A stretch of DNA of 64,000 nucleotides, taken from positions 930,001 through 994,000 of the forward strand of contig NHNY01000002.1 of NCBI GenBank assembly GCA_002786065.1, in the 5' to 3' direction. Each line of letters begins with the position of its first letter. The first letter of the stretch is position 1. Below, in pieces: positions 1-64,000 of this stretch. The DNA is from Microcyclospora pomicola (lineage: Eukaryota > Ascomycota > Dothideomycetes > Capnodiales). The translations under genes were made by a program, and so were the position numbers. Below the pieces are notes generated by a model that was given only the letters and a program-made list of their open reading frames with translations, had not been told where the DNA came from and did not search any database.

Positions 1-247
1 TCCCTCCTCCTCATCCTCTCCCTCCAGCGCACCCGAAGAGGACTCGGTCAAGCGTAACGAGGAGCTGTTCTGGCAGCTGCGCATGCTCTGGCGCACCAAT
101 GTGGACTCGACATACCACACGCTCATGGCGCCGAGTGGCGAGGTCCCAGTCACGGTGCGCGTGAAGCGGGTTGTTGGGTTTGTGATCATTTCATTTGCAA
201 CTGGGCTCACGTATCCATTGTCATGGATCATCCGGGCGCTTCCCTGA
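1..247 (+). CDS. 3' end of an uncharacterised protein with a C-terminal membrane segment
   Basis: An open frame runs from the window edge to a TGA at 245-247, giving about 81 residues with no start in view. The visible part has a Ser/Pro-rich stretch, then an amphipathic region (ELFWQLRMLWRTN), and ends in a hydrophobic segment (VVGFVIISFATGLTYPLSW) six residues before the stop. This would suit a single C-terminal membrane anchor. I do not recognise the family. It converges on the gene ending at 453. That the frame is coding is inferred from its composition and its uninterrupted run to the edge. Confidence 0.55.
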   Translation, partial: PSSSSSPSSAPEEDSVKRNEELFWQLRMLWRTNVDSTYHTLMAPSGEVPVTVRVKRVVGFVIISFATGLTYPLSWIIRALP

Positions 248-452
248 GCGTTGAACATCTGTGGCTCCTGGCCATGTGGAATGTTGATGTTATCGTCTGC
301 AATTCATACGGATGCTCTACCTACGAAGTGCAGCTATCTGGCTTACTATCAAGCGATGGTTCTATTCATGGCCATTCCTCAGGACTTGTCCCTTTGCTTC
401 ATACAGATAGCTGGTCGCTATCAATGACTTCCGTTTTCTCCGATCCGGACTA

Positions 453-2964
453 TCAAGCATTGGATCCTATGCTGGGGTCCGTACGCTCAGTCAATGGATG
501 GTCCTCGACGGTTGGACTGTCACCTCCCTGGCGATCATGCTCCGTAACACTAAGCACACTTCTGTTGCAGCTCGGGCTATCTTTGACAGACTCTTGTTGG
601 TCGAAGAGCAGCTCGCTCGCCCCAGAGTAGGCGGCTTGTAAATAAGGCATCAAGCTGTTGAGAGTCGTGAAGGAAGGCTCCTCACTAATTGACGTTGAGT
701 CTTTCTCGGTCTTGTGGAGTGTATGTGTATCGATTGCTTCTTGATGGCACGCTCCATCAATCTGTGGTTGGTGCAGAGCATTGTAGCGCATATCACGAGC
801 CGAACGGTGCAACTCGAATTCCAGGCGATCACCCATGCCTCGATGGAGACTAAGGGAGTTGTCCGATACGTCAAGCTGCCCAGGATGCTTGACTTGATTC
901 GAAAGGACATCTTCCGGCTTGCTCAACCCCTTGTCCATACTCGTTATCAAGGCAGGCTCGCAGACCTGCTTCAGCTTGACGCTGGTTGGCGAGCTGGAAG
1001 GCTCATGGGGCCACTGATCTGAAGAGGATTTCCAGAAGACCTCGCCAACATCAGTCGTGCGGCTGATCGGACTCGAACGTTGTGGGCTCGAGATCGATTG
1101 GTAAAGTTGGGTGACAAGCGCTTGGCCATGAGTAGGTTCAGTCACCCTGGCTACAGCAAAGTCACCATGATCATATTCGATGCCATCATATTCGGACGGA
1201 AATTCGTCGGCATTGTTGTTGCCAAACAGTTGTCGTGTCTTGAACTCGTTGTAATCCATAAAGTCGTACTCGTCATGGTCCTTATCTTGATGATCCTTGC
1301 TCACAGACTGGTTCGGTGGAGGGTTCGGAGTACTAGCTGGCCAAGGGTACAGGCTGCCTTTTGAGGCAGTCGAATCGTGTCTTGTTGGTGTCTCATGACA
1401 TTCATCATGGGCTTGTGCCCCTGTTCCAGGTCGGGATCCTGCGAAACGAGGTTCAGTTGACAGGCAATGGCTGAACATACAGAAAGACAACATACCTTCG
1501 CTCAGCGCATCAGTGCTTACCACATTGAGCACAGTACGCACAGACTTCGTTGCGCTATCGACCAAAGCGCCGAAGGACTCGACGCTAATCATAGGGCCTG
1601 TTCCGTCGAAGGAAGTGAGGTTTTTGCAACGAAAGGGTAGAACTACACGCCTCGTGGGTGAAGGCGGTCCCGAGGACGCCGCATCGTCGGCGGAAGTCCC
1701 GCAGGCTTTAAGACCAGAAACATCGCGCGTATCTGCGTCTGACAATGGTGCACACTCGCGACCTGGTTGACGTGACAGTTCTTGCATATCGCATGGACAG
1801 GGTGACGTCGTGGGAATGGTTCGATGAGAAAAGGAACTGCCTTCTTCCGGCACGTATGGACCTGGACTTTTACGCGGTGTGTGCGCGCTCCAAGATGACT
1901 TTGTAGCTACCGAGCTCCCGAATTTGGGCACCATTGTGTCTTCGTCGTTTTTGTGGGCAAAAGCACAGGCTTCAGCCATGGCGTCCAAAGAACGCATCGG
2001 ACGAAGCTGAGGGCGGCTTGCTCTCGCCATAACGCTTCTCTCGAACAAGTGGAGGCCTTCAGCATGTGCACCGTCGACTTCGAGGGTGAGATTGGTACCA
2101 GGCATAGGTGACGGGGAGCGATCGAAGAAGCCAAAGTCAAAGCTATCACGAGGAACATCCAAGAGGTCTAGCGTCGGTGCTTTCCTTCCACCACTCGGAC
2201 TGTGCATGACTTCTGTGCTGAAAGGGTCGTTCCCATGCTCTCCAGTGACACTGAGGTTACCTGAAAGTATCTCCTGAGCATCATCGCGTCTCTCATCTGT
2301 GCCGACCTCAGATGTCATGAACCCTTCACGCCCAAAGTGGAGTGATAGTCGTTCCGGTGCTGGCACAGGGATAGGCATTGGCGAAGATGGTAAAGGATAC
2401 TGAGCTGGCAGCCGTACTGGGGAGGCTGCATCTATCATCCTGGACCTTCTTCGACGTAAGCCTCGAAGACTCCCAGCAATGCTGCTCGCCACGCTGTTAC
2501 GCTTTTTGTGGCAGTTCTCTTGTGGGCTCTTCTTCCCTTCATGATCAAGGAGCGATTCTGGTCCATCAGCGCCATCGATTCGGCTCGTTGTGCCGGCAGC
2601 ACTATTCCATGTATTGTAGTTGGGGATGTGCCTACGAAGCGATATGGTAGCATTTCTCGGCATGCGACTGGTTGTCGTGGGGTGCTTGGTGGGTGGGCCT
2701 TCATTCCCTGCCGTGCTACAGCTCCTGGTCAGCAGTGTATCGTGAGGACAATAGTGGCCACGCGACTTACGCCGCAATCTTCTTGGGGAAAATGACCGAC
2801 TCGCCGCGAAAGTTGTCTACGGCCGCTTTGGCATTCAATGCCCCTTTCTGAACAGCTTCTCGCAAAGTATGCATCCATGATCTTTTCTTCCTGATGCTGA
2901 GTGGAGCTTCCAATTGCTCCCGAAGCGCTTCGCATGCTGGCGATTCGTCGGTACTATCAGACAT
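453..2964 (-). CDS. uncharacterised Ser/Pro-rich protein, about 818 aa
   Basis: Exon 1 is 2964-2771 (ATG at 2964, MSDSTDESPACEALREQLE). It ends at a GTAAGT donor, with a 54-bp intron 2770-2717 minus strand and exon 2 from 2715 to the stop at 453; acceptor CTGTAG is at 2721-2716. Joining keeps frame (194 + 2263 nt = 819 codons). The N-terminus is charged and helical with a basic patch (RKKRSWMHTLREAVQKG). Most of the rest is low-complexity Ser/Pro/Asp-rich sequence with no domain I recognise. A second, optional intron, 1495-1439 (57 nt, GTATGT...CAG, no stop in frame), would shorten the protein to 799 aa. Function unknown; a disordered regulatory protein is the most that can be said. Confidence 0.7.
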
Positions 2965-3643
2965 ACTTGCTACACGTCTTCGTGGTGACGATGAATGAAG
3001 TCTGTACCATTGATGTAAAAGACGACAACATGTAGAACTGGGATGGCAACGGAGCGATCATGACACGAAGCTCAACGGGAAAGTACATGCTGTGCTACAA
3101 CTGTATGGCAGTCAAGATCGCGCAATGCAGACTGCAGGCCTGCCCGCTGGCAGACCGCGCTCCTTCGAGATCAGGATATAGTACAAACACTAAGGTATCA
3201 TCTTGTCGGACAACCTACGAGCTCGACAACAACACAAGGTGTATCCCTCAAATTTAATGCATGCGGTGGAATTCATGTGCAAACCTCGCACACCGTATAA
3301 CTCATTTTACCTTGCCTGACTCGTGGTCCTTGGCACGAGTATCACGGCAGTGCGAAGGATGCCGCATAATTGATGCATTGTTCACAACGAAAGACGACAT
3401 GTCGAATACCTTATTATCTTGTGGCTAGATGCATGTACTCGAACGTCAAGCGGACAGGGGACTGCTTGCGCTTCTGAAGTGGTCAAGTCTTGCCGAGGAT
3501 TACCCGTGGCTTCACAACGCGTTTGGCGTGCTGTTTCGACTTCAAGTTCACCACCAGCATTTTACATGCAACACGGCTTCGCTATTTGCGCCAAATCACA
3601 TACAGCATCTGGACCCTCGATTACTGCTCCGCTCATTGGGAAG
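2965..3643. other. intergenic, divergent promoters
   Basis: Space between two divergent starts (2964 minus, 3644 plus). Short open frames here have no coding character. I see no RNA gene or repeat. Confidence 0.5.
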
Positions 3644-4881
3644 ATGGCGCCGAAGAAGGAAGCAATCATCCAGTCTCTGGAACAGAAGCTCCAATCTGGT
3701 GAGTGGCTGCTTGCCATTGCACACGACAACATAGTCGCAAGCTAACTCAGACACAGATCGCCAGGAACGTAATGCCAAATTAGCGCAAGAGATGCTGGGG
3801 AAGGACCCGAAGAAACTTGCACAGGATATGCTGGGCAAGAGTGGTCGCCGTTCAAGCACGCCGAGACAGCCGGGCTCATCTGGGTCCATGGGCACTCTTG
3901 CAAGCCGAGTGGGCGTCACGAAGGTAAGCTATCAATGAAATGTCTGGATGAGTGATGTTGTGTTCTGACTTTTCTTTAGCGCAGCACATCACTCCCCCGG
4001 GTCAATGCACCTGCCCCACGCAATCCTCGTCAAACCTCTGGCCTCAATCGCTCGACCCTTAACGAGCGCCCTCGACCTGCCCATACAGTCTCGACCCAAG
4101 ACGTTTCTGGAACTGGTTACATAGACACGCCTGTTTCGAATGGCAATACCGGCTTAAGCTTTAAAGGAGCTGCTGGTGGCCCATACATCGTGCTGGCACA
4201 GAACTTTGCGCCAGGCACGACTGCCGCGGACATCGAAAGCGTGATGCAAAGTGTAGGCGGTCAACTCACATACTGTCGGCTAGCTGCTGCGTCGCCGACT
4301 GTGATCGCTGAGATGGGATTCGTGGAGAAGTCTGGCGCGGAAGCGGTCATCGAGACATTCAACAACAAGCGGGTCAGTACAAGAGCTAGCTGATGAGCCG
4401 AACATGACTGACAGTTGTACAGGCTGATGGTCGCCTTCTACATGTGTACTACAAAGACGGCAGTGTATCCAGACAGGGAACCCGAGCGCCTAAGCCTTCA
4501 GATCTGGTCCAGACCGAGCTCGATGACCATGGCTTCGTTGATAACGCGGGCGCAAATGACACAATGGAAGTTGATGAGCTGGCAGAGTCGCGCGAGGAGC
4601 AGAATCGGATACGAGAAGAACGCCGTGGCAGGGATGAGCGTGCTCCACGTGAGGTGTTTCCGGTCGCACCCAGAACAGACAGGCGAGAAGACGACTACTA
4701 CAACAGAGGCCCTCGTCGTGCAGACCCGGGCTACCAAGATGGGAGGTATGGATTCGGTGGAGATGATCGTTCTCACCGTGGACGAGGTGCTGGTGGAGGC
4801 AGAGGTCAATACGGCGGTCCTCCGCCCCGAATGTACTCTGACGGCATGAGGAACGGTCGTGGTCAGGGCTATCGTCCTTAG
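3644..4881 (+). CDS. RRM-domain RNA-binding protein with Arg/Gly-rich tail
   Basis: Four exons: 3644-3698, 3757-3923, 3980-4372 and 4423-4881, 357 aa. Donors GTGAGT, GTAAGC and GTCAGT are used, with acceptors ACACAG, TTTAG and TACAG; frame is kept throughout. The N-terminus (MAPKKEAIIQSLEQKLQS) is a short coiled coil with two copies of a LAQEMLGK/LAQDMLGK motif. A basic Ser/Pro linker follows. A single RRM lies at about residues 140-225: VLAQNFAPGTTAADIES resembles RNP2 plus helix 1, and the region ending GRLLHVYYKDG is the last strand. The C-terminal 100 residues are rich in Arg, Asp and Gly (RGRGAGGGRGQ), typical of RNA binders. The third intron interrupts the RRM. A nuclear or mRNP role is inferred; the exact orthologue is not recognised. 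Acceptors at 3750 and 3756 are both in frame. Confidence 0.85.
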
Positions 4882-5280
4882 GACGAACGATACCACTGAA
4901 ACACGATCGGCGTACTGTCGCGCACAGAGCATTCGGCTTGCACGGGTCACGCAATGAGTGTGTGTATATTTGCAGTCCTGCAGCCGCACAACGACTGCTT
5001 TTGTAGAAACATGAACGATGTACCTTTCATATGCAGGTGTCGAACCTTTTCACATACACGTGCGCATCTCACACGTTCTTGACCATATCTTGTCTTCATC
5101 ATGTACGTACACGTAGCTGGCAATGAGCATGACAGGCAAGCACGTGACCTTGCTCGCCTGTCAAACTCACGGCGTCACTTCATAAAGCTCCACTTGCTTA
5201 ATTTATGTTTGTCAAGTTTGTCCTCTGCTTCGTCATTTGAGCTACGATCTACAACAGGTTGTTCTAAGACATTTGTGACC
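4882..5280. other. intergenic
   Basis: Region between a stop and the next start on the same strand. The frame of the downstream gene is open back to an ATG at 5101 (60 extra codons), but the sequence is CT-rich and leader-like. Nothing else seen. Confidence 0.45.
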
Positions 5281-5749
5281 ATGGCAGCAGTTGCAAAGGA
5301 GGAGTCTCCCATTAAGGACGAGCCGAAGGTCGAGGAACCTGCATGGGAAAGTGCTCAATACGAAGCTGCCCTCGCGCATCTAGAACGACTTCAAGGACAG
5401 GTAAGACTCTTGAGACAAAGCATCTATCTTAATCCACTTCTACCAACATACTACAACGTCTTCAAAAACTGAACAAGAACCGCAGATCGATAATCTACGC
5501 TCAACCATCCCCTCGCTCATCTCTCCACTTTCTCGGCCGCCGCCAAGCAAAGCGCAGATGTTCGTCGCGGTGAAGAAGGCGGCTCTCCGCGCAACGGATG
5601 ACGTGAAGGGGTTCAGAGAGAGCTGGACAGATGAAGAGACGCGAAGCCTGCTCACACGGGCGACGGCGAGTCTCGAGAAGGATGGGGATTTGGAACCTGC
5701 CAACGGGGTTCCGAGGTATGGGTGGAGTGAAATGGGTGAAAGTGATTGA
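5281..5749 (+). CDS. small conserved acidic/helical protein, 127 aa, family not recognised
   Basis: Exons 5281-5400 and 5486-5749 are joined across an 85-bp intron (GTAAGA...CGCAG), phase 0. The start at 5281 was chosen because ACCATGG is a strong Kozak context; an in-frame ATG at 5101 would add 60 residues. The protein begins with a charged segment (KEESPIKDEPKVEEP), then a heptad-like helix (YEAALAHLERLQGQIDNLR), a Pro-rich turn (SPLSRPPPSKAQM) and a second helix ending in an RYGW motif. The arrangement of two helices and a short tail recalls small Mediator-type subunits, but this is a weak impression and no assignment is made. Confidence 0.7.
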
Positions 5750-5911
5750 ACGTGAGCAAATGCATTGCTGTGGCCTATCTCGGGATCCGCAGCTTCGAGA
5801 CGACTGCTCTGGATCTCTCGTCTGTGGTTACGGGAATCTTCTCTTCATCCGTGCCCAGATCGGTGGCAAAATCGGACGATACAGGTTGATTGTCCACCAT
5901 CCAGAGAGCTA

Positions 5912-6544
5912 TCACCGACCACGAATGACAGGGTCGCGCCACCATGGTAATGACCCGGATTCGTACCGGTCGTTCGACCTCACCCCTTCGCTTTGCCTTC
6001 TTCCTGGCCGGTCATACACACCACCGTACGTCCGAGATGTCGTCCGTGGTTCAAACCTGGAAGGAAAGCGATCTCCCCTGTATTCGCTTATCCGACGCTG
6101 GAAGCCAAGACCATGGTAGACTGGCGGTTCAACAGATCTGTACGGGATCCTGGAGTATTCTGCGCCCGAGCATCCGCATTCGCATCGGCCGTCAAGACTG
6201 TGCATTCTCGCCCTCTTGCAAGCTTGCTTCTGCGTAGCGTCTTCTACCACGAAGACATCCGCCCCGCGACCCGTCAGAACGTCCTTCAGTCGTCCATGAG
6301 CTCCAGGGTTCTTGCCGTTATGTGGTCGACAGAAGTAGTATTTTGGTTTCGACTTGGATGTCCGCTCGCGCTTCGAGGAATGTGTGCGGAAGGAAACATG
6401 CTGTTCGTGATGTACATGCTCCACGGGGATGGGTCTGCTCACGTTGAATTCCGATTCGCGGCGAGGGAGACTGGATGTGTAGATTGTGTGACGGTGGCTC
6501 TGGGTGTGGCGCGGTGTATGCACCCAAGGCGCGTTGTAAAGCAT
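5912..6544 (-). CDS. hypothetical protein, 210 aa, single exon
   Basis: An ATG-initiated uninterrupted frame starts at 6544. It is His/Arg-rich in the first third, with a Cys-containing centre (RPHNGKNPGAHGRLKDVL, then CECGCSG) and a basic, Tyr/Arg-rich C-terminal third. Composition is not obviously repetitive and the frame is long for a random minus-strand frame here. However, no family is recognised and the opposite strand also has long open frames (5993-6568). It lies between the 3' ends of the flanking genes (5749 plus, 7221 minus). It could be a lineage-specific gene or a chance ORF; transcript data would decide. Confidence 0.4.
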   Translation of the reverse strand: MLYNAPWVHTPRHTQSHRHTIYTSSLPRRESEFNVSRPIPVEHVHHEQHVSFRTHSSKRERTSKSKPKYYFCRPHNGKNPGAHGRLKDVLTGRGADVFVVEDATQKQACKRARMHSLDGRCECGCSGAEYSRIPYRSVEPPVYHGLGFQRRISEYRGDRFPSRFEPRTTSRTYGGVYDRPGRRQSEGVRSNDRYESGSLPWWRDPVIRGR

Positions 6545-7220
6545 TGCAGATGCTGGTCGTGGTTGTGATCGAATTGGCTTGACGATGGGGACGCAGAGTT
6601 AGGTAGCTGGGATAGCAGACAGGAAAGGATGTACCAGTGCTATACTCATGGCGCCTATTCCAGTGATGTTTGCGTGTTACATTGTCCTCTGTGAACGCTC
6701 GACATTCACGACCACAGCATGTCATCAAATGACGCCCAACGACAAAGCCATTTGACAAAGACGTTTCAAGGGGCGTACGCAGAACCCTGGCTGAGCCTCT
6801 ATAGCACCTGCACATACGAAGAAGGATGTCGATGCGCGGTGAATCACTCTGTAAGCACAATGGCGATGTAAGTGGAATGCGTGTAGTGTTACGGGTGCTG
6901 AAAGAATCTTGCTACATTCCATTCCTCTGTGTTCCCTAAGCTGTAAAAAAATCCAGTCCAATATGATGCTTCATCTTTATCAGGAACAGAACAGAACATT
7001 CCATCAGAGCCTAATGCAAACATTATCACACCGAACTCAAGGCAAAACAAAGCACAATACAAGCATAGCATTGATTCATCGTACACTCGGTTTCAATAGA
7101 GGATCTACTCTCCTCTGCATGGATAGGCTATTGCAGTGCCACTGGACGAATATCTATCACCCGATATCATCTTGTCCTGCCACAATCCGCACGCCACCAT
7201 TGCAGACCCTATAAGGTCAA
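6545..7220. other. intergenic
   Basis: AT-richer than its surroundings towards the NIC96 stop at 7221 (probable 3' UTR). No RNA gene or repeat recognised. Confidence 0.45.
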
Positions 7221-10200
7221 TCAGAATGACCCCATGTCCTGCCCAGCCTTGGCCAGCGTCTCCCACACCTTGCCAGGTAGCTTGTACTTGATCAAGCCAG
7301 CAAACATCATGACGTCTCTCGCAATCGCTTTCGCTTTGGAAATGGCGTCTTGCTGTGCGCCCGTGTCGAAGCCAGTCTCGCGAATCTTCTCAACTGACTT
7401 GTTGCAGCCGATGACCGTCCACAGGAGCACATGGCCGATGGTGCGAGCGACGACTTGCGGCATCGAGTTGAAAGTCGATGCTACTTGTCGGATGGCGGAG
7501 ACGTTCCCATTGGCATCTGTGGGGAGAATGCGAGAATTGGTGATGTACTGTGAATTTGAAATTAGCATGCAGTAAAGTGAAGTCGTACAACGGGGACACT
7601 TACGTCCACAGCCATTGGCCATTTACCCTCCTCAAGCGTACGGCGAGCTCGTGCAAGCTGCAACAATACCATGGTGCATTCAGCATTGATCGGCCTGATC
7701 TTGTTCTGGTACATGGCATTACTAGCATAAAGATCTTTCATGTTTGTTGCAAGCACGATTGGATCGTCGATGGAGGTCAGGCTGAGGCTGCCTTGAACCT
7801 CTGTTTGCTGTTGATCCCCGTTCTGCTGTTCGGTGTTTCTTGGCTTCAGTGGTGTCATGCGTGCAGGTTGTTCGCCAAGCTCCGTAGTCAAGACCAAAGA
7901 TACTGCCTCGTTACAGACCTCCATGACCTTGTCAAAGTCTTCAGAGAGATGGAAAAGGAGGGCGGCATCCGTAGTGCGATTCTGCTGCTCTGCTGTACGA
8001 GCGGCAGAAAGTGTGATTTTCCTCATGAACTCTTCTTCATCCTCTAGCCCTATCAGCGTGAGAAGCTTCTCCACAGCGCCCTTAATCCGGGTACCATCCG
8101 AGCGAATGTCACCAAGGAGCTGGGCGAATTCCCGAGTTTCTAGCACCACTTCGTTGATGGCTTGATGGCACAGATCGCGTTGCGCTTTCCCCAAAGCACC
8201 AGAAAGATCCTGGTTCAAGCAGATCAGTGCCAAATAGTCGATCGCGGAGGTAGCATCGGAAGTGCGGAAGTCCCGAGTGTATAGTCCGAGCATGTTTCCG
8301 AATGCGATCTGTGGTTGTTGGCGGGTTGTCATGGTTAGGAGGTCTTCGCTGTTGCTAATGTCGCTGACACGCAGCAAACCATAGAAGTCAAGACCAATGG
8401 CGAAATGTACAGCTGAAACATAGTTGTGTGGGTAGAGGTTAGCCACCGCACTCTCAAACATACCAGCCAGAATCTGTATGAAGAAATAGGTTGTAGGACC
8501 ATTTGCAATGTCGCTGCCGTTGTTGAAATATCTGTCGCCAATCTCCTTGATGGACGTACGGAGCTCATCGAGGCCGAATGCTTCATGAGCGAACTCGTCG
8601 ACTCTGTTATACTCTCGAGCGAGGGAAAATTGCAGCCATGTCCAATCCATCATGTCAGTGGTAATGCCTTCTAGGCTGCGGCGGTGAACATCGCAACGGC
8701 CAATGATTTTGTAACAGAGCATGCGGTAAGGGTCGATGGAGTCCTCAGGAGCCAGGCGCTGACGTGTCGAGTATTCATTGTTAATGGCGGTCTGCATATC
8801 CTGAGGCAATCTGTGTTCAGGGTCGCTCACATACGCCCGGAGATAGCGTACGAAGGAGCGATCAATCAGCCTGAAAGCAGCCTGATTCTCTTCAACATAC
8901 TCTTGCGCATCCTGAAAAAGCCCACAGCGGAGCAAATAGAAGAGCACTGGCCAGCAGTAATCGCCATTGATCTCCTGGAGAGCTTCAATATCAGGGCCAA
9001 GCTCTTTCCGTGCTGCTCTCACACGAACATAGCCTTTCACTTTTGCGACGGCAGTAGGCACACCTCCAACATTAGCGTCCCGAGGATTTTTCGCAACAGC
9101 TGTCTCAAGCTGTTGTAAGAAGAGGCTCTCGAGAAACTTGCGTGAGCCTTGTATGATGCGTTTGCGGATCGCAATATGCTTCGCACTGTTCTGTGTCTCC
9201 TGGAGGTATTCAGACGCATATTGACGCTCTTTGATAACGCCTGGGTCTGAAATGTTCTCCTTGCCGCCATCTTCACCAGTGATCGCGATGAGGGCATTGT
9301 ATGCGTTGAGGAGCATTAAAGAATCGTCATTTGACGGCTCATCCTCAACCTCCGAGAAACGCTTGAGCAGTGGGTAAACCTTCGCTTGCAGCCGCGAGAT
9401 GTTTAGATCCTTCACCCTGCTGGCAAACGCCTCTTGCTTGAGACGCTGAATCCGATCCTCTGGTGCTGGCCGAAGTCCATCCTCGGAGATCTTCTCGGCA
9501 ACATCGCTGAACGTGCTCAGTCTCGCGCCACGTACACCTGGCGCACCGATGATCGACCTACCGCCGCCGAAGGAAGCTGTCCCGTTGAAGCGCGACCTTC
9601 TTGAAGTTCTGCCAAAAGCGCCACTTGCACTTGGACCGGCATCGTCTCCTACCGCGTCAGGCTTCTTCAGCCCGAAGTGCACATATATACGCTGCCGATG
9701 TGCATCCCAGTCAACTCCATGCATCCTCTCTTCAATCATTTTGTCGAAATCCGCTCTTGATTTCTGAAGATTACGCTCGACCATGTTTGCGAAGCTGTTC
9801 TTATGATGTTGCGCAAGGACAGCTTTCACCCCCGAGAACTGACTGAAATCTGCGCGGCTGAGGGCATCTGCACTGGGTCTCACCCCGCTGGCTAGATCTT
9901 GTATATCGCGAAGAGCCTCACTGGTGTTCACGCCGGATCCTGCCAACAGATAGTGTGACCTTGCATCCCCAGCTTTTGCTGCCTCGGCCGATGGTCCTCC
10001 CTGACCGATGTTTCTCACCTTCCTCTGTATATCCGCAAGGCCAAGTTGCAGTTGAGGGAGGTCACTGAATGGATTCGAGTATTCCTCCCTTTGTCTCTTA
10101 TTGCCTCTTTCAAGCAAAGCTTGGAAATATGCTGGTTGTGCCGCAGGTGCGTCGGGATTTGTCAAGGCCTGGCTAGGCATACTGCTTGGGAGGATGTTAT

Positions 10201-10594
10201 TGCCGAATAAGCTGGCATTCGAGCTTGGCCGAGCAGATGCATTGCTGGCAGGCGCGTTTCCACCGAACAGTGTGCTGGTGGTATTGCTCGGCGCTGCGTT
10301 GCTGGTAGGGTTGTTATTGTTGGAAAAGAGACCTCCCGCGGTAGATGTAGCATTGCTCGCGCCGAAAAGGCTGGTACCTCCAGCGGTCGATGTTGCATTA
10401 TTAGCACCAAAGAGACTGCCCGAAGATGCTGTAACGTTGCTTAAAAGTCCACTCGTTGATGTCGCTGTAGTGTTATTTGCCGTGCCGAATAGGTTCGAAC
10501 TTGCCTGTGTGGTCGCTGGCGCGCTGCCAAAGAGTCCTGAGCTCGGTGCGCTACTGTTGTTGGCCGGTGTCATTCGACTGAAGAGAGATGCCAT
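7221..10594 (-). CDS. NIC96: nucleoporin NIC96 (Nup93 family) with FG-rich N-terminus
   Basis: Exon 1 is 10594-7604 and exon 2 is 7547-7221, with a 56-bp intron (GTAAGT...TTCACAG), phase 0, 1105 aa. The ATG at 10594 (MASLFSRMTPANNSS) is the first in frame. Residues 1-150 are Ser/Asn/Thr/Ala-rich with six LFG motifs. Then comes a conserved linker (PAYFQALLERGNKRQREE) that in this family recruits the Nsp1 channel trimer, and from about residue 300 a long all-helical Nup93/Nic96 alpha-solenoid (RGGLFQDA-like turn CGLFQDAQEYVEENQAAF; FALAREYNRVDEFAHEAFG-like segments). Nic96 is a scaffold component of the inner ring of the nuclear pore. Length fits filamentous fungi (about 1100) and exceeds yeast (839) mainly by the FG-like extension. 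Last exon encodes the C-terminal helices (VMMFAGLIKYKLPGKVWETL). Confidence 0.93.
10332..10421 (-). repeat. imperfect 45-bp tandem duplication in the NIC96 FG region
   Basis: Two adjacent 45-bp units (10332-10376 and 10377-10421), roughly three quarters identical, each encode a 15-residue block with LFGA(N/S)NATSTAGG. Further looser LFG units flank them. This is a coding minisatellite in a disordered region. Confidence 0.75.
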
Positions 10595-10902
10595 CGTGGG
10601 CAAAGTGACAGCACGAAAAGAGCCCCGTTCAGATCGCTCGAAGCATCAATTATCTGTAGAAAGCAGATACCTTTGCTCAATCCGTCAAGCTTTACGAAAC
10701 AACGCCAGGATAGTTTCGGAAACGCGATGTTGTTGCAGCGCTTCGGCCCGTATTCTTGCCCGGCTGCGCTCAGTCTAACAGCCACGATGTGACCCAAACA
10801 TCATTCACTTCACCTGTATACATTAAAGGATACCTTATGGCAAGTTTTGGAAGCTCAGGCATACGGCCAATTCCTCTTCGAATTATGCCGTATCGTATTT
10901 CC
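10595..10902. other. intergenic, NIC96 promoter
   Basis: 308 bp between the NIC96 start and the stop of the upstream same-strand gene. Nothing specific seen. Confidence 0.5.
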
Positions 10903-12252
10903 TTATCTCCTGCCAAGATCGATATTGAGGACTTTCGCCATGGCTTTCCCTGCAGACGTTGCACCTTCATTAGAGGGTTGCTGCTCATGTTCTGGCGTAG
11001 GCCTATCGTTGGCCCGAAGTCCAAAGAAATCATTCATGCTCAAATCCACAGCACAGTCCACCAATCCGCTGACAATATCCTTAAGCTCGTGGCCCGTTTG
11101 TCTGAAGTCTGGAAATGCGTTGACCTCGAGCAGCCAAGCATTCCCCGTCTCATCAACCAGAAAGTCTAGTCCGAAAATTTCGAAAGCATTAGGTAGAACT
11201 TGGAAGTGCACGCTCATACTACGCGCGGCCGCTTCGAAGATTTCAGCCGTAATGCCACATATTTGTTTGAAGACGCCCTCACGCCAATTGTCGCCAAGCT
11301 TTGGTAGACTGGGGGGTAAGGACCAGAATGCTTGCACACTGCCCTCGTGCTCCCCATTCTGTAAACAAGTGTTTGTGAGATGACCCCCAAGGGCAGCATT
11401 CGGCGACGTAAGACCCGGCGGTAGATAAGGATGACCTGCAAAGAGGGCAAGCATTGGCCTGTACACGTACACCTTCAGCGCACCCATTGCCAGAACGTAA
11501 GTCCTGATATGGAATTTGCGGCCAGCAGATGGGTGTGGCTCGGGAATCAAGAGCGGTCGTGAGATGTATGGTTGGGCGATAAAGTGACGGAGCTGGGATG
11601 TGACTACACCATTGTCTTTTTGCTGAGCCTCGAGTTTTGGGTGCTCGTTCAACACGTCCTCGCCGACTTCCCCTTGAGAATTAAGTTCATCCTCCTCATC
11701 GTCCGAAGGAGGATCCCACTCTTCAAAGATCTCAGTCAGCTCCTCCTCGGTGCTGAACAAGCGGATACCCTGCCCTCGTTCACTCATTCCAGGTTTGAGG
11801 ATCCACCATTCTCTATCGTCGAGGGCCAGGTCAACGTTTCTCGCCCAACTCTCATGTAGTTCAAACGCTTCAACGAGCGCATCATCCAGAAATTCTGCGT
11901 AGTCCAGCTCGAACTCTACACTAGCTTGGACATGACTTTTCAGTATGGAATGTGGATTCTTGGTCAACCAATGAGATATCGTGGTGGATAAGTAATGCTT
12001 GCGAATGAGAGCTTTGCGAATGATATAACTATTGGCCACACTAGATGCAGGATGTTCTGTAAGATGATCGAAGTCGATGCTTTCGTACTGTCGCCATTGT
12101 AGGAGAGGACAGGCAGGGTCTGGTATCTCTGACACACTCTCGATCAAGACAAGCAGCTCCTGCGGTAAGTGTGCCTTAAGTGCTGCCAGTATTAGAGGCT
12201 GGACATAGTCGTCCTCGTAGTCTATACAAGCAAAAATCTTGGCAGCCGGCAT
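10903..12252 (-). CDS. tubulin-tyrosine-ligase-like ATP-grasp protein (Pby1-type)
   Basis: Single exon, 449 aa, ATG at 12252 (MPAAKIFACIDYEDDYVQP); the frame is open further upstream but without another ATG. TTL-family ATP-grasp features are clear: REWWILKPGMSERGQGI carries the ATP-binding Lys and the glycine-rich loop, HFIAQPYISRPLLI the following strand, GRKFHIRTYVLA the Arg/His substrate segment, and LDFLVDETGNAWLLEVNAFP the Mg-binding Asp/Glu/Asn triad. An acidic insertion (SDDEEDELNSQGEVGEDV) sits between the first two. In Saccharomyces the equivalent domain is the C-terminal half of Pby1, which is P-body associated and fused to a SurE domain. Here the SurE part is absent, so the TTL domain stands alone. 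The ligase substrate is not known. Confidence 0.85.
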   Translation of the reverse strand: MPAAKIFACIDYEDDYVQPLILAALKAHLPQELLVLIESVSEIPDPACPLLQWRQYESIDFDHLTEHPASSVANSYIIRKALIRKHYLSTTISHWLTKNPHSILKSHVQASVEFELDYAEFLDDALVEAFELHESWARNVDLALDDREWWILKPGMSERGQGIRLFSTEEELTEIFEEWDPPSDDEEDELNSQGEVGEDVLNEHPKLEAQQKDNGVVTSQLRHFIAQPYISRPLLIPEPHPSAGRKFHIRTYVLAMGALKVYVYRPMLALFAGHPYLPPGLTSPNAALGGHLTNTCLQNGEHEGSVQAFWSLPPSLPKLGDNWREGVFKQICGITAEIFEAAARSMSVHFQVLPNAFEIFGLDFLVDETGNAWLLEVNAFPDFRQTGHELKDIVSGLVDCAVDLSMNDFFGLRANDRPTPEHEQQPSNEGATSAGKAMAKVLNIDLGRR

Positions 12253-12780
12253 GGTGAGAGCAATTGGTCTTTCAGGACTCTCGGAAACTCTTCGAATCGC
12301 TTGTAACGTCGGAAAGTGGTTCAATAGTCTGCAATCTTGACTCCCGTTCGACGCATTGTACCAGGTAGGTAATGTGCATGATATCTGCCATCAAAGTACT
12401 GTATCGATCATGCCAAAAATTTAGTGGGGACGGAAACCCCCGCATCTTTTCAGACACGAAATGTCGTCTTCTTCGTCACAAGGAAGCTCGATTCTTCATT
12501 TCCTGGAAGGACTTCCAAAGATATCAGTCATTATACAAAGCAGTCGTTTGGTTCGTCATTCAGGAAAGGAGGCCGCGATGAATTGAGGCATCTACATGTA
12601 CTATAAGCTCGGATGTTCATGCATACACGTTCCTCCTTTACGCTGCCGCGTACGCGCGCAAAACGCGCCTAAGGTCGTGTCACAATCCTCCAGTCGCCCC
12701 TGGGAAAAGCAGTATGCCGCAAAGGTCATCAAACTTCGCCGACAAATATGAACGCCCATTGTGTCACTCCGATTTGATGT
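12253..12780. other. intergenic
   Basis: 528 bp between the TTL gene start and the stop of the ankyrin gene, both on the minus strand. CG-rich patch near 12640-12670. No gene seen. Confidence 0.5.
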
Positions 12781-14766
12781 TTATCCGCCAGGATCCGCAG
12801 GACTCGAAGCTTCGGTGACTGAATCGCTGAATCTCGACCGCCAAAACTCACTACTCGTAATGTAGTCGCGGATGCTCATTGCACTCGGATACTGTAGAGC
12901 TTTGCGGGCCATATTCTCACATTCTTCATCCCGGAGCTGTCGAGGTAGCTTGGCGGTCAGAAGTTTGACCATGCCAAGACTGCCAATGGCCATCGCCACG
13001 ACCATTGCAGTGTTCTTGTTCGAGTCTAGACGGAACAGATCTGCGCGCGCGTCACATAGTACACGCACACACTCGGCGTTGTCTTGGCCAACTGCAATGT
13101 GGAGAGGTGTCTGTTTCGAGTTGTCCGCGATATCGACAAGGCCGGGGGCAACGACCTTGGCCTCACTGATTATAGCTTCGACTATGTCCCGGCGACCAGT
13201 TTGCACAGCCCTATGCAACACCGTCTCGCCTCCATCGCTTCTGATGGAGAGGTCGGCACCCTTAGCTAGGAGGACGTCTAGAGCTTCTCTGTGTTGTCCA
13301 TCCGCTGCAAACATGATAGCTGACCACCCATTGTCTGCGCGGGCATTGATGTCGCTTCCAGCGTGAATTAGCCATTTAGTGCACTCTGGAAAACCTTCCT
13401 TAGCCGCGAGCATAAGAGCTGTCAATCCAAGATGATTTTTTGCCCGGAGCAATGTGCTATCGTGTGTCCTGGTACTTGTGGCAGCCTTCCTGCGTTCACG
13501 TCCGCGACGGCCGCTCTGGGACCGATTAAATTTACATGCCGGTAAAGTGATATCAAGGATCGACTGAACGGTCTTGAGGCTGCCGGCTTGGGCTGCAAGC
13601 ATCAAAGCATCGTTTCCATCTTGGTCCTTACACTCTTCGCAGGACATGCTTGCACCAAGCTCAATCAAGTGCTGTACACACTCCTCATAGCTTGACCTGT
13701 CTTCGTCCTGCAGATGGAATCCTTGTACGGCAAGCAGTAATGCAGGAGCCGTTCGACAGACATGTGCTTCCTTGACACGTTGATTCATGTGCCCAATCGG
13801 TGCTAATTTCGCTACGCATTTCGACCGGCCGTGTTTGGCGGCGAACATGAGTGCCGTCATGCCTTGACTGTCTTCTAGGTCGAGTATTGCCCACGGGTGG
13901 TTGACCAATCCCCAAGCAGACGATTTCCCGCCGTGAAGTGCGCCCATCTCGCGTTCCGCGGGACCTTGAAATAGTTCTTCCACGCTGTCAACCCTCATGC
14001 GGTTGATAGAAAGAAGATGCTCCACGACAGCATCGTGACCTTGCATGGCCGCCAGCATCAACGGTGTACAATGCTCGATCCTGTTGTAGCCATCTGCTTC
14101 GGTGTGCACTCTGCCATCCCTCACAGCTTCGTAGACCTGGAGGTTGATGGTCGCTTCCAAGGTAGCGTCTTCTGGTTTCTGGACGATGTTCCTCACAATG
14201 TCAACCTGTCCAGAGTAGCATGCTGCGTGGATAGCAGAGCCTACTTCAGTCCCGGACGCGTATGGGTCTGCGCCATGGCTTGTCAGAATATCCACAGCAT
14301 TTTGGTCGTTACGAAGGGCTGCGATACACAGTGGCGATCCGAGCTGCTTACTGACATGGTTGACCGTACAACCACGCTCCACGAGGAGCTCTACAACCGC
14401 GGATGCGAGAGCTCCACGGGAAAGCAAGGCTCTGTGGAGGGGAGTGCAGCCATTCGAGTCTTTGCAGTTCAGCTTGGCATTCTCTTCGAGCAAGCGCTTG
14501 ACGCTGAATAGTGACCCTTCGTGGGCAGCTTGCAGTAAGCTCTCGTTCAATCTTTTGGAGACCTTAGGTTTTCTTTTGCGCAGCTTCTTCGGACTGTTGT
14601 GGACGACTGAGTATGCTGATTAGTACGAATGCAGATAATGACTCCGAAGAGAACACTTACTGGTGGTGTTGTTACCTTGGATGCGGTTAATCGTCTGTGT
14701 GCCAAATACTACACCCTCACTGCCTTCGACGTTGACTCTATCGAAGCTGTTCCCGTTGCCCATCAT
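12781..14766 (-). CDS. ankyrin-repeat protein with N-terminal HET-s-type amyloid motif (putative NOD-less receptor)
   Basis: Exon 1 is 14766-14661 and exon 2 is 14606-12781, joined over a 54-bp intron (GTAAGT, branch TACTAAT, acceptor ACTCAG), phase 1, 643 aa. The ATG at 14766 is the first in its frame. Residues 8-33 carry an amyloid-signalling motif: core V11-T23 (VNVEGSEGVVFGT) followed by NRIQGNN. A basic, NLS-like segment follows (KKLRKRKPK, about 41-49), then roughly eleven diverged ankyrin repeats to the C-terminus (for example TPLHRALLSRG, TPLMLAAMQGH, TALMLAAKEGF, TPLHIAVGQDN). No NACHT, NB-ARC or other STAND ATPase is visible. The motif matches both repeats of the HET-S-like protein encoded immediately upstream on the same strand. 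By analogy with NWD2/HET-S, this would be the ligand-sensing partner that templates the effector's amyloid. Repeats are too diverged to be recent duplications. Confidence 0.85.
14698..14736 (-). other. HRAM-like amyloid motif of the ankyrin protein
   Basis: Encodes residues 11-23, VNVEGSEGVVFGT. Aligned without gaps it gives 4 of 13 identities to effector repeat 1 and 6 of 13 to repeat 2, with Glu at the positions where repeat 2 has Lys. It lies wholly in the first exon, separated by an intron from the ankyrin exon. Confidence 0.75.
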
Positions 14767-15350
14767 GTTGGCCAGCACCGGAGCGCGAGAGTGTAGCTGA
14801 ACAGCAGAGCCAACAAGAAGTGCCTTACTTGTTCGATCGTGCGGCTCGAGCCTAGTCAAAGCCAATGGTTTTGGAGAGCAGAGACACCGCAAGGTTCAGG
14901 GCAAGAGACAAGGCTCTGGAGAGACACGAGGCGGGCGATGTCAAGCCCTGCCTGGAGAAGTCTGGACGGTGGGTGCATGCCCCAGCTATATCCTGGGTGG
15001 AGAAGACAGAGGCCGCCGGCCTTAGTAAGTATGATCCAATCTAAGCTATGACCCACACAGAGTCCCTGTACATCGCAGTACTATGCTACGTCGAATGCCG
15101 CCCCTCCGATACGGGCGTCCTTCGCATTGCAGCACTTTGTATGATGCTCCGCCTGCATCAGCTGCTCCTGCGCCGCCCAAGTACCATCTTGCCAAGGCGA
15201 CTCAAGAAACTACCTACTATCCACATGCTGATCAACTAGACGGAGTAGCATCTGCTCCCGCCATGGGACAAGCACAAAGTCAACAACAGAACATTTGCGA
15301 ACCTCGACCCCAGTCTAAGCCTCGGCTTCATCGAAAATTCTCCCAATTTG
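14767..15350. other. intergenic between effector and ankyrin genes
   Basis: 584 bp between the stop of the HET-S-like gene and the ATG of the ankyrin gene. The ankyrin frame is open upstream to about 14892, but only a TTG is available as a start there. Other small frames (14856-15056) lack coding character. Probably 3' UTR plus promoter. Confidence 0.5.
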
Positions 15351-16329
15351 CTAATTTCCAAACACCACGTTCTTGCTTCGCTTGACCTTAATGACACAAT
15401 ATGAGTTACCGTATTGCACTCTGCTGTCTGTGATTGGCACCTTGTTACCGAAGAGCACATCGTTCGTGTCTTCAAGATCGATATCAGAATACTGATTCCG
15501 GATTGTCAGAGCCACACGACTCAGAGCTGGATCAGCCATCGCGCCTTTCTGTTGCAATATCGCAAGTTTTTCCTGACTTTCTGCACTGTGCGCATCGGGT
15601 GGCACAATATTGGCCATGTCTCTGGCTGCTTGCTCCATTTGTACATCTTTGATGGCTGGGAATAAATTGACGAGACTCTTCACGTTACGTTCAACCTATA
15701 TCCCGGTCAACTTTTGGCACGCTGCCTGAGAAATGCTTGATGGGATCGTATACATTCGTTACCAGCTTCTCCAAGACTTTCGCATCGTACAGCGTCCATT
15801 TAATCTTGTCAAGGACACTGGCCGCCTTATGGTGCTGTTTCAATACCGTGGAGACGCGTTCAGCTAGGTGTACGGTAGCCATAGATGTAGCTGTGTTGGT
15901 CGCAGGTTGGAGAGCGCAGTTGCTAGAGTCCCGTGCCGATCCCGAAGAAGCTCCTTCCCCCTGCGCCTCAAGACGCTTGCTCTTCTCGTATGCGGCGTCG
16001 AAAGCTACCTTGATACTTCCGAGCAGTTTCTTGACAGTCTCCACCTCGCGAGGCGAAGCCGCTGGCAAGCGTTGTTCGAAACCAGCATCCAGAACATCGA
16101 CGAATGTGACACTCTTTTGCCACCGGTTGTAGCATAGATCCGCCAATTCCAGCTGCAGCACCATGTCCTGGTAGTCTTTGCCCAGGTTGCGAGCAGTAAC
16201 GACCTGACGAAAGCAGTCTCTGACCTGTCATTCTGGTAAGTGGGAATCTAAGACCGGCATTGCTATACTAACAGTGCTCGCCAAGGTCACTACGCCCACG
16301 CCTGAAATAACCAATCCTGCAACTTCCAT
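15351..16329 (-). CDS. HET-S-like cell-death effector: HeLo domain plus two amyloid repeats
   Basis: Three exons: 16329-16273, 16224-15763 and 15695-15351. Introns are 48 bp (GTTAGT...GACAG) and 67 bp (GTAACG, branch TTGACC, acceptor ATATAG), both phase 0; product 287 aa, against 289 for Podospora HET-s/HET-S. The N-terminus MEVAGLVISGVGVVTLAST is the Gly-rich hydrophobic helix that HeLo domains insert into membranes. HeLo landmarks follow: ARNLGKDYQDMVLQLELADL with NRWQKSV (HET-S has a similar GRDYERCQLRLDIA...SRWGEAV), and KIKWTLYDAKVLEKLV before LVNLFP (HET-S WALYDGKSLEKIV). The tail from about 242 is prion-forming: R1 core I245-N257, R2 core I275-N287 at the very C-terminus, and an extra RVQYGN at 265-270. 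Unlike HET-s there is no Gly/Phe/Trp tail after R2. Predicted role: membrane-permeabilising executioner triggered by amyloid templating from the ankyrin partner. Confidence 0.88.
15354..15401 (-). other. amyloid repeat R2 of the HET-S-like protein
   Basis: Encodes residues 272-287, YCVIKVKRSKNVVFGN, 30 residues after R1 (36 in HET-s) and ending exactly at the stop. It is basic: K276, K278, R279 and K281. Confidence 0.8.
15444..15491 (-). other. amyloid repeat R1 of the HET-S-like protein
   Basis: Encodes residues 242-257, YSDIDLEDTNDVLFGN. It aligns without gaps to HET-s 230-243 (DIRTEERARVQLGN), sharing D, I, E, V, G and N. It is acidic: D246, E248 and D249 face the basic residues of R2. 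Confidence 0.8.
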
Positions 16330-16970
16330 TCTTTGAGTATATCTCTTCCAGAAGATCTGTTTGCTTAGACTTGCAATGAACAGAAGTAGGCAGGAAACAG
16401 ACCTAGTGGACAGAACTGCATTTTATGCCTTCTCCCTGGTCGGCGGCCTCGTAGACATCGCGTCGCCCGACAAGGCACTGAGCAAGGCTGACTCCCTAAA
16501 AAGCTTACCTAGTGGCCGCAGAGAACCTAAGCCTGTAACGTTGCGCCGCAGACACATTGTTTTGAGGCTCAGAACAAGGCGCAAGGTCCATGTGCATGTA
16601 CACAAGATCAGGCTGCCTTGCGCTAGATCATGGGCTGCCTCTCGGGGGCTATGCTGGAAGGTTTTAGAGCCAGTATATCATCTGACCTTCGTAGCATCGC
16701 ATGACAGCGGCAGTTGACAACTTTCGACCTTGTTGTGATGTCAAACGTTTCGTTGTCTTGAGCACTCGTATCGAAGGGGCATCGTGGGCATGTCGTCGTG
16801 AGAAGAACAGGGCCCGGCCCGCCACCAATCGTCTAATCCTAAGGTACATTTGGCATCTCTAGTTGCCCCTCCACCCCACCTATTCGAATTGCCATTGAGA
16901 ACTTGGTGTGGCATCAGAACTTCGACTCTCCGAAACACTCTCTCTGACGATATCCCCCGCCAATAACATC
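16330..16970. other. intergenic, divergent promoters of the HET-S-like gene and HOM6
   Basis: 641 bp between divergent starts. A TGACTC half-site at 16489-16494 resembles the core of the Gcn4/CpcA box; weak evidence. The HOM6 side is C-rich just before the ATG. No gene seen. Confidence 0.4.
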
Positions 16971-18083
16971 ATGGTTCAGCCCGTATTCATCGCCATCATT
17001 GGCGCCGGCGGAGTAGGAAAAGCTTTCCTATCACAATTGTCTCATCTTCGCACCAGTCTCAAAGCACAATACGATCTCCGATTGGTCTTGGTACGGCGAA
17101 GTAGCAAGCAGATCACTTCCACGGATTACGCACACTTGCCCATTGACAATGTGCTGGCCTCCCTTGACTCCACAACACAGTCCTTCCCCTCCTTGGAAGA
17201 AGTCAACACATACCTCACATCCGCCCCAGGACGCGCGGTCTTGGTAGACAATACCTCCGACCTTACACTTGCAAAGACCTACCCAGCGATCCTACAGAAG
17301 GGTATCTCGATCGTGACACCAAATAAGAAGGCTTTCTCGGATACTTTCGCTCTCTGGTCTGACATCTTCAGCGCTGCGGCCAACGGTTCGGGCCCAAGTA
17401 CCGCAGGATACGTCTTTCATGAATCCACTGTAGGCGCAGGGCTACCAGTCCTTTCCACACTGAAAGAGCTCGTCGAGACCGGTGATAAGGTGACCAAGAT
17501 CGAAGGCGTATTCTCAGGGACCATGAGCTTCTTATTCAACTCCTTCATGCCTGTGGGAGGTGGTGGAGGCTCTTTCAGCGGCGAGGTCACCAAAGCGAAG
17601 GAGCTAGGCTACACGGAGCCAGATCCCAGGGACGATCTCAACGGACTGGATGTGGCCCGGAAACTCACCATCTTGGCTCGTCTGGCTGGCCTACCGATAG
17701 AGTCCCCGACTTCATTCCCGGTGCAGTCGCTCATCCCGAAAGCGCTTGAGTCATGCACCAGCGGTGACGACTTCTTAGCCAAACTGCCTGCACATGACGG
17801 CGAGATGGATGCGCTGAAGTCTGCTGCGGCTGCGGAAGGAAAAGTGGTGCGCTTTGTAGGCAGTATTGATGTCGCCTCGTCCGCTGTGAAAGTAGGCCTG
17901 GAGAACTTTGACGCCAGTCACCCTATTGCGGCGTTGAAGGGCAGCGACAACATCATCAACTTTTACACAGAGAGATATGGTAGTAGCCCGCTCATCATCC
18001 AGGGCGCAGGCGCAGGTGGTGCCACCACAGCCATGGGCGTCACTGGCGACTTACTCAAAGTTCTGAGGATGTTGCGATCATGA
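16971..18083 (+). CDS. HOM6: homoserine dehydrogenase
   Basis: Single exon, 370 aa. The ATG at 16971 was chosen because MVQPVFIAIIGAGGVGKAFL places the NAD(P)-binding GxGxxG at the usual distance from the start. It catalyses NAD(P)H reduction of aspartate semialdehyde to homoserine, the shared step of Thr, Met and Ile synthesis. Family marks: VLVDNTSDLTLAKTYPAIL, the SIVTPNKKAFS segment with the conserved Lys, ESTVGAGLPVLSTLKELV, the EGVFSGTMSFLFN motif, and the catalytic block GYTEPDPRDDLNGLDVARK followed by KLTILAR. Length matches fungal Hom6 (359-370). Cytosolic. It is divergent from the HET-S-like gene and convergent with MCM10 (131 bp apart). Confidence 0.96.
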   Translation: MVQPVFIAIIGAGGVGKAFLSQLSHLRTSLKAQYDLRLVLVRRSSKQITSTDYAHLPIDNVLASLDSTTQSFPSLEEVNTYLTSAPGRAVLVDNTSDLTLAKTYPAILQKGISIVTPNKKAFSDTFALWSDIFSAAANGSGPSTAGYVFHESTVGAGLPVLSTLKELVETGDKVTKIEGVFSGTMSFLFNSFMPVGGGGGSFSGEVTKAKELGYTEPDPRDDLNGLDVARKLTILARLAGLPIESPTSFPVQSLIPKALESCTSGDDFLAKLPAHDGEMDALKSAAAAEGKVVRFVGSIDVASSAVKVGLENFDASHPIAALKGSDNIINFYTERYGSSPLIIQGAGAGGATTAMGVTGDLLKVLRMLRS

Positions 18084-18214
18084 TATATAAGAATATACAT
18101 GTAAATAAGAATCGAAAACGACGGATTACGCTACCCACGGCTCGCGTCAGCTGCGAAAACCACATGATCCACCTCTTAAAGAGCCGAACGTGTCAGCTGT
18201 TGTGTGAGTGTATA

Positions 18215-20704
18215 CTATACAATGTCCAAATCATCATCATCATCATCATCGCCATCATTATCGTCGTCAACAACCGCAGTGTTCTTCGCTGCGTTCTCGC
18301 TGGGTAGACTCTCTCGTCCAGGTACCCTGATCCCCTTTTCCAGCACAAAACGTGCCCGTTTCTTGGATGGACTTAGACTCCCATCTTCCCTACGTCGGAC
18401 CAAACTCCCTTTGAGCTTTGTCTGTCCTCTCTCCGGACTCCCTAAGCCTTTCTTGTCTTTCGGTTGGAGCAGACCCCAAGTCTTTGCCCCGCCCCAGCCC
18501 ATTGCATCCTTGCCTGACGTCGAGACAGCGCCGACACCAAAATGTCTCTTTCGATCCTTTCCAGGGGACAGATGCACATCGGCAGGAGTGGTGTTGTTCT
18601 TGAACCCCAGTTCAGCAATCGTTGGTTTCTCGAATCGCGTTCTTGCATCGGCGCTCGACATGTCCTTCGATCGAAACCCGGATCCTTCTTCGTCGGCAAA
18701 AATGGTCTTCTGGAGATACTCTGCACCAGGGCCGCCCATCGCACTCAACTTCTTGGCCAGATCGCGCTCCTTCTGTGCGTTCGCAATCCGCTTGCGTGAA
18801 ACTTCTTCGTTCGTCATATCATGTAGCTTGTTGATGTCTTCGGCGTCCAGCAGACTAGCAGCACTTTTGCCGAGGCCGGTAGGCACAGAGTATAATCGCC
18901 CGAATTCTCCATGGCAAGGTCCACGTTGCTTCCTCTTGTCCTTCATTTCGCTGTTCCAATCGCGGCTTTTTCTGGTCCGGTGCTCGGAGTCACCTGCGCC
19001 ACCCCAATTCGAGTTCACTTCCATACGCTGTTTGCGCTGTCTGTCGACCAAAAGTGTGACGTGGAAATCGCATATCTCAGTCGATCGCTTGTCCACCCAA
19101 GCTCCACACTGCTGTCCGTCTTTTTTAACGCTTACGCAATATCCCAGATCCCGGGCCATGCCTATCTCCATCACACAATCGTCACTAGAGCCAAGTTTGA
19201 GAGAGAAACGACCACTGTGCTGATTCGTCTTTGGAGGAAGGATGGAAGGATTCAATATTGCAAGCAGTGTGCCTGGAGTCAGCTTCCAGAATTGATCAAA
19301 TGCGGTGCCGAAGAGGAAGCAGTCGATCTCCCACTTTAGATCACACAGCTTCAGCACCATGAATTTATTGCGAGGTCCAAAGGCATCTTCTTGTGGCTTG
19401 TCTTTGTCCGACGTTACGGCTGCAGGCTTTTGGTTGAAAGGCGTGGACTTTTCGGCAACTATAGCAAAAACGACAAAATTCCCTTCACAATCAGGCGGTT
19501 CATAGTCTGGAGCTTTGACTTCCTTGAGTAGCCTCGGTAGGGTGTAGATCTCACTGTCCTCCATGGCACGTGTGACATCAACGTGTGGAATATGTCGCTT
19601 GCTCAAATGTATCTCGGAAAAGGGGTCGAAGCTTGATGGCGATGACTTTTCAGTGGCAGGATCTTTCCTTGTGCTTCGTACATCGTTTCTGTCATCGCGG
19701 ATGGAGCTGCGATCCACTCCACTACTGAGAGCTGCTCGCTCTGACCTTGTCGCTGATGTACGACCGCGCTGTGAGGAAAGCGATGCAGGCTCTTGCATCG
19801 TTGACCGCAGTCTATCGTGCGGGTAAGGTCCTGAAGTTCGTGCAGAAGGTACAGGATCTGATGTTCGTGGTAGTTCAGGGCCATTAAAGTCAGACTTGCT
19901 TCTTCTGTCGATCAACGCTTGGGCTCGAGAGAAGCCACTTTCCGTGGTATCGAAACCTTTGCTTCGAGACTTTTCGATGCGTTCCTGCTTTTCCTGTCGA
20001 GATAGTGCGTCTGCTTTGCTTGCTGCAAGCCTCTCACTGAAGGAAATAGCTTGCGGTTGCGTATCTTGAGCCATGGCATGGTTTGACGAACGTACAGATG
20101 TAGACCTCTTGATCTGAGAGCCATCTCGTGCGCGTTTGAGCGATACGTCTTCGATCTTTGCAACCCTGCTGACGCCCAATTTTCTAGCTGCTGGTGACAG
20201 CGGCTCACTCGGAACATTCAGACGAGACCTCGTAGGTGATACAGGAACTTCAATAGCTCGTGGTCGCAGATGAGTAACCGAACTTTGCTCGTCCGTATGC
20301 TTCGTCGGAGAGATACTGCGTGCGATCGCCCTTTGCGTTGTCTGGTTGTTGCTATGCTCGCTATCCTGGCCATTGTTCTTCTTCGCCTTGTTCTGTAGCT
20401 TCTTTAACTTTATCTTAGCTTGCAATGCTTGAAGCCGCAACTGCACCATTTCTTCATCCTCATCCTCATCCTCATCTTCATCATCTGACATCGCCATGTC
20501 TTGTAGAGCTTTCGAGCTTCCTAGTGCTTTCTTCAGAGGCGACGGCGAAAGCGACCTTTCGCTTTTGCGATGTTGCATATCCTGCCATTTCTTACGGCCA
20601 CTGGGGGAGGAAAGAAGAGCTTCGAGAGGCGAGCGCGGCGGCCATTGAATATTACTCTTGTCTGGGGAGACTTTCGCATGCGGTGACTCGCGAACGACGA
20701 CCAT
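18215..20704 (-). CDS. MCM10: DNA replication factor MCM10
   Basis: Single exon, 829 aa, ATG at 20704. The N-terminal third is disordered with an acidic run (about residue 75) and a Lys-rich coiled coil. The conserved core is an OB-fold (FVVFAIVAEKS to WKLTPGTLLAIL) followed by the Mcm10 zinc finger CVSVKKDGQQCGAWVDKR...CDFH, with three Cys and one His in the family spacing. C-terminal to it are the conserved GRLYSVPTGLGKSAA and GPGAEYLQKTIF motifs and NLS-like basic patches; the protein ends in an Asp run encoded by an ATC repeat. Mcm10 activates the CMG helicase and bridges it to DNA polymerase alpha. It is divergent from the RNase H2B gene, another replication-linked function. Confidence 0.93.
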   Translation of the reverse strand: MVVVRESPHAKVSPDKSNIQWPPRSPLEALLSSPSGRKKWQDMQHRKSERSLSPSPLKKALGSSKALQDMAMSDDEDEDEDEDEEMVQLRLQALQAKIKLKKLQNKAKKNNGQDSEHSNNQTTQRAIARSISPTKHTDEQSSVTHLRPRAIEVPVSPTRSRLNVPSEPLSPAARKLGVSRVAKIEDVSLKRARDGSQIKRSTSVRSSNHAMAQDTQPQAISFSERLAASKADALSRQEKQERIEKSRSKGFDTTESGFSRAQALIDRRSKSDFNGPELPRTSDPVPSARTSGPYPHDRLRSTMQEPASLSSQRGRTSATRSERAALSSGVDRSSIRDDRNDVRSTRKDPATEKSSPSSFDPFSEIHLSKRHIPHVDVTRAMEDSEIYTLPRLLKEVKAPDYEPPDCEGNFVVFAIVAEKSTPFNQKPAAVTSDKDKPQEDAFGPRNKFMVLKLCDLKWEIDCFLFGTAFDQFWKLTPGTLLAILNPSILPPKTNQHSGRFSLKLGSSDDCVMEIGMARDLGYCVSVKKDGQQCGAWVDKRSTEICDFHVTLLVDRQRKQRMEVNSNWGGAGDSEHRTRKSRDWNSEMKDKRKQRGPCHGEFGRLYSVPTGLGKSAASLLDAEDINKLHDMTNEEVSRKRIANAQKERDLAKKLSAMGGPGAEYLQKTIFADEEGSGFRSKDMSSADARTRFEKPTIAELGFKNNTTPADVHLSPGKDRKRHFGVGAVSTSGKDAMGWGGAKTWGLLQPKDKKGLGSPERGQTKLKGSLVRRREDGSLSPSKKRARFVLEKGIRVPGRESLPSENAAKNTAVVDDDNDGDDDDDDDLDIV
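18235..18264 (+). repeat. ATC/GTC trinucleotide repeat in the MCM10 C-terminus
   Basis: A short run of ATC units, interrupted towards its end, encodes the terminal poly-Asp of MCM10 on the minus strand. Confidence 0.7.
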
Positions 20705-21006
20705 GACTGACGAGTGGTGTTGTCATGAAAGCAGACCATTCTCTTTCCCAGTTCGTCAAGATGTCATGAAGCTCTAGAGGTGCATGATTGTGGTTGCGGT
20801 CTCACCACAATTCGTGTATTGCATGTCGTGCTATATGCAAGCGGCACGAACCCCACACGTGAAGTCGCGTCCAGCGCGTCTTCCAATGCAACTTCGTGAT
20901 AACCACATACACTCAAAATGGCTGTCTGATTCAACCTTTCCAATCATCCACACCACAATTATTTTGCGAATTGCGCAGAACTCAGGCAGAAACAGAGGTC
21001 AGCAGG
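20705..21006. promoter_or_regulatory. shared divergent promoter of MCM10 and RNase H2B
   Basis: 302 bp between the two start codons. I looked for an MluI cell-cycle box (ACGCGT) and found only near matches (GCGCGTC near 20875, TCGCGTCC near 20865). Confidence 0.5.
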
Positions 21007-22356
21007 ATGAAAACCCGTGCAAAAAAGACGGCAACGTCGACAGTCAAACAACATGATGATGCGCCGGAAGTCAAGGCTATGTACCTTGACGACAGCGTGC
21101 AAGATCCTCCAAGGTTATTTGTTCTGCCAAGAGATATCAGCATGAGTGCACGAATTGTCACGATCGGAATGCAGAGCGTATGCAAAGATGTCGAGATACC
21201 CAGTAGATATCTCGCATGTCCTGAGAAGGGATTCTACGAAATGACCAAGATAGGTCCATCGAAGGGATCATGCTACAGCTGGATGATGACACCGGGCGCA
21301 GCGGAATCACAAGAGCTCGCAGAGCCAGAGGACCCATTACAGGTCCATTCAGCAAATGGCGAGGCCAGAATCGATGGAGTAGAAGAAGGATATCTTCTTG
21401 CCACTCCGGAAATGTTCGTCGCGACAGCAGTGGACCCATTGTTCATCATGCTGTCTTTGGAAGGCATCCTGTGGCATGGAGATACTTCCCAAGCTACTGA
21501 GTACCTTGCTCTCTCAGATCGAACAAGAACATTGAAGATGCGGGTTCCTCATTTGCGACAACTACTGGAGGATAACCCGGGCAGTAACGCGGAAAGTATG
21601 CTTGAGGATAGAACCAAAGTTGTTTGCGATGAATTGACAATGGGAGACGAGGAGGCTATGTACAGTTTCTCGATCACCAAATTAGCCCAAGTCCTGTTGC
21701 AAAAGGCAGAACACATGGTGAAGGTGGGACTACCGATTAGCATGGAAGAGTACTTCGTCAAGCGAGTACTGGAAGTTCCGATTCTCGCTGTACGGCGAGA
21801 AGATAGCAGTGTCAGTGTTGTCGCAGAAGGCACTGATGAGGCCGACTCACGACCGGCAAGCATGTCTCAAAACACAATCCCACCCATACCGACTGCGACG
21901 AGCACATCGACCAATGCTACATCAATCACTAGCAGCCAAGAACATACCTCAAAGGACGTCAGCCATCTGCTTCGCGTTCGTACAGCATTGCAACATATTC
22001 AAGCTTCGTATGTTCCCTTTAGCCTACGCTCCCGGCTGGACAAAATCTACGCCTCTCAGGACTCGCGGCTTCTGGACTTTGCGCCGCTGGATAAGCACCT
22101 CGCATATATTGCAAGTCTTAAAACTCAAGCGCAGGCTCTTCGGACCATTAGCGACAATGTTAGTCGGAAGCGTGGGCTCATGGACGATGAAGAAGCGTTG
22201 GAGAAGGCAGAGACAAAGAAGCGCAAAAGAGAGGAGGAGGAGGCCAGGAAGAAAAGCGTTTCACACGGTGTCAAGAAACTGATGAAGGCTGATACAAGTG
22301 GAATGAAGAAATTGAGTAGCTTCTTTACGAAGGGTGCTGCAGCCAAAAAGTCATGA
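21007..22356 (+). CDS. RNH202: ribonuclease H2 subunit B
   Basis: Single exon, 449 aa, ATG at 21007 (MKTRAKKTATSTVKQ); upstream in-frame codons offer only GTG. The N-terminal triple-barrel part matches RNase H2B: RLFVLPRDISMSARIVTI, then a PGKGCYSW-like block and ATPEMFVATAVDPLFIMLSL. A helical domain follows (LDKHLAYIASLKTQAQALRTI). The tail is Lys-rich and ends in KKLSSFFTKG, which fits a PCNA-interacting peptide with FF. The complex cleaves RNA from RNA-DNA hybrids and removes misincorporated ribonucleotides; subunit B is structural and targets the enzyme to PCNA. Length is larger than yeast Rnh202 (350), mainly by linkers. Confidence 0.88.
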   Translation: MKTRAKKTATSTVKQHDDAPEVKAMYLDDSVQDPPRLFVLPRDISMSARIVTIGMQSVCKDVEIPSRYLACPEKGFYEMTKIGPSKGSCYSWMMTPGAAESQELAEPEDPLQVHSANGEARIDGVEEGYLLATPEMFVATAVDPLFIMLSLEGILWHGDTSQATEYLALSDRTRTLKMRVPHLRQLLEDNPGSNAESMLEDRTKVVCDELTMGDEEAMYSFSITKLAQVLLQKAEHMVKVGLPISMEEYFVKRVLEVPILAVRREDSSVSVVAEGTDEADSRPASMSQNTIPPIPTATSTSTNATSITSSQEHTSKDVSHLLRVRTALQHIQASYVPFSLRSRLDKIYASQDSRLLDFAPLDKHLAYIASLKTQAQALRTISDNVSRKRGLMDDEEALEKAETKKRKREEEEARKKSVSHGVKKLMKADTSGMKKLSSFFTKGAAAKKS

Positions 22357-22753
22357 TTCCACGTTCTATTAGACAGCATGCCGCTGGACCGCTGGTGCTG
22401 GCCACACACCACTCGATCAACACAAGATGCGTACACCGCGCGTCCGAAACAATTGAAAAACTACGACTTGCATAACAATTCGTTGTTATGGATGACAGAA
22501 TGGCATTGGAGAAAGCTGAACTACATCGACGAACCGTTCTGAAGATAGTTTTTGGAGTTCTTCGACCAATCAGCGGGCGTGCGGAGCGATTCTCCACACC
22601 AGAAATCTACGAACATGCGATTCGAAGTGCACTTTGAAATGTTTGCCAATCACACGACTAGAATATCGCTCTGCCGAATGTGCAAGTGGTTGCTGGGATC
22701 TTCTTGATCTTGACACAACATTGACAGCTTCCTGGTCGCGGCATGTCGCAAGC
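22357..22753. other. intergenic
   Basis: 397 bp between same-strand genes. Nothing recognised. Confidence 0.5.
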
Positions 22754-23971
22754 ATGCTTCATAATTCGAAGTCTGACGGGATCGCCGTTAATGGCAACAC
22801 GATTCACGAGAAGATCGTTCCGCATGACGTGAAGCCACGGTAAGCTGATCTTGTATCGGAATATTCTAGTACTGTGTCTAGCGGACGACATGACTTGACA
22901 TCTCGTACTGAGCTCTGACGCCGGTGGCAGCATTCTCGAACTTCTCGCCACCGCTCGTTCACAAGCTAGGCCTTTGCACAGTGCGTCGAGATTCAACCAC
23001 AACGTGTCGAGCGTCGAACACAAAAGCTGATGTTTCTCGCATCAGTCTCGGCACCAATGGTGCGCTACAGCAAGCTCCCCTTCCGTCTCCTTTTACGGGA
23101 CTACCAGGTTGATGTGACCTATACTCCTATGATTCTGGCCCACGAATTCATTCGCTCCTCCATAGCACGGGACAGCGACTTTACGACTTCACTTGCAGAG
23201 CGATCGCCTACGCTTGATGGAGCCAATCACGCTCTCATCGCTCAGTTCGCCAGCTCTGACCCGGAAGAATTCGCACGTGCAACCGAAATGATGGCACCAT
23301 GGGTGGATGGAGTAAACCTGAATTGTGGTTGTCCGCAAAGCTGGGCCATGAAGGAAGGGATCGGATGCTCGCTCATGGAAAACCCAGAACTGGTGGCGCG
23401 CATGGTACGAGCCGCGAAGACCCGTCTACGCCGTGCGCAAAGCGTAAGCGTCAAGATTCGCATTCACAAAGATCTTGCGCAGACGGCAAGATGGATCGAG
23501 GTTGTTGAAGCTGCGGGAGTTGACTACATCACAATTCATGGGCGGCTGCGCAGTCAACGCAGCAGCACAGCTCCCAATTACGCCGCCATCAGATCACTGA
23601 GGCCCAGTATCAAAGTGCCCGTCTTCGCCAACGGTGACGCATACTCTCTGGAAGACGTCAACAGGATCGCCTCCTTGACCAATGCAGATGGTGTCATGGC
23701 CGCCCGTGGCCTGTTGGAGAACCCAGCTCTCTTCGCAGGTCATGAATCTCCGCCTGTAGCGTGCGTGCAGAAGTTCTTGCGCCATGCAATACGATGTCCT
23801 ATTCCGTTCCCACTCGTGCTACATCACGTGCACGAGATCTCGGCGAGATATGAGGGTATGGGAAAGCAGGAGAAGAAGCGCTTGATGGCTTGCCAGGACT
23901 TGGTAGATCTGATCAATTTTGTAGATGACAAATGGGGATTAGATGAATGTGTCAAGCTCAATGAGCCATAG
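22754..23971 (+). CDS. DUS4: tRNA-dihydrouridine synthase Dus4
   Basis: Three exons are inferred: 22754-22839, 22931-22980 and 23046-23971, 353 aa (yeast Dus4 is 367). Introns are 91 bp (GTAAGC...GGCAG) and 65 bp (GTGCGT...ATCAG). The middle exon of 50 nt encodes ILELLATARSQARPLH, and joining gives RPLHISAPMVRYSKLPFR, the expected first strand of the FMN-binding TIM barrel. A start at 23030 in the unspliced frame would lose this. Active-site motif NLNCGCPQSWAMKEGIGCSL contains the catalytic Cys; further marks are VSVKIRIHKD, YITIHGRLRSQRS and VFANGDAYS. The enzyme reduces U20a/U20b of tRNA using FMN and NADPH. It converges on DPM1, 157 bp away. Confidence 0.88.
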
Positions 23972-24128
23972 ATATACAAGACCGATGCAATAGACCAATC
24001 TCTGTTACCCTCTTCAGTCCCACCGATGTATTTTCCCAATCCCCGTTCTTGAATTTTGCAGCGCCATGCTCAATGCACCCGATCCCAAGCCCTGTCCATA
24101 AATTCGCAACATCCTAGATGTCGACATA

Positions 24129-25412
<1,284 letters not shown>

Positions 25413-28400
25413 TCAATCCAGGTCCAATTCAATCCTTCGCTGCTCCTCAAATCCGGCTGGCAAGCGATCCCTGAGCCACCTAAAAGTGGCTTCCGTTCCC
25501 TTTTCCAAGATACGATAATTCGGCACTCTGAAAGCATTGCTCCCGATTTCGAAATGTTGGAGACCTTCCTCCCACAACAGACCTATCTCTGCCGGCAGTG
25601 CTTCGATGTCATTGCTGGCAAGATTAACGGTGGTCATGCCACGTAGAGCATCGACGGACACGGACACAAAGCGATTGTCGTTCGCCCAGAGGGTTGTCAG
25701 AACTGGGTACGCCCGCCGCAGCGTCGGCACAGGGCCCACGAGACGGTTTGCAGACACGTTCAGGGACTTGAGACTAGGTGCAGAGAGCTGGGAGATCAAC
25801 GGCTCCAGGGTGCCTAATCGGCAGTTGCTCAACTTCAACTCTGTCAACGCTGGCAGCGCGAGCTCGTCAGAGAAGTAGTCTGAGCCGAGTACGTTACCGG
25901 AGAGGTCTAGCAGCTTAAGGTCCTGTCCAAGCCATAGCGCAGGAGGGACTGCCGTGAGTTTATTTGACTGTAGCAAAAGCTGCTTGACTTCGTTTCCCTT
26001 GAGGAACGAACCCAGGGTATCATTGACATCGTCTGAGAGGTTCTTCGCTGCTAGATCAAGCATACCGTGAGGTTTGATTGGCCACACTCCATGCGCGCTG
26101 TTTCTAGACATGAAAGAATCTGGCGCATCGACGAACTCGTCATCTGTATGAACATCGTCTCCCACATCGTCGGGCTCGATCCTCGATTTGAGTTCGCGTC
26201 GGATGTCTGCGGCGCTCATGGTCAGGAACTTTTTCTCCCGTAGTGGGTTTGCAGACAATATCAAGATGTCGAGTGCATCCATGTTGCCAATATCGAGGTC
26301 CAATATCTTGATCTCATTACTGGCTAAATTGACATTGCGCAGCTTCTTCAGATCTGTGAAACCAGCAGGCAGATCACACATTTTGTTCTCGCTAGCTAGA
26401 AGCGTGTGAAGCTCGGACCAAAGTCCCATGGGCGGCAGTATTGTCATATGATTGTTCGTTACCCTGAGTTCCGTGAGTCGAGGTAGACCCAGTGATTGCG
26501 AGAATGTCAAAGCAGCAAGAGAATTGTGCGATACATCGACAGTTTTAAGCGTTTGGTGCACGTAGTTGTCATCAAGCGGGAAGAGAGAGCCGATTAATGC
26601 GTTATTGCTGGCATCTAATTCGACGAGAGGTAGTTGCTGAATGGCTTCCATGGGCAATGCAGTGAGTTGATTACCGGCAAGGTTGAGCACTTTCAGGCTC
26701 ACCAGATTACGTAGAGCTTCGGGAAGTCCTAGTAGACGGTTGTGCTGGACGTCAAGAACTTCCAGCTGTGGAAGATTACATATCGTCGGCGGCAAATTGC
26801 CAGATAGGGCGTTATGCCCAAGCTTGATCTCTTTCAACGTTGCGATCTGAGAAATGATGTCAAACACCGAACTTTCTAGCTTGTTACGCGCCAAGTCGAG
26901 CACGGTCAGCCTTTGCAATCTTTGCAGACCCAAAGGTACAGACGTGAGGGAGTTTCCGTGCAAATCAAGTGTTTCGAGTCCGCCGAACTGGTTACCGGTC
27001 GTATTTTCATCTGATGCCAGATCTTCCGCGGATATATCGGGAAACACGTCGTCCCGGATGATCTCGAGTTCGTTATCAGCTGCAACGAATCTCGTGAGAT
27101 CCACCACTTCGGCCCAATTAACGTTCGCCTCTTCAATCGCGCTGGGCTCGAACATTGTCAGAACTTCGTCAGGAATATCTTTGAGACTCAAAGCGGAGAT
27201 GTTCAATTTGCCGTCCATACGTGCAGTGTTGACGCGATTACGCAATATATGTTTTTCGTCCCGAGGTGCCTGATTGAATGGATTGGCATGATATACAGGT
27301 CCAAATGGGTCAGTCTCTCCAGAGGCGGTTGCTAAGGGAGAATCATGCATGGCCTTTTCCTTTTCTCGCCGTGCAGCAGCTTTAGCGGCTGCAATTTGCT
27401 CTCGTAAAGCTGCGGAGCTGGCGTTCGCAGGGCCCGAGAGTGCTCGTCGTGCAGGCTTTAGCTGTATTGGATCAGCTTGCGCTGCATCGTCTGCTTGATC
27501 GAGACTTGACGCGGGCGCAGGGTCGGAAGCCTTGTCAATTGCGACTCGTGGCTTGATAGGCCTCAGAGCGACCGACTCTTTATTTTCATCGCTCGCCGAA
27601 CCAGGTCGTCCACCTGGAAGTGTCCCTGGCACTTTTGACGGCGATCGTGTTCGCGCACAAGCGCGGAAAGCACTCTTCTGCTCGAGCGCGCGGGGAGTGA
27701 ACGCAGCGCTGACGCTACGACGGTTTGTGGAGCTTGGAGTAAATCCAAATCCTCCGAGAGTCCTGGTGGCTGGCTTGGCACTAGCGAACACTCTTCTTGT
27801 CGGCGAGGAAGCCCGACTTGATGGACGAGGGTACAAGCCGTCACTCGTACCCGGGCGACTACTGTTACTCCCATTGCGGCTCAGGGCAGATATCGGACGT
27901 GGCGGCGGTCCCATGGGAGACTCTGCAGGGTTGTAGAAGTCGGATCTCCTCCAGTCCTTTGGGGTCGATGGTATATTCTGAAGACTCTCGATGGCGCGAT
28001 CTGACAGTGACGGCCGGGAGTGCTTTTTCTTACTAGGTTGAGACAATTTTGCTGGTAAGTCGCCATTTTCTTGTGTGTCGAACTCGTGTTCGACGACCGA
28101 TCCCTGTCTGGAAACAGAGCGAAACTGGTCCAAGGAGCCAAGCTGATCATCCGTCTCACCTAATTCACGTCGGTTCTCTGTCGCGGTAGATGGCCGGGTA
28201 GTCTGCGGAGTGTTGCGAGTATAAGTTATCGACCCTTTGCTTCCAGTTGAGGATTTTGATATTGTTGAGACTCGTCGAGTATTGTTAAGGGGGCCATCAC
28301 GTGATACTGGCGGTCGAGAAGTGGCGGTGGGCTTTACACTCGTGGATACACGCCCGAACGATGCAATGGAGGAGCGTTTCTGCAGCCTCGAAGTTCCAGG

Positions 28401-28553
28401 AGTCGGCGTTGCTTTCACTGGCTCTACTGCTGGACGTGCCTTTGGCTGGGGAAGGGAGGAGTTCCTCTTATTGATGTTATCCAGTACTGGAAGTTTAGAA
28501 GCAGGCCTAGGAAGAGCGGAAGTCTTGCCCGCCGTTGCCGACTGTGAATCCAT
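25413..28553 (-). CDS. leucine-rich-repeat protein, 1046 aa
   Basis: Single exon; the ATG at 28553 (MDSQSATAGKTSALPRP) is the first in frame. Residues 1-430 are disordered, rich in Ser, Pro, Arg and Thr. From about 470 a long array of LRRs of 22-24 residues begins, with consensus LxxLxLxxNxLxxLP (LETLDLHGNSLTSVPLGL, LEVLDVQHNRLLGLPEAL, LKVLNLAGNQLTALP). A non-LRR break carries acidic residues (EPDDVGDDVHTDDEFVDAPD), then a second LRR block follows to near the C-terminus, where a short motif (GTEATFRWLRDRLP) closes it. The pattern is that of LRRC40/SHOC2-type intracellular LRRs, a scaffold role. No enzymatic domain is seen and the exact fungal orthologue is not recognised. Confidence 0.85.
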   Translation of the reverse strand: MDSQSATAGKTSALPRPASKLPVLDNINKRNSSLPQPKARPAVEPVKATPTPGTSRLQKRSSIASFGRVSTSVKPTATSRPPVSRDGPLNNTRRVSTISKSSTGSKGSITYTRNTPQTTRPSTATENRRELGETDDQLGSLDQFRSVSRQGSVVEHEFDTQENGDLPAKLSQPSKKKHSRPSLSDRAIESLQNIPSTPKDWRRSDFYNPAESPMGPPPRPISALSRNGSNSSRPGTSDGLYPRPSSRASSPTRRVFASAKPATRTLGGFGFTPSSTNRRSVSAAFTPRALEQKSAFRACARTRSPSKVPGTLPGGRPGSASDENKESVALRPIKPRVAIDKASDPAPASSLDQADDAAQADPIQLKPARRALSGPANASSAALREQIAAAKAAARREKEKAMHDSPLATASGETDPFGPVYHANPFNQAPRDEKHILRNRVNTARMDGKLNISALSLKDIPDEVLTMFEPSAIEEANVNWAEVVDLTRFVAADNELEIIRDDVFPDISAEDLASDENTTGNQFGGLETLDLHGNSLTSVPLGLQRLQRLTVLDLARNKLESSVFDIISQIATLKEIKLGHNALSGNLPPTICNLPQLEVLDVQHNRLLGLPEALRNLVSLKVLNLAGNQLTALPMEAIQQLPLVELDASNNALIGSLFPLDDNYVHQTLKTVDVSHNSLAALTFSQSLGLPRLTELRVTNNHMTILPPMGLWSELHTLLASENKMCDLPAGFTDLKKLRNVNLASNEIKILDLDIGNMDALDILILSANPLREKKFLTMSAADIRRELKSRIEPDDVGDDVHTDDEFVDAPDSFMSRNSAHGVWPIKPHGMLDLAAKNLSDDVNDTLGSFLKGNEVKQLLLQSNKLTAVPPALWLGQDLKLLDLSGNVLGSDYFSDELALPALTELKLSNCRLGTLEPLISQLSAPSLKSLNVSANRLVGPVPTLRRAYPVLTTLWANDNRFVSVSVDALRGMTTVNLASNDIEALPAEIGLLWEEGLQHFEIGSNAFRVPNYRILEKGTEATFRWLRDRLPAGFEEQRRIELDLD

Positions 28554-29133
28554 GATTGTGTTCCAGGCCTCGCACCAAGGAGGTGATCGAGATGCGGTAT
28601 TTAGCTGAAGCCGCCGGAGACCAGTCAAGGAAGAGGCTTCACCATTGAAGAAACGTATCGGTATGGCATACTTCGCCGCATTATTGGATTTTAGGGGTCA
28701 GCAGTCGAAATCACGCCAGTATCAGGGTAGTGAATACAGTTTGGCGGCGCGTCCGGTAGTCGTTGCGTCCTAGCAACCGTTTGACTTTCCGTCTCAGGTA
28801 CCCAGCCATTTCCAGTGGGAGCCTCCCCGCCACCACTTCACTCCCTGGGCGGGAATATGCAGTTTACTTGCAACACAGTGAACGAAAACTTCATGTTCAT
28901 TTGATCAATAAGTGTGCTGTTCTCTCCAGAAGCCATTCGTGAAAGCACTTGGTCGCGACTTGGAGCGAAGAGGCCATCACTTGAGTATATCGATTATATC
29001 CGCCGGCTTACTTTCCGCACACCCCGAGCGCAACTTGACCGGTCAACAATCCGCGGCCACTCGACCAGCAGCGTCCACGACCATTCTTGAGCCTCGACCT
29101 CCCCAAGGGACGAGAACTGCTCGGTCGCGCAGC
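28554..29133. other. divergent promoter region
   Basis: 580 bp between divergent starts. The coiled-coil gene's frame is open back to 28912 but has no ATG before 29134. Nothing else recognised. Confidence 0.5.
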
Positions 29134-30555
29134 ATGTCTTCGCATGCCAGCGTTGAGAGCGTTCCAGCGACGCCGCCCGATCTTGCGCATGATGACGATC
29201 CTGGCGCATCCCCAGACAGAAGCAACCTGACCCCGCCGCCTTCATCTCAAGTCCCGCCATCAGCTCGCAGCAAGGCGCGAACCCCAACGCCGGCATTCTC
29301 ACACATGTCTACACCTCCCCCAACGATCGAGGCGAGCAGTCAAAGCAATGGCCAATGGCCGAACTCAACCTTTACGGAAACTCTCACCAGCGCGCAGATC
29401 GGAGCTGCCTCCACAGAAGAGCTTCGCGCAAAGGTGACAGAGCTACAGACATCTTTACAGCAGGCAAAGATGTCCGCTGCGCATCATCAGTTGCAGTATA
29501 AGATGCTTGCGCAGGAGAGCGCGGCGACAATCGAACGACTTGCGGTGGAAGCCCGTATGGAAAAATACGAGAACGATGTGATTCACAGCGCCGAGCAGGC
29601 CAAGGCTGCATCTACACCAGTACAACCAGTACCAATCCAGGAAGGCATGATTTCTGTACAAAAGGATCTCTACCAACGCATGTGTGGAGAAATACAGCTT
29701 CTGACCGAGAACACCCATAACGTGGAGGCGGCAAGTTTGCAGCAGCAGAGACTGATTGCTGCGCAAGAAGGAGAAATCATGAGTCTAACGGATAAGGTCA
29801 CTCTTCTCAGAGACCGGATTCGCGAAGACCGGGAGCAGCTGAACAGATACCGTCGTCCTCAGGTCGAAAGCACCCCACGATCCGTCTACAGCACGCCTCA
29901 CCGTGTCCAACACCAGTCACAAAGCCAGCCGTTCGCTGCGCTTCTTCAGGCCTCCGAGATGGCAAGCCAGAACATGGGCGCAAAGAGGGGCCATTCGAGA
30001 AACACGCACAGCATGTCCAGCCTACCCAACACGCCCTTGCGCAGTCAAAAGCACCACCCCGGATCATACCAGACGCCACGAAGCGGTCACAAATCCAACT
30101 TGAGCGTCCCAGCTACCGCACCTCAACCACGGACGCGCGCGCTTCGTGCTCCCAACGTCTATCACCGGGGAATGCTTCCCATGTCCGCCCAGCACCAACA
30201 CGCTGATGCGCCAGCATCGGACGGCACCGTTTCTGCGTCGGAGGATGATGACAGCGAAGCCGAGACGGACATCATGGAACCCGAGGATGACGTACGAGAG
30301 TCCTCGGCTTCCCAGGTGGCATCCCAAATGCTCCGCACAAATGAGGAACAACTGCAAGCGAAACGCAACAGCTTCAAGGGAAGCGGCATGCTGCAATCGA
30401 GCGGATCGCAAGGAGTTAGGCCCATGAAGCAGACCCAGCTCTTCGGCGCTGTGAGGAAAGGTAATGTCGACAGGGGCGACAGCGATGGGTCTCCGAAGAA
30501 AAGGAAGAGATTGGATGAGCCTGTTGGCTTGGGCATTGCCGGCTTCAGGAGCTGA
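29134..30555 (+). CDS. coiled-coil protein with C-terminal NLS, 473 aa
   Basis: Single exon, ATG at 29134 (MSSHASVESVPATPPD). The N-terminus is Pro/Ser/Thr-rich with several SP/TP sites. About residues 85-235 form a coiled coil in two parts (TEELRAKVTELQTSLQQAKM; EGEIMSLTDKVTLLRDRI). A Ser/His/Gln-rich linker follows, then an acidic patch (EDDDSEAETDIMEPEDD). The tail is conserved-looking: KQTQLFGAVRKGNV, then PKKRKR, a classical NLS, then LGIAGFRS. I infer a nuclear structural or regulatory protein under proline-directed kinase control; the family is not recognised. Confidence 0.75.
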   Translation: MSSHASVESVPATPPDLAHDDDPGASPDRSNLTPPPSSQVPPSARSKARTPTPAFSHMSTPPPTIEASSQSNGQWPNSTFTETLTSAQIGAASTEELRAKVTELQTSLQQAKMSAAHHQLQYKMLAQESAATIERLAVEARMEKYENDVIHSAEQAKAASTPVQPVPIQEGMISVQKDLYQRMCGEIQLLTENTHNVEAASLQQQRLIAAQEGEIMSLTDKVTLLRDRIREDREQLNRYRRPQVESTPRSVYSTPHRVQHQSQSQPFAALLQASEMASQNMGAKRGHSRNTHSMSSLPNTPLRSQKHHPGSYQTPRSGHKSNLSVPATAPQPRTRALRAPNVYHRGMLPMSAQHQHADAPASDGTVSASEDDDSEAETDIMEPEDDVRESSASQVASQMLRTNEEQLQAKRNSFKGSGMLQSSGSQGVRPMKQTQLFGAVRKGNVDRGDSDGSPKKRKRLDEPVGLGIAGFRS

Positions 30556-30926
30556 TGTCTTGGGAAGCAGGTCAGGGAACATGACGGAGCGGGTTTGGGT
30601 CTAGCGAGGCAATGATGAATGAGCAACGAAGGCGGAACTTGTGTATATAGTATAGTAATGAGCAACGGCATGAGGCATGGTAGTAATGTAGATAGACGAC
30701 TGTAACGAAACACGGGGATCTACCCTTGTTACCCCATGATCTCTTTCTGACTCTGACACTGGTAAATATGCATACATACCTCCCCTAGGAACGTACTCGA
30801 ACTCTCTGAACGTAATGTGGCTTTGTCACTGGGACGTGGCTCATACATGTCTGTAGGTGTATACGATCGGATTCTTCTATGTGTCAGGATAGCGATCCGT
30901 CAACAACACTGCGATACACTCTAACT
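30556..30926. other. convergent 3' ends
   Basis: 371 bp between two converging stops. AT-rich patches suit polyadenylation. Nothing else. Confidence 0.5.
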
Positions 30927-32755
30927 CTACAATTCATCTCTAGCGGGTGCAGACGCATCGCCCGCCTTCTTCGTCTCGCAGACCGCCGGCGTCCCGACCT
31001 CCATGCGATACACGCACTTCTCCTCCTCCATGATCTTCCACACTTCGTTCTGCTCGCTGCAGCCCAACACGACCGTCGTCGATCGGCTGGGGCCGTTCCA
31101 GCAGTGCTGGCCGTTGATGTATTTCAGCGCCCAGCGCTCACCGGAACCTAAGCCTTTGCCATCGGCGGGCAGCTCGTCCTCGACGGTGATCTTCTCCAAT
31201 CGATCGTAGTTGCCCATGTTGGTGTGTCCGCCGCCCTTCTTCGGTTTCTGCGTCGTCTTCTCCAGGAAGCATACTTCGTAGGTGTATTCGCCGCTGTCGC
31301 GCTCGACGCAGACACCTTTGAGCGCGCGGAAGACGTCGTCCGGACCGAAGTCCTTCGTCAAGTCGTCGTTTGCAGTCTGGAGGTCTTTATTGTTGGTTTC
31401 GAGATCCTTTTTCGCAGCATCAAGGCGGGCACGGGCGTCATTCACGGCTTTGCTGTCGGAATCGCTGCTGGAGCTACTCGGTGCGGCAAGGATACCATTC
31501 TCGACCAGCATGATGCGGAAATCACGAAGCTTCTGATCGACCCATGTTCGGACCGAAGGAGGCAGGTACTGCTCGAACTGATACACTGCGTTGTTTTGTC
31601 AGCTTGGGTTTGACGAGTGTGAGTGGTCGTATAACAATATACGTACAGACATCCGTCTCCCCCTCGTCATCGTCCCCAGTGTACTCATCCCAGACGATGC
31701 CGTTTTCGTGATCTTCGCCACTGATTGCATCCAGATCACGGTCATGCGCTGCATCAGCTTCTGGGCCTTTATCTCTGGCAGCATAGTCCTCCCAAGCTCG
31801 GACTGCACGTTTTACACCTTCGTCGTTGAAATTGGGGTTGTACTCTTCCTTGAACGTGGTCAACAATGCCTCCAGTTCCTGGAGACGGCTTTTACTGGCG
31901 TCTCGCTCACCCCTCACGCGAATGAGGTTACTCCTCAGCTCTTCGCTTCGCTGCTTTGCAAGTCCAACAAGGACACCCAACTTGCCAGCTTTCTTGCTCA
32001 CTGACCCTTTGACTACTCTTCCCTTCTCCCTCCTCTCCACATCGATCAGCTCTTGTTCCAGCGCCTTCACTTTGACCTCCCCTCCTTGGATCAAGGAAGT
32101 CAGCGTCGAGATCTTCTCTTGGATCACTTGTCTCAATTTAGCCGCTTCGCTCACCAACTCCTTCCGCTTCTTCGCCGCGACCCCCAAACTCTTTTGTCGT
32201 GCTTCGTCGTGCTTTCGCCATTCCTTTCCAATCTCTTTGCATTTATCTTCACATTTCACCCCACCAACGCCTTCCCACTCTTCGCTACCGTCACAGCACT
32301 GCTCGTAGTCGCAGATTCCGTCGTTGACACTCGTGAATGGCACATATGCTGGGATGTGACCCTTATTCTTGCAGTAGAATCCAGGCAAGGCAAGTGCGGT
32401 GTTTGTACTGTTGTGGATCTTGTTTGCGGGTGTTTGGGGCGAGAGAGGTGAAAGGTGGGAACAGGCAGAGGTGCCAGGTTCGTCAGAGCCATCTGGACAA
32501 TCGCAATAGTCGTCATTCACCCGAGCCAGCGGGATCGTGACGAGAGGATTAGAGATGCAGGTAAACACATTGGTGTCCTTATAGAATTTGGCGACTAGGG
32601 ATATGAATGTGAGCACACGATGTTTCAATGGCGGTTGCGGTTCAAGGTGTGCTCCACTTACACTCTGGACTAACACCTCGCGGCCTGGCGTTTTCTGAGG
32701 CTGAATAGACCAATGCAATGTGCTCAAGGCACAAGAGCGCGGTGTAGCCTTTCAT
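30927..32755 (-). CDS. GTB1: glucosidase II beta subunit
   Basis: Exons 32755-32662, 32594-31647 and 31585-30927 give 566 aa; introns are 67 and 61 bp, phase 1 both. Exon 1 encodes a signal peptide (MKGYTALLCLEHIALVYSAS). Mature start RGVSPEFAKFYKD is followed by the LDL-receptor-A-like Cys-rich repeats with NDDYCDCPDGSDEPGTSAC and NDGICDYEQCCDGSEEW, which bind the alpha subunit. A long coiled coil (residues 170-300) and acidic stretch come next, then the C-terminal MRH lectin domain that recognises mannose (YEVCFLEKTTQKP, YINGQHCWNG, CSEQNEVWKIMEEEKCVYRM). The protein ends in RDEL, an ER-retention signal of the HDEL type. It supports trimming of the inner glucoses of N-glycans during ER quality control. 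Confidence 0.95.
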
Positions 32756-33002
32756 CCTGGTAAAGAACGTTGTGTTGGACGAGCTGTCTTCATGAGAGGC
32801 CAGCTGTGTGATGTACCCTAAGCTTCCTCGACCATACTAAGCGGAGTTCGTAGTCGGTGTCGAACTCCGGAGTGTGTTGCTCTGAGGAACACGCTCTTCA
32901 GGCAACTATGGTCCAGAAAACAAAGCCTATTCCCCTGCCATTCATATAGTAAGTGATGTTGAAGCCTTCGTCCTTTCCAGTTTTTGTTTATACATCGAAA
33001 AG

Positions 33003-35082
33003 ATGAAGCATACCGTTGTTTTGGCTGTTCTACTTTCATCACTCTCATACTCTATCGCGCAGTTCCCGCCTACACCAGAAGGTATCACCATCGTCAAGTC
33101 CAAGCATCACAACAGCGTTTCCATCTCTTACAAGGAACCCGGGATCTGTGAGACAACTCCTGGCGTCAGGTCATATTCTGGTTACGTTCACCTTCCGCCA
33201 AATGCCTTGACCGAGCCGCATGAAAAGAATGCTTATCCGATCAATACCTTCTTTTGGTTCTTTGAAGCTCGTCAAGACCCCGAGAATGCACCTCTGTCAA
33301 TCTGGCTCAATGGCGGCCCTGGTGGGTCCTCCCTCATGGGCGCCCTTTCAGAGAATGGACCGTGTTTCGTGAACCATGATTCAAACTCGACATATATCAA
33401 CCCTTGGTCGTGGAATAATGAGGTCAATCTGCTGTACATAGATCAGCCGGTTCAGGTTGGTTTCTCCTATGACACGCTGACCAACATCACTGCTCGACTG
33501 CATATGGACAAAGGGGACGATGATGATACAGATTGGGAGGTTGTGCCAGCGGACTTCTCGAAAGGTGTGCCTGCACAGAATCACACCTTCCTCGTGGGCA
33601 CCACAGGCTCGCAGAACACTTCTTATACTGCCAATTCGACACATCATGCAGCTGTGGCTATCTGGCATTTCGCTCAGACGTGGTTTGAAGAGTTCCCCAA
33701 GTACAAACCAGCCGATGAGCAGATCTCGTTGTTTACTGAGAGCTATGGTGGGAAGTATGGTCCTGCCTTTGTGAAGTATTTTCTCGAGCAGAATGAGAAG
33801 ATCGACAACGGTACATTATCGAAAGATTATGCACACTACCTGCATCTCAACACGTTGGGGATTGTCAATGGCTGCATGGATCTCGAAGTCCAGCTCCATG
33901 CTTATGTGGATATGGCTGTGAACAATACTTACGGAGTGAAGGCAATGAGTGATGTTGATTATCATCAAGCTCTTCACCACTTGGAGAAAGAGAATGGAAT
34001 CATAGCGCAGGTGCATGAGTGTCGCCGTCTAGCGCGCACACTTGATCCTGACAATAACGGTGATGTCGAGAAAGTAAGCACTTATTGCCAGGGGGCATTG
34101 GAGTATGGACTCAACTATAAGGCACAACTATATCTCTCTGGCAGCAAACGAGGATGGTACGACATCACACATCCGGCAGAAGACTCCTTTCCACCCCCAT
34201 ACCTCATGGGCTTCCTCAACCAGCAGTGGGTCCAGCGAGCATTGGGTGTTCCTGTGAATCATTCGGCCATTTCCAATTCAGTGTAAGTCTGCAATCAACC
34301 ATGCGAAGTATCTCAGGACTAACGGGTTACCGCGCAACAGCTACAATGCCTTCCAATCTACAGCAGACAATGCCAAGCTTGGGCAGCATGATGCAGTAGC
34401 ATACATATTGTCAAAGAATGTGCAGGTTGCAATGTTGTACGGCGACCGGGATTACGCTTGTAATTGGGTAGGTGCTCCAGCTGCCACTTCCCTGAAGCTA
34501 GAATTGTACAGCAACTGACTTGAGCCCCCTTCCCAGATCGGAGGCGAGAGAAGCTCTCTTGCCATCCCCTGGACTGCTCAGGAGAGCTTTGCGAATGCAG
34601 GCTATACTCCTCTTGTGCTGAACGATGGTATTATCCCACACTCCGGTGGTCTCGTCCGTCAATATGGTAATCTGTCCTTCACCCGTGTGTACCAGGCAGG
34701 TCATCTCGTCCCTTCATATCAACCTGAGGCTGCGTATGAGATTTTCATGCGTGCGTTGCGAGGCAAGGACATCGCGACAGGGACCATTTCGACCAATCGA
34801 TATCATGCAGAACATGGCGTTGAGTATAGTACTGAAGGACCAGGCGATACGTGGTGGATGCGTAGCGATACCCTGCCCGCTCCGGAGCCGGAGTGTTATA
34901 TCTTTGACACTGGTCGGTGCGCGCAGGAAGAGATGAAGTCGATTATGGATGGCAGCGCCATCATTAAAGACTGGATTGTCATTGGGAGGGAAAAGCAGAG
35001 TGGTAGCTCTGGCGATGAGCAGGTCGGGAGTGTGTCGATCGAGAACGACCGCACGCAAATACAAATAGGAGGATCGAGATGA
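33003..35082 (+). CDS. secreted serine carboxypeptidase (S10)
   Basis: Exons 33003-34282, 34341-34467 and 34537-35082 give 650 aa, introns 58 and 69 bp. The signal peptide is MKHTVVLAVLLSSLSYSIAQ. Family S10 marks: LSIWLNGGPGGSSLMG (oxyanion region), catalytic Ser in FTESYGGKYGP, catalytic Asp in MLYGDRDYACNW and catalytic His in YQAGHLVPSYQPEAA. Many N-glycosylation sequons lie between residues 120 and 320. The C-terminal 80 residues are hydrophilic without a membrane anchor, so this is a secreted or vacuolar enzyme and not Kex1. The second intron falls directly after the Asp motif. It would remove C-terminal residues from peptides in an acidic compartment. Its stop is 24 bp from the stop of the converging SDR. 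Confidence 0.94.
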
Positions 35083-35106
35083 ATGGCTTTTCAGGTTCAG
35101 AGTTAC

Positions 35107-36063
35107 CTACAGTTTATTCGGGAACAAAGGAGCATTCCGCCCTGACCGGAACAAACCCAGCATCTCCTTGCCCATCCACTGCTCCCTTGACTTCGCTAGC
35201 CCACCCTCAACTTCCTGGATCCGATCTGCTTGAATCAGATACCCTGAGCCATTCGCTTTGGCACCTAATCCCATCACATGCGCTACCGTCAACCCTACGA
35301 ACTCGGCAGTGTTGATCGGCACGCCACGCTCCCTCATCTCCACCGCCCACTCCTGCAAAGTCTGCCCTTCCCTCACTCCCGCCACGATCGGCGTCAACGC
35401 GATGCCTGGAGCAATTGCACTGATTGCAATCCCAACCTTCGCACAGTCCCCTTTCAGTGCCCGTAGATAGCCGATGACCCCATGCTTCGCGGCAGAGTAG
35501 AGCGGCGCACCTGCTGACGCGAGGTATCCGGCCAACGACGCTGTCATCACGATACTGCCGCCGTTTCCGCATCCCGAGCCCTTGCGTCGCTTCGACCCAG
35601 GATCTATGTCGTTACGCAGATGGTGCACCGCGAGCTTCAACGAGTCTCCCACGGCGCGAATGTCGACGTCGATCGTCCGACGATCGGGCTCCTGAAGATC
35701 TCCGCGCGAATCCAGCGTATCGGTGAAGATCTGCTCGCCCATCTCGGCGATGCCGGCGTTGACGAAGACGTGATCCAGCCGGCCGAAGTGTGCCGCCGCT
35801 TGGGTGAAGGCCGAGCGCTGAGAGGACCATTGCGTGATGTCGCAGGATATATACAGGAAGCGGCTGGATTTCGTAAGACTGTCTAGAGTAGCCGGAGGGG
35901 TTGGAGAACGATCTAAGACTACAATGTTGTTCTCATAGGCTGGGGTGTGTAGATATATTGCCGTGGCAAGGCCTAAGCCACTTGCGCCGCCTGTGATCAA
36001 AATTGTACATTTACGAGGAGGGTTGGCCGTGGAGGGATCCAGGGTAAATGGTGGTGATGCCAT
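35107..36063 (-). CDS. short-chain dehydrogenase/reductase
   Basis: Single exon, 318 aa, first in-frame ATG at 36063 (MASPPFTLDPSTANPPRK). Classical SDR: cofactor motif ITGGASGLGLATA, an acidic residue at the end of strand 2 (VVLDRSP) suggesting NAD preference, VFVNAGIAEMG in place of NNAG, Ser in SIVMTASLAGYLASAG and the catalytic YSAAKHG. An insertion rich in Lys/Arg/Gly (RRKGSGCGNGG) precedes the Ser strand. The closest familiar group is the fungal 15-hydroxyprostaglandin-dehydrogenase-like SDRs; substrate unknown. The neighbours give no pathway hint. Confidence 0.9.
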   Translation of the reverse strand: MASPPFTLDPSTANPPRKCTILITGGASGLGLATAIYLHTPAYENNIVVLDRSPTPPATLDSLTKSSRFLYISCDITQWSSQRSAFTQAAAHFGRLDHVFVNAGIAEMGEQIFTDTLDSRGDLQEPDRRTIDVDIRAVGDSLKLAVHHLRNDIDPGSKRRKGSGCGNGGSIVMTASLAGYLASAGAPLYSAAKHGVIGYLRALKGDCAKVGIAISAIAPGIALTPIVAGVREGQTLQEWAVEMRERGVPINTAEFVGLTVAHVMGLGAKANGSGYLIQADRIQEVEGGLAKSREQWMGKEMLGLFRSGRNAPLFPNKL

Positions 36064-36719
36064 TGTGGTCCGGTATTGGGAATTGTACACCTTCGATATC
36101 AGTAGTAGTTTTGTCGTCGACGATGATGTGCGTTCGATGTTGCGAAGCCAACAGAGAGTGGAGATCTCGGCAATGAGGATGACATCCGAGCGGGACGAGT
36201 GGAAGCAAGACGATGGGAAGCTCTTCCATTTCAAAACACCATTAGATGTTCATCTCGACTGCATTGCTGCAATTGCTGGTGTCTGTACAGACTTTGGTTA
36301 CCTAGTCGCCAACTTGTAGGCTTGTAATCGGGTCCAGACGCCTCTTGGATCCAATGCTGAGCTTCCTATGACTGTGAAACGGAAGACTACCTAGGGTAGC
36401 CAGCGACCGGGGATAGGATTGCGCCTAGGCAAACCCCAGACACAATGCTGTCGAACCACAGATGGCAATAGCGAGTCCTGACGGACTGGTCGCACACATT
36501 CATGATGGTCGTATAGAAGGGTGTGGACTGTTGAAATAAGGTACCTTATCCCTTTCAAGGTAACCATCACCCAGAGAGGCAGCAAGCTGACGCGCAACCT
36601 CCCTCGCTACAGTATATGCATGGTAACACCTCGAGCTCTCAAAATACAAGTTCACCTCTTCTTTCATTCAGTTGTTAGAACGTCAACACGCCCTACGGCG
36701 CTTTTGACTACCAGCTATC
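36064..36719. other. divergent promoter region
   Basis: 656 bp between the SDR start and the UCH start, divergently transcribed. No gene, RNA or repeat recognised. Confidence 0.5.
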
Positions 36720-37514
36720 ATGGCTGGCCTTACACCAGGTGTCACCATCACTCCCGAAGGTAAACATACGAACTCCAGGTGGCGTCCATTATATCTGACA
36801 AATCGACCAGGCAAGAAGATCTTCGTACCTCTAGAGAACAACCCAGAAGTATTCGATGATCTCACCCGTCGACTTTCAGGATCGGACAAGCTTGGGTTCC
36901 ACGACATCTACAGCATCGACGAGCCAGATCTCCTAGGCCCAATCCCTCGCCCCGTTCATGCTCTGATCTTCATCTCGCCGGCCAGCGTCTACCATCGTGT
37001 GCGTGCCAATGACGGCTCCAAAGAGCTTACGTACGACGCGTGCGGCAAGGATGAGCCAGTGTTCTGGTGCAAGCAGACCATCGGGCATTCCTGCGGGCTG
37101 ATGGCCTTGATCCACGGTCTCAGTAACGGCGAGGCCAGCAACCACGTCCAAGAGGGATCGCTGCTGCATCAACTGATCGAGGAAGGACTCCCACTTCGCC
37201 CCAAGGCTCGTGCAAAGGTACTATACGACAGTCTCGAATTGGAGCAAGCACACATGGCTTGCGCCTATAAAGGAGATTCCAAGGCACCGAGCTCTGCAGA
37301 GCCGAATGGGTACCACTTCTTGAGCTTCGTGCGAGGGCGCGACGACCATCTGTATGATTTGGATGGCTCGTGGAATGGCCCGATCGATCGCGGATACCTT
37401 GAGAAAGACAAGGATATGCTAAGTAAGGAGGCGCTTGATCTTGGGTTATTGAAGCATGTGGCTGCTGCTCAGGGCAATGTAGAGTTTAGCATTGTGGCTA
37501 TTGCGACGAAGTAA
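36720..37514 (+). CDS. ubiquitin C-terminal hydrolase (UCH, peptidase C12)
   Basis: ATG at 36720. The frame is open throughout (264 aa), but a 51-nt segment 36760-36810 has GTAAAC, a CTGAC branch and a CCAG acceptor. Removing it gives ITPEG-KKIFVPLENNPEVF, the normal UCH N-terminus, and 247 aa. Catalytic residues are visible: Gln in FWCKQTIGHSCGLMALIHG with the nucleophile Cys five residues on, His in GYHFLSFVRG and Asp in HLYDLDGSWNGPID. The enzyme removes small adducts from the C-terminus of ubiquitin (Yuh1/UCHL3 type), cytosolic. Coordinates span the intron; use exons 36720-36759 and 36811-37514 for the spliced form. Confidence 0.92.
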   Translation: MAGLTPGVTITPEGKHTNSRWRPLYLTNRPGKKIFVPLENNPEVFDDLTRRLSGSDKLGFHDIYSIDEPDLLGPIPRPVHALIFISPASVYHRVRANDGSKELTYDACGKDEPVFWCKQTIGHSCGLMALIHGLSNGEASNHVQEGSLLHQLIEEGLPLRPKARAKVLYDSLELEQAHMACAYKGDSKAPSSAEPNGYHFLSFVRGRDDHLYDLDGSWNGPIDRGYLEKDKDMLSKEALDLGLLKHVAAAQGNVEFSIVAIATK

Positions 37515-37749
37515 GACGCCGTTGCTGAGACTGCGTCTTGGGAGGGATGATGCTTGGTTGGCGAATGGAGTTTGTATAGATCAAAGATGGAATATGTTGA
37601 TCAAATGCACTTTCATGAATTGATCGTCGGCGTAGATGCGATGCTTGTGCTAGTTGGCATGCTCGGGATCTATTGTGACAGTCTTGTAGTTTATATTTGT
37701 TTCAAAATTTTGTTCCGCCAATCATGTACCTTCCCAGTACTTGACCTCA

Positions 37750-37821
37750 GCCTTCTTAGCTCAGCGGTAGAGCGCGTCACTAGTAATGACGAGGTCATTG
37801 GTTCGATTCCAGTAGGAGGCA
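37750..37821 (+). tRNA. tRNA-Thr (anticodon AGU)
   Basis: 72 nt, intronless. Acceptor stem GCCTTCT pairs with AGGAGGC (one G-T), discriminator A. D arm is GCTC/GAGC, anticodon stem CGTCA/TGACG around loop CTAGTAA giving anticodon AGT, variable loop of five, and T arm ATTGG/CCAGT around TTCGATT. A box TAGCTCAGCGG and B box GGTTCGATTCC are intact. A34 would be read as inosine. Confidence 0.95.
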
Positions 37822-37833
37822 CTCGCGATTGTC

Positions 37834-37837
37834 TTTT
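37834..37837 (+). terminator. RNA polymerase III terminator of the tRNA-Thr
   Basis: T4 run 13 nt after the discriminator, backed by a second T4 at 37840-37843. Confidence 0.65.
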
Positions 37838-38399
37838 CCTTTTGCATCTCTTACCCGTTGTCAGCGACGGTAGTAATCTTTTGTCTTGCTTTTAAGGTTG
37901 TTGGATCAAGTCTAGTTGTGAGCAGACAGACTACTAGTTCAGGGTACCGGAGTCGAGCAGGGAACGCAGGCAGATACGGGAATATATAGATGGGTCCGAA
38001 ATTGATTAGGATACCTCACACCTTGAGATATCATGGTCATGCATGCGACAGTTGTTTGAGTAACATAGTATGGATGGCCAGGTTTTCATCCAGTGGATAT
38101 GTTATCTGGTGTGGAGAGCTTGGGATACGATAGAAATATAAGGGAGTGGCCATGGCAAGGTTGAAGAATGCCTAGGGGTGGAATGGTCGGTTCTCCTCGC
38201 AAACATAAGGTAGGCGAATTGAATATCATGTGCATCACAGTGCATAAGAGAGAAGCGTTCGCATAAGATAGATGGCTCTTTTCATTTGGCAACATCGTGC
38301 TAGATCCAACATATGGTGCAGCGGCGCACCCAGCCTATCTTAAGGCAGACACCTGCCGCTGATATATCGCTTTTGTTTCGTTGCGGACATCGCCTACGT
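37838..38399. other. intergenic
   Basis: About 560 bp between the tRNA and the stop of the acidic protein gene. No gene recognised; 37515-37749 before the tRNA is likewise only 3' UTR-like sequence. Confidence 0.5.
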
Positions 38400-39067
38400 C
38401 TATTCCTCATCGTCGTCCTCGACTTCCTCGAGATCAGCCTCCTTGGGGACGACACCGCCCTTGTGCTTCTTGGCTGCAGCGGCTGGACCAGAGGCATTGC
38501 CAGTCGCTTCTGCGTCCTCATCTTCATCGTCGTCCTCGCCAGCTGGGGCCTCATCATCCTCTGGATCGAGGTCGTCCTCGTCGTCCTCGCCATTGGCTTC
38601 TTCTTCCTCTTCGTCATCGGCGGGCTTCGTCTTCTGCTTCTTCGCGCTTGGTGCTACACTGTTTGTTAGTGATGGACGGTGGGCATTGGGCACTTCGAGA
38701 TATCTTACGCGCTGCAGCCTTTGAGCTCTTTGGTGCCTCCTCTTCCTCTTCATCGTCCTCGTCATCATCCTCGTCGTCTAGATCGACTTCGCTGTCGTCC
38801 TCATCGTACTCTCTATAGCGGTGTCAGTTGCGATCATAGCTACTATGATCGATGACATCGATGCTTCGAAACCACGGCTTGATTGGAAGTCTGTCGCCAA
38901 TGGTATAACAACACATCACTACAATCAGAGAGCAGATCGAGAACGCAACAGGCAACGGTGACACAAGCAAAGACGGTCACAACTTACTCCTCCTCCTCGC
39001 TGTCCTCGGGTAGCTCAACAAGCTCCTCCTCCGGCGCACTGCGTTTGCTGCCTCGTGTCGATGACAT
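38400..39067 (-). CDS. highly acidic prothymosin-like nuclear protein, 145 aa
   Basis: Exons 39067-38988, 38812-38709 and 38653-38400; introns 175 bp (GTAAGT...CTATAG, CTGAC branch) and 55 bp (GTAAGA...GTGTAG). Frame is preserved only with these sites. The sequence starts MSSTRGSKRSAPEEELVELP and is then dominated by Asp/Glu runs, broken by short basic clusters (PPSAKKQKTKP, AAAAKKHKGG) that look like NLSs. More than half of the residues are acidic. No fold is expected. Histone or RNP chaperones of prothymosin/Nap-tail type look like this, but no specific family signature (for example the CHZ motif) is present, so the role is inference. The 175-bp intron is the longest in the window. Confidence 0.8.
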
Positions 39068-39720
39068 TGTGATGGTGTGGTGGGTGGTGAGGGAGAGAAA
39101 GGAACGTGGCGGAACGGAGGAGAGGAGAAGTGAGGGCGGACCGGAATTTATAGGCGAGGAGGAGTTGATGCGACGTCCAGGGATTCTTGAATCGGGGGGC
39201 GGGCGCGTTTGCGACGAGATGCGCGGCTGGAGGGAGGGAGAGAGCTTGGGCGCTCGTCATCATAGGTGCGACAGGGCTGGCATTGAGTGAGGTGTGACCG
39301 TATATGAGGGACTGCATGCGCATCTTTGAGCACAGCCAATGCAAGGTCGCGCACGTGTTGGCCAGGGCGAGAGTTCACTTTCGGGATCAGTACGCAATAT
39401 CGTGCCTCTTACACAGATATGTACTGTATGCTGATCTCTATTTCATGGACGGTCGTCTTATGGAGAGCTGTCATCTGCTCTTACATCGCTCAGATTATAG
39501 GGGGCGACGATGACGAAGTTGCACAGTAGCAAGAACTTCATCCTGCTCGAAAGGAGAAAGGAGTACAACGGATTTGCTCCATGGTATTCAGGAGTACTTC
39601 AGGCTCTCATGAGGCATCGTGAAAGTACTGAATTGCCATCCAGTAGGTACAGGCGCAACAAAAAAGCACTGGTGCTACGTATTGTGCCCAAATAAGGCCA
39701 ACGCCCTAGACGTCCGTCTG
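39068..39720. other. intergenic
   Basis: 653 bp. The side next to 39067 is very purine-rich on the plus strand, that is, a CT-rich leader for the acidic protein. Nothing else recognised. Confidence 0.5.
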
Positions 39721-40673
39721 TCATGCTCCAGTCTCGAGCATGTTTCGCTTCTCAATCTCAGCTCGCAGTTCCTCAACGGTCAATGGAACCATAGTACTGC
39801 TCCAGCTGTCGTTTTCCGCAGCAGCAAACCCTTCGACGCTTTGCAGCGCCACAACGAGGAATCCCAGCTCCTCTCTGTCAACGTCGAACACCTCCCACCA
39901 CTCTGTTTCGGGCATATTTGTCCCGACCTCCTTCGCGGCAAGGTAAATAGCTGCCGTAGCAAGTGCAGAGGGTTGATGAGTAAGGTAGAGCAGTTGCGGA
40001 CTGAGCAGAGCCGTATTCAACAGAGTGAAGGCTTGTTTGGCAAGTTGCGATCCTTTGGTGGCCTGGAACACATCCAGGGTTTGCAAGTAGTTTATACATA
40101 ATGTGTACGGCAGTGCCACATGGAGCTGGAAGCCCAGTCTCCTCATGACATGAGCCTCGATCGCATACAGTCGGTCACGTCGAGATTCCAGGTCGCCGGT
40201 GCTGAGAGGTTGTATATGCAGCATAAGTCCTTGTTGAGTGAGCCCTTCAGCGTAATGCGGTCTCAGACTGCATGTATATTCAAACGTGACAAAGAGCTGT
40301 CTAGGGCTAATTGGATGAGCGGACGGCTTTGCAGAGATGTAGATTACTGCAGCTGCGACATCCTTGATCATTCGACATCAGTTCCGCTTCATATTGAACC
40401 TTAGGACTAGAAGCTCACCTTCGGGTCGTGCTCTAGCAATGATCCACCATCAGGTCCCGTCCAGTATCGGTACAAGATGACGATCGATTGTGCAACGAGT
40501 TCCTGTGGTAGGCGTAGCAAGATGCCAACAGCCTGAATCAGACGAGCAGTCTCGAAGCGAACCGAGTCTTCAAGCTCTTTGGGAACGCCATCCAGCTGAG
40601 ACGAGGACGTTTCCAGCTGACTCGATGTCGCGAGCGGGTTGAGCAGATGGGAAACTGTATCGATTACAGCCAT
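39721..40673 (-). CDS. L-type cyclin
   Basis: Exons 40673-40419 and 40362-39721, 56-bp intron (GTGAGC...ATCAAG), phase 0, 298 aa. The first cyclin box is complete after splicing: PKELEDSVRFETARLIQAVGILLRLPQE and then HDPK-DVAAAVIYISAKPSAHPISPR. The block LRLPQELVAQSIVILYRYW resembles cyclin L/K, the transcription and splicing cyclins. A second box is weaker (AFTLLNTALLSPQLLYLTHQPSALATAAIYLAAKEVG). There is no RS domain at the C-terminus, unlike metazoan cyclin L. A CDK11-like kinase, the usual partner of L-type cyclins, is encoded only 3 kb away (43135-44576). Nuclear role in transcription or splicing is inferred. Confidence 0.85.
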
Positions 40674-41231
40674 GATGACAAGGCCACCTCGGAAGTGGCA
40701 ATGTGCGAATCTTTGTGACCTGGAACCTCTTCGTACTAGCTGGCACTGTGCTTTTATTCCTTCTCTCGTATGCCTTTCAAGTGGATGCGCGGAGAAGCGG
40801 GGCCCTCGATGCCTTGTTGCTCAGTCACTGATCAACTCAACCGGCGATCTCACTAGAGACTGTTTTCCCGCAGGTCTGACTCTAAAAGGCGTATTTCAAC
40901 GAATTCATGCTGATTGATGGGTAATCCGGCTCAGATGTGATGTCCTGGCATGCGTCTTGGACGTACAAGGCAGAGCACGGAGGACACAGAAGACATCGGT
41001 AGGAGCATGATCAGCCTTGGCATGAGCTTCGTCTCATGTTTTCGTCGAAACATGACTGTCGCTACACGTACACTTCGGTCTTGCACGACATCCCTAACCC
41101 AACAGATCTTCTCGCAGGCCAATTCATCGATGAGTGTTATGTAATGGCCCGAAGTTATTTCCGATTTATGCGCGAACAAATCCACAGATGTAACATTTGA
41201 AAAAGATATCATGAATAATGCTTTTAAGCTA
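40674..41231. other. intergenic
   Basis: 558 bp between same-strand genes. Nothing recognised. Confidence 0.5.
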
Positions 41232-42958
41232 TCACTGCTGAACATCACCACCGAATCCTACCGGTCTTCTCCTCACCTCGCCCTCTTTGACTGGCTTATA
41301 TGGAACAATGGCCATAACCTGATACAAGATCCCCATTCCTTGTGGACTCCGGTCGATCAATCGCCTGCATCCACTTTCGATCCTCTTCACCACTTCCGTC
41401 AACGCCTCCTTTCCCTTTGTTTCGCTACCAATCACGCTTCCACCACCACCCCTTTCTTTATCTAGTGCGCGCTTGACTAGCTGTGCAGCGCGTTCTTCTA
41501 TCCCCATCGCGGTCAAGAATCTGCCTTGATCGACCGGGCCATGCACTTCTACTCCAGGAGAAGACTCGATGGCCGCCTCCGCAAGAGCAAGGAAATCCAC
41601 ATCTGCGCTCAGATCTGTAGTACCAGCTGAAGTGAATGGGGAGACTAGTCGGTGAGACTTGATTCCACGAAGTGAGTTTATGGGGATCGACGAGGGCGGT
41701 CCGTAGTCAATGATTAGCACTGCGCCCGAAGGAGAGGGCTTGTTGAGGGGCTCCTCTGCATTTGAGGTAGTGACTGGTGCCTTTCGACCAGGGATCTTGT
41801 AGGACGGCGGCTTGGGAGTGGTCTGAGGATTCGAGCCACCAAGTCTGATGGCAAAATCCCGAGCGTATGCTTGGCTTTCTGGGCTGACTTCTATGGTAGC
41901 GCCATCTGTTGCTTTCAGCGCGCGATACCGTGATGAAGTCTCAGGGAGATACATAGAGTGCGGGGTCTGCGTTTTGGAGAGCGAGAGATCAAATTCAGGC
42001 TCGCTTTCCTCCAGACGATGGGGCGGCTTCGGCGAGACAAGCATTTCTCGCCAATGGTTCTGCTGTGGTAGTTTCCTAGGCTGCTGGATGGGTCCTGTGG
42101 GCGTGTTGATGGGCGTATCATCCTGCGGAGGAGGCTTGGAGGACTGAAACACGTGTATTGGCAACGCATCGAAGAATTCGTGAGCGATGATGAATGGCGT
42201 TTGCGTTGCGCTTCGAGGCACGAATCGTATGTCTTCGCACCAGACAAGCTTCAAATCAGGCGAGTGACGACTTGTACTTTCATATCCGATATCGTTCTTC
42301 CGCAGCTCGTGGTCACCGCAGAGCAGTTTGTGTTGCGCTTGTCTTAGACTCTCACTGGCCTCGACCAGGTATACAGCCTCGATAGCTTTGGCCAAGGGAG
42401 GGAAGTTCCGAATAGTCTGTCGAGTATCTCTTCAGCGTTCCGCAGTTGCGAGTGTCCAAGTATATGATCAAGGACATACCCTCAGCATGTCATCCATCAG
42501 CGTCCCCCTGCCCGGCCCTACCTCCATCAGACATACGCCCTCGCTCTTTCTGCCTTGAGCAATCCATTCTGCAACGAACCACACTCCGATGAGCTCGCCG
42601 AAGATCTGACTGATCTCAGGGGACGTGACAAAATCACCCTTGGCGCCGAATTGGTCGCGGTCTGGCTGTGCTTTAGATGTGTAGTAGCCTCCAAGATCTG
42701 AAGTCAGGCATTGGCGCATGAACGATGCGACAGGTATTGGCCCGGTTGTCTGACACAAGTCAGCGAGGAATGTAATATGATGTATTGAGGAATGCGTACA
42801 GTGATAGCTTCAGCCAGCTGCTTCGCCAGTGGTGTTGACCATTGATGACCGCCGTCTGTGGAACTCCACCTTGCGCCGGCGACTCGTCTAGTCTGAGTTC
42901 TTACACCTCGAAGATCGCGTGAGAGCTGCTTTGATGATCGGAACAGACTGCTTCTCAT
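41232..42958 (-). CDS. NDUFAF7-like mitochondrial arginine methyltransferase (MidA family)
   Basis: Exons 42958-42800, 42749-42480 and 42416-41232, introns 50 and 63 bp, 537 aa. The N-terminus is a mitochondrial presequence rich in Arg and Ser ([20 protein letters not shown]). Family marks in order: [52 protein letters not shown] and the SAM-binding [19 protein letters not shown], then [18 protein letters not shown] and [10 protein letters not shown] long disordered insertion (about residues 225-340) enlarges the protein against the human 441. In animals NDUFAF7 dimethylates an arginine of complex I subunit NDUFS2 early in assembly; the same role is likely here, in the matrix. Divergent from the CDK11-like gene. 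Confidence 0.92.
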
Positions 42959-43134
42959 CGTATTTGTCCGAAGGTCAGGAGATATGTCAATGAACAGATA
43001 GCCTGAAGCGTCCCGATGAAACTATGAAATTTGGGGAGACGCGAAGCTCGAGCTTTCTTCGCGTCATGGTTGTAGACCACGACGTCAATACTTCAGGTCG
43101 CACATTTTCAACATCTCAATACAAACGATCCGCT

Positions 43135-44576
43135 ATGAGTTCGCGATGGGCAGACACAGCTGACGATGCAGCCGAGGATGCACGGCGGAAGGCGGAGAAG
43201 GAGGAAAAGAAGCGCCTCAAAGCATTGAAGCAACTGCAAGCGGAGCAAGCTCAACAACGAACCAACGGTCACTCGGGGACACAAGAAGACGGAGACAGAC
43301 CGGCGAAACGGAGACGATTATCTCGAGACCAACAGGATACCACCAAAGAAGAGGCGGAGCGCAAACTCGTTCGGTTTCATGCGCCGAGCTGGCAACCCTG
43401 TCGCTCTGTGGATCGCTTTGAGCGACTCAACCACATCGAAGAGGGCAGCTATGGCTTCGTGTCTCGCGCAAAAGAGGAAAGCACTGGAGAGATCGTGGCC
43501 ATCAAGAAATTGAAACTCAATCCAGCGATCGATGGCGGCTTCCCAGTCACAGCACTACGAGAGATACAGACACTGAACGCTGCGAAGCATCGCCACATCG
43601 TGGATCTACGCGAAGTTGTCACCAGCTCTTCCGACTCGGGTGATGTTTACCTCGTCATGGAGTTCCTGGAGCATGACCTCAAGACATTACAGGAGGAGAT
43701 GGAAGAGCCGTTCCTGCCCTCCGAGACGAAGACTTTACTCCTCCAGCTCGGCAGTGCCGTGGAATACCTGCATGAAAACTGGATACTGCACCGCGACCTG
43801 AAGACATCGAACATACTGCTAAACAATCGGGGTGAGATCAAATTGGCAGACTTTGGCATGGCACGTTTCTGTGGTGATCCGCCGCCTGCCAACCTGACGC
43901 AACTCGTCGTAACGTTGTGGTATCGCGCGCCAGAGCTGCTGCTCGGAACCACAACTTACGACACTGCGATCGACCTGTGGAGCATCGGCTGTATATTCGG
44001 CGAACTAGTCCTTCGCAACCCTCTACTACAGGGCAAGAACGAAGTTGACCAGCTGAGCAAGGTGAGTTGCTCCTTTTCATCCAGAACTGGGAAGATTTCA
44101 GATACGTGCTTCAATACATATCCATTAACGGTCAACCACTGATACAGATCTTCGAACTCTGCGGCATCCCCACCGAGTCCTCGTGGCCCGGCTTCAAGCG
44201 CCTGCCGAATGCGCGCTCTCTCCGGCTGCCGACGCGGTCGACAGGCTCCGTCATACGCACCAGATTTCCGACCCTGACCAATGCTGGTGTCGGGCTATTG
44301 AATAGCCTGCTTTCTTTAAATCCATCTGCCAGGCCCTCTGCGAAGGAGATGCTGGAGCACGCCTACTTTAAGGAAGACCCAAGGCCAAAGCCTACGGCGA
44401 TGTTTCCGACATTCCCAAGTAAAGCTGGGCAGGAGAAGCGACGAAGACATGCAAGTCCAAACGCACCGATTCGTGGCGCTGCGCCTGGTCTGCAGGGGAA
44501 TGTGGACTTTAGCTCGATTTTCAAGGGCCGCGAAGAGGAAGAGAAAGGTGGTGGGTTTGCCTTGAGAGTTGCATAG
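43135..44576 (+). CDS. CDK11/PITSLRE-type cyclin-dependent kinase
   Basis: Exons 43135-44061 and 44148-44576, 86-bp intron (GTGAGT...TACAG), phase 0, 451 aa. The start at 43135 (MSSRWADTADDAAEDARR) was preferred; an in-frame ATG at 43024 adds 37 residues but sits only 66 bp from the divergent NDUFAF7 start. The N-terminal 85 residues are a charged helix with a KRRRL basic patch. Kinase motifs: EEGSYGFVSRAKE, IVAIKKLKL, the cyclin-binding helix GGFPVTALREIQTL (PITSLRE equivalent), LHRDLKTSNILL, LADFGMARF and VVTLWYRAPELLLG with the T-loop Thr region. The insert after IFELCGIPTESSWPGF is CDK11-like. Expected in the nucleus with an L-type cyclin (candidate 39721-40673), acting in transcription and splicing. 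Confidence 0.92.
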
Positions 44577-44841
44577 ATTAGAAGACTACAGGCTCTTAAG
44601 AGATACCACGGGTCATGTTGCCGTAACATCACATTGCGATAATCAGTTGACAAGTCGTACCAGCCCGTTCGAGGATAACAGCGACATCCGGATACCTGAA
44701 CGACATGAACATTTCATGATACACGATCTCGAAGAAGCTTCGTTGGCAAGCACGCTTGCAGTAAATTTGATATCATCCATCCATAAATCACAGCCGCTAT
44801 GCTACCAGCACCCCCTCAAGTTTCCTCACTCATGTTCGCAT

Positions 44842-45181
44842 CTATTTGCCCGCGCCCTCAGGGACCTCGATCGAGCCCTTGCCCGAGCCAGAGTTACCAG
44901 CGACGCTGTCTCCGCCGCCCGACGCGCCGTGGCCTTCAAGCGCCTCGCCCTTCTCGATCTCGGGCATGGGTGCGGCCTTGTCCGAGCGGTCGACGGTGTT
45001 GTCGGTGGGGTTCTGGCACAAAGTATACAAGGTCAGCTTATGTACGGCATATCTTGTTGTTTCTGCAGGAAGGCTCTGGGAACGCGAGGACTGCAGAGGA
45101 GAGACATACGTCGGCACCGTGCACTAGGTTCTCGCCTTGCGTCTCAGCGTTGTCTGAAGCTCCGGATCCGTCACGAGGCAT
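44842..45181 (-). CDS. small hydrophilic protein, 80 aa
   Basis: Exons 45181-45110 and 45012-44842 are joined across a 97-bp intron (GTATGT...TGCCAG), phase 0. The product MPRDGSGASDNAETQGENLV...NPTDNTVDRSDKAAPMPEIEKGEAL is acidic, Gly/Asp/Ser-rich, without Cys or hydrophobic segments. The first exon pattern, a PRDGSGxSDN start with a later VHG, is familiar from small conserved fungal proteins of unknown function. Fully disordered; stress-related hydrophilin behaviour is possible but only a guess. Confidence 0.7.
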
Positions 45182-45736
45182 TTTGGAGTTGGTGGGTGGT
45201 TGGGTTGGAGGTGGAAGTTGTAGTGGATGGGATTGAGTTCGAAGCGCTGAAAGGGAGAATAATGACTGGGCACACGAGCAGTTCGAAATATGTATGTGGT
45301 TGTCTTGGTGAAGTGGGGCCAGGGGAATGACATAAACTGGACGTCAGGCGGGGACGTGACGTCGAAGCTGCCCGCGTTCCAATGCTGCACTGATGTAACG
45401 CGCCTGGATAGCTCCCTAGAGGTAGGTATACATAACAACTTTGGAGCCACTACAACACATACAGGAGCATTTGCATCTCCTCTGCACTATACTTTGGTGA
45501 TGTGCGGATCGTTTTGGTAGTTCTTTCATACCAAGCGCATCATATACCTGAGCGCGATACTTATCTGCTATACAATTACAAGTGAGGTAACGTAGCTCTG
45601 GGAATCAGCCCGGCAGCACTGTGAAAAGGCATATCGACAAATGCCGATCTGAAATCCTCCTGGCACGCTTGTTGTGCTGCCAAAGGCACTCAATCATGCG
45701 AGACATGATGGGCAGTATCCTTGGAATCGTGAAAGG
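45182..45736. other. intergenic
   Basis: 555 bp between same-strand genes. Nothing recognised. Confidence 0.5.
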
Positions 45737-48202
45737 TCAATAGTCCTCCGGATCATCGCCCATATCCTCGTCGTAATCGTTAAATCCCAGATGGTCTGCA
45801 TAGCCAACCGCAGCAGTGACATCGTCGTCATCGTCATAGTTCTCGCCTACATCGTCGAGATCGGAGTTGTATTCGTTGAGCTCCTCCTCGTCTTGCTCGT
45901 CGTCCTGATCCGCTTCTGGGGGTTCGCCGTCCTTGTCTCGCGTGTCTTGCTCGCCATGCTGCTGCTGAGTGATAGGCGGCGTAGCCAGGGTTCGGGTATC
46001 GGCCGAACCTGTTATCATCGCTTGCGAGCCCAGAGTGGAACCTATCGGAGGCTGGAATCCTTGTGTAGGCGTCGCAGCACGGCTCACACCTTGTGAAGGG
46101 GTTTCACTAGCCGCTCTGCTTGGGCCCGTCGACGGCGTTGGGCTGCCATATACTCTTGCAAGCGCTTCGTAGTTGACGTACTTCGAGAAACCAGGCCCAG
46201 CATGTTTGTTCAGCATGGCCCTGTTGGCATCCGCTGGCGTCTCAATCGGCGTCTCAGATTCGATCAAAGACGACCCGTCACCTAATTTGCCAGTCTTCTT
46301 TTTGCTATGCCTTCCTCGAACCTTCTTCACCTTGTCTTCGCCCTTGGCACGTCTCATTTCTGCTTGAAGATCCTTGTCGTGCTGCGCTCTCAGCCAGTCC
46401 TCGTTGTGAGCGACCCAGATCCGCTCCTTGACCTTTGCTTCATCCTCAGCCAGAACGCAGTTCTGAACTTCAGGATCGTCGGCGAATTCAGCTTCCAGCT
46501 CCTCAGCAGTGGCGGATGTCCCATCACCGCTTGGCCTGGACGTCCACCATGTGAAACCTTCCGCATCGCGTCGAGCAGACGCTGCTTTGTTTTCTATTGC
46601 TTGTTGCTGCTCTCCAACCTGCTTGAAAGCTTCCATAGCTTTCTTTTGCAGCGACTCGTCTTCGATCTTCCAGCCGATCACATCTGCACATTTCTCAACT
46701 TCAGCTTCAATCTCCTTCTCGAGCTCTTTCTCCGCAATCAACTCTTGTGGGGTCGGTTGCAGGATCTTTGGCATATCAGTTTTCTTGGGCCGACCTCTGC
46801 CTTTTTTGAGTGGCACTGCAGGAATCGCAAATCCATCTGCATCAACGCGCGGTAATTGCTGTAAGGCCAGGGCTACCACATCTGAGTCCTTTTCACGGAG
46901 ACGTTTGCGACTGCCATCTTGATCGCCGGGAGTTGAGTCCTTGGCACCACGCTTCCGCTTCTTAGCCGATTGCTCTGCGTCGGTTGGGGTACGTGGACCC
47001 TCCTCTTCTGGCAGAGAAGGTATAGGTGTGGGCGAAGCTGATGGTGCAGGTGAAGGGTCGCTCGAGTCAATCACCACGGGTGCTGCAGTTCGCTGCTGAC
47101 GCTTGCGTTGCTTCGCTTCTAAATTTTGCTGCCTTTTCTCAGCAACACTAAGAGCAGGAGGGTCATGCTGGTATTTCAACCGTGTACCGATTTGCCGGAA
47201 ATCCTCTACAGATAGCGCGGCACTTTTCGTGTTTCGGAACTCCATCACTCGCTGTGCGATCGTCACACTCGAGATTCTGGCAACGTACACGACCTCCCGG
47301 ATCGAGCGTCTGAAGTTGTTCATGCGTGCGGCAAGGATGATGCACGCCCCACACAGACCTGCTGGGTGACGGCCTGTGACGAGCCAGTCACGTTTCATGC
47401 GCTGGACGATGTTGACAGCATCTTCGGCCACTTGTCTGGTCTTGTCTCCGAATTCGAGTTTGCGACAGTATTTCAGAATGAGCGGTTCGGGTTCGACAAG
47501 ATGAGTGTTCTCAATGCCCTTTTTCTCCAGGAGAAGCTTGAGACACAGATCCTTGTAAACTTCTCCGAGCCGGAATACACCAATACGTAGGATGGCCGAT
47601 ATATCCATCAGTAGGATGTCGTTTTCAGGTCTGCGTCGGCAAGCAGCATAGACGCAGGCGCCAATCACCTCGTCGGTTCTGCGGCCCGCAGTGAAGGAGG
47701 ACGTTTCTTCTTGTTTGCCAGTAGGCATGTCCATCATTCCGGGCGCGGCGGCGAGACAATACAACAGCAGCGCCTGACTGACCACCGTATCCGGCAAGTT
47801 GAGACGCGGACAGAGCGCACCCAATGCACGTTTACCATTAGCTTCGATCTGAGCCTGCGCATTCCTCTCGCCACCACCAAAGGCCCGGTTAGCCTGGCCA
47901 CCCAGACTGTTGGCCGCACGTGCGTTCGCATTCACCGAGCCACCCTGAACCTGCGCGGCGCCATTCGTACCCTCGGCGAACGTGACCTCGGCGACGATGT
48001 TCGTTTCATTCAGCACGGTACCACAAGCCAGGCAGACGGTCTTACCATCCTCGTCTTCTCCAGGGGTCGGGGTGTCGCAGCATGTTTTTACTTTCTTCGG
48101 CACACCTTGTCGTCGCGCATTGATGATCGAAGAATCGTTGACCGAGCCGAGTCGCTTGCGGCGAGCAGGCGCTCTGGGCCCTGCTTTCGAAATGTTCGAC
48201 AT
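45737..48202 (-). CDS. BRF1: TFIIIB subunit BRF1
   Basis: Single exon, 821 aa, ATG at 48202. A zinc ribbon is near residues 40-70 (KTCCDTPTP...TVCLACGTVLNETNIV), then two TFIIB-like cyclin repeats: INGKRALGALCPRLNLP-type start, TGRRTDEVIGACVYAACRR, and the second repeat WLVTGRHPAGLCGACIILAARM. After a disordered linker the Brf1-specific region is present (GFTWWTSRPSG, then EVQNCVLAEDEAKVKERIWVAHNEDWLR and KYVNYEALARVYG). The C-terminus is acidic. BRF1 bridges TBP and Bdp1 to recruit RNA polymerase III to tRNA and 5S genes. Slightly longer than yeast (596) through linkers. Confidence 0.95.
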   Translation of the reverse strand: MSNISKAGPRAPARRKRLGSVNDSSIINARRQGVPKKVKTCCDTPTPGEDEDGKTVCLACGTVLNETNIVAEVTFAEGTNGAAQVQGGSVNANARAANSLGGQANRAFGGGERNAQAQIEANGKRALGALCPRLNLPDTVVSQALLLYCLAAAPGMMDMPTGKQEETSSFTAGRRTDEVIGACVYAACRRRPENDILLMDISAILRIGVFRLGEVYKDLCLKLLLEKKGIENTHLVEPEPLILKYCRKLEFGDKTRQVAEDAVNIVQRMKRDWLVTGRHPAGLCGACIILAARMNNFRRSIREVVYVARISSVTIAQRVMEFRNTKSAALSVEDFRQIGTRLKYQHDPPALSVAEKRQQNLEAKQRKRQQRTAAPVVIDSSDPSPAPSASPTPIPSLPEEEGPRTPTDAEQSAKKRKRGAKDSTPGDQDGSRKRLREKDSDVVALALQQLPRVDADGFAIPAVPLKKGRGRPKKTDMPKILQPTPQELIAEKELEKEIEAEVEKCADVIGWKIEDESLQKKAMEAFKQVGEQQQAIENKAASARRDAEGFTWWTSRPSGDGTSATAEELEAEFADDPEVQNCVLAEDEAKVKERIWVAHNEDWLRAQHDKDLQAEMRRAKGEDKVKKVRGRHSKKKTGKLGDGSSLIESETPIETPADANRAMLNKHAGPGFSKYVNYEALARVYGSPTPSTGPSRAASETPSQGVSRAATPTQGFQPPIGSTLGSQAMITGSADTRTLATPPITQQQHGEQDTRDKDGEPPEADQDDEQDEEELNEYNSDLDDVGENYDDDDDVTAAVGYADHLGFNDYDEDMGDDPEDY

Positions 48203-48981
48203 CGGATAGTTCGGTTTCGGTTCGTTTGATATATGCTCGTCACGTGCTGGAAGTCTTCACTTTGAAGATTGATTCGACGAGCTTCATGCTTCCGTACAGC
48301 ACACAGTCATGGGCTTTCAACTGCTTCTTGGATGTCAGTGTGCGCTTCATCAACTACTCCAGAAACAAGCAAGAGGCTTTGGCGGCAGGTAGGCAGGTAG
48401 CTGGTGGCATCGGTGTCAGTGGCAGGTTGTGGTTGTATTGTTGATGTTCGGGTCACGCAAATTCGCGGTCTGGAAAAGTGAGGTGGGAGTGTGAAGGTGG
48501 AGTGGTCGAGTTGGATGTGACTGGATTCATTTCCAAACATGGTGGGTGACCTGATCACGTGAGCAGCACAATTCACTGAATAAGATCACCTCGATTCGAA
48601 CTCAACAACTGTTTTCACATGCCACAGTAAGGTATTCTTTGACCAAAGTGTCTCATCAGACTTAAGTCCCATGATTTACCAAGCTACTTGTGGAGAGAAG
48701 AGGGAGTGCTGAAAATGTAGTTCACAATGGACTTTCGAATCCCATTACTACTTCAAGAAGGTAGGCATGTTCATTCCTCATGCCACTTTCGGTACAAGAC
48801 TCTTCTCAGCATTCCACTGTACCACTATCTACGACATTCCGTATCATTTCGTCATTGAGCGCTCCCATAAAGCACGCTGCATGACGCTCGAGCATATACC
48901 ATTTTGTGCTTTTGTTGTACCTGTATCCCGCGAAACTGTTCATCAGCGGTGACACAACTACTGTATATGCATATCCATCCC
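48203..48981. other. intergenic
   Basis: 779 bp: BRF1 promoter and the 3' flank of the AP-2 gene. AT-rich, no coding or RNA feature recognised. Confidence 0.5.
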
Positions 48982-51895
48982 TCAATTCGGCCAGGGCTGG
49001 CTAAAGCGCTCCTCCATAAACTTCATCAATATCGGCGGGACTGCTTCATCCGTGGCTCTGATGGTAAGCCGATACATCTGTGCGGGTCTCGAGTTAGCAC
49101 AATGCTCTGTGAAATATCGGCAGTGGCACATCTTGTCCGCAAGGACTTACTTTGTTTTCACTGTTCGGCTCCAGTCGCAGCAGACATCCAAACTTTCCCG
49201 ACGCAGTATGTAGCACGGTCGCGCCGACGAAATTCCTGGCATTGGGATCGACGCCATCCAACACGCCCCATTTGAAGCCGAGCAGCAGTCGTCGTGTAGC
49301 TTCCGAACTGATATCATGAGCCTGGAAGATCTTTTGTGCTTCTCTAGGAGCACCACCGATCTGCTTCCATCGCTTGTAGAAGTCGTCAGCGCTCAGAACC
49401 GCGCCGTCCATATACTTATGAGGCGCCACCGGGAGTTTCAGGGTCAATGCTTGAAGTGAGCCGGCAACGTAAGAGATTCGGATTGTAGGGGGTTGCGTAA
49501 AGATATTCTTAGCTTCGAACATGATCATCTGCTGAGTTTGGCCGCCAGGCTGTACAGTAGTGTCGGGAAGACTCTTGGTATCGATCTTGAGGGTTTCAGA
49601 GCTTGGGTTATCGAGGGTCGTCGTGAAAGATTGGATGGGCGAAGAAGATTTGTTCGCAAAGTACAGAATCAAGCAGCCGACCTCAGCTCGATACTCGGAT
49701 CGCACGCCGACTTGTATCTGTACATCTTCGTACAAGACTCCCTCTGCAGTCAGCAACAATCTGTTGAAACCAGGCTCCCAGTCTGGTGACAGATGTGATG
49801 CACTTGCTAAGTTGGGCACTGCTCCTGTCAGATCAAGTCCGGCAAGTTCGTCGATAGGCGTTTTGGCAGAACCATTTGTGTGACTGCCATTCGACCCATT
49901 CAAGCCGTTAGCATGCGGGATCACACCGGAGAAGTTGCGCTTCAATGTGGCACTTCGATCAAGTCCAGCTAAGCCATCCTTGCCAGCAACAGACCAGGTG
50001 CGCTTATCGCCAAGCGCACCTTGCTTCTTATCCAATCGTGAGAGCAGGGCAGATGCTCTTTCTGGAAACGGCGGCATCTCATCACAGATCGTCCGCAACA
50101 GCTCGTCGTTGGCCATTGTAGCAAGGGCCAGATACTCGCACGCTCGTTGCTGAAGCTCCGAGTCAAGCGTATGACTATATATCCGGAATGCCTGCAGCAA
50201 TTGCGGCTTGATTTCTGGGAAGAGATTGACGAACTTGATGAACGCTGATAGTATCATGGCTCGCGTCGTCGGCGAGCAGGTATTGAATTTGTTTTGCAGC
50301 GCCATGAATTGCTCGATAGGACTACAGCCTTTATTATCGGCAATGAGATGTCCGAATTCGCCGAGAATGTAGCTGCCGATCTTGATCAGTGTCTCGTGGC
50401 AGATGTCTGCTTTGCAGTATTGTAGGATGTTCTGTGCGGCATAGATCTGTAACTCTTCGTTGTTTGTCACGATCTGAATAATGCGCTGCCACACCTCATC
50501 GCTGACATGATCACCAGCCATGGCAATGAGTCGCATTGAGATGTCGACATACCACTTCACATCTGTGGCGTACTTCTCAGTCAAAATAGCGATCTTGAGC
50601 ACCATCTCTTCCCGAATGGCGTAGTCGGCGGTTTGTAGGAATTTGAGAAGCTCATGCACAATCTTCTGTGAGTTTGAAGCATCGCACATACTGTACAACA
50701 AGTCCAGACCCTGCCGCCGCACGGTGATGTCTCGATCCTTGAGCGATCCTATGATGATGTCCTGATGTTTCTTGATCGGGTCCAGCGTTTCTGCTCGTAC
50801 GGCTAGATGTGTCATAGCCTCCAACCCGAGATATCGCACATTAGTCTCTCTAGAACCGATGAACTTTCCGAGTTTTGAGGAGACCTGCACCATCAAATCC
50901 CGCTCGGTGTCGAGATGGATGATTAGTGCGACTGCTTCGAACAAGACCGCGTTCTGTGCATTATTCTGCTGTACGTTCTTCGGCATCTCCATGGCGTTAT
51001 CAAGGATGACCTGAAGCGAGTCACGCATGAGCTGTCGGATATGTGAATCCTCCGATGGCGCGAAGTATTGCATGAGGCGAATGAGCTTGACCTGCAGCCA
51101 AGGACAAGGCACCTTGTAGTAGACATAATCTCCCGAGTATTCTTGTTCGACAACGATCTTGCGTAATCTTTGTGCAGCCTTGACGTAGGCTCCTTTGTAT
51201 GTATCAGGATCGTCCTGCGCCAGTGCCATGATCAAGGAGGTCACTGACAGCGCAACACCCATATCTGGATCGTCCATGATGGCTATGATCCGCTCGTTCC
51301 ACTCCGGCTGCACGATGTTGGGCACCTTGCGGTAGAGTCGCAATAACGTCAACGCCGCCTTCTTCTTGACGAACGGTTTCGAGGCCGGGGAAATCAGCAA
51401 GCGATGCACATCGTGACACAGCGCCTCGCCCATCTCCTTACTACCCACGTTGGCGATCGCATGCAACGCCAAACAATTGTTCAACTCATTCTGATCCGCC
51501 AGATCCTTCCGGATGCTATTGACGACCAAGTGCAGCAGTTCATGGTCCTCGTGCAAGAACAGCGTCACGGCCAGATATCCGATCTGCTTCTCTGAGTACT
51601 TGGTCGCCGAGATGAGGTTGACAGCCTCGAGATGTCCAAAATCCACGTTCCAGCCCAGGATGTAGATGTACAGCAGCTTGCACACGTACTTCTTCTTGTC
51701 GTAGCCCGTGAGATTGCCCCCTTTGAACTTCTGCCGGATGTTGGCCAACTCTTTGTTGATGCGCTTCTCCTCGAGCTCGCGCGCGCGCGCGTTGCGGAGG
51801 TCGGCGATGAAGGAGACCAGACCGCGCATCGTGTTGTCCTTGGTCGAGCTCCCGCCAATCCCCTTGGTGAACATCGCTGCGGCGGCGGCAGCCAT
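48982..51895 (-). CDS. AP-2 complex subunit alpha (adaptin)
   Basis: Exon 1 is 51895-49151 and exon 2 is 49077-48982, 73-bp intron (GTAAGT...GCACAG), phase 0, 946 aa. ATG at 51895. The N-terminal trunk of about 600 residues is HEAT-like and strongly conserved: KGGNLTGYDKKKYVCKLLYI, SATKYSEKQIGYLAVTLFL, NELNNCLALHAIANVGS and the basic region for PIP2. A flexible hinge (HANGLNGSNGSHTNGSAK) leads to the appendage: a beta-sandwich (SEYRAEVGCLILYFANKS) and the platform (WKQIGG, LLGFKWGVLDGVDPNARNFVG). The last exon adds the final helix, MYRLTIRATDEAVPP... Alpha-adaptin is the large subunit of the clathrin adaptor for endocytosis at the plasma membrane. The unspliced frame would end 13 residues short with unrelated sequence. 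Confidence 0.96.

Positions 51896-64000: not shown

Follow-up and report, generated by a model that had tools for sequence, protein, structure and literature searches.

A HeLo effector with a doubled HRAM motif, encoded next to a protein that carries one N-terminal copy of the same motif, is the layout known from HET-S and NWD2 (PMC3321046, PMC4518210). The receptors of fungal amyloid signalling are described as NLRs, and surveys define them by a nucleotide-binding domain (PMC9815663, PMC12258605, PMC4986451). Of the 155 double-repeat proteins in the main HRAM survey, which began from HeLo-type proteins, 98 are reported to have an NLR as immediate neighbour; the remaining 57 have none there (PMC4518210). 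Four point mutations in the NACHT domain of NWD2 abolished its prion-inducing activity (PMC4344463). According to the same source, NWD2(1-30)-GFP can assemble and bring about the prion state though it has no NACHT domain, so that templating does not physically require a NOD; the paper also tells of another study in which NWD2(1-30) was insufficient in mammalian cells (PMC4344463). In the accessible text of the open-licence literature we found no NOD-less ankyrin partner in print.

The window analysed here, a stretch of 64,000 nucleotides from Microcyclospora pomicola, holds two neighbouring genes on the same strand, 584 bp apart, the second of which carries a single motif copy at the N-terminus of its predicted product, as in a pair of the HET-S/NWD2 type. 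Their features, as predicted from the sequence, are the following.

15351..16329, minus strand: HeLo gene, exons 16329-16273, 16224-15763 and 15695-15351 (stop included), 287 aa, candidate cell-death executioner
16273..16329, minus strand: exon 1 of the HeLo gene, a hydrophobic N-terminal segment whose first 20 residues are 17/20 identical to those of P0001, a relative's protein
14767..15350, minus strand: spacer between the HeLo gene and the ankyrin gene, 584 bp, with no NOD match
12781..14766, minus strand: ankyrin gene, exons 14766-14661 and 14606-12781 (stop included), 643 aa, with an N-terminal motif (r0) followed by an ankyrin array
14607..14660, minus strand: putative intron between the r0 exon and the ankyrin exon, 54 nt, with a GTAAGT donor, a CTAAT branch-like site and a CAG acceptor

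The introns of the HeLo gene would measure 48 nt (GTTAGT...CAG) and 67 nt (GTAACG...TAG). The same frames allow further splice choices; we kept those that give the best fit to the HeLo family. The predicted protein matches the Pfam HeLo profile (PF14479) with 84.2 bits for a cut-off of 23.2, over nearly the entire domain (residues 5-200 of the protein, positions 1-193 of the 205 of the profile), in the profile search that the first-pass annotation had proposed. Its closest solved structure is the HeLo domain of HET-s (PDB 2wvn, E=7e-13), and it is 46% identical to P0001, a HeLo protein filed under Quercus suber and probably derived from a contaminating fungus. It is likely a membrane-killing protein. 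It ends in two 18-residue repeats of the HET-s-related (HRAM) pattern. The earlier description of adjacent same-strand genes, one of them for a 287-aa HeLo protein with two repeats, is borne out: coordinates and gene models were reproduced. Introns in the places that it named, next to the motif exon and the HeLo start, look plausible on sequence grounds. The matching motif that it saw in the first exon of the ankyrin gene was recovered as r0. Aligned without gaps, the three motifs correspond to HRAM positions 3-20.

15497-15444, minus strand: R1, first HRAM repeat of the HeLo protein, residues 240-257, NQYSDIDLEDTNDVLFGN
15407-15354, minus strand: R2, second HRAM repeat of the HeLo protein, residues 270-287, NSYCVIKVKRSKNVVFGN; the protein stops at the last residue of R2
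14751-14698, minus strand: r0, single HRAM copy of the ankyrin protein, residues 6-23, NSFDRVNVEGSEGVVFGT

If Y and F are counted as hydrophobic, the core positions 5, 8, 10, 16 and 18 are hydrophobic or aromatic in all 15 cells of R1, R2 and r0, and G19 is present in all three, as it is in both repeats of P0001; hydrophobic core positions and G19 belong to the HRAM description (PMC4518210). The loop from position 20 of R1 to position 3 of R2 has 12 residues, or 9 by a 21-residue count, within the 6-18 expected for HRAMs. An alternative second repeat around 'RVQYGNSY' was dropped in favour of the register in which the last G falls on position 19, the better fit. Several customary traits are missing. 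Position 15, where HRAMs prefer R or K, is D, N and G in R1, R2 and r0, and D and N in P0001; this is a preference and no absolute rule, according to PMC4518210. The protein terminates at position 20 of R2, without the aromatic/glycine tail that is frequent, if not universal, behind the second repeat (PMC4518210). The canonical HET-s prion domain PF11558, the other profile search proposed at first pass, gave no match in the HeLo protein at E 1. The same profile had no match in the genome, where no control gave a signal either, and it is reported to match only 38 of the 155 published double-repeat proteins (PMC4518210). A profile of the R1-R2 region searched against solved structures found no HET-s fibril.

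The single motif resembles R2 (8/18 identities) more than R1 (5/18), a tendency also described in HRAM1 and HRAM4 (PMC4518210), and it begins at residue 6, while the HRAMs of NLRs are said to lie mostly at positions 5-9 (PMC9815663). Charges are opposite between R1 and R2 at positions 9, 11 and 12 (in P0001 at 11, 12 and 14) and between r0 and R2 at positions 11 and 14, and r0 placed on R1 makes one opposite and one like pair; this opposite-charge stacking is not significant alone, 3,060 and 1,726 of 20,000 shuffles being equally good. The motif r0 carries four charged residues (D6, R7, E11, E14), whose charges repel in a homotypic stack; according to PMC4518210, the r0 motifs of NLRs tend toward fewer charged residues.

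How far the match might be fortuitous was gauged against the 74,352 stop-free six-frame 18-mers of the window. A profile built from R1 and R2 alone put r0 third (35.5), behind R1 and R2 themselves, the next 18-mer (22.5) lying inside a leucine-rich-repeat ORF. With a profile that used only the two P0001 repeats, R1, R2 and r0 took the first three ranks (34.5, 34.0 and 34.0; next 15.5). Shuffles of the exon-1 peptide reached the score of r0 twice in 200,000. Both scans and the shuffles lead us to reject r0 as a chance match. Genome peptide searches for r0 and for R1-R2 returned no further copies and one candidate each, which marks these searches as low in sensitivity.

On the ankyrin side, the first methionine past the exon junction is residue 219, well within the repeats, and an upstream start exon is therefore needed. 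An alternative acceptor 9 nt earlier would give a protein of 646 aa. Exon 2 encodes the ankyrin repeats (PF12796, 199 bits, 7 stretches; PF00023, 8 stretches), an array that supplies the C-terminal superstructure-forming repeats by which an NLR/STAND protein is recognised. The nucleotide-binding part is what could not be found: Pfam gave no NACHT, NB-ARC or other NTPase match in the ankyrin protein, exon 2 matching ankyrin only and exon 1 nothing. We considered three hiding places. Within the protein, a single P-loop-like string (residues 257-264) has no Pfam NTPase match, and the string is not in P0002, the ankyrin protein of the relative. To be concealed elsewhere at the locus, a NOD would have to fit in the intron (54 nt) or in the spacer (584 bp), and there is no NOD match in the window. 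Finally, no NLR stands next door among the eight flanking ORFs scanned, which encode Nup93, a tubulin-tyrosine-ligase-family gene, homoserine dehydrogenase, MCM10, RNase H2B, Dus, an LRR protein and one product with no match; with the ankyrin exon, the ORFs scanned amount to 9 of the 32 of at least 200 aa in the window. Genome matches to PF24883, NACHT and NB-ARC all fall outside the window, the closest on the contig more than 70 kb beyond it.

The HeLo domain and its repeats are conserved in P0001, and the ankyrin protein is conserved in P0002, which is collinear with it and 55% identical over residues 34-642 (612 aligned columns). The similarity starts at residue 34, two residues ahead of the junction codon. 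P0002 has ankyrin Pfam matches only and no nucleotide-binding domain, and a collinear protein at this distance means that an architecture free of NOD is probably old and has been kept. As annotated, P0002 lacks r0 (best 18-mer 4.8, against 39.6-47.4 for the motifs), and its N-terminus is different. P0001, for its part, seems to include intron 2 as protein, and for this reason the gene models of that source look rough. A HeLo profile search for more relatives returned P0001 only; among the matches listed, in one search 120 of 3,384 with many of them unnamed, no entry bears the name of a fungus. The protein collection searched is therefore apparently poor in fungi, and these two relatives are what it showed.

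We propose that the two genes form a cell-death module with amyloid signalling, whose receptor side lacks a NOD and is gated by ankyrin repeats, a reading that we hold to be reasonably probable, amyloid formation, templating and killing being the inferred part of it. At rest, R1-R2 would be unfolded and r0 kept apart or dilute. Ligand binding, clustering or local concentration of the ankyrin array, taken by analogy as the sensor, would then gather several r0 copies and let them fold into a beta-solenoid. This solenoid would template R1-R2, r0 stacking best on R2, to which it is opposite in charge at positions 11 and 14, after which the HeLo domain would refold and expose its N-terminal hydrophobic helix, with membrane damage as the outcome. 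As the ankyrin protein has no NTPase match, some other gating of nucleation must be assumed: it might be clustering mediated by the ankyrin repeats, or dose, in place of ATP-driven oligomerisation by a NACHT/NB-ARC ring. The amyloid-type tag common to the two predicted proteins suggests that the killer is turned on by the ankyrin protein, with no need of the ATP-driven receptor part of known pairs. No amyloid precedent for ligand control without NOD was found in the accessible literature, and this counts against the circuit, as do the loss of NWD2 activity on NACHT mutation, the insufficiency of NWD2(1-30) told for mammalian cells, P0002 without r0, position 15 without R/K, the missing tail, the silent PF11558, the R1-R2 profile that matched no solved HET-s fibril, the stacking charges without significance of their own and the charged r0. 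A bolder claim is that of a ligand-gated prion switch without NTPase, where clustering of ankyrin repeats would by itself nucleate a HET-s-type solenoid and this would set off a HeLo pore-former, and that of a whole class of NOD-less amyloid receptors missed by surveys starting from nucleotide-binding-domain genes. For that claim we consider the balance to be even.

The same features might be read the other way round, with the ankyrin protein as a brake: it would restrain the HeLo protein by a heterotypic contact of r0 with R2, or cap growing fibrils, and loss of the ankyrin protein would release killing. We found no oligomerisation domain in the ankyrin protein, and the charges of r0, which repel homotypically and pair with R2 at 11 and 14, would suit capping over self-nucleation. 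However, the r0/R1/R2 pairs described in PMC4344463 and PMC7889193 are activators, and the accessible text of neither paper mentions an N-terminal r0 that caps, so that this role seems to us unlikely. A true NLR elsewhere in the genome might also be the activating receptor, the ankyrin protein then being an adaptor or amplifier that shares its motif. The genome does hold NLR-type genes (over the cut-off are 22 of 30 matches to PF24883, 11 of 15 to NACHT and 5 of 7 to NB-ARC, many being the same place matched twice), and in other fungi unlinked genes are suspected to signal to each other (PMC9815663). Yet among 57 other loci (52 nucleotide-binding-domain matches, one ankyrin and four HeLo-like), scanned over some 1.5 kb on either side of the match, the best 18-mer score was no higher than 15.2, where the motifs reach 39.6-47.4; such a scan would not catch a motif interrupted by an intron or located further upstream. 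A distant receptor of this kind appears to be quite unlikely.

That the ankyrin gene is a decayed NLR, its NOD lost and its signalling ended, is very improbable: fungal receptors joining amyloid motif, NACHT and ankyrin repeats do exist, as het-eN (PMC3321046), but here the 643-aa frame is open, the collinear P0002 is itself without NOD, at a limit of E 1e-10 the genome shows no close paralogue of the ankyrin gene (one further match, 32% over 168 aa), and the r0 and ankyrin exons are just 54 nt apart. Least credible of all is an exon-1 motif that matches by chance or stays outside the ankyrin transcript, for although the joining of exons is a prediction from sequence, the annotated P0002 N-terminus differs and the r0 frame could end within the intron as a 48-residue peptide, r0 stands 13 and 18.5 units above the next 18-mer in the two scans, donor and acceptor are of consensus type, homology with P0002 already begins before the junction, and the differing N-terminus comes from a source with gene models that look rough.

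If the NOD-less module is what we propose, an ankyrin partner without NOD would offer a concrete, searchable answer for some of the 57 HRAM proteins left without an adjacent NLR. It would also open a testable question: what are the minimal needs of a templating receptor, and how is self-firing avoided when r0 alone can assemble?

The ses locus of Nectria haematococca (sigma motif), with het-eN, also has an ankyrin partner with an N-terminal motif, and there too homology was first overlooked owing to an intron (PMC3321046); by contrast, het-eN has a NACHT domain and the sigma motif is of another class. The pairs of fungal gasdermins with repeat proteases are likewise two-gene death modules, the sensors of which, according to PMC12881547, may fuse the signalling part to WD40, TPR or ankyrin repeats without NOD; these are activated by proteolysis, not by amyloid templating. 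Pairs of the HRAM2-5 classes, such as HELLF/FNT1, share the doubled motif on a HeLo or HeLo-like protein, the single motif on a partner, the core hydrophobic pattern and G19, but their described partners are NLRs, and the class-marking Q3, H3, Q18 and Q16 are missing from R1, R2 and r0 (R2 of P0001 does have Q3). Closest is HET-S/NWD2 of Podospora anserina (HRAM1), with an effector of 289 aa for 287 here, two C-terminal repeats, a gene next door that contributes a single N-terminal copy, an N at motif position 3 and r0 closest to R2; what sets the present pair apart is a motif without R/K15, the lack of a match to PF11558 and a partner with ankyrin repeats only, NWD2 being a NACHT-WD40 protein in which NACHT is needed. 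The first-pass view of the 'same kind of circuit' is supported for the layout, the doubled C-terminal HRAM with a single N-terminal copy next door, and is not supported for the receptor, NWD2 being an NLR and the ankyrin protein having neither NACHT nor NB-ARC. Judged from its predicted proteins, the pair is of the known HET-S/NWD2-type layout, and what differs is a presumed receptor without NOD.

Two neighbouring genes, lying 584 bp apart and both on the minus strand, share a short motif that the product of the first, a HeLo protein, carries as two repeats (R1 and R2) and that of the second, an ankyrin protein, as a single N-terminal copy (r0). Genes contain introns in this genome (23.4 Mb, 58 contigs), whose HeLo and NLR-type genes suggest a filamentous fungus. 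The two models, built from the sequence, read as follows.

16329-16273, 16224-15763 and 15695-15351, minus strand: HeLo gene, 287 aa
HeLo protein residues 240-257: repeat R1, 18 residues
HeLo protein residues 270-287, the C-terminal end: repeat R2, 18 residues
14766-14661 and 14606-12781, minus strand: ankyrin gene, 643 aa
ankyrin protein residues 6-23: r0, single copy

The HeLo protein matches the HeLo family in Pfam (84.2 bits, residues 5-200), and a sequence search of solved structures yields 2wvn, the HeLo domain of HET-s (listed as ‘small s protein’), at 7e-13. Exon 1 of the ankyrin gene comprises 35 codons, followed by ankyrin repeats (PF12796, 199 bits). Were its 54-nt intron retained, the r0 frame would terminate within it (14766-14620, minus strand), leaving a 48-residue peptide that is nearly r0 alone and possibly a dose-controlled seed. 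A single further HeLo gene turned up in the genome (locus L001, 1402-2817; HeLo match at 269774-270487 of contig C34; 472-aa open frame, 127 bits), and the 30 kb surrounding it are free of HRAM-like stretches, the top 18-mer scoring 16.6. Loci L063 (contig C22, 273195-273665) and L064 (contig C44, 2982-3440) match PF17111 (HeLo-like) with 11 and 7 in-frame stops respectively, reflecting either decay of the copies or read-through introns.

R1, R2 and r0 align without gaps. Numbered as positions 3-20 of the HET-s-related amyloid motif (HRAM), they have N3, V16, F18 and G19 in common and are all hydrophobic or aromatic at positions 5, 8, 10, 16 and 18, the hydrophobic core that, with G19, is described for HRAMs (PMC4518210). 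The class marks printed there (N3, no Q16 or Q18) make HRAM1 the nearest class. Departures are the lack of R/K at position 15 and of any tail after R2. PF11558, the HET-s prion domain, finds no match in the HeLo protein; it matched 38 of the 155 double-repeat proteins reported in that source, the majority being without a match.

In a scan of all 74,352 stop-free 18-mers of the window in six frames, a profile made from R1 and R2 alone ranked r0 third (35.5), behind the two repeats themselves. The next 18-mer (22.5) lies near 26639, inside a 1,094-aa leucine-rich-repeat frame (25413-28697, minus strand). Another open frame of the window, of 787 aa (453-2816, minus strand), has no Pfam match at E 0.001. 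A stricter control takes its reference from another organism: the two repeats of P0001, the one relative of the HeLo protein retrieved by protein search (46% identical, full length), in a register chosen by eye prior to the scan, placed R1 (34.5), R2 (34.0) and r0 (34.0) at ranks 1-3, the next score being 15.5.

P0001 keeps both repeats, core pattern included. For the ankyrin protein, too, the protein search gave one close relative, P0002, with 55% identity across 612 alignment columns; the following matches reach at most 35%. Both are labelled Quercus suber and are probably fungal, because a decontamination study picked 7,955 fungal-specific proteins out of that genome (PMC10831095); their source is most likely a contaminating fungus on cork oak. 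P0001 has 23 additional residues at the site of the HeLo gene's 67-nt intron 2, apparently a translated, unspliced intron, so that the Quercus suber-labelled gene models look rough. The P0002 alignment begins at ankyrin-protein residue 34, two residues ahead of the intron-split codon; its annotated N-terminus differs and is without the HRAM motif. Either the oak fungus truly lacks r0 or the first exon is mis-annotated, and we lean towards the latter.

Pfam scans of the ankyrin protein and of P0002 gave no match to NACHT, NB-ARC or any other NTPase. A P-loop-like string, GxxxxGKS, occupies residues 257-264 of the ankyrin protein (13944-13921, minus strand); it falls in no Pfam NTPase match and is missing from P0002. 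Judged by its sequence, the ankyrin protein is not an NLR, with no detectable nucleotide-binding domain (NOD). Of the eight flanking ORFs scanned, one encodes an LRR protein, one lacks any match and the rest are housekeeping genes. The gene pair, the HeLo domain, the sharing of the motif and the absence of a detectable NOD can be considered established at this level.

In Podospora anserina, the N-terminal motif of the NLR NWD2 templates the HET-S repeats, thereby activating the HeLo domain, and point mutations in the NACHT domain abolish this; NWD2(1-30)-GFP, without NACHT, assembles and induces the prion, and NWD2(1-30) is reported to be insufficient in mammalian cells (all in PMC4344463). 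In the most likely reading of the present pair, ankyrin-mediated clustering or concentration would let r0 segments meet; r0 might stack onto R2, with E11 opposed to K11 and E14 to K14, R1-R2 assembly would come next, and the HeLo domain would then damage the membrane. The charge pairing, equalled by 3,060 and 1,726 of 20,000 shuffles, is a weak argument by itself.

First among the rivals, the ankyrin protein might act as a brake. Second comes an unlinked NLR: searches of the genome gave 52 nucleotide-binding-domain hits, none inside the window, and 57 loci (these 52, one ankyrin and four HeLo-like matches) gave no 18-mer above 15.2, vs 39.6-47.4 for R1, R2 and r0, in a scan reaching about 1.5 kb either side of the domain match, which an intron-split motif would escape. 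Third, the ankyrin protein might be a decayed NLR. An artefact ranks last, shuffled exon-1 peptides reaching r0's score in 2 of 200,000 cases.

The module's parts and logic are already known; the combination of r0 and ankyrin repeats without a NOD was not found in the literature searched. Receptor surveys in that literature start at NB-domain genes, and this type could therefore have escaped notice. For fungal gasdermin pairs, sensors without a NOD are described, but there the signalling part is a protease (PMC12881547).
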